The translations under genes and the position numbers were made by a program. A stretch of DNA of 42,726 bases from Rhodocyclales bacterium RIFCSPLOWO2_02_FULL_63_24 (lineage in GTDB: Bacteria > Pseudomonadota > Gammaproteobacteria > Burkholderiales > Rhodocyclaceae): positions 1 to 42,726 of the forward strand of contig MHZX01000114.1 of the NCBI GenBank assembly GCA_001828935.1, written 5' to 3'. The first letter of the stretch is position 1. Each line of letters opens with the position of its first letter. A model generated the notes under the pieces. The model was not told the origin of the DNA. It did no database searches and saw nothing but the letters and a program-made list of their open reading frames with translations. Shown piece after piece: positions 1-42,726 of the stretch.

Positions 1-1
1 C

Positions 2-67
2 GGCATCGCGTGGTCGTTCACTCGGCAGGATGCGGATCAGAAAATGGCGCGGCATTATGTTTCGTAA
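2..67 (+). CDS. 3' end of an unidentified gene (partial)
   Basis: The second forward frame is open from the window edge to a TAA at 65-67 and gives 21 residues ending in ARHYVS. It looks more protein-like than the other two frames and stops 16 bases before the convergent DsbA-like gene. The fragment is too short to assign a family, so this is only a probable C-terminus. Confidence 0.3.
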   Translation, partial: GIAWSFTRQDADQKMARHYVS

Positions 68-83
68 TTAATGGTTCGCGATA

Positions 84-737
84 CTAGCGCTTGCTGGCGG
101 CCAGCGCCTGGGCAACCAGGTCTTGCAGCGGCTCGTAACCGAAACGCGGCAGCGGCTGGCCATTGACGAAGAAGTCCGGCGTCTTGCTGACCTTGAGGGT
201 TTGCGCATCGATCAGGTCCTGCTCGATGACGCGGATGATTTCCGGCGCCATCATGTCGCTGCGCAGTTGCTGCAGATTCAGGCCGGCGCCTTCGAGGTGC
301 TTCCATATTCGGTCCACTTCCGCCCGGTGGTGCGGTGCCCAGTCGGCCTGCGCCTTGAGCAGGGCCTCCAGCGCCGGCCAGAACTTGCCCTGCTTGCGCG
401 CCGCCTCCAGCGCCGCCACGACCTGGTCCGAGCCCTGGTGGAATGGTGCATAGCGCAGCACCAGGCGAATCCGCCCGGGGTTCGCCGCCAGGATTTCCTT
501 GACCAGCGGATAGAAGGCCGCGCAGGTTTCGCAGGCGGGGTCGAGAAACTCGACGATGACGACCGGCGCGTCGGCCGGGCCTAGCGCCGGCGAGTGCATC
601 CGCACCAGCGCCGCATTGTTCGCCGCGGTGAACTGGCTGGCCTGCTCTTCCCGCTCGGCGTTGTACAGCAGCGCCGCGAGGATGAAGCCCAGCAGCAGAC
701 ACACCGCAGCAATGACGAACAAGGTCTTCTGTTTCAT
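84..737 (-). CDS. DsbA-like thiol:disulfide oxidoreductase, membrane anchored
   Basis: This 217-residue protein starts at the ATG at 737, just before a single N-terminal hydrophobic segment (about residues 5-26) that acts as anchor or signal. A thioredoxin-like domain follows, with the redox motif CETC at residues 69-72 in the usual DsbA context (VEFLDPACETC), and a late cis-proline-type motif (KTPDFFVNG). The family introduces disulfides into exported proteins by thiol-disulfide exchange in the periplasm. The longer upstream frame is antisense-like and unlikely, because the ATG overlaps the stop of the BdbC-like gene by four bases (ATGA, 734-737), which indicates translational coupling. It is probably reoxidised by its neighbour. 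Its specific substrate cannot be read from sequence. Confidence 0.9.
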   Translation of the reverse strand: MKQKTLFVIAAVCLLLGFILAALLYNAEREEQASQFTAANNAALVRMHSPALGPADAPVVIVEFLDPACETCAAFYPLVKEILAANPGRIRLVLRYAPFHQGSDQVVAALEAARKQGKFWPALEALLKAQADWAPHHRAEVDRIWKHLEGAGLNLQQLRSDMMAPEIIRVIEQDLIDAQTLKVSKTPDFFVNGQPLPRFGYEPLQDLVAQALAASKR

Positions 738-1180
738 TTGCAACTCCGCAGATGCGCTGCGAGCAGCAGCGCGATGATGGTCGAAAAAGCCACGGCTGAC
801 AGCAATGGAATGGTGAGGAAGCCGAACCACGTGATGACGGTTTCCGAGCAGGGCACGCCCTGGGTGCAGGGCTTGATGCTTTCCGGAATCACCCCGGCGA
901 CCAGCAGCAGGTGGAACACCGCCACCAGCCCGCCGGGCACCGCCAGCGCCAGTCCGTAGCGGACCACCTTGCGGTCGAGCGGGAACAGGCCGAGCGGCAG
1001 GATCAGCGCCAGCGGAAACATGAAAATGCGCTGGTACCAGCACAGCACGCAGGGCGGCAACTGCATCACCTCACCGAAGAACAGCGCACCCAGCGTCGCG
1101 GCGGCGGCGACCAGCCAGGCGCAGAAGATCAGCGTCCATGTCTTCGCTTCGTCGCCGGCGGCGGCTTGGCCGGCATTCAT
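734..1180 (-). CDS. Disulfide bond formation protein B, BdbC/DsbB type
   Basis: This 148-residue inner-membrane protein has four predicted helices. It carries the family signature CVLCWYQR, with the redox pair at C44 and C47, and a second pair at C105 and C111 (CTQGVPC) in the second periplasmic loop. DsbB and BdbC proteins pass electrons from a DsbA-type partner to quinone. The short form and the C-x5-C second pair fit the BdbC branch better than classical DsbB. The ATG at 1180 is chosen because it overlaps the stop of the upstream small ORF (ATGA, 1177-1180). The gene is in turn coupled to the DsbA-like gene, so the two very likely form a dedicated redox pair. Confidence 0.9.
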   Translation of the reverse strand: MNAGQAAAGDEAKTWTLIFCAWLVAAAATLGALFFGEVMQLPPCVLCWYQRIFMFPLALILPLGLFPLDRKVVRYGLALAVPGGLVAVFHLLLVAGVIPESIKPCTQGVPCSETVITWFGFLTIPLLSAVAFSTIIALLLAAHLRSCK

Positions 1181-1488
1181 TGCGGCATTGCCTGCATCAG
1201 GACCGGCGCTGCGATCGCGGGATCGAAAGTCGGCGCTGGCAGCACGGCGGGAAACTCGATGCGGAAGCAGTCGGGTGCCCACCACCCGCGTTTCATCGGC
1301 CCCGCGCCGCGGCGCAGGGATTCGGTCACGCCGCGTTCGTGGATCGCCGTCGGCGCCAGCCAGGGCAGGTCGATTAGCGCGATCCTGAACGCGAATCCGG
1401 TCGCCGCGTACGCTGCGGATTCTGCGGAGTCGACAGGAAGGAGAGGGCTGGGCATCGGACGATCGTGGGATGGGGGCGGCAGCGACAT
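1177..1488 (-). CDS. Small hypothetical protein coupled to the dsb pair
   Basis: An open frame of 103 codons ends in an ATGA overlap with the bdbC-like gene, an arrangement repeated throughout this operon. I do not recognise the product. It is proline-rich at the N-terminus, has no clear signal peptide or membrane helix, and holds a conserved-looking stretch around RGWWAPDCFRIEFP. No strong Shine-Dalgarno precedes the ATG at 1488, and an internal ATG at 1455 is an alternative start. Part of the frame (1228-1251) is a copy of the AGTCGGCGCTGG dispersed repeat. It could be a real small gene or a fortuitously open leader. Confidence 0.4.
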   Translation of the reverse strand: MSLPPPSHDRPMPSPLLPVDSAESAAYAATGFAFRIALIDLPWLAPTAIHERGVTESLRRGAGPMKRGWWAPDCFRIEFPAVLPAPTFDPAIAAPVLMQAMPQ

Positions 1489-1542
1489 CCTAGCAGCTTG
1501 GCGGTGGCAACCGGCCGGTCGGCGGTCGGCAAGCGCCGCCGG

Positions 1543-2655
1543 TCAGGACGCCGCCAGGGTGCCGACGATGTGGTCGGCCAGGGCCAGGCAGGCGGTCAGT
1601 CCGGGCGACTCGATGCCGAAGAGTGAAACCAGTCCGCGGATACCGTGCTGCGCCGGGCCGGAGACGAGAAAGTCGCAGGCCGGAGCGCCCGGTGCATGGG
1701 GTTTCGGCCGGATTCCGGCATAGGCCGGAAGCAGTGCACCGTCGGCCAGCTGTGGCCAGTAGCGGCGCACTTCGGCGTAGAAGGCCGCGGCGCGTTCGGG
1801 CGCGACCGTGTAGTCGAGGTGGTCGATCCACTCCACATCGGGACCGAAACGCGCCTGTCCGCCGAGATCCAGCGTCAGGTGCACGCCGAGTCCGGCCGCT
1901 TCCGGCACCGGGTAGATCAGGCGCGAGAAGGGCGCGCGTCCGGCCAGCGCATAGTAGTTGCCCTTGGCATAGTGGAGCGGCGGCACCGATGTTGCCGGCA
2001 GTCCGCGCAGCGCGCGGGCTACACCCTGCGCACCGAGTCCAGCGCAATTGACCACGGTCGAAGCATGAAGCGACATGGACTGGGCGGGATCGCTGCCGAC
2101 ATCGAGGACGATGCCATCGGCGCCGATTTCGCCGCCGCGTACCGGACTGTTTACGGCCAGCACCGCACCATCGCGTTCCGCGTCGCCGAGCAGCGACAGC
2201 ATCAGGGCGTGGCTGTCGATAATCCCGGTCGACGGCGACAGCAGCGCAGCCTCGCATTCCAGCGCCGGCTCCAGGCGGCGAGCTTCGTCGCGCGACAGCC
2301 GCCGCAGGTCAGCGACGCCGTTGGCTCTGGCCTTGGCGGCAATATCACCGAGTTGATCCTGCTGCCCGGCGCTGCTGGCGACGATCAGCTTGCCGCAGCG
2401 CCGATGCTCGATGCCGCGCTCCGCGCAGTAGGCATACAGCATGCCGCGCCCGGCAACGCAGAGCCGGGCTTTGAGCGAGCCGGCCGGGTAGTAGATGCCG
2501 GCATGGATCACCTCGCTGTTGCGCGCGCTGATGCCTGTGCCGAAGGCGCTCTCCGCTTCGAGAATCAATACCTCGCGGCCCTGGGCGGCCAGTTTGCGCG
2601 CCACGGCAAGGCCAACGACGCCGGCGCCGATGACGGCACAATCGATTTTTTCCAT
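1543..2655 (-). CDS. FAD-dependent oxidoreductase, L-2-hydroxyglutarate oxidase (LhgO)-like
   Basis: The 370-residue protein opens with a dinucleotide-binding fold: [10 protein letters not shown] followed by the acidic strand end LILEAE (residues about 9-35). The segment [15 protein letters not shown] is typical of LhgO and related glycerol-3-phosphate-dehydrogenase-like members of the DAO superfamily. A second FAD-contacting region lies near [10 protein letters not shown], and the C-terminal part contains the family pattern AYAGIRPK. LhgO-type enzymes oxidise L-2-hydroxyglutarate, but related proteins act on other 2-hydroxy or amino acids, so the substrate is inferred. The gene is transcribed away from the first dsrE gene across a 51-base gap. 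Confidence 0.85.
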
Positions 2656-2706
2656 GGGAAATCTGTGGCAGAGTGAAGTCGGGATTTTCGTTCAAGGATA
2701 ACCGAC

Positions 2707-3147
2707 ATGAAGCTGAGACATTTCACCGCAGTTGGCCTGACGGCGCTGCTGCTGTTTGCAGCCACGGCCGGCCGTGCCGCGGATGCGGGCGTCGCCATGC
2801 CGAAGGCAACGGGCAATCGCATCGTGTTTCAGGTGAATGAAGACGACTCCCGGAAATGGAACACCATACTGGCCAACATCAACAATGTGCAGGAAGAACT
2901 GGGGCAGGTCGATGTAACGGTGGTTGCCATCGGTCCCGGCCTGGGCATGATCAAGGCCGACGCACTGACCGCCAATCGGGTGCAGGACGCGATGTCCGCC
3001 GGCGTGCGTTTCGTCGCCTGCGGCAATTCGATGCAGGCACAGCACCTGACCAGGGACGACATGATCGACGGCATTGCCTATGCCAAGGCCGGTTATGTCG
3101 AAGTGATGCGCTTGCAGCAGCAGGGCTGGGCCTATATCCGACCATAG
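2707..3147 (+). CDS. Secreted DsrE/DsrF-family protein (paralog 1)
   Basis: This 146-residue protein has a cleavable signal peptide (cleavage probably after GRAAD, residue about 26) and a single DsrE-like domain over residues 38-146. Shared landmarks with the two other secreted paralogs are a leading IVFQV strand, the KWN helix start, a G-G turn before LKAD/IKAD, one cysteine (C105 in FVACGNSM) and the C-terminus GWAYIRP. DsrE/TusD proteins are small sulfur-carrier-fold proteins; the secreted versions have no established role. The cysteine is the likely functional residue. Its promoter must share the 51-base gap with the reverse FAD oxidase gene. Confidence 0.88.
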   Translation: MKLRHFTAVGLTALLLFAATAGRAADAGVAMPKATGNRIVFQVNEDDSRKWNTILANINNVQEELGQVDVTVVAIGPGLGMIKADALTANRVQDAMSAGVRFVACGNSMQAQHLTRDDMIDGIAYAKAGYVEVMRLQQQGWAYIRP

Positions 3148-3166
3148 GCCACATATATTTCGACAT

Positions 3167-3209
3167 AAGCATAGCGGTTGGCGGCAGGCGCAGCCGGGCT
3201 GCTATGCTT
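3167..3209. other. Inverted repeat between the two dsrE paralogs
   Basis: Two perfect 9-base arms (AAGCATAGC at 3167-3175 and its complement at 3201-3209) flank a 25-base GC-rich loop in the 114-base gap between the paralogs. There is no T-run, so it is not a standard terminator. It could be an attenuating hairpin, an mRNA stabiliser or an operator. Confidence 0.45.
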
Positions 3210-3261
3210 GATCGACTGCGCGCCAGACGCAGCGTTCGATTACCCGCTGAGGAGACAACCC

Positions 3262-3741
3262 ATGACTGTGATTCACCGTAAGTTCGCCGCCGCCATTGCC
3301 TGTGCGGCTCTCGCCCTGCCCCTCGCCGCCGTTGCCGCCGGCGAGCCCAAGAAGCCCGTCGCCGCGCAGAAGAAAAAGCCGGTGGCAAAAATGGCGAAGA
3401 AGGAGCGCATGGTCATTCAGGTGTCCGACGCCGATTCCAAAAAGTGGAACCTGGCCCTGAACAACGCCAAGAACGTGCAGACCGATCTCGGCGCGGACAA
3501 GACCGAGATCGAGATCGTCGCCTACGGTCCCGGCATCGGCATGCTCAAGGCCGATGCCGAAGTCGCCAACCGCATCGAAGAGGCGGCCGCCGCCGGGGTC
3601 AAGGTGGTGGCCTGCGAGAACACCATGAAGGCGCAGAAAATCAGCCGCGACGACATGCACAAGAACGTCGAATACGTCCCGGCCGGCGTGGTCGAGCTGA
3701 TGCGCCGCCAGCAACAGGGCTATGCCTATATCCGCCCCTGA
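3262..3741 (+). CDS. Secreted DsrE/DsrF-family protein (paralog 2)
   Basis: The 159-residue protein starts at the ATG at 3262, preceded by a good Shine-Dalgarno (GAGGAGA at 3249-3255). An in-frame extension upstream lacks a signal and is rejected. It has a signal peptide, then a lysine-rich linker (residues about 30-48), then the DsrE-like domain with C118 in VVACENTM and the C-terminus GYAYIRP. It is clearly related to the gene upstream and to the gene at 15253, so a local duplication is likely. The basic linker is absent from paralog 1 and might bind nucleic acid, heparin-like polymer or membrane phosphate; that is speculation. Confidence 0.88.
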   Translation: MTVIHRKFAAAIACAALALPLAAVAAGEPKKPVAAQKKKPVAKMAKKERMVIQVSDADSKKWNLALNNAKNVQTDLGADKTEIEIVAYGPGIGMLKADAEVANRIEEAAAAGVKVVACENTMKAQKISRDDMHKNVEYVPAGVVELMRRQQQGYAYIRP

Positions 3742-3757
3742 GCCGGGTCCGCGCCTG

Positions 3758-4408
3758 ATGCTGGACTGGTCGCGCATCCATACCGTCCTGCTCGACATGG
3801 ACGGTACCTTGCTCGACCTGCATTTCGACAACCACTTCTGGCAGACCCACTTGCCGCGGCGCTACGCCGAGGCGCGCGGGCTGCCGGCGGAGGCCGGGCG
3901 TGGGGAATTGATGGCGCGCTATCACTCCCGTGCCGGCACGCTGGAGTGGTACTCGGTGGATTTCTGGGAATCCGAACTGGAACTCGACATCATGCGCCTC
4001 AAAGAAGAGGTGGCGCACCTGATCGACATCCATCCGCATGTGACGGCCTTTCTCGATGCGGTGCGCGCAAGCGGCCGCCGTGTGGTGCTGGCGACCAACG
4101 CCCACCACAAGAGCGTGACGCTGAAAATGGCCCGCACCGGTCTGCAACCCCGCTTCGATGCCATCGTCAGCTCCCACCAGCTCGGTGCGGCGAAGGAGGA
4201 ACAAGCTTTCTGGCAGCGTCTGGCCGAGATCGAGCCCTTCGATCCGGCGCGCACGCTGCTGGTCGATGACAGCCTGCCGGTGCTCGACAGCGCGCGCCGC
4301 TACGGCATCGCGCATCTGGTCGCAGTGAAGCGGCCGGACACCCGGCAGCCGGAAAAGCACACCGGCGATTATCCGGCGATCGACGACTTTTCCCAGTTGA
4401 TGCCCTGA
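3758..4408 (+). CDS. yrfG: HAD-family GMP/IMP nucleotidase, YrfG-like
   Basis: This 216-residue HAD hydrolase shows motif I as LLDMDGTLLDL, followed by the distinctive DNHFWQ segment seen in E. coli YrfG. It also has motif II (ATNAH), the motif III lysine in AAKEEQAFW, and motif IV (LLVDDSLPVLDSA). YrfG-type enzymes dephosphorylate GMP and IMP, and related HADs accept other small phosphates. I chose the ATG at 3758 because it places motif I at the family's usual distance. The ATG at 3722 would overlap dsrE paralog 2 by 20 bases and add an unconserved tail. It may be co-transcribed with the upstream dsrE gene. Confidence 0.88.
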   Translation: MLDWSRIHTVLLDMDGTLLDLHFDNHFWQTHLPRRYAEARGLPAEAGRGELMARYHSRAGTLEWYSVDFWESELELDIMRLKEEVAHLIDIHPHVTAFLDAVRASGRRVVLATNAHHKSVTLKMARTGLQPRFDAIVSSHQLGAAKEEQAFWQRLAEIEPFDPARTLLVDDSLPVLDSARRYGIAHLVAVKRPDTRQPEKHTGDYPAIDDFSQLMP

Positions 4409-4457
4409 CCCGGCTTGTTGCAGTGCAGCTTGACCTGGGCGATCGGTGCCCTGTATG

Positions 4458-4467
4458 TTGTATACAA
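4458..4467. promoter_or_regulatory. Predicted GntR/FCD operator
   Basis: The perfect palindrome TTGTATACAA fits the FadR/FCD-subfamily consensus T-N-GT-NN-AC-N-A and lies 27 bases upstream of the GTG start of the regulator gene. From memory, the Rhizobium leguminosarum MatR operator has the same TTGTATACA core. Autoregulation and control of the whole malonate operon are inferred. Confidence 0.75.
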
Positions 4468-4494
4468 AATACCGTATGCAATCCATAAACACAC

Positions 4495-5166
4495 GTGAAA
4501 ACAAGGGTTAATCGTTCATCGTTGTCCCAGCAGGCTATCGATCTGCTGCGCGAGCGGATCTACAATCATGTCCTGGCACCGGGTCAGCGGCTGGACGAGG
4601 CGGTGCTCGCGGAGCAGCTTGGAATCAGCCGCACGCCCCTGCGCGAGGCGCTCAAGGTGTTGTCCGCCGAGGGGTTGGTGGATTTGCAACCGCACAAGGG
4701 CTGCTTTGTCACCGAGTTGACCCTGCGCGACCTGGAGGAGATTTTCCCCATCATGGCCACACTCGAAGGTCGCGTCGCCCACGAAGTCGCCAGCAAGCGC
4801 ACGCCGGCCCAGCTCAAGGCGCTCGATGCCCTGCATGAAAAACTGGAGCGCCATGCGGCAGCCGGCGACGTGAATCGCTACTACGAGACCAACTACGTAT
4901 TTCACGACCAGCTGCAGGAATGCGCGGGCAACCGCTGGCTGCAGATCGTGATTGGCGACCTGCGAAAGCTGCTGAAGCTTTCGCGCCATCATTCGCTGCG
5001 TCTCGAAGGCCGGCTTGCGGCGTCGCTGGCCGAGCATCGCGCGCTGATGCAGGCGGTGCGCCGGCAGGATGCCGACGCGGCGGAGCGGGTGATGCGCGAG
5101 CATCTGCTGGCGCAACTTGCTGCGCTGCGCGAAATGTCCCTGGCACCGGAGGTGGTACATGGTTGA
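4495..5166 (+). CDS. matR: GntR-family (FCD) regulator of malonate utilisation
   Basis: This 223-residue regulator has an N-terminal winged helix (LRERIYNHVLAPGQRLDE then LAEQLGISRTPLREALK, residues about 15-60). A C-terminal all-alpha FCD ligand domain carries the metal-binding pattern, including the FH-D and E-H-L histidine and acidic positions. The start is a GTG at 4495 without a strong ribosome site. A consensus FCD operator lies immediately upstream. The stop overlaps the decarboxylase start by 8 bases, so it is the first gene of the malonate operon. By analogy with MatR, the ligand is probably malonate or malonyl-CoA. Confidence 0.88.
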   Translation: MKTRVNRSSLSQQAIDLLRERIYNHVLAPGQRLDEAVLAEQLGISRTPLREALKVLSAEGLVDLQPHKGCFVTELTLRDLEEIFPIMATLEGRVAHEVASKRTPAQLKALDALHEKLERHAAAGDVNRYYETNYVFHDQLQECAGNRWLQIVIGDLRKLLKLSRHHSLRLEGRLAASLAEHRALMQAVRRQDADAAERVMREHLLAQLAALREMSLAPEVVHG

Positions 5167-6487
5167 CGGACTGGTCAAGCGGCTGCGATCGATAGTCGGC
5201 GCTGGCGCCACGGCGCGCGTCGGGGCGAAGCGGATAGACGAGTGGCGCCGGCAACTCGCCGAATGTGCCGAGGCGAAGGGCGGCGAGGTTTCCGCGCGCA
5301 CCCGCGCGGCAGACTTGGCACAAACCTATCTCGAACTCGACGACACGGCGCGTCATGCCTTCCTGCGCCTCATTTCGCTGGAGTTCGGTCCCGCGCCGGC
5401 GCGCGTCGCGGCCGCGCACGAGGCCTATCAGCGCGCGATCGGCAGTGCGAGCCAATGGGATGCCGAGGCGGACTTGCGCGCGGCCCTGCGGTCGGCGCGG
5501 ATCCGCATCCTCACCCAGTTCAACGCCATTCCCCAGGGCGTCAAGTTCCTCGTCGATCTGCGCGCCGACTTGCTGCGCTACCTGGACGAAGACCCGGAGC
5601 TGGCGCCGCTCGACCGCGAGCTCGAATCGCGCCTGGCCGCCTGGTTCGACGTCGGCTTTCTCGAATTGCAGCGCATCACCTGGTGCTCGCCGGCGATGCT
5701 GCTGGAGAAACTGATCCAGTACGAAGCAGTGCATGAAATCCGCTCCTGGACCGATCTCAAGAACCGGCTCGATTCGGATCGCCGCTTGTATGCCTTTTTC
5801 CATCCGCGCATGCCGATGGAGCCCCTGATCTTCGTCGAGGTGGCGCTCACCGACCATCTCGCCGACAGCGTCCAGGCACTGCTCGACGAGCACGCGCCGG
5901 TGTTCGACGCGCGCCGCGCCGACACCGCGATTTTCTACTCGATCTCCAACACGCAGGCCGGCCTGCGTGGGGTGTCCTTCGGCAATTTCCTGTTGAAGCG
6001 GGTGATCGACGACCTGCAGCGCGATTTCCCCAAGCTGCGGCACTTCGCCACGCTGTCGCCGCTGCCCGGGTTTTCGTCCTGGGCCCGGAAGCATCCGCAG
6101 GAGCTGGCCGCCGCGGGATTGGCACTCGACGCCGCGCAACTCGCCGCGGGCGAGTGGACGCAGGACAGGGCGGCGGCGCGCAAGATCAATGCGGCGCTGG
6201 CGCAACTGGCGGCACGCTACCTGACGCTGGCCAAAGCCAGCCGCGGCGACGGCAGGCAGCCGCTCGATCCGGTCGCCCGCTTTCACCTCGGTAATGGCGC
6301 CCGCATCGAGCGCATCAACCTGCTCGGAGACGCATCGCCGAAAGGCATGAAGCAGTCCTTCGGCGTGATGGTGAATTACCTGTACGACCTTGACGATCTG
6401 GAGAACAACGTTGAAAGCTTTGCCCGCGAGGGCACCATCGCCACGTCGGCCGCCGTCAGGCGTCAGGCACGGCAAATACAAAACTAA
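5159..6487 (+). CDS. matA: Malonyl-CoA decarboxylase
   Basis: The 442-residue enzyme converts malonyl-CoA to acetyl-CoA and CO2. An N-terminal helical oligomerisation part is followed by the GNAT-like catalytic part. The serine-containing motif LSPLPGF lies near residue 300 and the histidine motif FHLGNGARIERIN near residue 376, matching the catalytic Ser and His of the human enzyme. The ATG at 5159 has a strong site (GGAGGTGG) and overlaps the regulator. Residues 12-20 (IVGAGATAR) are encoded by a copy of the dispersed AGTCGGCGCTGG repeat, apparently tolerated in the N-terminal leader. With the downstream synthetase, malonate is activated and then decarboxylated. Confidence 0.93.
   Translation: MVDGLVKRLRSIVGAGATARVGAKRIDEWRRQLAECAEAKGGEVSARTRAADLAQTYLELDDTARHAFLRLISLEFGPAPARVAAAHEAYQRAIGSASQWDAEADLRAALRSARIRILTQFNAIPQGVKFLVDLRADLLRYLDEDPELAPLDRELESRLAAWFDVGFLELQRITWCSPAMLLEKLIQYEAVHEIRSWTDLKNRLDSDRRLYAFFHPRMPMEPLIFVEVALTDHLADSVQALLDEHAPVFDARRADTAIFYSISNTQAGLRGVSFGNFLLKRVIDDLQRDFPKLRHFATLSPLPGFSSWARKHPQELAAAGLALDAAQLAAGEWTQDRAAARKINAALAQLAARYLTLAKASRGDGRQPLDPVARFHLGNGARIERINLLGDASPKGMKQSFGVMVNYLYDLDDLENNVESFAREGTIATSAAVRRQARQIQN
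5194..5217 (+). repeat. Dispersed repeat, AGTCGGCGCTGG family (copy in matA)
   Basis: A 24-base copy that is identical, in reverse orientation, to 31295-31318 in asnB. It is read in frame as VGAGATAR. Similar copies are at 1228-1251, 12613-12636, 26552-26575, 35540-35563 and 42521-42544. Confidence 0.7.
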
Positions 6488-6502
6488 TCGAGGAGACCAA
6501 GC

Positions 6503-7525
6503 ATGCGACGCAATTTTCTGAAAGCTGCAATTGCCGCCATCGGCATACTGAGCCTGGGCCTGGGCAGCGCACCGGTGATGGCCCAGGCCAAGGTGATCAA
6601 GATTTCCCACCAGTTCCCCGGCGGCACCATCGATGAAGGCGATTTCCGCGACCGCCTGGTGCGCAAGTTCGCCGCCGAAGTCGAAAAGAAGAGCGGCGGC
6701 GCGCTCAAGTTCGAGATCTATCCGGCCGCTTCGCTGATGAAGGCGGTGCCGCAGTACAAGGCGTTGTCCACCGGTGCGCTGGACATGTCGCTGTACCCGC
6801 TGGCCTACGCCGGCGGCGAATTTCCGGCGGCCAACCTGACCCTGATGCCGGGCCTGATCACCAGCTACGAGCAGGGCCTGCGCTGGAAGGATGCTCCGAT
6901 CGGCAAGGAACTGGTGCGCCTGCTCGACGAGCGCAACGTCAAGATCGTGACCTGGATCTGGCAGGCCGGCGGCATCGCGTCCAAGGGCAAGCCGCTGGTC
7001 ACTACGGATGACGCCAAGGGTATGAAAGTGCGCGGCGGCAGCCGTGAAGTGGATTTGATGACCAAGGCGGCCGGCGCCGCGGTAACCAATGTGGCATCGA
7101 ACGAGATCTACAGTGCGATGCAGTCCGGCGTGCTGGATGCTGCAGTCACCTCCAGCACTTCGCTGATCAGTTTCCGCCTGCACGAGACTTCGGACTTCCT
7201 CACCGCCGGGCGCAAGCACTCGTTCTGGTTCATGTTTGAACCGCTGCTGATGTCGAAGAAGACCTTCGATGCGTTGACCCCGGCGCAGCAGAAACTGGTC
7301 ATGGAAGTCGGCGCCTCGCTGGAGAAGTTCGGCATGGACGCCGCCAAGGCCGATGACGAGCGCGTGGTCGAGGTCTACACCAAGGCCGGACGCAAGGTCA
7401 GAGACATGGACCAGGTGGCCTTCGAGAAATGGCGTGAGGTAGCCAAGGCGTCGGCCTGGAAGGACTTCGAAGAGAAGGTGAAGGACGGCAAGGCGCTGTT
7501 CGGCATGGCCGTGGCTGTCAAGTAA
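6503..7525 (+). CDS. matP: TRAP transporter solute-binding protein (DctP family), probably malonate
   Basis: This 340-residue periplasmic receptor begins MRRNFLKAA, a good twin-arginine-type signal (RRxFLK), with likely cleavage after VMAQA. The mature part has the DctP fold, with the carboxylate-binding arginine region near MKVRGGSREVD and the EIYSAMQSGVLDAA segment typical of the family. A ribosome site (GAGGAGA) precedes the ATG. TRAP receptors capture organic anions for Na+-driven import. The position between malonyl-CoA decarboxylase and malonyl-CoA synthetase makes malonate the likely ligand, as for the MatPQM system of Sinorhizobium. Ligand identity is contextual, not sequence-proven. 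Confidence 0.88.
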   Translation: MRRNFLKAAIAAIGILSLGLGSAPVMAQAKVIKISHQFPGGTIDEGDFRDRLVRKFAAEVEKKSGGALKFEIYPAASLMKAVPQYKALSTGALDMSLYPLAYAGGEFPAANLTLMPGLITSYEQGLRWKDAPIGKELVRLLDERNVKIVTWIWQAGGIASKGKPLVTTDDAKGMKVRGGSREVDLMTKAAGAAVTNVASNEIYSAMQSGVLDAAVTSSTSLISFRLHETSDFLTAGRKHSFWFMFEPLLMSKKTFDALTPAQQKLVMEVGASLEKFGMDAAKADDERVVEVYTKAGRKVRDMDQVAFEKWREVAKASAWKDFEEKVKDGKALFGMAVAVK

Positions 7526-7529
7526 AACC

Positions 7530-8042
7530 ATGCTCGCAGCCTGGCGGCAGTTCAGCCGTGCGGTAACCGCGATCAACACCCTGACCGGCTATCTGTCGGG
7601 GGTGTTGATCGTGATCTGCAGCGGCGTCCTCGTCTTCGAGGTGGTGGTGCGCTACTGGCTCAACTGGCCGACCGATTGGGAAATCGAAATGTCGATCATG
7701 CTGCTGATCGTCGCCACCTTCATGAGCGCTGCATTTACCCAGGCTTCGCGCGGGCATGTCGGCATCGAGGTGCTCGATGCCCTGTTGTCCGAACGCGCCA
7801 ACCGCTGGCGCAACGGACTGGGCGACATCCTGTCGATGGCCTTCTGCATCTTCATCGCCTGGCATGCCTGGAAGTTTTTTCATGAAGCCTGGAGCGAGGG
7901 CAAGATGAGCAACACCGCCTGGGCGCCCAAGCTGTGGCCCGCCTACCTGTTCATGGCGCTGGGCATGACGATGCTCTCGCTGCAAATGCTGGTGCAGCTC
8001 GGCGACCAGCATATTCACCAGCATCGCGAGGATGAGGAATGA
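7530..8042 (+). CDS. matQ: TRAP transporter small permease (DctQ family)
   Basis: The 170-residue inner-membrane protein has four predicted helices and the DctQ landmarks: an early VVRYWLNWPTDWEIE segment with the conserved Trp-Glu, then ASRGHVGIEVLD. It starts four bases after the matP stop and overlaps matM by ATGA (8039-8042). The small subunit pairs with the large permease to form the membrane part of the importer. Confidence 0.9.
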   Translation: MLAAWRQFSRAVTAINTLTGYLSGVLIVICSGVLVFEVVVRYWLNWPTDWEIEMSIMLLIVATFMSAAFTQASRGHVGIEVLDALLSERANRWRNGLGDILSMAFCIFIAWHAWKFFHEAWSEGKMSNTAWAPKLWPAYLFMALGMTMLSLQMLVQLGDQHIHQHREDEE

Positions 8043-9367
8043 GTACGCTGCAGATTGGAATCCTGTTCGGCGTCGCCACCTTCGTCGCGCTGTTTTCCGG
8101 CATGCCGATCGCGTTCGCGGTAGGCGGAGTGGCGCTCGTCTTCATGCTGCTCTACATGCCGGGCGAAACCGTGGGGCTGGTGGCCGAGACCCTGTATTCG
8201 GAGCTCGACAACTTCGTCCTGCTCACCATTCCGCTGTTCGTCCTGATGGGTGCCGCGATCGGCAAGTCGCGTGCCGGCGGCGATTTGTATTCCTCGCTCA
8301 ACCGCTGGATGGGGCGCATTCCCGGCGGCCTCGGCGCCGCCAACGTGATGGCCTGCTCCGTGTTCGCCGCAATGTGCGGATCGAGTCCGGCCACTTGTTC
8401 GGCGATCGGCTCGTCGGGCATTCCCGAAATGCGCAAGCGCGGCTACTCCTCCGGTTTGGCGGCCGGCATCATCGCCGCCGGCGGCACGCTGGGCATCCTG
8501 ATTCCGCCCTCGCTGACGCTGATCCTCTACGGCGTGGTCACCGAGCAGTCGATCGGCAAGTTGTTCATGGCCGGGGTCGGTCCTGGCCTGCTGCTTACCG
8601 CACTGTTCATCGCCTGGGTGGTGATCCAGTTCCGCCGCGAGCAGGCACATGCACGGGTGCAGAGCAGCAATACGGAAATCCTGCGCGTGGAAAGTTTCAC
8701 CTGGCGCGAGAAGTTCGAGACCATTCCGCGGCTGGCGCCCTTCATCGCCATCATCGTCATCATCATGGTCGCGCTGTATGGCGGCTGGGCGACGCCTTCG
8801 GAGGTCGCCGGCATCGGCGCCTTTGCTTCGCTGCTGATGGTGATGATGATCTACGGCTGTTGGCGCTGGACCGAAATGAAGGCGATTCTCGGCGGCACGG
8901 TGCGCGAATCGACCATGGTGATGATGATCATCGCCATGAGCTTCCTCTACACCTACGTCATGAGCTACCTGCACATCACGCAGGAAGTCGCCACCTGGAT
9001 GGTCGGCCTGCCGCTGGGCAAGTGGGGCTTCTTCGTCGCTGCCAACATCCTGCTGGTGGTGCTCGGCTTCTTCCTGCCGCCGGTGGCGATCATCCTGATG
9101 GTGACGCCGATCATCCTGCCGGCGCTCAAGGCCCACGGCATCGACCTGGTCTGGTTCGGCGTGGTCATGACCATCCTCATGGAAATGGGCCTGATCCATC
9201 CGCCGGTCGGGCTCAACCTGTTCGTCATCAACTCGATCGCGCCCGATATCAAGCTCTCGGAGATCATCTGGGGCACCTTGCCCTTCATCGTCCTGATGGT
9301 GCTGGCCATCGTGCTGCTGGCCTTCTTCCCGGACATCGCCATGTGGCTGCCGAACAACGTCAAATGA
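8039..9367 (+). CDS. matM: TRAP transporter large permease (DctM family)
   Basis: This 442-residue polytopic protein has about 12 helices. The recognisable DctM patterns are SGMPIAFAVG near the N-terminus, NVMACSVFAAMCGSSPATC, ILIPPSLTLILYG, and PPVGLNLFVINSIAP near the C-terminus. It is the translocation channel that couples Na+ to uptake of the carboxylate delivered by MatP. Translational coupling to matQ (ATGA) is clear. The following 148 bases hold an inverted repeat before matB, so downstream expression could be partly attenuated. Confidence 0.93.
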   Translation: MSTLQIGILFGVATFVALFSGMPIAFAVGGVALVFMLLYMPGETVGLVAETLYSELDNFVLLTIPLFVLMGAAIGKSRAGGDLYSSLNRWMGRIPGGLGAANVMACSVFAAMCGSSPATCSAIGSSGIPEMRKRGYSSGLAAGIIAAGGTLGILIPPSLTLILYGVVTEQSIGKLFMAGVGPGLLLTALFIAWVVIQFRREQAHARVQSSNTEILRVESFTWREKFETIPRLAPFIAIIVIIMVALYGGWATPSEVAGIGAFASLLMVMMIYGCWRWTEMKAILGGTVRESTMVMMIIAMSFLYTYVMSYLHITQEVATWMVGLPLGKWGFFVAANILLVVLGFFLPPVAIILMVTPIILPALKAHGIDLVWFGVVMTILMEMGLIHPPVGLNLFVINSIAPDIKLSEIIWGTLPFIVLMVLAIVLLAFFPDIAMWLPNNVK

Positions 9368-9387
9368 AGCGACAAAGCCCGGCTTGG

Positions 9388-9490
9388 TCCGCAGATTTCG
9401 CAGATTTGCGCAGATAGAACATGGGGTCGGCGGCGCTGACGGCTTCGCGTGATGTTGCCCTGAATAATCTGCGCAAATCTGCGGATCGAA
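9388..9490. repeat. Long-armed inverted repeat between matM and matB
   Basis: Two perfect 17-base complementary arms, 9399-9415 (CGCAGATTTGCGCAGAT) and 9467-9483, are separated by 51 bases. The left arm is preceded by a partial direct repeat of itself (CCGCAGATTT at 9389-9398). No gene lies in the gap. It resembles a dispersed palindromic element rather than a terminator, since no T-run follows. Confidence 0.65.
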
Positions 9491-9515
9491 TTATTGCAAT
9501 TGAAATAGGCGATTC

Positions 9516-11051
9516 ATGAACCAGAACCTGTATTCCCTGCTTGCCGAGCACTTCCCGAAGAATCCCGCTGCGCCCTGCATGATCCTGCCCGACGGCAGGG
9601 TGTGGACCTACGGCGACGTCGGGCGCGCTTCGGGGCGCATCGCCAACCTGATCGTCGCGCTGGGCCTCGAGCCCGGCGATCGCGTCGCGGCCCAGGTGGA
9701 AAAGACGCCCGAGGCGCTGGTGCTGTACCTGGCGGCGATTCGTGCCGGCATGGTGTTCCTGCCGCTCAATCCGGCCTACCAGCGCCACGAGCTGGAGTAT
9801 TTCCTCAAGGATGCGAAGCCCGGCCTGTTCGTCTGCCGGCCGCAGATGCGGGCGCTGGCCGACGAACTGGCGGCCAAGGCCGGCGTGCCGAAGGGTTGCA
9901 CGGTGCTGGAACTGGATGATGCCGGGCGCGGTTCGCTGATCGACGCCGCGACGCCGCAGGCCGACACCTTCGCCACGGTAGCGCGCAACACCAGCGACCT
10001 CGCCGCGATCCTCTATACCTCGGGCACCACCGGCCGCTCCAAGGGCGCCATGCTTTCCCACCGCAACCTCGCGCACAACGCAAAAACGCTGCACGCCTAC
10101 TGGCATTTCCAGCCGGGCGACGTGCTGCTGCACATGCTGCCGACCTTTCATGTGCATGGCCTCTTCGTCGCCTGCCACTGCGTGCTGCTCAACGGCTCGG
10201 CGATGTTCTTCGAGCCGAAGTTCGATGCCGCGCGCGCCACGAGCCTGCTGTCGCAGTGCACCGTGTTCATGGGCGTGCCGACTTTTTACGTGCGCCTGCT
10301 GCTCGACCCCGGTTTCGATCGCGACAGCTGCCGCAATGTCCGCTTGTTCGTCTCCGGTTCGGCACCGCTGCTCAAGGAAACTTTCGACGAGTTCAAGGCC
10401 AGGGCCGGCCATACGATACTCGAACGTTATGGCATGACCGAAGGCGGCATGTTCACCTCGAATCCCTACGAGGGTGAACGGCGCGGCGGTACCGTCGGCT
10501 TTCCGCTGCCCGGCACCGAGCTGCGCATAGTCGGCGCTGACGGTGCGGTGGTAAAGCCGGGCGCGGTCGGACATATCCAGGTCAAGGGCGACAATGTCTT
10601 CGTCGGTTACTGGGGCATGCCCGAAAAGACCAAAGAGGAATTCACCGCCGATGGCTACTTCAAGACCGGCGATATGGGCAGCGTCGATGCCGACGGCTAC
10701 GTCGCGATCAGCGGCCGCTCCAAGGATCTGGTAATCACCGGCGGCCTCAATGTGTATCCCAAGGAAATCGAGGAACTGATCGACGCCATGCCCGGCGTGG
10801 TCGAATCCGCAGTGATCGGCCTGCCGCATCCCGATTTCGGAGAGGCGGTCACGGCCGTGGTGGTGCGCCAGAACAACACGGTAGGCAGAGCGCTGACCGA
10901 GTCCGGTATCATCGCTGCCATCAAGGACAGCCTGGCTAACTTCAAGGTGCCGAAGTGGGTGTATCTGGTCGATCAGCTGCCGCGCAACGCCATGGGCAAG
11001 GTGCAGAAGAATATCTTGCGGGAAACCTATTCGCCGATGACCAGCCGTTGA
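9516..11051 (+). CDS. matB: Malonyl-CoA synthetase (malonate-CoA ligase)
   Basis: The 511-residue member of the AMP-forming acyl-CoA synthetase family makes malonyl-CoA from malonate, ATP and CoA. It has the P-loop YTSGTTGRSKGAM (residue about 167), the aromatic motif ERYGMTEGGM, the hinge region GRSKDLVITGGLNVYPKE and the acylation-site lysine in NAMGKVQK (about 495). Long stretches read like Rhodopseudomonas MatB as I remember it, including MGVPTFYVRLL and the malonate-specific pocket region. It feeds MatA; together they turn imported malonate into acetyl-CoA. The separate activation lysine could be acetyl-controlled, as reported for MatB homologues. Confidence 0.93.
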   Translation: MNQNLYSLLAEHFPKNPAAPCMILPDGRVWTYGDVGRASGRIANLIVALGLEPGDRVAAQVEKTPEALVLYLAAIRAGMVFLPLNPAYQRHELEYFLKDAKPGLFVCRPQMRALADELAAKAGVPKGCTVLELDDAGRGSLIDAATPQADTFATVARNTSDLAAILYTSGTTGRSKGAMLSHRNLAHNAKTLHAYWHFQPGDVLLHMLPTFHVHGLFVACHCVLLNGSAMFFEPKFDAARATSLLSQCTVFMGVPTFYVRLLLDPGFDRDSCRNVRLFVSGSAPLLKETFDEFKARAGHTILERYGMTEGGMFTSNPYEGERRGGTVGFPLPGTELRIVGADGAVVKPGAVGHIQVKGDNVFVGYWGMPEKTKEEFTADGYFKTGDMGSVDADGYVAISGRSKDLVITGGLNVYPKEIEELIDAMPGVVESAVIGLPHPDFGEAVTAVVVRQNNTVGRALTESGIIAAIKDSLANFKVPKWVYLVDQLPRNAMGKVQKNILRETYSPMTSR

Positions 11052-11058
11052 GGCTGCC

Positions 11059-11961
11059 ATGCTGAGTTTCCTGCCGGGGCCGCTGCTCGCGCTGGTCGCT
11101 TCGGCATTGCTGGCGCTCAATGTGTTGTTCTGGGTGCCGATCCTGCTGGCGTTCGCCGTCGTCAAGCTGATCCTGCCCTTCAAGGCTGTCCGTCTGCGCA
11201 TCGATCCCCTGCTGGTGGCCATTGCCGAGGCGTGGATCTCCGGCAACAGCGGCTGGATGGCGTTGACCCAGCGCACGGTGTGGGAGGTCGAGGGCGTCGC
11301 CGGCCTCGACCCGCACAACTGGTATCTGGTCAACAGCAATCACCAGACCTGGGCCGACATCTTCGTCCTCCAGCACTTGTTCAACCGCCGCATTCCGCTG
11401 CTGAAATTCTTCATCAAGCAGCAACTGAAATGGGTCCCGGTCATGGGCCTGGCCTGGTGGGCGTTGGACTTTCCCTTCATGCGCCGCCACAGCGAGGAAT
11501 ACCTCAGGCGGCATCCGGAGATGCGCGGCAAGGACCAGGCGGCGACGCGCAAGGCCTGCGAAAAGTTTTCCCTGATCCCCACCAGCGTCATGAATTTTCT
11601 CGAAGGCACGCGCTTCACGCCGGTCAAGCACCAGCGCCAGCAATCGCCCTACCGCCACCTGCTCAAGCCCAAGGCTGGCGGCATTGCGCTGGCGCTCAAC
11701 GCCATGGGCGACCGCTTTCGGGCCATACTGGATGTCACCATCGTCTATCCGGACGGCACGCCGAATTTTTGGGATTTCCTCTGCGGCAGGATGCGGCGCG
11801 TGATCGTGCGGGTGCAGAGCCTGCCGGTGCCGGAACATCTGATGAAGGGCGATTACGCAGGCGATCCCGCCGTGCGCGAGGCCTTCGGCCGGTGGGTGCA
11901 GAAACTTTGGCAGGACAAGGACGCGCAGATTGCGCGGCTGCTGACGGAGGCGAAGACCTGA
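11059..11961 (+). CDS. Lysophospholipid acyltransferase, YihG/PlsC family
   Basis: This 300-residue protein has an N-terminal membrane helix (about residues 8-38) and the PlsC-domain motifs: NHQTWAD (the H-x4-D catalytic pair), the FPFMRR block, and EGTRFT (the glycerol-phosphate site). The spacing and the KHQRQQSPYRHLLKPKAGG segment match the YihG branch of E. coli-type acyltransferases rather than housekeeping PlsC. It transfers an acyl chain to a lysophosphatidic-acid-like acceptor at the inner membrane. It starts 7 bases after matB and may be in the same transcript, but a role in malonate use is not obvious. Confidence 0.85.
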   Translation: MLSFLPGPLLALVASALLALNVLFWVPILLAFAVVKLILPFKAVRLRIDPLLVAIAEAWISGNSGWMALTQRTVWEVEGVAGLDPHNWYLVNSNHQTWADIFVLQHLFNRRIPLLKFFIKQQLKWVPVMGLAWWALDFPFMRRHSEEYLRRHPEMRGKDQAATRKACEKFSLIPTSVMNFLEGTRFTPVKHQRQQSPYRHLLKPKAGGIALALNAMGDRFRAILDVTIVYPDGTPNFWDFLCGRMRRVIVRVQSLPVPEHLMKGDYAGDPAVREAFGRWVQKLWQDKDAQIARLLTEAKT

Positions 11962-11965
11962 GGGC

Positions 11966-12400
11966 ATGAATTCCAGTCTGACCGACATCAGCCATGTCAT
12001 ACAACTCGCGGTCGCGCCGGTGTTCCTGCTCACCGCGATCGCGACGCTGATCAACGCCCTGAACACCCGGCTGGGCCGCATCGTCGATCGCCGGCGCGTG
12101 GTGCAGGAACGTCTGCACACAGGCGAACCCAACGACGCCGAGGCGGCAGCCACCGAGATCGGCAACCTCCACCGCCGCACCCGGCTGATCTATTACGCGA
12201 TCTTCTGCGCCGTGCTCTCCGCGCTGCTGGTTTGCCTGGTGGTGGCCGGCGCCTTCCTCGGCGCGCTGCTCGGCATCGATCTGGCGCGCAGCGTGGCGAC
12301 GGTGTTCATCGCCGCCATGCTGGCCATGATCTCCGGACTCAGCCTGTTTCTGCGCGAAGTCTATCTGGCCGTGCGGACCGCCGCGCACCATAGACATTGA
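11966..12400 (+). CDS. DUF2721 membrane protein
   Basis: The 144-residue protein carries the DUF2721 signature near the N-terminus: VAPVFLLTAIATLINALNTR, then LGRIVDR. Predicted helices lie at about residues 10-32, 72-96 and 100-125. Function is unknown. It starts four bases after the acyltransferase stop and its own stop overlaps the next start (TTGA, 12397-12400). Confidence 0.85.
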   Translation: MNSSLTDISHVIQLAVAPVFLLTAIATLINALNTRLGRIVDRRRVVQERLHTGEPNDAEAAATEIGNLHRRTRLIYYAIFCAVLSALLVCLVVAGAFLGALLGIDLARSVATVFIAAMLAMISGLSLFLREVYLAVRTAAHHRH

Positions 12401-13119
12401 GCCTGCGCCACCTGCTTGCCACGATTGCGCTGGGTCCCGTGTTGCTGGCACAGGGACGTCACGTGCGGCGCGCGGTGCCCGCGCTGCCTGAACCCGACGG
12501 GCCGCGCGAGGGGGAAGCCGGCAGCGGCAAGGCGCTGCGCCTGCTGGTGCTCGGCGACTCCGCCGCCGCCGGCGTCGGCGCGCAAACGCAGGACGAAGCT
12601 CTCTCCGGACAACTTGCCGTGGCGCTGGCGCCGACTTTCAGGCTGCACTGGAAACTATTGGCCTTTACCGGCGCTACCACGGCCGACATGCTCCAGCGCC
12701 TGCGCGCGGAGCCTGCGGCGCAGTTCGACGCCGTCGTCACCTCGCTGGGCGTGAATGACGTCACCGGCCGGGTATCGCTCGCCGCGTGGCGCCGCGCGCA
12801 GCAGGAATTGATCGCCGTGCTGCAATCGCGCTTCGGCGTGCGTCATATCCTGCTGTCCAGTCTGCCGCCGATGCACCGTTTTCCGGCGCTGCCGCAGCCC
12901 TTGCGCTGGTATGTCGGCAGCCGCGCGCGCGATTTCGACCGGGTGCTGGCGCGCGTGGCGGCGAGCCGCCCTGGCTGCGAGTTCCTCGCCCTCGGTCATG
13001 AGATGATGGATGCCTCGGCCATGGCCGGCGACGGCTTCCATCCCGGGCCGCCGATTTACGCCCTTTGGGCGCGCGAAGCCACGCGCCGCATCGTGCAACG
13101 CATGGAGCAGACCACATGA
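12397..13119 (+). CDS. SGNH/GDSL-family hydrolase
   Basis: This 240-residue protein has all the SGNH blocks: LVLGDSAAAGVG (catalytic Ser), the block II glycine region, SLGVNDVTG (block III Asn), and DGFHPG (block V Asp and His). These proteins are esterases or lipases, some acting on cell-envelope acyl groups. The start is a TTG that overlaps the DUF2721 stop; an N-terminal hydrophobic stretch could be a signal or anchor. The stop overlaps the GST start by ATGA (13116-13119). Bases 12613-12636 carry a diverged copy of the dispersed repeat, read as VALAPTF. Confidence 0.85.
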   Translation: MSLRHLLATIALGPVLLAQGRHVRRAVPALPEPDGPREGEAGSGKALRLLVLGDSAAAGVGAQTQDEALSGQLAVALAPTFRLHWKLLAFTGATTADMLQRLRAEPAAQFDAVVTSLGVNDVTGRVSLAAWRRAQQELIAVLQSRFGVRHILLSSLPPMHRFPALPQPLRWYVGSRARDFDRVLARVAASRPGCEFLALGHEMMDASAMAGDGFHPGPPIYALWAREATRRIVQRMEQTT

Positions 13120-13817
13120 TCGACCTCTATTACTGGACCACTCCCAACGGCCACAAGATCACGATGTTTCTCGAAGAGGCCGGCATACCTTATCGCATCG
13201 TGCCGATCAACATCGGCAAGGGCGAGCAGTTCGCCCCCGACTTCCTCAAGATTGCACCCAATAACCGGATGCCGGCCATCGTCGATCACCAGCCGGCCGA
13301 TGGCGGCGCGCCGCTGGCCTTGTTCGAATCGGGCGCCATCCTGCTCTACCTGGCGGACAAGATCGGGCGCTTCATTCCGCCCGACTTGCGCGGGCGCAAC
13401 GAAACCCTGCAATGGCTGTTCTGGCAGATGGCCGGTCTCGGGCCGATGGCCGGCCAGAACCATCACTTCACGCAGTACGCGCCCGAGAAGATTCCCTATG
13501 CGATCGAACGCTACGTCAAGGAGACGGCGCGGCTGTATGCGGTGCTGAACAAGCATCTGACCGGACGCGAGTTCATCGCCGACGGCTATTCGATCGCTGA
13601 TATGGCCTGCTATCCGTGGATCGTGCCGCATGAGAAGCAGGGACAGGATCTCGACGATTTTCCGCAACTCAAGCGCTGGTTTGGCGCGATCCGCGAACGC
13701 CCCGCGACGCAACGCGCCTATGAGTTGGCCAAGGAGATCAATCCGGCGCCCGTGGTCACCGAAGAAGCCAGGCGCGTGCTGTTCGGGCAGGACGCAAGTA
13801 CGGTGCGTCCGGGCTGA
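13116..13817 (+). CDS. yfcG: Nu-class glutathione S-transferase, YfcG-like
   Basis: The 233-residue protein reads like E. coli YfcG: a thioredoxin-like N-terminal domain with the catalytic TPNGHKI (T9, N11), SPNN-like APNNRMPAIVDH, ESGAILLYLA for the glutathione gamma-glutamyl site, and the C-terminal helical domain with LQWLFWQ and GQNHHF. Nu-class GSTs bind two glutathiones and reduce disulfides rather than conjugating electrophiles. The start is fixed by the ATGA overlap with the hydrolase gene. It converges on the anti-sigma gene with only 20 bases between the stops, where no terminator is visible. Confidence 0.9.
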   Translation: MIDLYYWTTPNGHKITMFLEEAGIPYRIVPINIGKGEQFAPDFLKIAPNNRMPAIVDHQPADGGAPLALFESGAILLYLADKIGRFIPPDLRGRNETLQWLFWQMAGLGPMAGQNHHFTQYAPEKIPYAIERYVKETARLYAVLNKHLTGREFIADGYSIADMACYPWIVPHEKQGQDLDDFPQLKRWFGAIRERPATQRAYELAKEINPAPVVTEEARRVLFGQDASTVRPG

Positions 13818-13837
13818 CTGGCTGCGGCGACAAGCAT

Positions 13838-14536
13838 TCAGATTTTCAGGTAAGTCCAGCCCTGCTGCACGCGCTCGGCGACATGCTCGATGGCGGTTCT
13901 TGCTACCACCGTATCGGGGACCAGTTCGACCTCCACACCGGCGCCTTGCAGGCGCGATATGGTTTGTCCACAGGCGACGAAACCGACCCGCGCATGATGC
14001 GCCTTGAGTTCGGCGATGCGATCGGCATAGCGTGTCGTGTCGACTCGCAGCAGTTCGAGGCCGCGGTGATTGGCGATAACCTCGACGCGGGCACTGCCCG
14101 CCTTGGCCAGATAGGCTTCCGCGAGGTCGAGCGCTGCTTCCATTTGCTCCGATCGGGAACTGTCCAGATGAATCAGGATGCGGGCGGGCTCCGTCGCGAA
14201 CAGACCGCCCGCCCAAGCCGTCATCGAGCGCGGCATTTCGACCGCGGTTGCGGCATGGTGTCCCAGCCAGCCAGCCAGGATGCCGGTCATCAGGACGATG
14301 CTGGCGGCCAGCGCGCCACCCCAGGCAGGAAGGCGCAGATTCCGCGCGTGCGCGGACGGCACGCGGCCATAGGCGTGGCGGACCAACTCCTTGGTGGCGC
14401 GCAGAGCGCAAACACGCTGGCCGAGTTCGGCGTCGCGGGCGATCGCGGCGAGAATCTCGTCGCATTCCTGGGCGCCAAGCTGGTTGTCGACGAAGGCATT
14501 CAGCCTTTCGTCCGAAAATTCCCGTATCGCGTTCAT
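13838..14536 (-). CDS. Membrane anti-sigma factor with a DsrE-like C-terminal domain
   Basis: This 232-residue protein has three parts. Residues 1-60 (FSDERLNAFVDNQL ... ATKELVRHAY) match the helical cytoplasmic anti-sigma domain common in betaproteobacteria, without a zinc HxxxCxxC motif. Residues about 71-92 are one membrane helix. Residues about 117-232 align by eye with the secreted DsrE proteins here: ARILIHLD, a helix, VEVIANHRGLELLR, C189 in FVACGQTI, and the end GWTYLKI. The topology puts the DsrE-like domain in the periplasm. It is coupled to the sigma gene by ATGA (14533-14536). Role inferred: it holds the sigma factor until the periplasmic domain senses a sulfur or redox signal. 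Confidence 0.85.
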   Translation of the reverse strand: MNAIREFSDERLNAFVDNQLGAQECDEILAAIARDAELGQRVCALRATKELVRHAYGRVPSAHARNLRLPAWGGALAASIVLMTGILAGWLGHHAATAVEMPRSMTAWAGGLFATEPARILIHLDSSRSEQMEAALDLAEAYLAKAGSARVEVIANHRGLELLRVDTTRYADRIAELKAHHARVGFVACGQTISRLQGAGVEVELVPDTVVARTAIEHVAERVQQGWTYLKI

Positions 14537-15075
14537 TTCACACTCCTGAGTTGCCGCTGCGTCGCCGGGACTTCCGTCAGGAGTTCCTTCAGCGATACCC
14601 GTGCGCGGCACAACCGGCTCATGACCGTGCCGATCGGTATCGCCAGGATTTCGGCGACCTCGGCATAGGAAAAATCTTCCAAATCGACCAGGGTGACTAC
14701 CTGGCGTTGCCCCAGCGGCAACTTCGCAATCGCGGTCCGCACCCGATTGACGGTTTGCTGGCGTTCCGCATGACTATCCGGTCCCGGCAGGTCGGATGGA
14801 AGTTCGGTCAACATCTCGTCGTCGACATCCGGGCGTAGCGAGCGCAGGTGATCGATCCAGCACCGGTTGAGGATCGCGAACAGCCAACTGGTCAGGCGTG
14901 CCGATTCGCGCAGCTGCTCGATCCTGGCCAGGCCGCGCGCCAGGGTTTCCTGGGTCAGGTCATCGGCCAGAACCGCGTCATGGCACCAGGCGAAAGCCAG
15001 GCGATAGAGCCGCACGCGACTTGCCTTGATCTGCTCCACCAGTTCGCGCTGCTCCCGCGATTGCAGCCATTTCAT
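14533..15075 (-). CDS. ECF-family RNA polymerase sigma factor
   Basis: The 180-residue protein has sigma region 2 at about residues 22-80 (DDLTQETLARG, then LTSWLFAILNRCWIDHLR) and region 4 at about 112-165 (LPLGQRQVVTLVDLEDFSYAEVAEIL, then GTVMSRLCRAR). These directly recognise -10 and -35 elements. A strong ribosome site (AGGAGG, 15084-15089 on this strand) precedes the ATG. An ECF-type promoter on its own strand (15096-15125) suggests autoregulation, and the mirror promoter would drive the divergent dsrE gene. The anti-sigma gene follows with an ATGA overlap. Confidence 0.95.
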   Translation of the reverse strand: MKWLQSREQRELVEQIKASRVRLYRLAFAWCHDAVLADDLTQETLARGLARIEQLRESARLTSWLFAILNRCWIDHLRSLRPDVDDEMLTELPSDLPGPDSHAERQQTVNRVRTAIAKLPLGQRQVVTLVDLEDFSYAEVAEILAIPIGTVMSRLCRARVSLKELLTEVPATQRQLRSVK

Positions 15076-15095
15076 CGGTTATTCCTCCTGTCGCA

Positions 15096-15125
15096 GTATG
15101 ACGCAGGATGCGGCCGATTTATTCC
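15096..15125 (-). promoter_or_regulatory. ECF-type promoter of the sigma/anti-sigma pair
   Basis: Read on the reverse strand, GGAATAAA (15125-15118), 14 bases, then CGTCATAC (15103-15096). The GGAA/CGTC elements and about 16-base -35/-10 spacing are classic for ECF sigma factors. The leader to the sigma ATG would be only about 15 bases, just long enough for the ribosome site. Confidence 0.75.
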
Positions 15126-15146
15126 CTCGCCTCTTCCTGGCGGGGT

Positions 15147-15176
15147 GGAATAAACCCCGGTTCGTACGCGTCTTAT
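15147..15176 (+). promoter_or_regulatory. ECF-type promoter of the divergent dsrE gene
   Basis: GGAATAAA (15147-15154), 14 bases, then CGTCTTAT (15169-15176). It has the same elements and spacing as the reverse-strand promoter 21 bases away. It predicts a leader of about 70 bases before the ATG at 15253. Confidence 0.8.
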
Positions 15177-15252
15177 AGCGGCAGCCATCCTGTTTCACCC
15201 CGACGTAGGGACCACAAAAAGGTTTCATATAACCAACTCGAGAGGAGTCATC

Positions 15253-15693
15253 ATGATTCGCAGAACTTTTGTCCAGCTTATGCTTGCCGGCGCGCTCGTC
15301 GCCGAAGGATCTTCCGCGGCTATCGCCAAATCCGTTGCGAAGGCCGCCGCCAAACCGGGTGTGGTAATCCAGGTCAGCGACGACGATCCAAAGAACTGGA
15401 ATCAGGCGTTGAACGTGATCAAGAACATCCAGTCGGAATACGGCAAGAACAAGGTCAATGTCGAGCTGGTGGTCTTCGGCCGTGGTGCCGGATTGCTCAA
15501 GTTCGACTCGCCGCTGGCGAACCGCATCGACGACACGCTGGCAAGCGGTGCCGCCGTCTCCATGTGCCAGAACACGATGACGGGACAGAAGCTGACCGAA
15601 GCGGACATGCATCCGAAAATCGGCTACGTCAAGGCCGGCGTCATCGAAATCATCACCAAGAGCAAGAAGGGCTGGGCAGTCGTCCGTCCGTAG
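15253..15693 (+). CDS. Secreted DsrE/DsrF-family protein (paralog 3), probable sigma target
   Basis: The 146-residue protein has a signal peptide (cleavage probably near SAAIAK, residue about 25) and a DsrE-like domain: VVIQVSDDD, NWNQALNVIKNIQ, VELVVFGRGAGLLKFDS, C105 in VSMCQNTM, and GWAVVRP at the end. A ribosome site (AGAGGAG, 15241-15247) sets the start. Its promoter mirrors that of the sigma gene, so it should be induced when the anti-sigma factor releases the sigma factor. Since the anti-sigma factor carries a domain of the same family, this protein could bind the same ligand, deliver it or feed back on the sensor. Confidence 0.9.
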   Translation: MIRRTFVQLMLAGALVAEGSSAAIAKSVAKAAAKPGVVIQVSDDDPKNWNQALNVIKNIQSEYGKNKVNVELVVFGRGAGLLKFDSPLANRIDDTLASGAAVSMCQNTMTGQKLTEADMHPKIGYVKAGVIEIITKSKKGWAVVRP

Positions 15694-15826
15694 CCGTCGA
15701 CTGCCGTCGACCGTCTGAATCGAGCGCCTTGGCGGAATTGGCGCCGCGGATATTCACGGCGGCGGCTTTCAGCGCCGCGCCACGCAACGGCAAGAGTAAC
15801 GCTCAATAAACCGAAGGAGATGTTTC

Positions 15827-16840
15827 GTGCATTTTTCTCGTCCCATTGTTTCTACATTGCTCGTTGCCGGTCTGATGGGCGGCCTTGCCCGCGCCGAGGG
15901 TGCGGCAGTTTCCTCAGGTGCCCCGGCGGCGCAGTCACTGGAACCGATACCGGCCAACAAGGACAACGATCTGCGGCTGTTTTATGTCGACGGCCGGATC
16001 GTCACCGGCACTGCGGCGATGCAAAAAATGAATACCGACGCCAATCTCGTCCTCTGGCTCGCGGGGAATCAGTTTTTCGCGATGGCAGATGTCATCCGGG
16101 CATTCCAGAAGCAGCATCCCCGGATCGGCAATGTCGGCCTGATTACCCTGCCGCCAGGAATCATTCTGAAAGCGATCGATGCCGGTGGTTGGAGCTATGC
16201 AGGCAACAACTATCGCATGCAGCCGGATGTATACGCCAGCGTTCAGCTGGGTCATCTGAAAACGCTCAAGGGCAAGGGCAGGATGAACCAGTTCATGGTC
16301 TACACCCACAATGCGCTCAACCTCATCGTGCCCAAGGGCAACCCGAAGCGGATCAAGGGTATCGACGATCTCGGGCGTGATGACCTCAAGATCATGCTGC
16401 CCAACCCAATCGACGAAGGCATCATGACCTTTTACGCAAAGAAGGTATTGGTCAATCACAAGCTGTGGGAAAAGCTGTCGGGCGGCAAGGAATGCAAGTC
16501 TTGCGACCCGACCCGGAATGTCCATTTCACCTCTGTGCACCACCGGGAGATTCCGGACGGCCTCAAGGCCGGAACAGTTGACGCGGGGATTGTCTGGGCG
16601 ACCGAAACGAAAAACGCGTTGGAAGAGGGTCATGCCGTCGAGGCGATTCCCTTGCCCGCGGAAGACAGCCTGATCAACGAGGTCTCGTACGCGATCGGCG
16701 TCATGACTGATGCCGCGCACAAGGAGGCGGCTAGCGAATACTTGTCCTTCCTGAAATCGGAACAGGGACAGGATGCCTATGCCAAGTTCGGTTTCATCAA
16801 GGCTTCGAAGGCCAATCTGGAAGTTCGCGACATACCTTAG
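15827..16840 (+). CDS. Periplasmic solute-binding-like protein (type 2 fold, ModA-like)
   Basis: This 337-residue protein has a signal peptide (residues 1-22, cleavage after ARA) and the pattern of class-II periplasmic binding proteins: LVLWLAGNQFFAMADVIRAF, NALNLIVPKGNPKRIKGIDDLG, the DAGIVWATE hinge block and a C-terminal YLSFLKSEQGQDAYAKFGF segment. It resembles molybdate/tungstate-type ModA proteins. An insert near residues 219-231 carries a cysteine pair (CKSC, 223-226); it is not a haem site because no His follows. The start is a GTG with a good ribosome site (GAAGGAGA). No permease or ATPase gene is adjacent, so it may act as a ligand sensor or scavenger with dsrE paralog 3. Confidence 0.85.
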   Translation: MHFSRPIVSTLLVAGLMGGLARAEGAAVSSGAPAAQSLEPIPANKDNDLRLFYVDGRIVTGTAAMQKMNTDANLVLWLAGNQFFAMADVIRAFQKQHPRIGNVGLITLPPGIILKAIDAGGWSYAGNNYRMQPDVYASVQLGHLKTLKGKGRMNQFMVYTHNALNLIVPKGNPKRIKGIDDLGRDDLKIMLPNPIDEGIMTFYAKKVLVNHKLWEKLSGGKECKSCDPTRNVHFTSVHHREIPDGLKAGTVDAGIVWATETKNALEEGHAVEAIPLPAEDSLINEVSYAIGVMTDAAHKEAASEYLSFLKSEQGQDAYAKFGFIKASKANLEVRDIP

Positions 16841-16852
16841 CCGCAATTCTGC

Positions 16853-16886
16853 GTCGGCCTGGCTGCTTGATTTCGGTCAGGCCGAC
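16853..16886. terminator. Hairpin between convergent genes, possible bidirectional terminator
   Basis: Perfect 9-base arms (GTCGGCCTG at 16853-16861 and its complement at 16878-16886) enclose a 16-base loop, 13 bases after the solute-binding gene and before the convergent TSUP gene. A smaller CCCGG/CCGGG hairpin follows at 16894-16908. No T-run is present, so factor-independent termination is uncertain. Confidence 0.5.
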
Positions 16887-16962
16887 CGCGTCTCCCGGAC
16901 ATGCCGGGTGCCCAACGGATTGCGCCGATCAAGGCCGTTGCCGATCCGTAGCGCCTATGTCT

Positions 16963-17762
16963 TCAGGAGGTCAGCAGGCCATGCAGCATCTTGGTCGCCA
17001 GCAACGCCAGAAAGCCGCCGAAGCCTCTTTTCAATTGCTTGACCGGCAGCTTGTGCGCCAGCCGGGCGCCCACCGGCGCCATCAGAAAACTGATGGCGAC
17101 GACCCCGACGAAGGCGGGCAGGTAGATATAACCCAGCGAATAATCCGGCAGGCCTGAGGTCTTGAGGCCGCTCAGGATGTAGCCGAAGGTCCCGGCGACG
17201 GCGATCGGAAAACCCAGCGCCGAGGAAGTGCCGACGGCATGGTGAATCACCACGTTGCAAAACACCATGAAGGGAATCGTCAGGAAGCCGCCGCCGGCGG
17301 CGACCAGGCTCGAGACGACGCCGACCAGCAAGCCGGCGACGACCATGCCGAGAGTGCCCGGCAACTGGCGGTGGGGCTTGGGCTTGAAGTCCAGCATCAT
17401 CTGCAACGAAGCGTAATACACGATCGCGGTGAACACCATGGCCAGCGGCCGGGTCGGCACCCAGGTGGCGATGAAGGAGCCGGACAGGGTGCCGATCACC
17501 AAGCCGGGTGCAAAACTCTTGACGATATCCCAGCGTACGGCGCCATGCCGGTGATGGGCGCGCATGCTGGCGATCGACGTGAATACGATGGTTGCCATCG
17601 ACGTACCGAGCGCCAGATGCATGCTGTGCTCGACCGGGAAAGCTTGCGCCGTAAAGAGCATGAACAGCAGCGGGACGATGGTCAGTCCGCCGCCGACACC
17701 GAACAGGCCGGCAACGAATCCGGCGAATACTCCCAGCAGCGGGTAGCCCAACCACCAGAGAG

Positions 17763-17766
<4 letters not shown>
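16963..17766 (-). CDS. TSUP-family permease (TauE/SafE-like sulfite or sulfonate exporter)
   Basis: The 267-residue polytopic protein has about eight helices in two homologous halves. Each half begins with the family glycine motif: AGLFGVGGGLTIVPLLF near residue 17 and SSLVAAGGGFLTIPFMVF near 150. TSUP proteins move sulfite, sulfoacetate, thiosulfate or other organosulfur anions, but some members move unrelated ions. The start is a TTG overlapping the EVE gene stop by four bases (17763-17766); no ATG fits. Position beside the sigma/DsrE locus hints at sulfur-anion export, which is inference only. Confidence 0.87.
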
Positions 17767-18233
<467 letters not shown>

Positions 18234-18457
18234 ATCTAGTCGGTGGCGTTGTCGCAGCGCCTGGAATTCATCCAGCGGGTTTCGGGGAAGCCGCACAAAA
18301 TACACTATTGGCGTGGATTTGCGCGAAGGCGGTGCGGGAGTGTATCCCGGGCTGGCTGCCGCACCGGGGTCCAGTCGATGCGAGCGCGTCCGACTGGCGC
18401 CACGAGCCGGTCTGGCTGTAGGCGGGAAACCTTCCTGTGCCGACGCTTGCGCCGGTC
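18234..18457. other. Gene-free spacer
   Basis: 224 bases between the EVE and HDOD genes. A forward frame ending at 18421 reads CIPGWLPHRGPVDASASDW, which looks more protein-like than chance, but it has no start, ribosome site or adequate length and could be a gene remnant. No clear promoter or terminator was seen. Confidence 0.3.
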
Positions 18458-19294
18458 TCAAGCCGCCAGCTGGACGGCTTGCGCTTCTTCCTGCAGATCG
18501 AGGAAATCGTCTTCCGAGAGACCGAAGCGCTTCATCGTCGCGGGACCGAAGCGCTCCCATTCGATGTCGCGCGAGTCGCGCGACATCAGGTGCACGATGT
18601 GTTGGGCGAGGTGGCCAAGGGCGATGAAGTCAAGCGTCGATTCCGCCACCTCCGCGCTTCCGAGTATGTCCACATCATGATGCTGCAGGATGGCATTCGC
18701 TACCGGTTCGGAGAGACCCCAGGAGCGGGCCAGGAAATAGCCGACCACGGCATGGTGGGTCCCTACGCCCTGTTCCTCGGTTTCGGTAAAAGTGGTTTCC
18801 TCGGTTTGGTTGGCTTTGACCAAGGCCGCCCGGTAGCCTGGGAAGCGATGCAGCAGCATGGGGATGCCGCAATCGTGGAACAGGCCATAGGTATAGGCTT
18901 CGTCAGGTGTGATGCCGCTTTGTCCGCGGGCAATCAGGGCACCGATCAGCGCCACTTTCTCGGCGCTGTCCCAGAAGCGCTCCATGTTCTGTCCATTGGG
19001 GGCGCCGACGGATGTGCGCAGCACCAAGCCCGTAGCGATGCTTTTGACATTGTTCAGGCCGAGCAGATCGATCGCCTGGGTGATGCTTGTGATCTTGCGC
19101 GAACGCCGCCAGATCGGCGAGTTGATGGCCTTGAGCATGGCGCCGGCCAGCGCGACGTCGGCCTTGACCAGCTTGCCGATCCGCGCGAGGTTCGGCTGCT
19201 CCTTTGCCGATTCCTCGGCGAGCACTAACACCACTTCCGGGCGTGGCGGAAACTTCAGCTCATGCAGCAGAACCTCGTGCCGTCCGATGTCCAT
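18458..19294 (-). CDS. HDOD-domain protein
   Basis: The 278-residue protein is a single HDOD domain (HD-related output domain): PNLARIGKLVKADVALAGAML, then INSPIWRR, ITSITQAIDLLGLNNVKSIA, and GLFHDCGIPMLL. The pattern is degenerate in catalytic HD metal ligands. HDOD proteins are usually signalling adaptors rather than phosphohydrolases. The ATG at 19294 has GGGAG 9 bases upstream on its strand; a TTG at 19312 is an alternative. The 266-base gap upstream contains an AT-rich stretch (about 19350-19405) that could hold its promoter. Confidence 0.88.
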   Translation of the reverse strand: MDIGRHEVLLHELKFPPRPEVVLVLAEESAKEQPNLARIGKLVKADVALAGAMLKAINSPIWRRSRKITSITQAIDLLGLNNVKSIATGLVLRTSVGAPNGQNMERFWDSAEKVALIGALIARGQSGITPDEAYTYGLFHDCGIPMLLHRFPGYRAALVKANQTEETTFTETEEQGVGTHHAVVGYFLARSWGLSEPVANAILQHHDVDILGSAEVAESTLDFIALGHLAQHIVHLMSRDSRDIEWERFGPATMKRFGLSEDDFLDLQEEAQAVQLAA

Positions 19295-19560
19295 GTCATT
19301 TACTCCCAGCAATTTCGAAACCTTCCGCGAGTCCCTTAGGGGATTCGTTTATGGAGGTAACTGTATATTTTTACGGGAGAAATTACTATTGAGCGGAAGT
19401 TATAGTACCAAAGGCATAGGCGTTTGCTTCCTTACGCAGGCAGTACGACCTGCAGGCAACATTGGGCGACAGGGATTGTTGTATTCCCGAAATATTGTCG
19501 GGCGGCGCGGCTTGGTGGGCGACGGCGTTTCTTCTTGTCTTCCCGAACGTCAACACAAGC

Positions 19561-20841
19561 TCAATCGGCATCCATGCCGAGTTGCTGCACCCAAGTCAGC
19601 GCGTCGGTGAGAATTTCGCCGAGCAGGCCCAGGGTGGCTGTGGCGCCATAGGATGCGAGCAGGGCCTGGGTGCCGGCGATGTTGTTGTCGTCGTAACGTT
19701 CGGTCAGCGCGAACAGGCGGCCGACAGTTCCTTCCCGGTGCGTCAGCGCCAGCCGGACTTCGTTGCCGACTGCGATCTGCGCCAGCACGTCGGTCATCGA
19801 CATGCCCAGCGCGGCCGGTACGACCGACATGAGGCCAGTAATGAAGGCCGGATCGCGCAGATCCCGTTGTCCCGGGTGCAGCCGTTCTACCAGCAGCTCC
19901 ATGAAACGGCCGCGCAGCGCAGCCAACTGCAGCAGCGGGTTGTGGGCGAGATCGATATCGGCGCCATGGCTGAACAGCAGCAGCTGCAACCAGCGCTGCA
20001 ACTGGCGGCGTCCGAGTATTGTGATGGCGTGGCGCACCGAGGTGATGCGGGTTCGCGCGCCGACACCGACCGAATTGGTCAGCCGCAGCAGGTTGATCAC
20101 CAGCGCCGGTTCGGTGCGGAAGGCGGCCTCGAGCCGGGCTTCCTCGGCTTCTTCCGCCACCAGCCTGATCAGGCGCAGCAGGCCCTGGGTCGATGCATCC
20201 AGCTTGCGTCCTTCGACAATCACCGGCCTGGCGAAGTAATAGCCTTGAAATAGTTGGAACCCGAGCAGGCGACACAACTCCATCTGCGGCTGCGATTCGA
20301 CGTGGGCCGCAATCAGTATGCGGCGCGTGGTGCCAAGCGCCCGCGCCGAGGTCTGTAGCTGGTCGCCGGGGATGCCATCGATGTTTATCTTGAGCCAGGT
20401 GGCGAGATCGACCAATGGCCAGAGGTGGTCGCCAACATCGGTGACGCCCGAGATCGAGAAGGCGTAGCCCTTGGCCTTGAGCTCCTGGCAGCGTGCCAGT
20501 AGTGCCGGGTCGGCAAAAGCGGCGACCTCGGTTTCGAGCACCACAATGTCTTTCGGCAGCAACTCGACCAGATCGCTTTGGAGAAACTGCGCATCGACAT
20601 TGATGAAGGCGCGCACATGACCGAAGACGTTGGCCAGCCCAAGTTCAGCGAAGGCCTTGCAAACGACGTCGGCGGTGGCGACCGTGGCTGCCGTGGCGCT
20701 ATCGACGTGGGCGGAGTTCTCCGCCGTGGCGCGGAACAGCAATTCGTAACCCGCCAACCCCTGATCCTTGTCGAGGATCGGTTGGCGGCCTATGAAGATT
20801 TCACGCAGTTGATCACGCGGTTGAGATGCCGTATCGCCCAT
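19561..20841 (-). CDS. Degenerate EAL plus HDOD signalling protein (YuxH type)
   Basis: The 426-residue protein combines an N-terminal EAL-like domain (about residues 15-215) with a C-terminal HDOD domain (about 220-410), an architecture known from YuxH and CdgJ proteins. The EAL signature is replaced by YELLF, the DDFGTG loop by DVGD, and the KID position reads KINIDG. It very probably cannot hydrolyse cyclic di-GMP and more likely binds it or a partner. The HDOD part is intact in pattern (TEPALVINLLRLTNS, ITILGRRQLQRWLQLL). The start at ATG 20841 keeps IFIGRQPIL at its usual place; the in-frame region upstream has no ribosome site. Confidence 0.88.
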   Translation of the reverse strand: MGDTASQPRDQLREIFIGRQPILDKDQGLAGYELLFRATAENSAHVDSATAATVATADVVCKAFAELGLANVFGHVRAFINVDAQFLQSDLVELLPKDIVVLETEVAAFADPALLARCQELKAKGYAFSISGVTDVGDHLWPLVDLATWLKINIDGIPGDQLQTSARALGTTRRILIAAHVESQPQMELCRLLGFQLFQGYYFARPVIVEGRKLDASTQGLLRLIRLVAEEAEEARLEAAFRTEPALVINLLRLTNSVGVGARTRITSVRHAITILGRRQLQRWLQLLLFSHGADIDLAHNPLLQLAALRGRFMELLVERLHPGQRDLRDPAFITGLMSVVPAALGMSMTDVLAQIAVGNEVRLALTHREGTVGRLFALTERYDDNNIAGTQALLASYGATATLGLLGEILTDALTWVQQLGMDAD

Positions 20842-20871
20842 GGACGCAAACGCAGTTTCAGTGAAGGCCAA

Positions 20872-20961
20872 CGCCGGCATTATCGGCGTTAATGCCAAAA
20901 CCAAAACATTCTGCTTCAGGAAGGTTAGCGTCGAAATTATCGACGCTAAACCAAAACATCT
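20872..20961. repeat. Two tandem hairpins upstream of the EAL-HDOD gene
   Basis: Two imperfect tandem units each combine a hairpin with a CCAAAACAT box on its downstream side on the forward strand. The hairpins are AACGCCG...CGGCGTT (about 20873-20893) and the perfect 10-base TTAGCGTCGA...TCGACGCTAA (about 20925-20949). On the reverse strand the loops read GCCGATAAT and GTCGATAAT. They lie in the presumed leader of the EAL-HDOD gene and downstream of 6S RNA. Confidence 0.6.
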
Positions 20962-21049
20962 TGTTTCATTGAAGATTGACGTCGGTCATTTCGGCGCCAA
21001 GCGTAGCGGCTGTTACCCAAAATGGCACGGAACATACCACGCCCATGCA

Positions 21050-21236
21050 AAAAGATTCCCCCGCGTGTGCCGTTTGGCCGGCATCCTGAACCTGGGTTCA
21101 GAGTGGCCACTTTCCTGCCGCTTCAGGTTCGCTCGCCGGGAGCGATCACAACAGCGGCGTCGTTGGGCTGCGGCCGATGCCAATCAGCATTGGTTCAAGG
21201 AATGTATGGCCTTGGCGAACACCGCAGGGGAAACTC
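21050..21236 (-). ncRNA. ssrS: 6S RNA
   Basis: Directly downstream of zapA on the reverse strand, the normal place for 6S RNA in proteobacteria, a region of about 185 bases starts TTTCCCCTGCGGTGTTCGCC. It ends with the matching closing strand ACACGCGGGGGAA followed by TCTTTTT. A CCTTGAACC box and a GAACCCAGGTTC stem lie in between, as in betaproteobacterial 6S. The RNA mimics an open promoter and holds sigma-70 RNA polymerase. The T-run suggests its own terminator. Exact ends are estimates. Confidence 0.82.
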
Positions 21237-21280
21237 TGGGAAGCCAAACAACTCATTTGCGAATCCGGGCAGAACGCCGG

Positions 21281-21595
21281 TCAGAACAGCTGTTCGTGTT
21301 GTGCCAGTGATTCGTCGAGCTTGGCCTCGATGAAATCGATTCTACGCTGAATCGATTCGCTTTCAAGTGCAGCCGCGAGGTCCGCCGGAGCGTTCTTCGC
21401 CGCAAGAAATTCATGGGCCAGATTGAGGGCGACCATGACCGCGAGACCTTCGCCGCTGCTGCGCGTCTTGTCGCCGGCTTCCTTCAGCTTGCCGTCGAGA
21501 AAGGCTACGGCGGCAAGCAGCGCCTCCCGCTCCGCGGGTTTGCAGGCAACGCGATAGTCCTTGCCCAGCAGCTTGACTTCGAGGGTATCGCTCAT
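21281..21595 (-). CDS. zapA: Cell division protein ZapA
   Basis: The 104-residue protein has the ZapA head (LEVKLLGKDYRVACKPAEREAL) and a C-terminal coiled coil. ZapA bundles FtsZ protofilaments at the division ring. It overlaps the zapB-like gene by four bases (21592-21595), and 6S RNA follows downstream, a widely conserved order. Confidence 0.95.
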   Translation of the reverse strand: MSDTLEVKLLGKDYRVACKPAEREALLAAVAFLDGKLKEAGDKTRSSGEGLAVMVALNLAHEFLAAKNAPADLAAALESESIQRRIDFIEAKLDESLAQHEQLF

Positions 21596-21786
21596 TCGGC
21601 GGGCAGGCGTGTCATCAGCGCTTCAAGACGTTCGCGCGTGATGTCGATTTTCTTCGTCAACGTATCTCGTTCGGCCTCCAGGCCTGCGACGTGGGCGCGC
21701 AGGGTCTGATTCTCGTTACGCAGGCTGGCGCACACGGCCAGTATCTGTTCGACCTTGCGCTCAAGGGAATCGAGGGAAACGCTCAT
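21592..21786 (-). CDS. Small coiled-coil protein, ZapB-like (TIGR02449 type)
   Basis: The 64-residue protein is almost wholly a heptad coiled coil (LERKVEQILAVCASLRNEN and onwards) and sits immediately before zapA with an ATGA overlap. This position and length are typical of the small division-associated protein found with zapA in beta- and gammaproteobacteria. Whether it is a true ZapB orthologue cannot be judged from so short a coiled coil. Confidence 0.85.
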   Translation of the reverse strand: MSVSLDSLERKVEQILAVCASLRNENQTLRAHVAGLEAERDTLTKKIDITRERLEALMTRLPAE

Positions 21787-21896
21787 GACGGCAAGTTTCC
21801 GGGAAAAGTGTAATCAGGTCAAGCAACAAGCTGGCAAACTGAATGTCGTTTGGCAGGGGTCGTAGGGAATTAACCCCGGTCTGGCAAAATGGGCGT

Positions 21897-23162
21897 ATGC
21901 CCAATGAAGTCTTCTCGCCGGCCAAGCTGAGCCGGGCACTGGTGATCAAGCTGCGCCATCACGGTGATGTCCTGCTGAGTTCGCCGGTGATTTCCGCGCT
22001 GAAGCGTTTGGCGCCGCAGTGCGAGGTCGATGCGCTGGTATACGCCGATACCGCGCCGATGCTGGAAGGCCACCCGGCGCTGACGCAACTGCATCTGATC
22101 GATCGCAACTGGAAACGACTGGGATTCAGACGCCAGGCCGCCGCCGAATGGAGTCTGCTTCGGAAGCTGGGGGCGCGGCACTACGACTTGGTCGTCCATC
22201 TGTCGGTGCATACACGCGGCGCCTGGCTGGTGCGTCTGCTGCGTCCCCGCTGGTCGGTGGCGCCGCAATTCCGTGCCGGCTTCTGGGCGGGCAGCTTCAC
22301 CCATTTCTATCCGGCGCAGTCGGATCCACAGCGCCACACGGTGGAAACCAATCTCGACAGCCTGCGCGCCCTGGGCATGGAGCCTACGCCCGCGGACAAA
22401 CGTGTGACCCTGGTGCCGGGCGCCGCGGCCGAGGCGCGGATCGAGGCGCTGTTGGCACAGCATGGACTATCTGCCGATAGCTTCGTGCATGTCCATCCCG
22501 CATCGCGCTGGGCCTTCAAGTGTTGGCCGGCCGAACGCGTCGCGGCCTTGTGCGATGCACTGGCTGCAAGAGGCTGGCCCATCGTGCTGACGTCGGCGCC
22601 GGATGCAAGCGAGAAGGCGCTGGTTGCCGCCGTGTGCGCTGCGCGCCAACCAAACGCCGTTACCTGCCCGCGAAGCGGAATTCCAGGTACGCAAGGCGCG
22701 TCAGCGCCGGCGCGTTGCGTCCCTGCGGGAACCATGGATCTATCCGGCCAGCTTTCGCTCAAGGAGCTCGCGGCCCTGACGGCGCGGGCAAGGCTTTTCG
22801 TCGGCGTCGATTCGGCGCCGATGCACATGGCCGCCGCGCTGGGCACGCCGGTGGTCGCCATCTTCGGTCCCTCGGGCGATCGCGAATGGGGGCCGTGGGG
22901 CGAGATTGGGGAAAATCCCCACCGTGTCGTCGCCTCGAACACTCATCCCTGCCGCCCCTGCGGGCTCGCCGGCTGTAACGACAGCAAGGTCAGCGAGTGC
23001 CTGACCACCCTGCCGGTGGCGCAGGTGCTGGCGGCGTGCGAGGAACTGCTGGCCATCCCCCCGCCCCCCTGCCTGGGGCTGGGGATGGCTGAAGTTCGCC
23101 GCGTTGCGGCTCCGGTAATGACTGACCCCGCCTTGGGGCGGCCCGACGGCGGCGCGCCATGA
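21897..23162 (+). CDS. waaQ: LPS heptosyltransferase III-like (GT9)
   Basis: The 421-residue GT9 glycosyltransferase adds heptose to the LPS core from ADP-heptose. It shows VIKLRHHGDVLLSSPV at the N-terminus and the sugar-nucleotide site LFVGVDSAPMHMAAALG, followed by the cysteine-rich CRPCGLAGC segment seen in WaaQ. The ATG at 21897 is preferred over 21843, which adds a non-family leader. Two repeat-derived parts are in frame: residues about 258-272 (PRSGIPGTQG) and the last 35 residues or so, encoded by the 23056-23153 repeat. Neither belongs to the usual family. The stop overlaps the next ATG by ATGA (23159-23162). Confidence 0.9.
   Translation: MPNEVFSPAKLSRALVIKLRHHGDVLLSSPVISALKRLAPQCEVDALVYADTAPMLEGHPALTQLHLIDRNWKRLGFRRQAAAEWSLLRKLGARHYDLVVHLSVHTRGAWLVRLLRPRWSVAPQFRAGFWAGSFTHFYPAQSDPQRHTVETNLDSLRALGMEPTPADKRVTLVPGAAAEARIEALLAQHGLSADSFVHVHPASRWAFKCWPAERVAALCDALAARGWPIVLTSAPDASEKALVAAVCAARQPNAVTCPRSGIPGTQGASAPARCVPAGTMDLSGQLSLKELAALTARARLFVGVDSAPMHMAAALGTPVVAIFGPSGDREWGPWGEIGENPHRVVASNTHPCRPCGLAGCNDSKVSECLTTLPVAQVLAACEELLAIPPPPCLGLGMAEVRRVAAPVMTDPALGRPDGGAP
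22668..22712 (+). repeat. In-frame repeat, RSGNPGTQS family (copy in waaQ)
   Basis: About 45 bases beginning with the hairpin CCGCGAAGCGG, aligning with 40373-40417 (polA, reverse orientation) and with each unit of 30319-30390 (asnB). It is read as PRSGIPGTQGASAPAR and interrupts the waaQ stretch just before MDLSGQLSLKEL. Confidence 0.7.
23056..23153 (+). repeat. About 98-base dispersed repeat forming the waaQ 3' end
   Basis: It aligns by eye with the complement of 36570-36665. Shared landmarks in order are a C-run, GGCTGAAGTTC-like, a GCCGC-GTT-GCGGC hairpin, CCGGTAATG-like, and CTTGGGGCGGCCCG. It supplies the last 30 or so codons of waaQ. Confidence 0.65.
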
Positions 23163-23305
23163 AGCTCGCCAACGTGCCCCAGAAGTACACCCCTTTCGGC
23201 GGGCGACCGCGCGCAGCGGAGGGGGACCCGGCGCAGCCGGGGGCGAAGCGTCCGCGTGTGGGATGCGCGCCGCCGTTCGGCGGTCGATCCGGAGTTGTCC
23301 CATGA
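23159..23305 (+). CDS. Leaderlike mini-ORF from a duplicated glycosyltransferase 5' end
   Basis: The first 44 bases (23159-23202) repeat the start of the next gene (23302-23345) with two mismatches, giving MKLANVPQKYTPFGG and then unrelated, repeat-like GC-rich sequence to a TGA at 23303. The 48-codon frame overlaps waaQ by ATGA upstream and the real glycosyltransferase by ATGA downstream, so translational coupling is preserved across the insertion. No function is expected of the peptide. Confidence 0.5.
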   Translation: MKLANVPQKYTPFGGRPRAAEGDPAQPGAKRPRVGCAPPFGGRSGVVP

Positions 23306-24399
23306 AGCTCGCCATCGTGCGCCAGAAGTACACCCCTTTCGGCGGCGCCGAGCGCTTTGTCGAGCGCGCGCTGGCGGCGCTCAGGGCACACAACGTCGAT
23401 GTCTCGATCGTCGCCCGCGAATGGCGGGGCGATGCAACAGGCGGCATGCAATGCGTGCGCGTCGATCCCTTCTATCTCGGCCGCACCTGGCGCGACGCCG
23501 GATTTGCGCGCGGCGTGCAGCAGTTGATCGCGCAGCGTCGTTTCGACCTGGTGCAAAGCCATGAACGCATTCCCGGCTGCGACATCTATCGCGCCGGCGA
23601 CGGCGTTCATGCTACCTGGCTGGAGCTAAGGGCGAACGCCACGGATCGGCTGGCGCCGTGGCACCGCTACACGCTCGCGGCGGAAGCCGAAATGTTCCGC
23701 CATCCCGGCCTGCGCACGGTGATCTGCAACTCGCGCATGGTGAGGGACGACATCGCCCGGCGTTTCGGCGTGGCCGATGAAAAGCTGCAGGTGATCTACA
23801 GCGGCGTCGATCTCGATGCTTTCCATCCGCGCCTTCGCGCGGCGCAGGGATTGGCCTTGCGCGAGAAAAGCGGCATCGATCCAGTTACCCCGGTAATCCT
23901 GTTTGTCGGCTCCGGCTACCAGCGCAAGGGGCTGCGCACGCTGCTCAACGCCCTGCCGCGGATGCGGCGCACCGATGCACGGCTATGGGTGGTCGGCCGC
24001 GACAAGGAGGAAGCGCTGATGCGCAAGCTGGCGCAGACGCTGGGTGTGGACGACCGCGTGCTGTTTCTCGGCGCGCAGACCGACGTCAAGCCCTTCTATG
24101 GTGCGGCCGATGTATTCGCCCTGCCGACGCTTTACGATCCCTTTCCCAATGCCGCGCTGGAGGCCTTGGCCTGTGGCCTGCCGCTGGTCACCACCGCCAC
24201 CTGCGGCGCGGCGGAATTGCTCACTCCAGCCAACGGCGTGGTGATCGCCGCCGGCGATGCAGCCGTTCTGGCGGAAAGCCTGGACATGCTGTGCGCCCGC
24301 GCACCGGAGATGCGGGATGCCGCCCGTGCCAGCGTCGCCCATCTCGATCTGGCGGCGATGGCGGCGCAGCTGATGGCCCTCTATTCCCGTTTGGTCTGA
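23302..24399 (+). CDS. LPS core glycosyltransferase, GT4 (WaaG-like)
   Basis: The 365-residue GT-B enzyme has the WaaG-type N-terminus MKLAIVRQKYTPFGGAERFVE, the acceptor region SHERIPGCDIYRAGDG, and the donor-side GT4 motif with two glutamates (DPFPNAALEALACGLP). WaaG-like enzymes add a hexose to the first LPS core heptose. The start at 23302 restores the family N-terminus; a frame from 23263 adds only repeat-derived residues. Its last 19 bases overlap the convergent gene's 3' end (24381-24399). Confidence 0.9.
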   Translation: MKLAIVRQKYTPFGGAERFVERALAALRAHNVDVSIVAREWRGDATGGMQCVRVDPFYLGRTWRDAGFARGVQQLIAQRRFDLVQSHERIPGCDIYRAGDGVHATWLELRANATDRLAPWHRYTLAAEAEMFRHPGLRTVICNSRMVRDDIARRFGVADEKLQVIYSGVDLDAFHPRLRAAQGLALREKSGIDPVTPVILFVGSGYQRKGLRTLLNALPRMRRTDARLWVVGRDKEEALMRKLAQTLGVDDRVLFLGAQTDVKPFYGAADVFALPTLYDPFPNAALEALACGLPLVTTATCGAAELLTPANGVVIAAGDAAVLAESLDMLCARAPEMRDAARASVAHLDLAAMAAQLMALYSRLV

Positions 24400-25523
24400 C
24401 GTTCGGCATCCGCCACCACGGGCCGCAGGCGCTCGACCAAGGCGGCGAAGGAGAAGCGCTGCAGATGCGCCTGCGCCAGTTCCGGCTGCGGCCGGGCACG
24501 GCCCGCCAGCAGTTCATCGAGCAGCTTGCCGAAATCGGCACCGCCGTCCTGGCGCGGATCGCGGTAGAGAAAGCCGGTCTCGCCTTGCCGGACGGTTTCC
24601 GTGAAGGGAGGCGCATCCACTGCTATCACGGGCGTGCCGCAGGCCTGCGCCTCGATGATGTTGAGGCCCAGCGCCTCCTTTTCCGGCAGGCCGGAAAGCA
24701 GGTAGTCGAGCTGCCGGTAAATCGCCGCGACGTTGCCCTGCTGGCCCCAGAAGCGCACCTGTCCGACGGGCAGCGCGGCGAGCGCTTGGTCGAGATCGCG
24801 CACCGAGGCATAACCGCCACTGCCGAAGATTTCCAGATTTACCTGCGGCAAGCGCGCCAGTACCGGCGCCAGATGCGCGAACAAGAGCGGGAATTGTTTG
24901 ATGGGTGTCAGCCGCGAAACGATGCCCAGCGTGAGGCCGGCACGCCGCGCGAATGCCGGGTGTGGCCGCAGTATTTCGGTCAGTGGCTCGATCCAGCCCA
25001 GCAGGCGGTCGCGGCTCTTGCGTCGGTCCCAGTCGTAGCGGCTGCGACGGCGGACGCCATGCGTGTCGGAGATTTCGCTTCGCGGGCCGACGTCGGCGAC
25101 GCCATACAGCGCTTCGTTCCAGGCCGGCAGGCCTGCCGCCAGGAGCCCGTCGCGCACCCAGCAGGACACCGCGTAGATGCGATCGTGAGCAGCGAAGGCG
25201 GCCGGGTCGCGTCCCTGCACCGGCATATGGGCGACGGCGGTACGCAGGGTTTGTGGCGTGGAGCAACGCAATTCGCCGGGTAGTGGGCCATGCGACAGCA
25301 GCCACAGCGGCCCGGTCGGGAGATGGCGCCGCAGCTTGGTTTGGTCGGCGACGGTGATGCGTTCGGTGTCGGGCGGCAGCCCGAGACCCTCCCAGAATCC
25401 CGCACGCGGATGCACCAGCAGTCGCGTCGGCACGCCGAGGTGCGACAGCGCGCGGCAGAGGAAGGCGGTGTACACCTCGCCGCCGCCGAAATGGGGCTGG
25501 AGGTTGATCTGGACCAGCTTCAT
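24381..25523 (-). CDS. Glycosyltransferase, GT4 family
   Basis: The 380-residue protein begins MKLVQINLQPHFGGGEVYTAFL, a typical nucleotide-sugar GT-B N-terminus. It carries LTLGIVSRLTPIKQFPLL, then the C-terminal donor motif EKEALGLNIIEAQACGTPVIA. It is the last gene of the long reverse-strand LPS operon, coupled to the O-antigen ligase by ATGA (25520-25523). Its sugar specificity is not evident. Confidence 0.88.
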   Translation of the reverse strand: MKLVQINLQPHFGGGEVYTAFLCRALSHLGVPTRLLVHPRAGFWEGLGLPPDTERITVADQTKLRRHLPTGPLWLLSHGPLPGELRCSTPQTLRTAVAHMPVQGRDPAAFAAHDRIYAVSCWVRDGLLAAGLPAWNEALYGVADVGPRSEISDTHGVRRRSRYDWDRRKSRDRLLGWIEPLTEILRPHPAFARRAGLTLGIVSRLTPIKQFPLLFAHLAPVLARLPQVNLEIFGSGGYASVRDLDQALAALPVGQVRFWGQQGNVAAIYRQLDYLLSGLPEKEALGLNIIEAQACGTPVIAVDAPPFTETVRQGETGFLYRDPRQDGGADFGKLLDELLAGRARPQPELAQAHLQRFSFAALVERLRPVVADAERQTKRE

Positions 25524-26806
25524 GTCTGCCGTGGCGCAGGCTTCATGGCTGCAATCAACACGCCGCAGATAAAGGCGAACAGCCCCAGCCGCCAACCCGA
25601 GAAATGGCCGTCGAGCAGGCAGCGCAAAAGATAGCCGCCGATCAGAAAGCAGAACATCAAGCCGGCGGCGTCATGGTGTTGACGAAACTGCCGCCAGCCG
25701 CCGCGCATGGCCAGTCCGGCGGTGAGCAGAAGCAGGACAAGGCCAGGCAATCCGGCTGCAAGGGCAAAATCCAGCCAGCCGCTGTGGCTGCTGACCATTC
25801 CAGGATAGCCGTACTTTTCGGCCATTGCACGGCCGAAGCCATCGCGGCCGAAACCGAGACCCAGAGGATGCTCGCCGATGGCAAGCACGGCTTGATGCGC
25901 CCAGGCGGCTCGGGCATAGGCTGACTCTTCGAGAACTGCGCCAGACGGTGTCGGGGGGCGCAATGCCTTGTTGCCATGCAGCCAGTATTGACTATGGGAA
26001 TTCCAGCCAATCGCCAGAGATTCCTTTAATCCGCTCCAGCGGGGGTCAAGCGCAACAGACGCGCTGCCCAAGGCTATTGCAATAAACGCCAAGAAGATCA
26101 TGCGCCGGCTACGCAAGCCAATCCAGACAGTAGTTGCCAATAGCAGTACCACACTGACAACTGTTCCGTTGCGCGAGCGTAGCGCGGCGTCTGCCAAGAA
26201 AGAAATCGCTAGCCCAACCCAGCCGGACCGTGCTGCAATAACCGCAACTTGCAGTCCAGCGAGTTGGACTGCAAGTCGCTCGGCGACGAGAATTGAAAGC
26301 AGGAAGCCATTCAGGCTGCTTTGATAGTCGTTTTGACCGAACGGAATTATTGATACAGGCCATCCGGTCGCCATCCCGTTATCCACCCACGACATCAGTT
26401 GCCAGCCAAAAACCCAAAGCATGTGCCCCAGCAACGCCGCGATAATCGATTGAATGGCCCTATTGGGGCCTATCCGCGAGGAAGCGAAGGCGGCCAAGGC
26501 TGCGGTAAGTATCGGCTGCAGCCAATCGCCGCGCAGGTTGTCCAGCGCAACAGTCGGCGCTGGTGCCACGGCGAGGGAATGCAGCAGCAGCCAAGCGGTC
26601 GCCGCCGCGAGACCCCAGGCCGCTGGTTTCAAGGCAGGGGGAAGCGGCAGGCGCGTTGCGCGAGTCAAGGGCGGCAATAGCGCTAGTAGTCCAATCAGCA
26701 GCAAGAGGTTGCGCAGGGCAATGGTATGCGGAATGGGAAAAATGAAAACGACCGCGACGAGCCAGGTCTGCCAGAACCAAGCCATCGCTCGGATTGTTGG
26801 TGTCAT
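25520..26806 (-). CDS. waaL: O-antigen ligase (WaaL/Wzy_C family)
   Basis: The 428-residue protein has about 11 membrane helices and one large periplasmic loop (about residues 250-345) holding the family's functional pattern: SHSQYWLHGNKAL, then GEHPLGLGFG and SSHSGWLDF, with the H-x-x-G-L-type arrangement. Such enzymes join undecaprenyl-linked O-polysaccharide to lipid A-core, or act as O-antigen polymerases; the two cannot be separated with certainty here. It overlaps both neighbours by ATGA. Bases 26552-26575 are a copy of the dispersed repeat, read as VAPAPTVA in a loop. Confidence 0.82.
   Translation of the reverse strand: MTPTIRAMAWFWQTWLVAVVFIFPIPHTIALRNLLLLIGLLALLPPLTRATRLPLPPALKPAAWGLAAATAWLLLHSLAVAPAPTVALDNLRGDWLQPILTAALAAFASSRIGPNRAIQSIIAALLGHMLWVFGWQLMSWVDNGMATGWPVSIIPFGQNDYQSSLNGFLLSILVAERLAVQLAGLQVAVIAARSGWVGLAISFLADAALRSRNGTVVSVVLLLATTVWIGLRSRRMIFLAFIAIALGSASVALDPRWSGLKESLAIGWNSHSQYWLHGNKALRPPTPSGAVLEESAYARAAWAHQAVLAIGEHPLGLGFGRDGFGRAMAEKYGYPGMVSSHSGWLDFALAAGLPGLVLLLLTAGLAMRGGWRQFRQHHDAAGLMFCFLIGGYLLRCLLDGHFSGWRLGLFAFICGVLIAAMKPAPRQT
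26552..26575 (+). repeat. Dispersed repeat, AGTCGGCGCTGG family (copy in waaL)
   Basis: 22 of 24 bases match the matA/asnB copies. It is read on the reverse strand as AVAPAPTV within the ligase. Confidence 0.65.
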
Positions 26807-27780
26807 TTGCCGACGCCGCCCACCCAGGAGCGCAGCCAGTGGCGGGCGATCCGACGTCGTTGCGGGTTATCGCGGGCGTGGCGCCAGAGCAACGCGAGAA
26901 AAACCTCGGTACGCAGCGCGACGAGCCGGCAGCGGGCCGTTGCGCGGTTTGGCATTTTCGCTAGCAGATGGAATATCGATAGGGCGCCATCCACCAGTTG
27001 GTACTCCAGAAGCGCATACAGTTCGGTGTCCGCCACAATGCTTGCTGCCAGTTCAGTCTGGGCGAGGGCATTCGTAATGCTACTTTCGACGATGACTTCA
27101 AGCCGTTTCTGCGTGGCTTCGGGTGTGGCTTTCCGGATCGGAATCCGGTAGTTCACCGCAATGCGCGGCAGATAAGATATTCGCCGGGCAGCGAGCAGCG
27201 CCTGTGTGGTCCAGATGACATCCTCGTGGATCAGGCGTGGAACGAAGCGAAAGTGGTTCGTTTCAATGAAGTCGCGGCGGTACAGGTGCATCCAGACCAT
27301 GTGCAGAAAGCGTCCAGCCTTCAGGCGCACACGCAGCCACTCGCTGCCGGGGATGATTCCAGTTGCCGGTGCATCCGGGTAGATTGGGTGGTCTGGCCTG
27401 CGGCCTTCGTAATGGTAACGGGCGTTGAACAGCACCATATCGAGCTGTCCGCTTTCGGCGCTGGCGATGGCTTCTGCGTAGGCGTCGGGCTCGATGAAGT
27501 CATCCGAATCGACGAAGGCCAGATACTTGCCGCGGGCCGCATCGAGGCCGGTATTGCGCGCCGCCGAAAGTCCGCCGTTTTCCTGGCGGATCACGCGCAT
27601 CTGCGGTAGGCGCGGGGTGAACCCGGCAAGGATGCGTGGGCAGTCATCGGTCGAGCCGTCGTCGACGACGATGATCTCGTCGGCCGGCGGTTCCAGCGCG
27701 GCGAGGCTTTCCAGGCAGCGCGGCAGGTAGGGCGCGACGTTGTAAACGGGGACCACCAACGAGAGCAAAGGCGTGCTCAT
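26803..27780 (-). CDS. Glycosyltransferase family 2
   Basis: The 325-residue protein has the GT2 opening LLSLVVPVYNVAPYLPRCLESL, the nucleotide motif VVDDGSTDDCP, NGGLSAARNTGLDAA, and the metal-binding D-x-D as FVDSDDFIEPD. It is an inverting GT-A enzyme of cytoplasmic glycan assembly. The ATG at 27780 is supported by the ATGA overlap with the upstream gene (27777-27780). Confidence 0.92.
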   Translation of the reverse strand: MSTPLLSLVVPVYNVAPYLPRCLESLAALEPPADEIIVVDDGSTDDCPRILAGFTPRLPQMRVIRQENGGLSAARNTGLDAARGKYLAFVDSDDFIEPDAYAEAIASAESGQLDMVLFNARYHYEGRRPDHPIYPDAPATGIIPGSEWLRVRLKAGRFLHMVWMHLYRRDFIETNHFRFVPRLIHEDVIWTTQALLAARRISYLPRIAVNYRIPIRKATPEATQKRLEVIVESSITNALAQTELAASIVADTELYALLEYQLVDGALSIFHLLAKMPNRATARCRLVALRTEVFLALLWRHARDNPQRRRIARHWLRSWVGGVGK

Positions 27781-28754
27781 TGCAGTCGTCCCCGTTTGCC
27801 CTGGTGCCAGGCCAGCAGGCTCTGGTGCAGCGTTGCAGCGCGCCGGGCGTAGGTGTGCTGCGCCATGACATGCGCGTGACAGCGCTCGGCCATGCCGCGT
27901 GCGGCGGCGAAGTTTGTCAGCCAGTATTCGATCTGCGCCACGCAGTCGTCCAGCCCGTCGAATTCGGCCCAGTTCTCGCTGGACGTGAAGTCGTCGCGAG
28001 CGTGGGTGCGGCGGTCGCAGAGCAGGAAGCCGCCGCAGGCCGGGATGCCGTAGCAACGCTCGGGCAGGCCCGAGGCCAGCGGTGCGCCGTAGTCGCAGGA
28101 GGCGCCGAAGTTGAGGTTGATGCGGCTGGTCTGGATCAGGTCCACCTGCTCCTCGACGCTCATGCCGGCGGAATCGCGGAACAGAAAGCGGACCTTGCGC
28201 GCGGCCAGTCGCTCGCCCAGCGCGGCGAAGAACTCCTGGCGGCTGCGCATTTCCTTGTAGCGGCTGCCGTCCATGGCGCCGAAGAAACTGACGTCGTACT
28301 CATAACGGGCCGGATCGCGCAGTCCGGCCAGTGTCGCGTCATGCAGATGGTAGCGGGAAATATCAGCGGCATTCGGCAGGTAGAGCACGCTGTCGGCGAA
28401 ATCGCGTTGCGAGTCGATCAGCGTGTGGGTGGCGTAGATGTCGTAGAGGCGCGCACGATCCAGCCAGTCCAGCCGCCACGATGCCCGGTTCAGGTAGTGC
28501 GGCGCATCCTGATTCCAGACGAAGAGCGGGATGCCCTGGTGGCGAAGGAAGCGATGCATGCCCCAGATAGCGAGCGGATGGCGCAGACCTTCGTAGAACC
28601 AGGTATAGGCGCCGAGAATGCGCTGCGGTTCGCTGCGCTCGGCGTCCTGCCAGCGCCGACTTTCGCGCAAGGTCAACCCGCGTGCGGCGAGTTCCCGCCG
28701 CAAGGCCGGATGCAGGCTGCCGTGGGCGATCAGCAGGACATCCCGTGTGGTCAT
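27777..28754 (-). CDS. CgeB-like glycosyltransferase (GT1_2 type)
   Basis: The 325-residue protein shows the CgeB pattern: LFVWNQDAPHYLNRASWRLDWL, VLYLPNAADIS, and a C-terminal block (LNFGASCDYGAPLASGLPERCYGIPACGGFLLCD, given here as landmarks) with the PARTFEAA-like donor site represented as LPERCYGIPA. The family is poorly characterised but usually found in surface-polysaccharide clusters. ATGA overlaps are present at both ends. Confidence 0.82.
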   Translation of the reverse strand: MTTRDVLLIAHGSLHPALRRELAARGLTLRESRRWQDAERSEPQRILGAYTWFYEGLRHPLAIWGMHRFLRHQGIPLFVWNQDAPHYLNRASWRLDWLDRARLYDIYATHTLIDSQRDFADSVLYLPNAADISRYHLHDATLAGLRDPARYEYDVSFFGAMDGSRYKEMRSRQEFFAALGERLAARKVRFLFRDSAGMSVEEQVDLIQTSRINLNFGASCDYGAPLASGLPERCYGIPACGGFLLCDRRTHARDDFTSSENWAEFDGLDDCVAQIEYWLTNFAAARGMAERCHAHVMAQHTYARRAATLHQSLLAWHQGKRGRLQ

Positions 28755-29464
28755 GCCACGCGGTGGAAAAAGAACACGTTCTTGCGGATCAGCGAAAAAT
28801 CCAGTGCGAAGCCTTGCGCTACCAGGCCGGCGAACATCTCCGACAGCACGCGGTCGCCGAGCACGTCGGGATGCGTTTCGACGCAAATCTTATGCACCAT
28901 CGACAAATCGGCGCCGGTGAAGAATTCGGCCTCGCCGCCTTCGATGTCCACAATCAGGAACGTGGGCTTGGCGCGCGCCAGCTCGGCATTCAGGTCGAGC
29001 TGTTTGACCGTGATGGCGCGGCCTCCCGCGCGATGCGCGGAAGAAGCCCAAAAGTCGCTTTCGAGGTGGAACTCGCGTTCGCCCTCGCCCTTCGCCAGCA
29101 GCGCGTTGATCAGCGTCGGCGCCACGTCGTTCTTCGCGTGCGTTTCGCGGATCAGCTGGATCAGTTCCGGATTGGCTTCGTAGGCGAAGACCTTCGCCGC
29201 ACCCGTGCGCTTGGCGCAGAAAGCCGAAAGGAAACCGAGCCCGGCGCCGACCTCGAACACCACATCGTCGTCGGCGAGACGCTTCGAGATGATTTCGATC
29301 TCTTTCGCTTCGTAGTCGCCCAAATATATCTCGCGGGCAATGCCTGGCGAAACCAGCTTGTGTTTCACCGGCAGCATGACGCCGTGGTTGTCGGCCCAGT
29401 CGGGCTGTTTGAAGCGCCAGGCTAGCTTCTTCAGCTTGCGTGCAGTGCGGCCGTTCTTGCGCAT
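28751..29464 (-). CDS. FkbM-family methyltransferase
   Basis: The 237-residue S-adenosylmethionine-dependent enzyme has motif I VVFEVGAGLGFLSAF, the acidic strand VFAYEANP, and the FkbM block FLIVDIEGGEAEFF. FkbM enzymes methylate hydroxyl groups, often on sugars. In this cluster a terminal O-methylation of the O-chain is plausible. It ends in an ATGA overlap with the CgeB-like gene. Confidence 0.88.
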   Translation of the reverse strand: MRKNGRTARKLKKLAWRFKQPDWADNHGVMLPVKHKLVSPGIAREIYLGDYEAKEIEIISKRLADDDVVFEVGAGLGFLSAFCAKRTGAAKVFAYEANPELIQLIRETHAKNDVAPTLINALLAKGEGEREFHLESDFWASSAHRAGGRAITVKQLDLNAELARAKPTFLIVDIEGGEAEFFTGADLSMVHKICVETHPDVLGDRVLSEMFAGLVAQGFALDFSLIRKNVFFFHRVA

Positions 29465-29467
29465 GGT

Positions 29468-30028
29468 TTATTCCCTGTATTTTTTGACCGTGGCCGGCAC
29501 GCCAGCGACGACTGCGTAGGCCGGCACATCCTCGCGCACCACGGCGCCGGCGGCCACCACTGCACCGTCGCCGATGGTGACGCCGGCCAGGACGACGGCA
29601 TTGGCGCCGAGCCAGACGTCGCGGCCGATGCGTATCGGCAGAGCAGTCACCGGTTGCGAGCGGATCGTCGTGCCGCGGGCGTGGCGGTGTTGGTAGGAGA
29701 CGATGCGCACGCCGGGACCGACCAGCGTGTCCTCGCCGATGTCGACGCCGCCTGTGCCATTGACGATGCTGAAATTGTTGATCTCGACCCGATCGCCCAG
29801 CCGCACGCCGCCGGCGCCGCCCTGCACGTAGGCATAGCGGTTCAGCGTCACCTTGTCGCCGAACCTCACGCCGGGGCTGCGCGAAGCATCAACCGAAGCG
29901 TCAGCGTGGATCTTGCAGTCGCGGCCCAGCGCGATGAGATCGTAGCCCTTGATGTAGGCGGAGAAGGACACCCGGTTGCCGGCGCGCCGCTGCTGCACGA
30001 TAAATAGAAGATGCTTGAGGAGGTTCAC
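29468..30028 (-). CDS. Hexapeptide-repeat acyltransferase
   Basis: The 186-residue protein is a left-handed beta-helix: repeated hexads are visible through [11 protein letters not shown], then [14 protein letters not shown] and [15 protein letters not shown] up to [10 protein letters not shown], ending in [10 protein letters not shown] as in the Xat/NodL-type O-acetyltransferases. The catalytic His is likely in YQHRHA. It probably acetylates a sugar of the surface polysaccharide. The start is a GTG that overlaps the asnB stop (GTGA, 30025-30028). Confidence 0.88.
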
Positions 30029-31935
30029 GTCGGATCCAGCGGATGTTGTTCGAGCCAGGCCAGCAGCACGGCGAAAGTGTACATCAGGCGTACGTTGCCT
30101 CGTCCCCGCTGCGCTTCCTGCCACAGCGTTGCAATGGCTGCGGCATCGAGCCAGGGTGCGCGATTTCCGGCAGCCGCAAGCTGGGTTTCGGTCCAGTCGC
30201 GCCAGGCGCCGGCGAAGTTGGCACGCAGCGGCACAGAGAAGCCGTGTTTTTCGCGATTCCAGACGGCTTCGGGCAGATGCCGGCGTGCCAGTGCGCGCAA
30301 CAGCGCCTTGCCGCCCTCGGTGCTCTGCATGCCGGGATTAGCGCTTCGCGCGCCGGTGCTCTGCATGCCGGGATTAGCGCTTCGCGCGCCGGCATCGAAA
30401 TGCACGGCCGCCGGCAGGCTCAGCATGCGGTCCTGCAGCGCTTTGGCCAGCAGCGGCACGCGCACCTCGAGGCCGTGCGCCATGCTGGCGCGGTCGGTCT
30501 TGGCCAGGCAGTTTTCCGAGAGATAGGTCCACAGGTCGGCGCGCAGCAGGGCGGCGCGGTCGTAGTTGCCGTGACTTGCCGCCAGTTCGCGCCAGAGTCC
30601 GAGAGTGTGCTCCGGCCGCGCGGCACGCACGGTTTCGGGTGCCAGATAGCGGCGCAGGTCCTTGCGGCTGCCGGGGTAGTCGCCCAGCTCGACGCGCCGG
30701 TAGAGCAGCAGCTCGGCCCCGGCCAGCGCGCGCCGGCTGAGGCTGGCTGGCGCCAGGCCGTGGCGCAGCAGTCCGCGCAGGGCTTGTTTGCCCAGGCTGT
30801 CGGGGTAGCGGTCGGCAGTGTCGAGAAAGCGCGGATAGCCGCCGAACAGTTCGTCGCCGCCGTCGCCCGAGAGCGCCACCGTGACATGCCGGCGCGTCAG
30901 CCGCGACAGCGCCCAGGTCGGGATGTAGGCCGGGTCGGCGAGCGGCTGGTCAAGGTCGGCCAGCGCGGCGGCTAGCGTGTCCGCGGTCAGTTCAGGCGCG
31001 TCGAGCACATGATGTTCGGTGCCGTAAAGCTCTGCCACGGCTCGTGCGGCGGGGCTTTCGTCGAAGCCGGCCTCGGCGAAGCGCACGCTGAATGTCTTGA
31101 GCGGCTTGGCGCCGGCCTGCGCCATGTAATGCACGACCAGGCTGCTGTCGATGCCGCCGGACAGGAAGGCGCCGAGCGGCACGTCGGACACCAGCTGATC
31201 CTTGACCGCCTGCGCCAGCAAACCATCGGTCTCGGCCACCAGCGCCTCGTGGCTGGGCGGCTTTCCCGCTGCGTCGGGAATGGTCCACCACTGCCGCGCC
31301 GTGGCGCCAGCGCCGACTCTCCACTTCAGGCAGACCCCCGGCGGCAGGGCATGGATGTCGCGCACCAGGGTGTGCGGCGCCAGCGGCGTCTGGAAGGCCA
31401 GGTAGTCGCGCAGGCCTTCGGCATCGAGTCGCTTCGGGAAGGTATTCAGCGCGAAGAAAGGCGCCAGGGTCGAGGCCGCAACCAGGCCATTGGCATGCTC
31501 ACCCCAGAACAGCGGCTTGATGCCCAGCCGGTCACGGGCGAGAAAGATGCTGCCATCCTGTAGGTCGTGGATGGCGAAGGCGAACATGCCGTCTAGCCTG
31601 TCCAACACGGCCTCGCCCCAGTGCCGGTAGCCGGTCAGCAGCACCTCGCTGTCGGAGCGCGTGGCGAAGGCGTGGCCGGCGGCTTCGAGCTCGCGCCGCA
31701 ATGCGGCAAAGTTGTAGATCTCGCCGTTGTAGACCATGGCCAGACGGCCGTCGGCCGTACTCATCGGCTGGCGCCCACCGGCGATGTCGATCACCGCTAA
31801 CCGTGCATGGCCGAGCAGCGCCTCGCCGTGGGCCAGTACCTCGCGCGCGTCGGGGCCGCGTGATTTCAGCGCGGCCAGCGCCGCGTCGAAATCCGCGCGG
31901 AAGGGATCGCCGAACGTGAGCAGGATGCCGCACAT
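30025..31935 (-). CDS. asnB: Glutamine-dependent asparagine synthase-like amidotransferase
   Basis: The 636-residue protein begins MCGI with catalytic Cys2 of the class II glutaminase domain ([17 protein letters not shown] follow). The synthetase domain carries the PP-loop [12 protein letters not shown] (about residue 261) and [12 protein letters not shown]. In LPS or capsule clusters such enzymes usually amidate a sugar uronate rather than aspartate. Two features are unusual: residues about 516-539 are two tandem [12 protein letters not shown] units inserted before [12 protein letters not shown], and 31295-31318 encodes VGAGATAR from the second repeat family. Confidence 0.92.
30319..30390 (-). 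repeat. Tandem in-frame repeat, RSGNPGTQS family (copy in asnB)
   Basis: Two identical 36-base units in direct tandem (30319-30354 and 30355-30390) encode [12 protein letters not shown] twice without shifting the frame. They align with the waaQ and polA copies. Confidence 0.9.
31295..31318 (-). repeat. Dispersed repeat, AGTCGGCGCTGG family (copy in asnB)
   Basis: Identical over 24 bases to 5194-5217 in matA, on the opposite strand. It is read in frame as VGAGATAR in the loop before QWWTIP. Confidence 0.75.
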
Positions 31936-33005
31936 CAGCAGATCTCCCGCGCCAGGGCTTCCCAGGCATCCAGCGCGCGCTCGGCGGCATAGGGCGCCAG
32001 CGCCGCGTCGACCGCCGCGGAGCCCGGCTTCGGCGCCGCCAGTGCATCGCGCATCGCCGCCGCCAGCGCAGCGACATCGTCGCAGGGCACCAGTCCGTGC
32101 ACCAGTTCGCCGCGCAGGATTTCGCGCGGGCCGGAGGGGCAGTCGGTGCTGATCACACGCGTGCCGCAGACCAGTGCCTCGATCAGCACATTGGGCAGGC
32201 CCTCGTGGTCGGAACACAGCACCAGCAACTCGGCTGCGGCCATCCAGGGGTAGGGGTTGGTCTGAAAGTCGGCGACGAGGACACGGTGTTGCAGGCCGTG
32301 TTGCGCGATCAGTGTCGCCAGGTTGGTGTCCGGCGGAGTCAGCAGCACCAGTTGTTGCGGCAGGTCGGCCTGGGCGTAGGCGGCCAGCAGCAGGTCGTGG
32401 CGTTTCTGCGCGGCGTAGCGGCCGACGTGCAGGATGTAGGGTTGGCGTGGCCGCTCGGGGCAGGGTTCTGCGGCCAAGGCACGGATCGCGGCGAAATTGA
32501 AGGGGTTGCCGATTACGCCTATTCGCTTGGCGTCGATGTCGAAGGCCGCCTGCAAATCAGCGGCTACGCCCTGCGATACGGCGACCAGCGGCCGTGCGCC
32601 ATAGAGCGCTCGGTAGCGTGCCGTGCGTCGCTGCGCCTTGGCCGCCGGCAGACGTGCGATCTCTGCCGACAGCGTGTTGGCGATGCGGCAGACATGGCGC
32701 GGTGCCTTGGCCAGCGCCGCGACTTCGTCGGCGAAGGGCAGGGTCGATACCAGCAGGTCGGGCTGGTTCGATGCCAGCAGACGGTTCAAGCGCCAGGCCA
32801 GGCGCCGCTTGCCCAGCCAGCCGCGACCGGGGCGCGCGGCCAGCGCCTGGAAGCGACAGCCGGCAGGCGGCGGGTATTTGCCGGCATCCTCGCAGACGAT
32901 GAAATTCACCTCGTGTCCGCGCGCCGCGAGGCCGCCGGCTATCTTCGCCAGCGCCTTTTCGGCGCCGCCGCCGGCGAGGTTGGTGGTGAACAGTGCGAAC
33001 TTCAT
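31935..33005 (-). CDS. Glycosyltransferase, GT4 family
   Basis: The 356-residue GT-B protein opens MKFALFTTNLAGGGAEKALAK, typical of polysaccharide GT4 enzymes. It has YILHVGRYAAQKRHDLLL at the domain boundary and the donor motif CSDHEGLPNVLIEALVCG with the two conserved glutamates. The stop and the asnB start share one base (TGATG). The upstream in-frame extension is antisense-like and rejected. Confidence 0.92.
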   Translation of the reverse strand: MKFALFTTNLAGGGAEKALAKIAGGLAARGHEVNFIVCEDAGKYPPPAGCRFQALAARPGRGWLGKRRLAWRLNRLLASNQPDLLVSTLPFADEVAALAKAPRHVCRIANTLSAEIARLPAAKAQRRTARYRALYGARPLVAVSQGVAADLQAAFDIDAKRIGVIGNPFNFAAIRALAAEPCPERPRQPYILHVGRYAAQKRHDLLLAAYAQADLPQQLVLLTPPDTNLATLIAQHGLQHRVLVADFQTNPYPWMAAAELLVLCSDHEGLPNVLIEALVCGTRVISTDCPSGPREILRGELVHGLVPCDDVAALAAAMRDALAAPKPGSAAVDAALAPYAAERALDAWEALAREIC

Positions 33006-34051
33006 GGCGCGCGAGTTTCCGTCGCGCGTTTCGTCAACGCCTGCTGCACCGCGGCCCAGACTTGGTCCACGCTGATCTCGGCCATCTCGGCCTCCGGCGT
33101 GCAGCGGTCGGCCAGCGGATGGTCGATCGCGTAGAGGCAGGGGTGGTCGAGCGGCGCCAGCACGCGGCTCGGCGAATAGCCGTGGTAGAGCGCGACCATC
33201 GGGCGGTGCAGCGCCCCCATCAGGTGCGTTGGGCCGGTGTCGACACCGACATAGAGATCGACGCGGTTCATCAGCGCTGCGGTTTCTCGCAGGGAGAGCT
33301 TGCCGGCGCAGAGCGTCGCCGCGCCGCCCAGTTGGGCGGCCAGCGCTGCGGTGCGCTGCTTTTCCAGTTCGCCGCCGAAGATCAGGAAGTGGACATCGGG
33401 CAGGGCATCGCGGATGCGCCGGCAGAGTTCGCTGAAATGGCCGGGCGGCCAGTCGCGATAGGCCTTGGTCGGAAAGCTCGCCACCTGCAGGCCGATCAGC
33501 GGATGTTTCCCGTCGGCGTCCTGGCCGGCGAGAAAACCGGCTGCCCACCGTTCCTCATTGGCAGTGACGCAATAACTCAGCGCCTTGCCCGCCGGCATGG
33601 CACCGACCGCGGCCGGCAGCATGAGCTGGATGTCCACGGCATGGGTGGTCTGCAGTGCCGGGTGTTCGACGGCGCGGTACAGCTTCGCATTGAGTGCTTC
33701 GTCGGACTGGCGGAAGGCGACGACGCGGCGTGCCACGCGCAGCGCGTATTGGACCAGCGGCGCGTCGAAGTTGCAGACGAAGGCCAGGTCGTAGGGCTTG
33801 CCTGGCAGCCAGCCCATGAAACGTGCGCGCTGCTTTTCGATGCTGGCGGAGCGGTGCACGAAGGGCAGATGGCGCAGCACTTCCACTCGCTTCGGATGCG
33901 CCAGCAGATGGATGCGCGCCAGCGGCCAGCGCGCGGCGACGGCGCGCACGGCCGGCGTTACCAGCAGGGTATCGCCGATGCGCGAGACATTGATGTAGAG
34001 GATGTCGCGCGGCTCGGGCAGCTCTGGCTCAGTCGCGGCGGACGAACTCAT
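33002..34051 (-). CDS. Heptosyltransferase-like GT9 protein
   Basis: The 349-residue protein has LYINVSRIGDTLLVTPAVRAV, GLQVASFPTKAYRDWP and VDLYVGVDTGPTHLMGAL, the GT9 donor site for ADP-heptose. Heptosyltransferases build the LPS inner core. It is distinct from the waaQ product, so at least two GT9 proteins are encoded here. It overlaps the methyltransferase gene upstream by 23 bases (34029-34051) and the next gene by ATGA. Confidence 0.9.
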   Translation of the reverse strand: MSSSAATEPELPEPRDILYINVSRIGDTLLVTPAVRAVAARWPLARIHLLAHPKRVEVLRHLPFVHRSASIEKQRARFMGWLPGKPYDLAFVCNFDAPLVQYALRVARRVVAFRQSDEALNAKLYRAVEHPALQTTHAVDIQLMLPAAVGAMPAGKALSYCVTANEERWAAGFLAGQDADGKHPLIGLQVASFPTKAYRDWPPGHFSELCRRIRDALPDVHFLIFGGELEKQRTAALAAQLGGAATLCAGKLSLRETAALMNRVDLYVGVDTGPTHLMGALHRPMVALYHGYSPSRVLAPLDHPCLYAIDHPLADRCTPEAEMAEISVDQVWAAVQQALTKRATETRAP

Positions 34052-34745
34052 ACAGGTAATCGGGAAATGAGAATTCGACCGGTTCCAGGCGCCAGCCGAT
34101 GAGGCGCTTGACCGTCAGTGCCAGCGGCGAGAAGCGCTTGACCAGGTGGTAGGCGGCCAGCGCGATGCCGGCGCGGCGTGCCAGCTCCATGGCCAGGGTC
34201 GGCGTGATCCAGGCCACGTGGTCGAGGTTCACCACCATCACCCCATCGCGCTTGAACTGGCGGAAGAACTTGCGCGAAAAGGGGTTCGGCGTCGTCACGT
34301 AAAGCCTGCCGCCGGGGGCCAGGTGGCGCGCGGCGAATTTCAGCAACAACACCGCGTTGTCCACGTGCTCGACCACATCGCCGATGAAGACGACGTCGAA
34401 GCGCTCACCGAGATCCGCCTCCGAGGTGGCGTCGACGCAGCGCACGTTGAAGCCGCGCTCGTTGAGCTCCCTGACGAGCGGTTCCAGAATGTCGATGCCG
34501 ACGCAATAGCCGGCGGCCTGGTGGATGCGGCCATGACGCCAGTCGGGCAGGTCGAAGTAGCGCGCGCTGTGCGAGACGACGCCGATGTCGAGCACGCGCT
34601 TGCCCCGCACCAGGCTTTCGATGTGGCCGAGCAGGTCGTTGTCGGTATGCACGCGCTGCGCCGCCTTCAGCCAGGCACGCACGGCGGCCTTGGCCTCGCG
34701 GTTGTTGGGGTCGTCGGACACCGTGGTCCAGTCAATTCCATTCAT
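34029..34745 (-). CDS. Class I SAM-dependent methyltransferase
   Basis: The 238-residue protein has motif I as RVLDIGVVSHSARYF, less glycine-rich than usual, then GIDILEPLV, the central FIGDVVEHVDNAVLLL and LAPGGRLYVTTPNPF. It probably methylates a polysaccharide sugar or lipid intermediate. The ATG at 34745 overlaps the next upstream gene by ATGA; the longer frame has no support. Confidence 0.88.
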   Translation of the reverse strand: MNGIDWTTVSDDPNNREAKAAVRAWLKAAQRVHTDNDLLGHIESLVRGKRVLDIGVVSHSARYFDLPDWRHGRIHQAAGYCVGIDILEPLVRELNERGFNVRCVDATSEADLGERFDVVFIGDVVEHVDNAVLLLKFAARHLAPGGRLYVTTPNPFSRKFFRQFKRDGVMVVNLDHVAWITPTLAMELARRAGIALAAYHLVKRFSPLALTVKRLIGWRLEPVEFSFPDYLYEFVRRD

Positions 34746-35482
34746 GGGGCGGTGACCTCGGGAGATGGGCGCTGGCTCAGGCCGGCAAGTGCCGCGCGCC
34801 ATCGCAGCCAGCCGTAGCGGATGTCAGGCGCGTAGGGAAGGCAGGCAAGACCATAGCCGTAACCGCTACGTCCCGCGCATGTCGCAAAGCGGCGTGCCGA
34901 CGGCATGCTGGCGGCCCCTTCGTCGTCAAGCACATGGCTGTTCCTGACCAGGTCCGGCTCGTCGCTGTAGCGGACAGATGGTAGCCAGCGGTCGAAGAAG
35001 CGTCGTTCGGCCGTACCCGGTCCCGCGTCGTGCACGAAGACCTGCGGGATCTTTCCGGTGCCAAGCAGGGACAATGCGAATCGCAGGCCGCGCAAACCCT
35101 TGGGACCATCGATCAGGGCGATGTCGCCAGGACGGGCCAGGTCGCGCAGCATGTGCGTCGCATCACCAAAAAGCAGCTTTACATTGGCTTCGTTTTTCAG
35201 GCGTTCGGCGGCGATGGCGGCGTCCGGCGAGTTGCGGTCGTGTTCGACGCTGACTATTTCGGCGTGCGGAAAGCAGCGCGCGAGGATCAATGTGCTCTGC
35301 CCCTGCGCCCGCCCGGATTCGAGCACCCGCTTCGGCTGGACTGTCTCCGCGCACAGCCAGAGGAAGAACATTTCCGAGTTCAGGATGCCTTTGCGCTGAT
35401 AGGAAATGCCCGCTATCAGGCGATGAAATGCGGCAAGTCGCGATTCCGCATCGGCAATTGCCCGGGCGAGCGAATCAGTCAT
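34742..35482 (-). CDS. Class I SAM-binding protein (Methyltransf_24-like)
   Basis: The 246-residue protein shows RVLESGRAQGQSTLILARCF (a G-x-x-x-G SAM loop), IVSVEHDRN for the acidic ribose contact, and IALIDGPKG. These are traits of the small rossmann methyltransferases found in glycan clusters (CalO6/TylF-like). Substrate is unknown. It overlaps its upstream neighbour by 8 bases (35475-35482). Confidence 0.82.
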   Translation of the reverse strand: MTDSLARAIADAESRLAAFHRLIAGISYQRKGILNSEMFFLWLCAETVQPKRVLESGRAQGQSTLILARCFPHAEIVSVEHDRNSPDAAIAAERLKNEANVKLLFGDATHMLRDLARPGDIALIDGPKGLRGLRFALSLLGTGKIPQVFVHDAGPGTAERRFFDRWLPSVRYSDEPDLVRNSHVLDDEGAASMPSARRFATCAGRSGYGYGLACLPYAPDIRYGWLRWRAALAGLSQRPSPEVTAP

Positions 35483-36563
35483 TTGCCCGCGCTCCCAGAA
35501 AGACGTGTTCCATGCGGTCCAGCATCACCTCCCGCGAAAAGTCGGCGCTGGCGACACGCCGCGCGGCCGCGCCGAGTCGGTTGGCGAGTGCACTGTCGTC
35601 GAGCAAACGGGCGATGGCGGCGGCCAGCGCGGCGGCGTCCCTCGGCGGCACCACCAGCGCCGTCTCGCCGTCGTTCACCGCCTCGAGAATCGCCCCGACC
35701 GGCGTGGTGACGATCGGCAGGGCGCAGAGCATGGCCTGCAGGATCGCTTGTGGCACGCCTTCGTTGGCGTAGGAGGGCAGGCAGAACACGTCCAGCGCCT
35801 GCAGCCAGCGTTCGGGGTCGGTGCGCTGGCCGGCCAGCGTGACGCGGGCGCCGAGGCCAAGTGCCGCAATCTTCTCCTCGATCGGGCCGCGCATCGGACC
35901 TTCGCCGACGATCAGCAGATGCAGGTCGGGCCGCTTCAGTTGGGCGAAGGCATCGAGCAGGAACAGGTGACCCTTCCAGCTGCGCAGCGTGGCGACGATG
36001 CCGAGGTGTTTTTGCCGCGGATCGAGGCCGAGCGCCGCCTTGGCGCTTGCCTTGTCGCCCGGGGCGAAACGCTCGGTATCGATCCCGGTGGGCACTGACA
36101 CCACGCGCGCGGATTCGAGTTGCAGGGTCTCCAGCAAATGTCGGCGCAGGCTTTCGCCGGTGGTGACGACGCCCTGTGCCTGGCGGTAGAGCCAGCGGTT
36201 GAAGGGATTGGCCGACACCGGCGCCGAGATGTGGCGGCTGCGCACGATGGCCGGCGAATGGGCCAGCGTGGCGCAGGCCAGCCCCGTCAGCCAGGAATCG
36301 GCCGAGCTGTGAGTGTTCACGATGTCGGGCCGCTGGCTGGCGAGGTAACTGCGCAGCGCCCGGAATCCGGCGAGGGTTTTGAACTCGATCGGCAATGCCA
36401 CCACCGGCACGCCGAAACGGGGCGCCTCGCTCGTCATCCGCGCATGGGCCGGACAGGCAATGCTGACCTCGTGACCGCGTCCGATGAGGCCGCGCGATTC
36501 CTCGAGGATGCGGATTTCCTGGCCGCCCCAGCCACAGGAAGCTTCGGTGTGGAGAATCTTCAC
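35475..36563 (-). CDS. Glycosyltransferase, GT4 family
   Basis: The 362-residue GT-B enzyme begins with VKILHTEASCGWGGQEIRIL; the start is taken as the GTG at 36563. A TTG at 36587 would extend it into the repeat upstream. It has HLGIVATLRSWKGHLFLLDAF at the C-terminal domain and YANEGVPQAILQAMLCALPIV as donor motif. It resembles LPS-cluster enzymes near msbA. A diverged AGTCGGCGCTGG copy is at 35540-35563. Confidence 0.9.
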   Translation of the reverse strand: MKILHTEASCGWGGQEIRILEESRGLIGRGHEVSIACPAHARMTSEAPRFGVPVVALPIEFKTLAGFRALRSYLASQRPDIVNTHSSADSWLTGLACATLAHSPAIVRSRHISAPVSANPFNRWLYRQAQGVVTTGESLRRHLLETLQLESARVVSVPTGIDTERFAPGDKASAKAALGLDPRQKHLGIVATLRSWKGHLFLLDAFAQLKRPDLHLLIVGEGPMRGPIEEKIAALGLGARVTLAGQRTDPERWLQALDVFCLPSYANEGVPQAILQAMLCALPIVTTPVGAILEAVNDGETALVVPPRDAAALAAAIARLLDDSALANRLGAAARRVASADFSREVMLDRMEHVFLGARAND

Positions 36564-36569
36564 GCTGTA

Positions 36570-36665
36570 CCCGCCGGGCCGCCCCAAGGGGGCAGCAAGC
36601 CAATAACCGGAAGTCGCAAACGCGACTGAACCTCAGTCGCCTCCTTCCATGGGAAGGGGGGGGGG
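36570..36665 (-). repeat. About 96-base dispersed repeat upstream of the GT4 gene
   Basis: It matches 23056-23153 in opposite orientation. It contains two mutually exclusive hairpins on the reverse strand, GCGACTGA-GGT-TCAGTCGC and AGTCGC-GTTT-GCGACT. It fills most of the 156-base gap between msbA and the GT4 gene and ends 6 bases from the GTG start, so it forms that gene's leader. Confidence 0.7.
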
Positions 36666-36719
36666 AAGGTCGTCACATGGACTCCTCGTGAAAGCTCCAG
36701 GCCTCTGTGTGCGCTGTCC

Positions 36720-38459
36720 TCATGCCGCTTCGGCGAACTGCATTCGATAGAGTCCGGCGTAGAGGCCGTTCGCCGCCAGCAGTCCGGCGTGGCTGCCGAT
36801 CTCGGCGATGCGGCCCTGTGCCAGCACCACGATGCGGTCGGCATGCTCGACGGTGGACAGGCGGTGCGCGATGACCAGCGTGGTGCGGCCCTGCATCAGG
36901 GTTTCCAACGCTTCCTGCACCGCGCGTTCGGATTCGCTGTCGAGCGCCGAGGTGGCTTCGTCGAGGATCAGGATCGGTGCGTCCTTGAGGATGGCGCGGG
37001 CAATCGCCAGACGCTGGCGCTGGCCGCCGGAAAGGCGCGATCCGTTCTCGCCGATCACGGTGTCGAAGCCCTGCGGCAGGGCAGCGATGAAGTCCAGGGC
37101 ATGCGCGGCGCGCGCCGCTGCCTCGATCTCGGCGCGGCTGGCGTCGCCCTTGCCGCCGTAAGCGATGTTGGCCGCCACCGTGTCGTCGAACAGGAACACG
37201 TCCTGGCCGACATGGCCGATGTTGGCGCGCAGGCTGCCCAGCGTCAGGTTTTCGATGTCCTGGCCATCGATCCGGATCTGGCCGCTGCCGGCGTGATAGA
37301 AGCGCGGCACCAGGTTGACCAGGGAGGTCTTGCCGCCGCCCGAGGGTCCGACCAACGCAATGGTTTCGCCGGGACGGATGGCGAGGTCGATGCCGCTCAG
37401 TGCATCGCGCTCGGCGCCCGCATAGCGCAGACCGACGCCGGCGAATTCGATCTCGCCGTGGGCGCGGCCCAGCGCGACGGTGCCGGCGTCCACCTCGGTC
37501 GCCTCGTCGAGCATGCGGAACACGCTTTCGGCGGCGGCCAGGCCGCGCTGCAGCGGCGCGTTGATGTCGGCCAGATGCTTCAGCGGCGCCAGCAGCAGCA
37601 GCATCGCGGTGATGAAGGAAACAAAGCCGCCGATCGTGGTTTCATTGCTGGCCGATTGCTGCAGGGCGACGTAAACCACAATGGCGAGGCCCACCGAGGC
37701 GAAGATCTGGGTGATCGGCGCCACTGCGGCGGCGGCGATCGCCTGGCGCATGCCGTAGCCGCGCAGGGCGTTGTTGACCCGGAAAAAGCGCGCAGTGGCG
37801 TGCTGCTCGCCGCCGAAGATCTTGACCACCTTGTGGCCGCGGATGGATTCCTGCAGCACTTCGTTCATCTGCGCCATGCCCTCCTGCGCCGAGAGCGACA
37901 GCCGCCGCAGGCGCTTGGAGAAGGCGCGCACCACCAGCGCGGTGAGCGGGATCACGGCCAGGCTGATCAGGGTCAGCTTCCAGTTCAGGTAGAGCAGCCA
38001 GCCGACCAGGCCGAGCACCGACAGCGTGTCGCGGATCAGCACCGTCAGGGTCGAGGTCGCGGCTGCGGCGACGCCATTCACGTCATAGGCGATGCGCGTC
38101 GCCGGTACCGAGGAGGCGTGGGCGTCGAAATAACTCGCGGGCAGACGCATCAGGCGCTCGAACATCAGCTGGCGCAGATCGGTGATGACGCGGTTGGAAA
38201 CCCAGGACATGCCGTAGCCGGCAAGGAAGCCGGCGATGCCGCGCAGCACGAAGATGCCGACGATGGCCAGCGGCAGCCAGGCCAGCCAGCCCTGCTCGCC
38301 CTGGCCGAAGCCCTTGTCCAGCAAGGGTTTCATCAGCGCCGGAAACAGCGGCTCGGTGGCCGCCGCCAGCGCCGTGGCGGCCAGCGTCAGGACGAAGCCC
38401 TTCCAGTGCGGGCGCACATGGCCGAGCAGGCGCAGATAGAGGTCGCGGCTGTCTTGCAC
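36720..38459 (-). CDS. msbA: Lipid A export ABC transporter, MsbA
   Basis: The 579-residue half-transporter has six membrane helices (residues about 15-310) and one ATPase domain with Walker A GPSGGGKTSL, signature LSGGQRQRLAIARA, Walker B ILILDEATSALD and H-loop VIAHRLST. MsbA flips lipid A-core across the inner membrane, which fits the following LPS genes. The start is a GTG at 38459 directly before QDSRDLYLRLL. Confidence 0.95.
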   Translation of the reverse strand: MQDSRDLYLRLLGHVRPHWKGFVLTLAATALAAATEPLFPALMKPLLDKGFGQGEQGWLAWLPLAIVGIFVLRGIAGFLAGYGMSWVSNRVITDLRQLMFERLMRLPASYFDAHASSVPATRIAYDVNGVAAAATSTLTVLIRDTLSVLGLVGWLLYLNWKLTLISLAVIPLTALVVRAFSKRLRRLSLSAQEGMAQMNEVLQESIRGHKVVKIFGGEQHATARFFRVNNALRGYGMRQAIAAAAVAPITQIFASVGLAIVVYVALQQSASNETTIGGFVSFITAMLLLLAPLKHLADINAPLQRGLAAAESVFRMLDEATEVDAGTVALGRAHGEIEFAGVGLRYAGAERDALSGIDLAIRPGETIALVGPSGGGKTSLVNLVPRFYHAGSGQIRIDGQDIENLTLGSLRANIGHVGQDVFLFDDTVAANIAYGGKGDASRAEIEAAARAAHALDFIAALPQGFDTVIGENGSRLSGGQRQRLAIARAILKDAPILILDEATSALDSESERAVQEALETLMQGRTTLVIAHRLSTVEHADRIVVLAQGRIAEIGSHAGLLAANGLYAGLYRMQFAEAA

Positions 38460-38512
38460 GAGGAGGCGGAGTCAGGGAAACCCGGAAGTATACAGGGGCT
38501 TAGGCCAGAAAC

Positions 38513-41302
38513 TCAGTGCGCCGCGTCCCAGTTGGCGCCGACACCCACTTCCACCAGCAGCGGCACCTTGAGTCTGGCCACGCCGCCCATCAGCTTCGGC
38601 AGTGCGGAGCTGAGCAGGGCAAGTTCCTCGTCCGGGACTTCCAGCACCAGTTCGTCGTGAACCTGCAAGACCATCAGCGTGCGCAGCTTCTGTGCATCGA
38701 GCCAGTCCTGCACCGCGAGCATGGCACGTTTGATCAGGTCGGCAGCGGTGCCTTGCATCGGCGCATTGATCGCGGCGCGCTCGGCGCCCTGGCGACGACC
38801 GGCGTTGGAGGACTTGATCTCGGGCAGCCACAGGCGGCGGCCGAACACGGTTTCGACATAGCCCTTGTCGCGGGCGATGGCGCGGGTTTCTTCCATGTAG
38901 CGGGCCACACCCGGGTAGCGGGCGAAATAGCGGTCCATGTAGGCGGCGGCCGCGCTGCGATCGACGCCGATCTGCTTGGCCAGGCCGAAGGCGCTCATGC
39001 CGTAGATCAGGCCGAAATTGATCACCTTGGCGGCGCGGCGCTGTTCGCTCGTGACCTCGATCGGCGTCAGGCCGAAGATCTCGCCGGCCGTGGCGCGATG
39101 CACGTCCTCGCCCTGGGCGAAGGCGTCCAGCAAACGCGGATCGTCGGAAAGATGGGCCATGATGCGCAGCTCGATCTGCGAATAGTCGGCGCTGACGATA
39201 CGGTGATTCGCCGGGGCGACGAAGGCGGAGCGGATGCGGCGGCCCTCGGCGGTGCGGATCGGGATGTTCTGCAGGTTGGGGTCGGTCGACGCCAGCCGCC
39301 CGGTCACCGCCGTGGCCTGGCCGAAGCTGGTGTGCACGCGCCCGGTGGCCGGGTTGATCATCTTCGGCAGCTTGTCGGTATAGGTGTTCTTCAGCTTGGC
39401 CAGGCTGCGGTGTTCGAGGATCTTCTTCGGCAGCGGGTAGTCCTCGGCCAGCTTTTCCAGCACTTCCTCGTCGGTCGAGGGTCCGCCCGAGGGCGTCTTC
39501 TTCACCACCGGCAGGCCTTGCTGGTTGAACAGGATTTCGGCCAGCTGCTTCGGCGAATTGAGGTTGAAGGGCTGGCCGGCCAGCGCCTGCGCCTCGGCTT
39601 CGAGCGCCATGATCTTGCGTCCGAGTTCGTCGCTTTGCTGCGCCAGCGTCGCCGCGTCGATCAGCACGCCGTTGCGCTCGATGCGGAACAGCACTTCGGC
39701 GATCGGCAGTTCCAGGTCGCGGTAGAGGCTTTCCAGTTGCGGCTCGGCGGCGAGTTGCGGGCGCAGCACCTGGTGCACCCGCAGCGTCACGTCGGCATCC
39801 TCGGCGGCGTACTCGGCGGCGCGCGCGAGTTCGACCTGGGCGAAGGAAATCCGGTTGGCGCCCTTGCCGGTAATGGCGTCGTAGCTGATGGTGGCCAGGC
39901 CGCAATGGCGCGCTGCCAGCGCGCCCAGGTCGTGCGGCTTGTCGGATTCCAGCACATAGGACTGCAGCAGCGTGTCCTCGACGATGCCGCGCAATTGGAC
40001 GCCGTGATTGGCGAACACGTGGCGGTCGTATTTGAGGTGCTGGCCGAGCTTCGGCTTCTGCGGCGATTCCAGCCAGGGCCGGAGCCTTTCCAGCGTCTCG
40101 GCCAGCGGCAGTTGCGCCGGCGCGCCGGCATAGCTGTGGCCCAGCGGCAGGTAGGCGGCATGCACCTTGTCACCCAAACTCGCGCCCTCGGCGCCGGCGA
40201 TGGCGAAGGAAATGCCCACCAGCCGCGCCTGCATCGGGTCGAGGTCGGTGGTCTCGGTATCGAGCGAGACCAGCACGGCGGCATCGAGGCGGGCCAGCCA
40301 GGCGTCGATCTGGGCGGCATCGAGGATGCACTCGTAGCCGCTGCGGTCGGGTTCGCTCGTCGGTGCTGCAGGAGTCGGCGCTGGCGCGCTCTGCGTGCCG
40401 GGATTCCCGCTTCGCGGGGCGGCAACGGTGTTTTCGGAACGGGCGGGCACCGGTTTCTCGCCGCCGAGTTCGCGCAGCCAGCCCTTGAATTCCAGCCGCG
40501 CGTAAAGTTCGGCCAGCTTGTCCTTGTCCGGCGCCTGCGGCGCGAGATCGGTCACCGTCTGCGGCAGCGGCAGGTCGCAGGCCACGGTGACCAGCTTCAC
40601 GCCCAGCGGCAGGAAATCGAGATGCTGCCGCAGGTTCTCGCCGACGACGCCGCCGATCTCGTTGGCATGGGCGACGATGGCGTCGAGCGAGCCGTAGGCG
40701 TCCAGCCATTTGACGGCGGTCTTCGGCCCCACCTTGGCGACACCGGGCACGTTGTCCACGGTATCGCCGACCAGCGCCAGGTAGTCCACGATGCGTTCGG
40801 GCGGCACGCCGAACTTGGTCTTGACCCCGGCCTCGTCGAGCACTTCGTTGTTCATCGTGTTGACCAGCGTGACATGAGCATTGACCAGTTGCGCCAGGTC
40901 CTTGTCGCCAGTCGAGATCACGCAGTCGATGCCTGCCGTCGCGGCTTGCTGCGACAGGGTGCCGATCACGTCGTCGGCCTCGACGCCGTCGATCATCATG
41001 AGCGGCCAGCCGGCGGCACGGATGCACTGGTGCAGCGGTGCTATCTGCGCCACCAAATCTTCCGGCATCGACGGCCGATGTGCCTTGTAGGCCGGGTACC
41101 AGTCGTCACGGAAAGTCTTGCCCTTGGCATCGAACACCACGGCACGATAATCTGACTTATAGTCGGCTTCGAGCACGCGCAACATGGACAGCACGCCGCG
41201 GATGGCGCCCGTGGGTTCACCGCTACTGGTGCGCAGATCGGGCAGCGCGTGAAACGCCCGATACAGGTAAGACGAGCCATCGACGAGCAGCAGCGTGGGC
41301 AT
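38513..41302 (-). CDS. polA: DNA polymerase I
   Basis: The 929-residue enzyme has the 5' nuclease (residues 1-290; VDGSSYLYRAFHALP, ADDVIG, STGDKDLAQLV), the 3'-5' exonuclease with an intact DTE site (SLDTETTDLD, YAAEDADV), and the polymerase palm (SADYSQIELR, INFGLIYGMSAFGLA, VLQVHDELVLEV). It does gap repair and Okazaki-primer removal. Residues about 296-310 (PRSGNPGTQSAPAPT) in the linker between the two nuclease domains are encoded by the repeat at 40373-40417. The ATG at 41302 lies only 16 bases from the divergent LOG gene and has no visible ribosome site. Confidence 0.97.
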   Translation of the reverse strand: MPTLLLVDGSSYLYRAFHALPDLRTSSGEPTGAIRGVLSMLRVLEADYKSDYRAVVFDAKGKTFRDDWYPAYKAHRPSMPEDLVAQIAPLHQCIRAAGWPLMMIDGVEADDVIGTLSQQAATAGIDCVISTGDKDLAQLVNAHVTLVNTMNNEVLDEAGVKTKFGVPPERIVDYLALVGDTVDNVPGVAKVGPKTAVKWLDAYGSLDAIVAHANEIGGVVGENLRQHLDFLPLGVKLVTVACDLPLPQTVTDLAPQAPDKDKLAELYARLEFKGWLRELGGEKPVPARSENTVAAPRSGNPGTQSAPAPTPAAPTSEPDRSGYECILDAAQIDAWLARLDAAVLVSLDTETTDLDPMQARLVGISFAIAGAEGASLGDKVHAAYLPLGHSYAGAPAQLPLAETLERLRPWLESPQKPKLGQHLKYDRHVFANHGVQLRGIVEDTLLQSYVLESDKPHDLGALAARHCGLATISYDAITGKGANRISFAQVELARAAEYAAEDADVTLRVHQVLRPQLAAEPQLESLYRDLELPIAEVLFRIERNGVLIDAATLAQQSDELGRKIMALEAEAQALAGQPFNLNSPKQLAEILFNQQGLPVVKKTPSGGPSTDEEVLEKLAEDYPLPKKILEHRSLAKLKNTYTDKLPKMINPATGRVHTSFGQATAVTGRLASTDPNLQNIPIRTAEGRRIRSAFVAPANHRIVSADYSQIELRIMAHLSDDPRLLDAFAQGEDVHRATAGEIFGLTPIEVTSEQRRAAKVINFGLIYGMSAFGLAKQIGVDRSAAAAYMDRYFARYPGVARYMEETRAIARDKGYVETVFGRRLWLPEIKSSNAGRRQGAERAAINAPMQGTAADLIKRAMLAVQDWLDAQKLRTLMVLQVHDELVLEVPDEELALLSSALPKLMGGVARLKVPLLVEVGVGANWDAAH
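40373..40417 (-). repeat. In-frame repeat, RSGNPGTQS family (copy in polA)
   Basis: About 45 bases, the most complete copy: CCGCGAAGCGG hairpin, then ATCCCGGCACGCAGAGC, ending in the AGTCGGCGCTGG core of the second family on the other strand. It therefore joins both repeat families in one unit. Confidence 0.8.
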
Positions 41303-41318
41303 GGAGGAGAAGTCGGAA

Positions 41319-42071
41319 ATGAACGAAAAGGACAAGTTACCCAAGAGCCTGTCGAAGGGCGGCAAGAGCTTCGAAGCGGCGCCCGCCCAGCAGACCGCGA
41401 CCAGCGCCCGCGAAGCCTGGCGGGTATTCGGCATTATGGCAGAGTTCGTCGAGGCGACCGAGCGCCTGGCGGCGGTGCGCCCGGCGGTGTCGATCTTCGG
41501 CAGCGCGCGCATCGAGCCGGGTTCCAGCTATTACCAGCTCACCGAAAAAATCGCCCGCTTGCTGTCCGACGCGGGCTTTTCGGTCGTTTCCGGCGGTGGT
41601 CCCGGCGTCATGGAGGCAGCCAACAAGGGTGCCTTCGAAGGCAAGAGCATGTCGATCGGGCTCAACATCCAGTTGCCGCACGAGCAGTCGGCCAACCACT
41701 ACCAGGACATTTCGCAAAGCTTCCGCCACTTCTTCGCCCGCAAGTACATGTTCGTCAAGGTCGCCGCCGCCTACGTCGTGATGCCCGGCGGCTTCGGCAC
41801 GCTCGATGAACTGCTCGAAGCCCTGACCCTGATCCAGACCGGCAAGAGCCCGCGCATTCCGCTGATCCTGGTCGGCACCGAGTTCTGGGCCGGGATGCTC
41901 GACTGGTTCCGCGCGCGGCTGGTGGCCGAGAACATGATCAGTCCCGAAGACGTCGATCTGCTCCAGGTCATCGACGAGCCCGAGGGCGTGGTGGCGGCGA
42001 TCTTCGATCACTACGAGGCGCGCGGCTTCGGCCCATTGCCGGAAGAGCACGAATTGCTGCTTAACCTTTGA
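41319..42071 (+). CDS. LOG-family protein (TIGR00730), cytokinin riboside 5'-monophosphate phosphoribohydrolase-like
   Basis: The 250-residue rossmann protein carries VSIFGSARI, SGGGPGVMEAANKGA and the LOG signature PGGFGTLDE with the catalytic region around ARKYMF. LOG-family enzymes cleave nucleoside monophosphates to base and ribose phosphate; bacterial members may act in nucleotide salvage. The ATG at 41319 has a strong ribosome site (GGAGGAGAAG, 41303-41312); earlier in-frame starts at 41295 and 41301 lack one. Confidence 0.9.
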   Translation: MNEKDKLPKSLSKGGKSFEAAPAQQTATSAREAWRVFGIMAEFVEATERLAAVRPAVSIFGSARIEPGSSYYQLTEKIARLLSDAGFSVVSGGGPGVMEAANKGAFEGKSMSIGLNIQLPHEQSANHYQDISQSFRHFFARKYMFVKVAAAYVVMPGGFGTLDELLEALTLIQTGKSPRIPLILVGTEFWAGMLDWFRARLVAENMISPEDVDLLQVIDEPEGVVAAIFDHYEARGFGPLPEEHELLLNL

Positions 42072-42102
42072 TAAACTGAGCGGAATTCCTGAAGGACATC
42101 CC

Positions 42103-42435
42103 ATGCGCCGCCTGATTCCCGTTCTGCTTGCCGCCGTGACACTGAGTGTTGCCGCGCAGACTTCGCCGCCGAAGCTGGAGCCGATTCCCGAGCCGCCACC
42201 GCCTCCGGCCGGCTCCCTGAACGAGTCGCTGGAGCCGCAAGTCACCATCGTCAAGCGCGGCGAAGACAAGGTCGAGGAATTCCGCATGAGCGGCAAGCTC
42301 TACATGATGAAGGTCACGCCGCCCAACGGCGTGTCCTACTACCTGCTCGACAACAACGGCGACGGCAGCTGGGTGCGCCAGGATTCGCGCGATTCCGGGC
42401 TGCGCGTGCCGATGTGGGTGATCGGCACGTTTTGA
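42103..42435 (+). CDS. DUF2782-family exported protein
   Basis: The 110-residue protein has a short signal peptide (residues 1-18, cleavage after VAA), a proline-rich stretch (PIPEPPPPPAG) and the DUF2782 core (VTIVKRGEDKVEEFRMSGKL, then MMKVTPPNGVSYYLLD and NNGDGSW). Its function is unknown. The family is found next to polA in many betaproteobacteria, as here. Confidence 0.85.
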   Translation: MRRLIPVLLAAVTLSVAAQTSPPKLEPIPEPPPPPAGSLNESLEPQVTIVKRGEDKVEEFRMSGKLYMMKVTPPNGVSYYLLDNNGDGSWVRQDSRDSGLRVPMWVIGTF

Positions 42436-42505
42436 GGGTAGTGGTCGCGGCCGGAAGCCGGGCGGCGCTTCGCCCTGAATTCGGCGCTGCTTGCACCGGG
42501 ACTGC

Positions 42506-42726
42506 ATGAACGGCGCCGCGCTCGCCGTCGCGTCGGCGCCGACTCCGGCGCAACGCGATATCGCCCGCTACGGGCAGGTATTCACTCCGCCCGGTATCGT
42601 CGACCGCATGCTGGCCTTATCACGCAACATCGGCCGCAATCATGGCCGGGCGCTCGATCCGGCGTGCGGCGACGGCGCGTTTTCAGCCCGCTTGCCCGGT
42701 TGCGTGGCGATCGAACTCGATCCGGC
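42506..42726 (+). CDS. N6-adenine DNA methylase-like protein, N-terminal part (cut by window end)
   Basis: The frame starts at ATG 42506, with an in-frame stop at 42476, and is open to the edge. It encodes RDIARYGQVFTPPGIVDRML, then SAM motif I as ALDPACGDGAFSARL and the acidic IELDP. These are the opening motifs of type I/IIG N6-adenine methylases such as the Eco57I class. Its specificity and any linked nuclease lie outside the window. Bases 42521-42544 hold a diverged AGTCGGCGC repeat copy near its start. Confidence 0.7.
   Translation, partial: MNGAALAVASAPTPAQRDIARYGQVFTPPGIVDRMLALSRNIGRNHGRALDPACGDGAFSARLPGCVAIELDP

Follow-up and report, generated by a model that had tools for sequence, protein, structure and literature searches.

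Background on the closest described systems is taken here from excerpts of the cited papers. ECF26 sigma factors of S. meliloti have been linked to a sulfite/thiosulfate response, with sulfite proposed as the signal for RpoE1 and RpoE4 and a protein of the periplasmic-binding fold as an RpoE1 target (PMC3511301, PMC6180224). ECF26 members without a sulfur link, RpoE3 and RpoE6, have also been described (PMC3511301, PMC6180224), and both were seemingly not induced by sulfite-generating compounds (PMC3511301). Mapped ECF26 promoters combine GGAATAA with CGTCT or TGTCT (PMC6180224). The whole word 'DsrE' does not occur in PMC3511301.

Other regulators resemble the system reported below in part. 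ECF sigma factors sigma2 and sigma7 of Arcobacter butzleri also alter sox expression (PMC3445524), but they belong to another phylum, and the term 'DsrE' is absent from the text of that paper as excerpted. ArsR-type SoxR and sHdrR of Alphaproteobacteria likewise regulate sulfur oxidation genes by reduced sulfur (excerpts of PMC10451225 and PMC12423496); these are DNA-binding sulfane-sulfur repressors, whereas here a presumed periplasmic sensor would act via release of a sigma factor.

Organization of the locus

The window (the whole stretch of 42,726 nucleotides analysed here) contains an ECF sigma factor gene (14533 to 15075, minus strand, 180 aa) whose end overlaps by 4 bases the start of an anti-sigma factor gene (13841 to 14536, minus strand, 232 aa, stop codon from 13838). 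The sigma factor was recognized by its Sigma70_r4_2 (1.5e-17) and r2 (7.8e-12) domains in a single-sequence scan of Pfam/NCBIfam type. Divergent from this pair are the genes of a secreted DsrE protein (15253 to 15693, plus strand, 146 aa), which by eye has a signal-peptide-like start, and of a periplasmic solute-binding protein (15827 to 16840, plus strand, 337 aa; SBP_bac_11, 2.4e-36 in the domain scan). All four genes lie where a sequence-only reading of the window had placed them. The solute-binding gene is a possible second member of the dsrE unit; it was rejected as a core part of the system, as a relative was found in only 6 of 62 systems. A TauE/SafE-family permease gene adjoins the system in this lineage.

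A DsrE-fold domain in the anti-sigma factor

The anti-sigma factor consists of an N-terminal anti-sigma domain (residues 1-56), a single predicted membrane helix with the N-terminus inside (residues ~74-92; 14261 to 14317, minus strand) and a C-terminal domain (residues 117-232; 13841 to 14188, minus strand). Residues 5-41 matched N-terminal domains of MucA/RseA type weakly (6in7, E 0.031; 8z6g, E 0.037). For the C-terminal part, a profile of 20 homologues matched the solved DsrE-fold structure 1l1s over residues 119-231 (E 1.6e-12), and hhalign aligned the domain with 13 secreted DsrE proteins at E 1.1e-16. The AlphaFold model has pLDDT values mostly near 90 from residue ~120 on, and a Foldseek search with it matched 1l1s (E 5.2e-8, TM 0.88 by target, rmsd 1.9) as well as DsrE (2hy5), TusD (2d1p) and YchN. 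Single-sequence Pfam and NCBIfam scans of the anti-sigma factor made no DsrE call and gave only zf-HC2 at E 0.056, while the anti-sigma factor of one relative (L020) reached Pfam DsrE at E 0.02, beyond the cut-off; this silence was not counted against the domain because both profiles and predicted structure show DsrE. By modelled fold, sequence and conserved Cys, the C-terminus is thus a member of the DsrE/DsrF-like superfamily.

C189 (codon 13970-13972) was kept in all 62 full-length homologues, and its equivalent in all 57 standalone DsrE domains, including C105 of the neighbouring secreted protein; in profile alignments 1l1s and 2pd2 each carry a Cys at this position. By analogy with the DsrE family, C189 would be the active Cys. 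H123 (62/62) and N156 (61/62) were also conserved, as was the C-terminal GW-Y (W227 and Y229 in 62/62, G226 in 60/62). In all but one of the 62 homologues, the most hydrophobic stretch began somewhere from residue 66 to residue 110 (median 75.5), and Lys/Arg were commoner on its N-side in 59 of the 62 (2 versus 1 in the window's own protein); the DsrE domain is therefore predicted to be periplasmic rather than cytoplasmic. The by-eye alignment with secreted DsrE proteins in the sequence-only reading, with its single shared Cys and GW-Y C-terminus, was accordingly real, and structure prediction gave the DsrE fold.

The domain thus shares fold and Cys position (in the 1l1s and 2pd2 alignments) with MTH1491 (1l1s), DsrE, TusD and YchN, and differs from them in being fused to an anti-sigma factor. 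To our knowledge, none of these proteins is part of any anti-sigma factor.

Distribution and origin

A search of 369 sampled genomes of Gammaproteobacteria (in the GTDB sense) gave 75 genomes, from which 64 with a full-length match, in 41 families, were kept by hand as carriers; the 11 dropped had partial or DsrE-only matches, and 10 of them had soxB. The arrangement is not isolated, as had been left to be checked: the sigma gene lay directly upstream of the anti-sigma gene in all 62 systems examined, and a secreted dsrE was divergent in 42 and downstream in 5. A divergent dsrE was absent from 20. Outside the close relatives, dsrE was missing at the places tested from 15 of 44 systems (14 without L081), all of which still kept C189, and 13 of the 44 had neither dsrE nor porin there; L081, among these 13, has both slightly further off. 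In one genome (L058), a single divergent run holds dsrE, porin, thioredoxin-like and TsuA/YeeE-like genes.

In a tree of DsrE domains, a single branch (SH-aLRT 98) separated the sensor domains (62) from the standalone ones (57), although the tree was built from a short alignment by a quick search, with a midpoint root and several long branches. A single origin of the sensor domains is likely on these sequences. Since the two form separate subfamilies, we rejected the idea that the sensor domain arose as a recent copy of the dsrE gene beside it.

A shared promoter motif

Two putative sigma-dependent promoters of the form GGAATAA-N15-CGTC face the two divergent units, one before the sigma/anti-sigma operon (15100 to 15125, minus strand, ending CGTC(ATA)) and one before dsrE (15147 to 15172, plus strand, ending CGTC(TTA)); no other strict site occurs in the 42.7-kb window. 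Across the 62 systems, GGAATAN-N14/15-CGTC was present on the sigma side in 52, with 10 lacking it there, and on the divergent side in 40, against a chance expectation of 0.005 per 550-base strand. With the same ECF-type motif before both units, the sigma factor very likely induces the secreted DsrE protein, and it would also drive its own operon.

In the window's own genome as a whole, the strict motif had 7 matches, compared with about 8 expected by chance from base composition and 2 for a backwards pattern used as control. Two of those outside the window pair lie inside genes (C68 and C78), one has no gene start after it (C80), one stands before the sox genes on the opposite strand, pointing away (C82), and one lies ~24 bp before the called start of a 201-aa gene, its -10 element lacking the A/T-rich end (C140). 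By eye, this 201-aa gene is followed by a thioredoxin-like gene. Given these counts and positions, we do not claim a regulon beyond the window pair in this genome. Extra matches seen in single genomes (L110, L112, L114, L115, L121 and L128) had no apparent common theme, and G494, a genome outside the carrier list, had no match in a scan of 12 genomes.

Association with sulfur oxidation genes

We found soxB in 63 of the 64 carrier genomes, compared with 87 of the 305 others; these counts are by genome and allow for kinship only via the count by family, in which 40 of the 41 carrier families had soxB. The 400 bp upstream of soxB contained the motif in 16 of 60 carrier regions (59 genomes) and in none of 40 non-carrier regions, whereas scrambled motifs gave a mean of 0.08 and a maximum of 3. 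These 16 sites span 11 families, with spacers of 15 or 16 throughout; the other 44 carrier regions had no strict site within that distance. Sites were also present before soxX (L133 and L172) and before the soxYZ/soxA group (L131 and L140). In some relatives, sox genes and an outer-membrane porin are likely sigma targets. No sense-strand motif precedes the sox genes of the window's own genome, and sox control is therefore not indicated for the source organism.

dsrA was likewise more frequent in carriers (50/64 versus 68/305). Within the 150 soxB genomes, its counts were 49/63 for carriers and 56/87 for non-carriers (p 0.10), which adds no clear association beyond that with soxB.

Relationship to ECF26

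The sigma factor is 39.5% identical, over 92%, to a pSymA sigma factor whose gene is divergent from that of an S8 protease, which fits RpoE6; its equation with SMa0143/RpoE6 rests on gene context only. The family's sigma profile scored 148 bits against this protein, and the first-listed plasmid match was a Roseateles sigma factor (41.5%). The N-terminus of the putative EcfR6 matched the N-terminal profile of the anti-sigma family (31.8 bits), whereas no DsrE domain match was obtained for it. By sequence, the sigma factor is ECF26-like, putative RpoE6 being the one named member compared. Its likeness, the ECF26 promoter motif and a putative EcfR6 without DsrE together point to a system of ECF26 type whose sensor has been exchanged.

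Further features agree with what excerpts of the literature report for RpoE1-EcfR1, RpoE4-EcfR4 and RpoE6-EcfR6: a GGAATA/CGT promoter with a (here putatively) autoregulated sigma-anti-sigma operon, an N-terminal anti-sigma domain followed by one membrane helix and a periplasmic C-terminus, and, as in S. meliloti, a thiosulfate/sulfite link with a periplasmic-binding-fold protein among the (here possible) targets (PMC3511301, PMC6180224). On the other hand, EcfR C-termini of S. meliloti are somewhat similar to RsiW (PMC6180224), a trait reported for those members and not a formal ECF26 criterion, so that the DsrE domain sets the present family apart by description. The candidate targets also differ, being dsrE, porin and sox genes here and not sorT. 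As ECF26 is already tied to sulfite/thiosulfate responses, the general kind of system is known.

Proposed function and alternatives

We consider it probable that this is an ECF26-type sigma/anti-sigma pair whose DsrE-fold periplasmic sensor couples periplasmic sulfur to genes for uptake and oxidation. At rest, homology suggests that the N-terminal domain would tether the sigma factor to the inner membrane. During periplasmic oxidation of reduced sulfur, a persulfide, polysulfide or thiosulfonate might load onto Cys189 and alter the DsrE domain, and the sigma factor would be freed by conformational change or proteolysis. It would then read the observed GGAATA-N15/16-CGTC motif as a promoter, in this genome before its own operon and before the divergent dsrE unit, which may include the binding-protein gene, and in other genomes before a unit with dsrE and/or porin and, in some, before soxXYZA and soxB. 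Such a module would link sulfur reaching the periplasm to the machinery for its uptake and oxidation.

The sequence-only reading had proposed that a periplasmic sulfur species or redox change frees the sigma factor and induces a soluble DsrE protein. Its periplasmic DsrE-fold domain and gene order stand, and the shared promoter makes the dsrE induction very likely; control of these genes by the sigma factor, and its release through C189 by a sulfur or redox signal, are what we infer. Its idea that sensor and target belong to one family holds for secreted dsrE as a likely target but is only part of the story, since sox genes and porin are likely targets too in relatives.

DsrE proteins form hetero-oligomers, and the domain might instead be a docking site, to which the secreted DsrE protein binds and reports its sulfur loading in a feedback loop. 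The divergent dsrE (42/62) and the promoter motif common to both sides would suit such a loop, as would the reaction of archaeal DsrE3A and TusA with tetrathionate and the passing of thiosulfate from DsrE3A to TusA (excerpts of PMC4175335). This arrangement is unlikely; the 15 systems noted above keep C189 although dsrE was not found at the places tested. Release by proteolysis is known for several anti-sigma factors of classical type, which leaves room for a degenerate DsrE spacer, with release by an unrelated protein or general envelope proteolysis; conservation of H123, C189, W227, Y229 and N156 is more than a spacer needs, and we regard this as very improbable.

The signal could also be sulfite, as proposed for RpoE1/RpoE4, with DsrE as one of several C-terminal parts of ECF26 anti-sigma factors. 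The ECF26-like sigma factor and promoter, the adjoining TauE/SafE-family permease gene and the periplasmic-binding-fold target of RpoE1 (excerpts of PMC3511301 and PMC6180224) are in keeping with this, but DsrE is absent from the putative EcfR6, so the sensing parts differ between ECF26 systems, and the candidate targets are sox, dsrE and porin genes; among the neighbouring genes, none stood out as a sulfite dehydrogenase. We think sulfite an improbable signal. Finally, one invariant Cys in the domain would also fit a general stress from electrophiles or thiol oxidation (by oxidants or metals, or as disulfide stress) that is sensed via C189 and that sulfur oxidizers would meet most often. The possible motif upstream of a dsbD-like gene in two genomes (L069 and L078) and the seeming lack of induction of RpoE3 and RpoE6 by sulfite-generating compounds (PMC3511301, as excerpted) go with that explanation. 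It is nevertheless quite unlikely, with soxB in nearly all carriers and the motif before soxB tying the output to thiosulfate oxidation and not to repair enzymes.

Significance

Returning to sulfur sensing by the DsrE domain, a wider reading that we put forward tentatively, and hold to be less probable than not, is that a sulfur-carrier fold became a transmembrane sensor in a single ancient capture, and that sulfur on Cys189, acquired directly or via secreted DsrE, switches on sox, periplasmic sulfur carriers and a porin through which sulfur would be taken up in many beta- and gammaproteobacterial sulfur oxidizers. The literature searched describes no such control layer in these organisms, and the 2021 ECF reclassification (gkaa1229) or its supplement may mention the architecture. 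According to excerpts, sensing of external sulfur by regulators in sulfur oxidizers is poorly understood (PMC11582611), and truncated-Sox bacteria are thought to need little sophisticated regulation (PMC10451225). As the cysteine and the promoter are named and the genes can be counted, the question is directly testable, and synthetic biology gains in this domain a candidate sensor of periplasmic sulfur. Our data point to a widespread sigma/anti-sigma module in which a periplasmic sulfur-carrier fold would do the sensing and whose targets would, in some genomes, be sox promoters.

A DsrE domain on the anti-sigma factor

The periplasmic part of the anti-sigma factor (13841-14536, minus strand), which the sequence-only reading had aligned by eye with secreted DsrE proteins (residues about 117-232), is predicted to be a DsrE domain, and profile, profile-profile and fold comparisons all agree on this. 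A single-sequence Pfam scan of the protein gave zf-HC2 at E 0.056 and no other match. A profile built from 20 aligned homologues matched the DsrE-fold protein MTH1491 (1l1s) at E 1.6e-12 over residues 119-231, as well as 2pd2 (E 2.3e-4), and its hhalign alignment to a profile of 13 secreted DsrE proteins, the window's three among them, gave a probability of 98.8 (E 1.1e-16, residues 116-231). In the AlphaFold model, pLDDT was mostly near 90 from about residue 120 on and below 50 at residues 57-114; the top Foldseek match was again 1l1s (E 5.2e-8, TM 0.88 by target length, rmsd 1.9), followed by 2pd2, 8uja, 3pnx, DsrE (2hy5), TusD (2d1p) and YchN. The secreted DsrE profile also matched 1l1s (E 1.6e-26), and the secreted protein's own model (pLDDT 85), compared by the order of helices and strands, had the same order as the sensor domain.

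Conservation, topology and origin of the sensor

The comparison set comprised 62 full-length anti-sigma factors drawn from 60 sources, namely the window itself, the 19 loci L003-L021 and 40 regions of other genomes; it leaves out the partial L022 and further full-length matches of the genome searches. The most hydrophobic 19 residues begin at residue 66-110 (median 75.5) in 61 of the 62, and their mean hydropathy reaches 1.6 in 55. Lys/Arg residues average 3.6 in the 15 positions before this stretch versus 0.8 in the 15 after it, with more before than after in 59 proteins (2 versus 1 in that of the window). Given this bias, the N-terminus is expected on the cytoplasmic side and the DsrE domain in the periplasm, in agreement with the location first predicted; a cytoplasmic topology is unsupported.

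C189, H123, W227, Y229 and D17 are invariant (62/62) and N156 is kept in 61, so that the single Cys and aromatic C-terminus seen by eye in the window's sensor hold throughout the set. A Cys equivalent to C189 occurs in all 57 standalone DsrE domains, where the H123 position is Q in 41 and H in 16, and the N156 position is F, H or Y in 56. H123 and N156 are typical of the sensor, unlike C189, which is also found in the standalone proteins. In a tree, the 62 sensor and 57 standalone domains formed the two sides of one branch (SH-aLRT 98). By this split the sensor domain looks like a single old capture rather than a copy of the local dsrE target.

Distribution and gene order

Of 369 genomes sampled from the class (Gammaproteobacteria as GTDB defines it, with beta and gamma combined), 64, the own genome among them, gave a full-length profile match, and these represent 41 families; any match at 1e-12 was found in 75. 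The family sample contained 45 matching genomes out of 249 at 1e-5, 21 of them full-length. In the phylum sample, 12 of 299 genomes matched: three full-length carriers (own genome, G019 and G817), all from one order, and nine that cover the DsrE domain only.

The four-gene locus spans 13838-16840. The anti-sigma start overlaps by 4 bases the stop of the ECF sigma gene (14533-15075, minus), whose sigma regions were identified by Pfam. Gene positions agree with the divergent arrangement described earlier: on the plus strand lie the secreted DsrE gene (15253-15693; with Pfam E 0.0033 it scores just short of the cut-off) and a periplasmic binding protein gene identified by Pfam (15827-16840). The latter adjoins a TauE/SafE-family permease gene (16966-18150, minus; Pfam 7.7e-54), a recurrent neighbour in close relatives. 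Two more secreted DsrE genes stand in tandem at 2707-3147 and 3178-3741 (plus), and the search of the own genome (assembly 90.8% complete) showed three such standalone DsrE genes, at 2707, 3271 and 15253, all within the window.

The proposed sigma/anti-sigma/dsrE order was not an isolated occurrence. The sigma gene lies directly upstream of the anti-sigma gene in 62/62 systems, and a secreted dsrE is divergent from sigma in 42, including all 18 closest relatives (window and L003-L019) and 24 of the other 44; it lies downstream in five of these 44 (5/62 overall), and a divergent dsrE is absent from 20/62. A binding-protein relative is nearby in six of the 62. In 21 of the 44 more distant systems the divergent side carries a porin-like outer-membrane protein that may take up sulfur compounds, accompanied by no dsrE in L060 and L065; one example matches Porin_O_P (E 2e-9) and another had no Pfam match. 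In locus L058, dsrE, porin (8623-10041, plus; a protein conserved in 21 other loci, with an ANWLxLQGTE-like start), thioredoxin-like and TsuA/YeeE-kind sulfur transporter genes form a divergent run, with soxX and soxB close; the transporter matches PF04143 at 1.8e-66 and scores below the curated thresholds of the models for TsuA. L067 and L072 have a tandem pair of sigma/anti-sigma modules with dsrE genes flanking both sides. The module stands without adjoining dsrE or porin in L066, L068, L069, L078 and L064; groEL lies downstream in the first four, and upstream is a gene of 966-991 aa that looks glnE-like by eye. The genomes of these five loci have the motif described below before soxB (G328, G370, G453, G485) or 2.6 kb upstream (G582).

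A shared promoter motif

Two putative promoters lie between the divergent genes: GGAATAA-N15-CGTC(ATA) at 15125-15100 (minus), facing sigma, and GGAATAA-N15-CGTC(TTA) at 15147-15172 (plus), facing dsrE. A scan of the 42.7-kb window gave no further strict match, the tandem DsrE genes included. The motif occurs on the sigma side in 52/62 systems, on the divergent side in 40 and on both in 38, whereas the rest of the sequence predicts 0.005 occurrences per 550-base strand. It is also present where the divergent gene is not dsrE, namely in L060 and L065 (porin) and in L090 (a protein that matches SoxB below threshold). These paired facing motifs, kept across systems, make it very likely that sigma controls its own operon and dsrE; the earlier proposal that sigma induces the soluble DsrE protein is upheld as far as control goes, on sequence grounds. 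L069 (10145, plus) and L078 (10228, plus; gene named by eye) each have a motif match some 225 bp ahead of a DsbD-like gene, and in the own genome (contig C140, L109 1513, plus) one with a weak -10 end just precedes a gene for a 201-aa protein, after which comes a thioredoxin-like gene.

Association with soxB

soxB (TIGR04486) was present in 150 of the 369 class-sample genomes: 63 of 64 carriers versus 87 of 305 others (Fisher 6.5e-28, kinship uncorrected). At the family level it occurred in 40 of 41 carrier families and in 38 of the others (p = 6e-16 to 2e-17 if the sample is taken to contain 170-183 families in all). G303, the sole carrier for which no soxB was listed, has dsrA.

In a motif scan of 12 genomes, G328 and G559 had sites immediately ahead of soxB. 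This prompted a wider test of the upstream stretch of soxB, as far as 4 kb, with 60 regions from 59 of the 63 soxB-bearing carriers and, as controls, 40 of the 87 soxB-bearing non-carriers, picked by hand; the partial-match genomes G249 and G293 were passed over, and four controls (G309, G322, G548, G566) had DsrE-only profile matches. In the 400 bp ahead of soxB and the first 50 bp of the gene, the motif was found on the soxB strand in 16/60 carrier regions, the two prompting genomes included, versus 0/40 (Fisher 1.4e-4; background expectation 0.24 sites), and 44/60 carrier regions had no strict site in this range. The 16 sites are spread over 11 families, with a spacer of 15 in five and 16 in 11; among other lengths between 5 and 29, four gave one site each. 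The opposite strand had 0 matches in the same test, and about 500 scrambled motifs gave a mean of 0.08 and a maximum of 3. Anywhere in the fetched stretch, same-strand motifs occurred in 21/60 versus 2/40; those in L138 and L139 probably represent the promoter of the sigma operon itself. Further sites, some 2.4-2.7 kb from soxB on its upstream side, lie before soxX (L133, L172) or the soxYZ/soxA group (L131, L140), genes named by NCBIfam. In the own genome no sense-strand motif precedes sox genes; a strict motif lies on the opposite strand in the gap before the sox operon (contig C82, L105 8994, plus), and L175 has a motif in a comparable position.

Proposed mechanism and relation to ECF26 systems

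The observations are the predicted fold and the topology signal, the invariant Cys, the gene order, the promoter motif and the association with soxB. In the proposed mechanism, the anti-sigma factor would sequester sigma, sulfur loading on C189 would be the signal, the loaded anti-sigma factor would release sigma, and freed sigma would induce its target genes. Archaeal DsrE3A takes up thiosulfonate on Cys (PMC4175335), an analogy that makes sulfur chemistry at C189 plausible only. Against this mechanism stand the own-genome sox genes lacking a sense-strand site, the 44 soxB regions without a strict site within 400 bp and the 20 systems missing a divergent dsrE. Alternatively, the sensor might detect general thiol stress, or sulfite might be the signal; sulfite-generating compounds, thiosulfate included, elicit the RpoE1 and RpoE4 response in Sinorhizobium meliloti (PMC3511301). 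The soluble DsrE protein might also dock on the sensor domain, or the latter might be passive.

Among S. meliloti promoters mapped by 5' RACE or RNA-Seq, that of rpoE4 is GGAATAA + CGTCT and that of SMc01418-rpoE1 is GGAATAA + TGTCTT, and the published ECF26 consensus is GGAATA / GT (PMC6180224). In an earlier classification, 'regulation of thiosulfate oxidation' was assigned to ECF26 as a putative role (PMC3511301). A pSymA sigma, divergent from an S8 peptidase gene in the arrangement described for S. meliloti RpoE6, shares 39.5% identity over 92% with the sigma of the window. The anti-sigma factor downstream of this pSymA sigma matches the family's N-terminal profile (31.8 bits) but, unlike that of the window, has no DsrE domain by profile comparison; the same comparison found none in the anti-sigma neighbours of two further plasmid-borne sigma matches (Roseateles and Paroceanicella). 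Among the matches listed in open-access literature, a scope outside which the 2021 ECF classification falls, no description of an anti-sigma factor with a DsrE domain was found. Sulfur-responsive ECF26 systems are already recorded in S. meliloti (PMC3511301), and sox is known to be under ECF control in Arcobacter butzleri (PMC3445524). The shared promoter, the pairwise sigma identity and the N-terminal match, together with the absence of DsrE from the pSymA counterpart, suggest that the window's system is best classed with the ECF26 type, as one in which the sensor domain has been exchanged.
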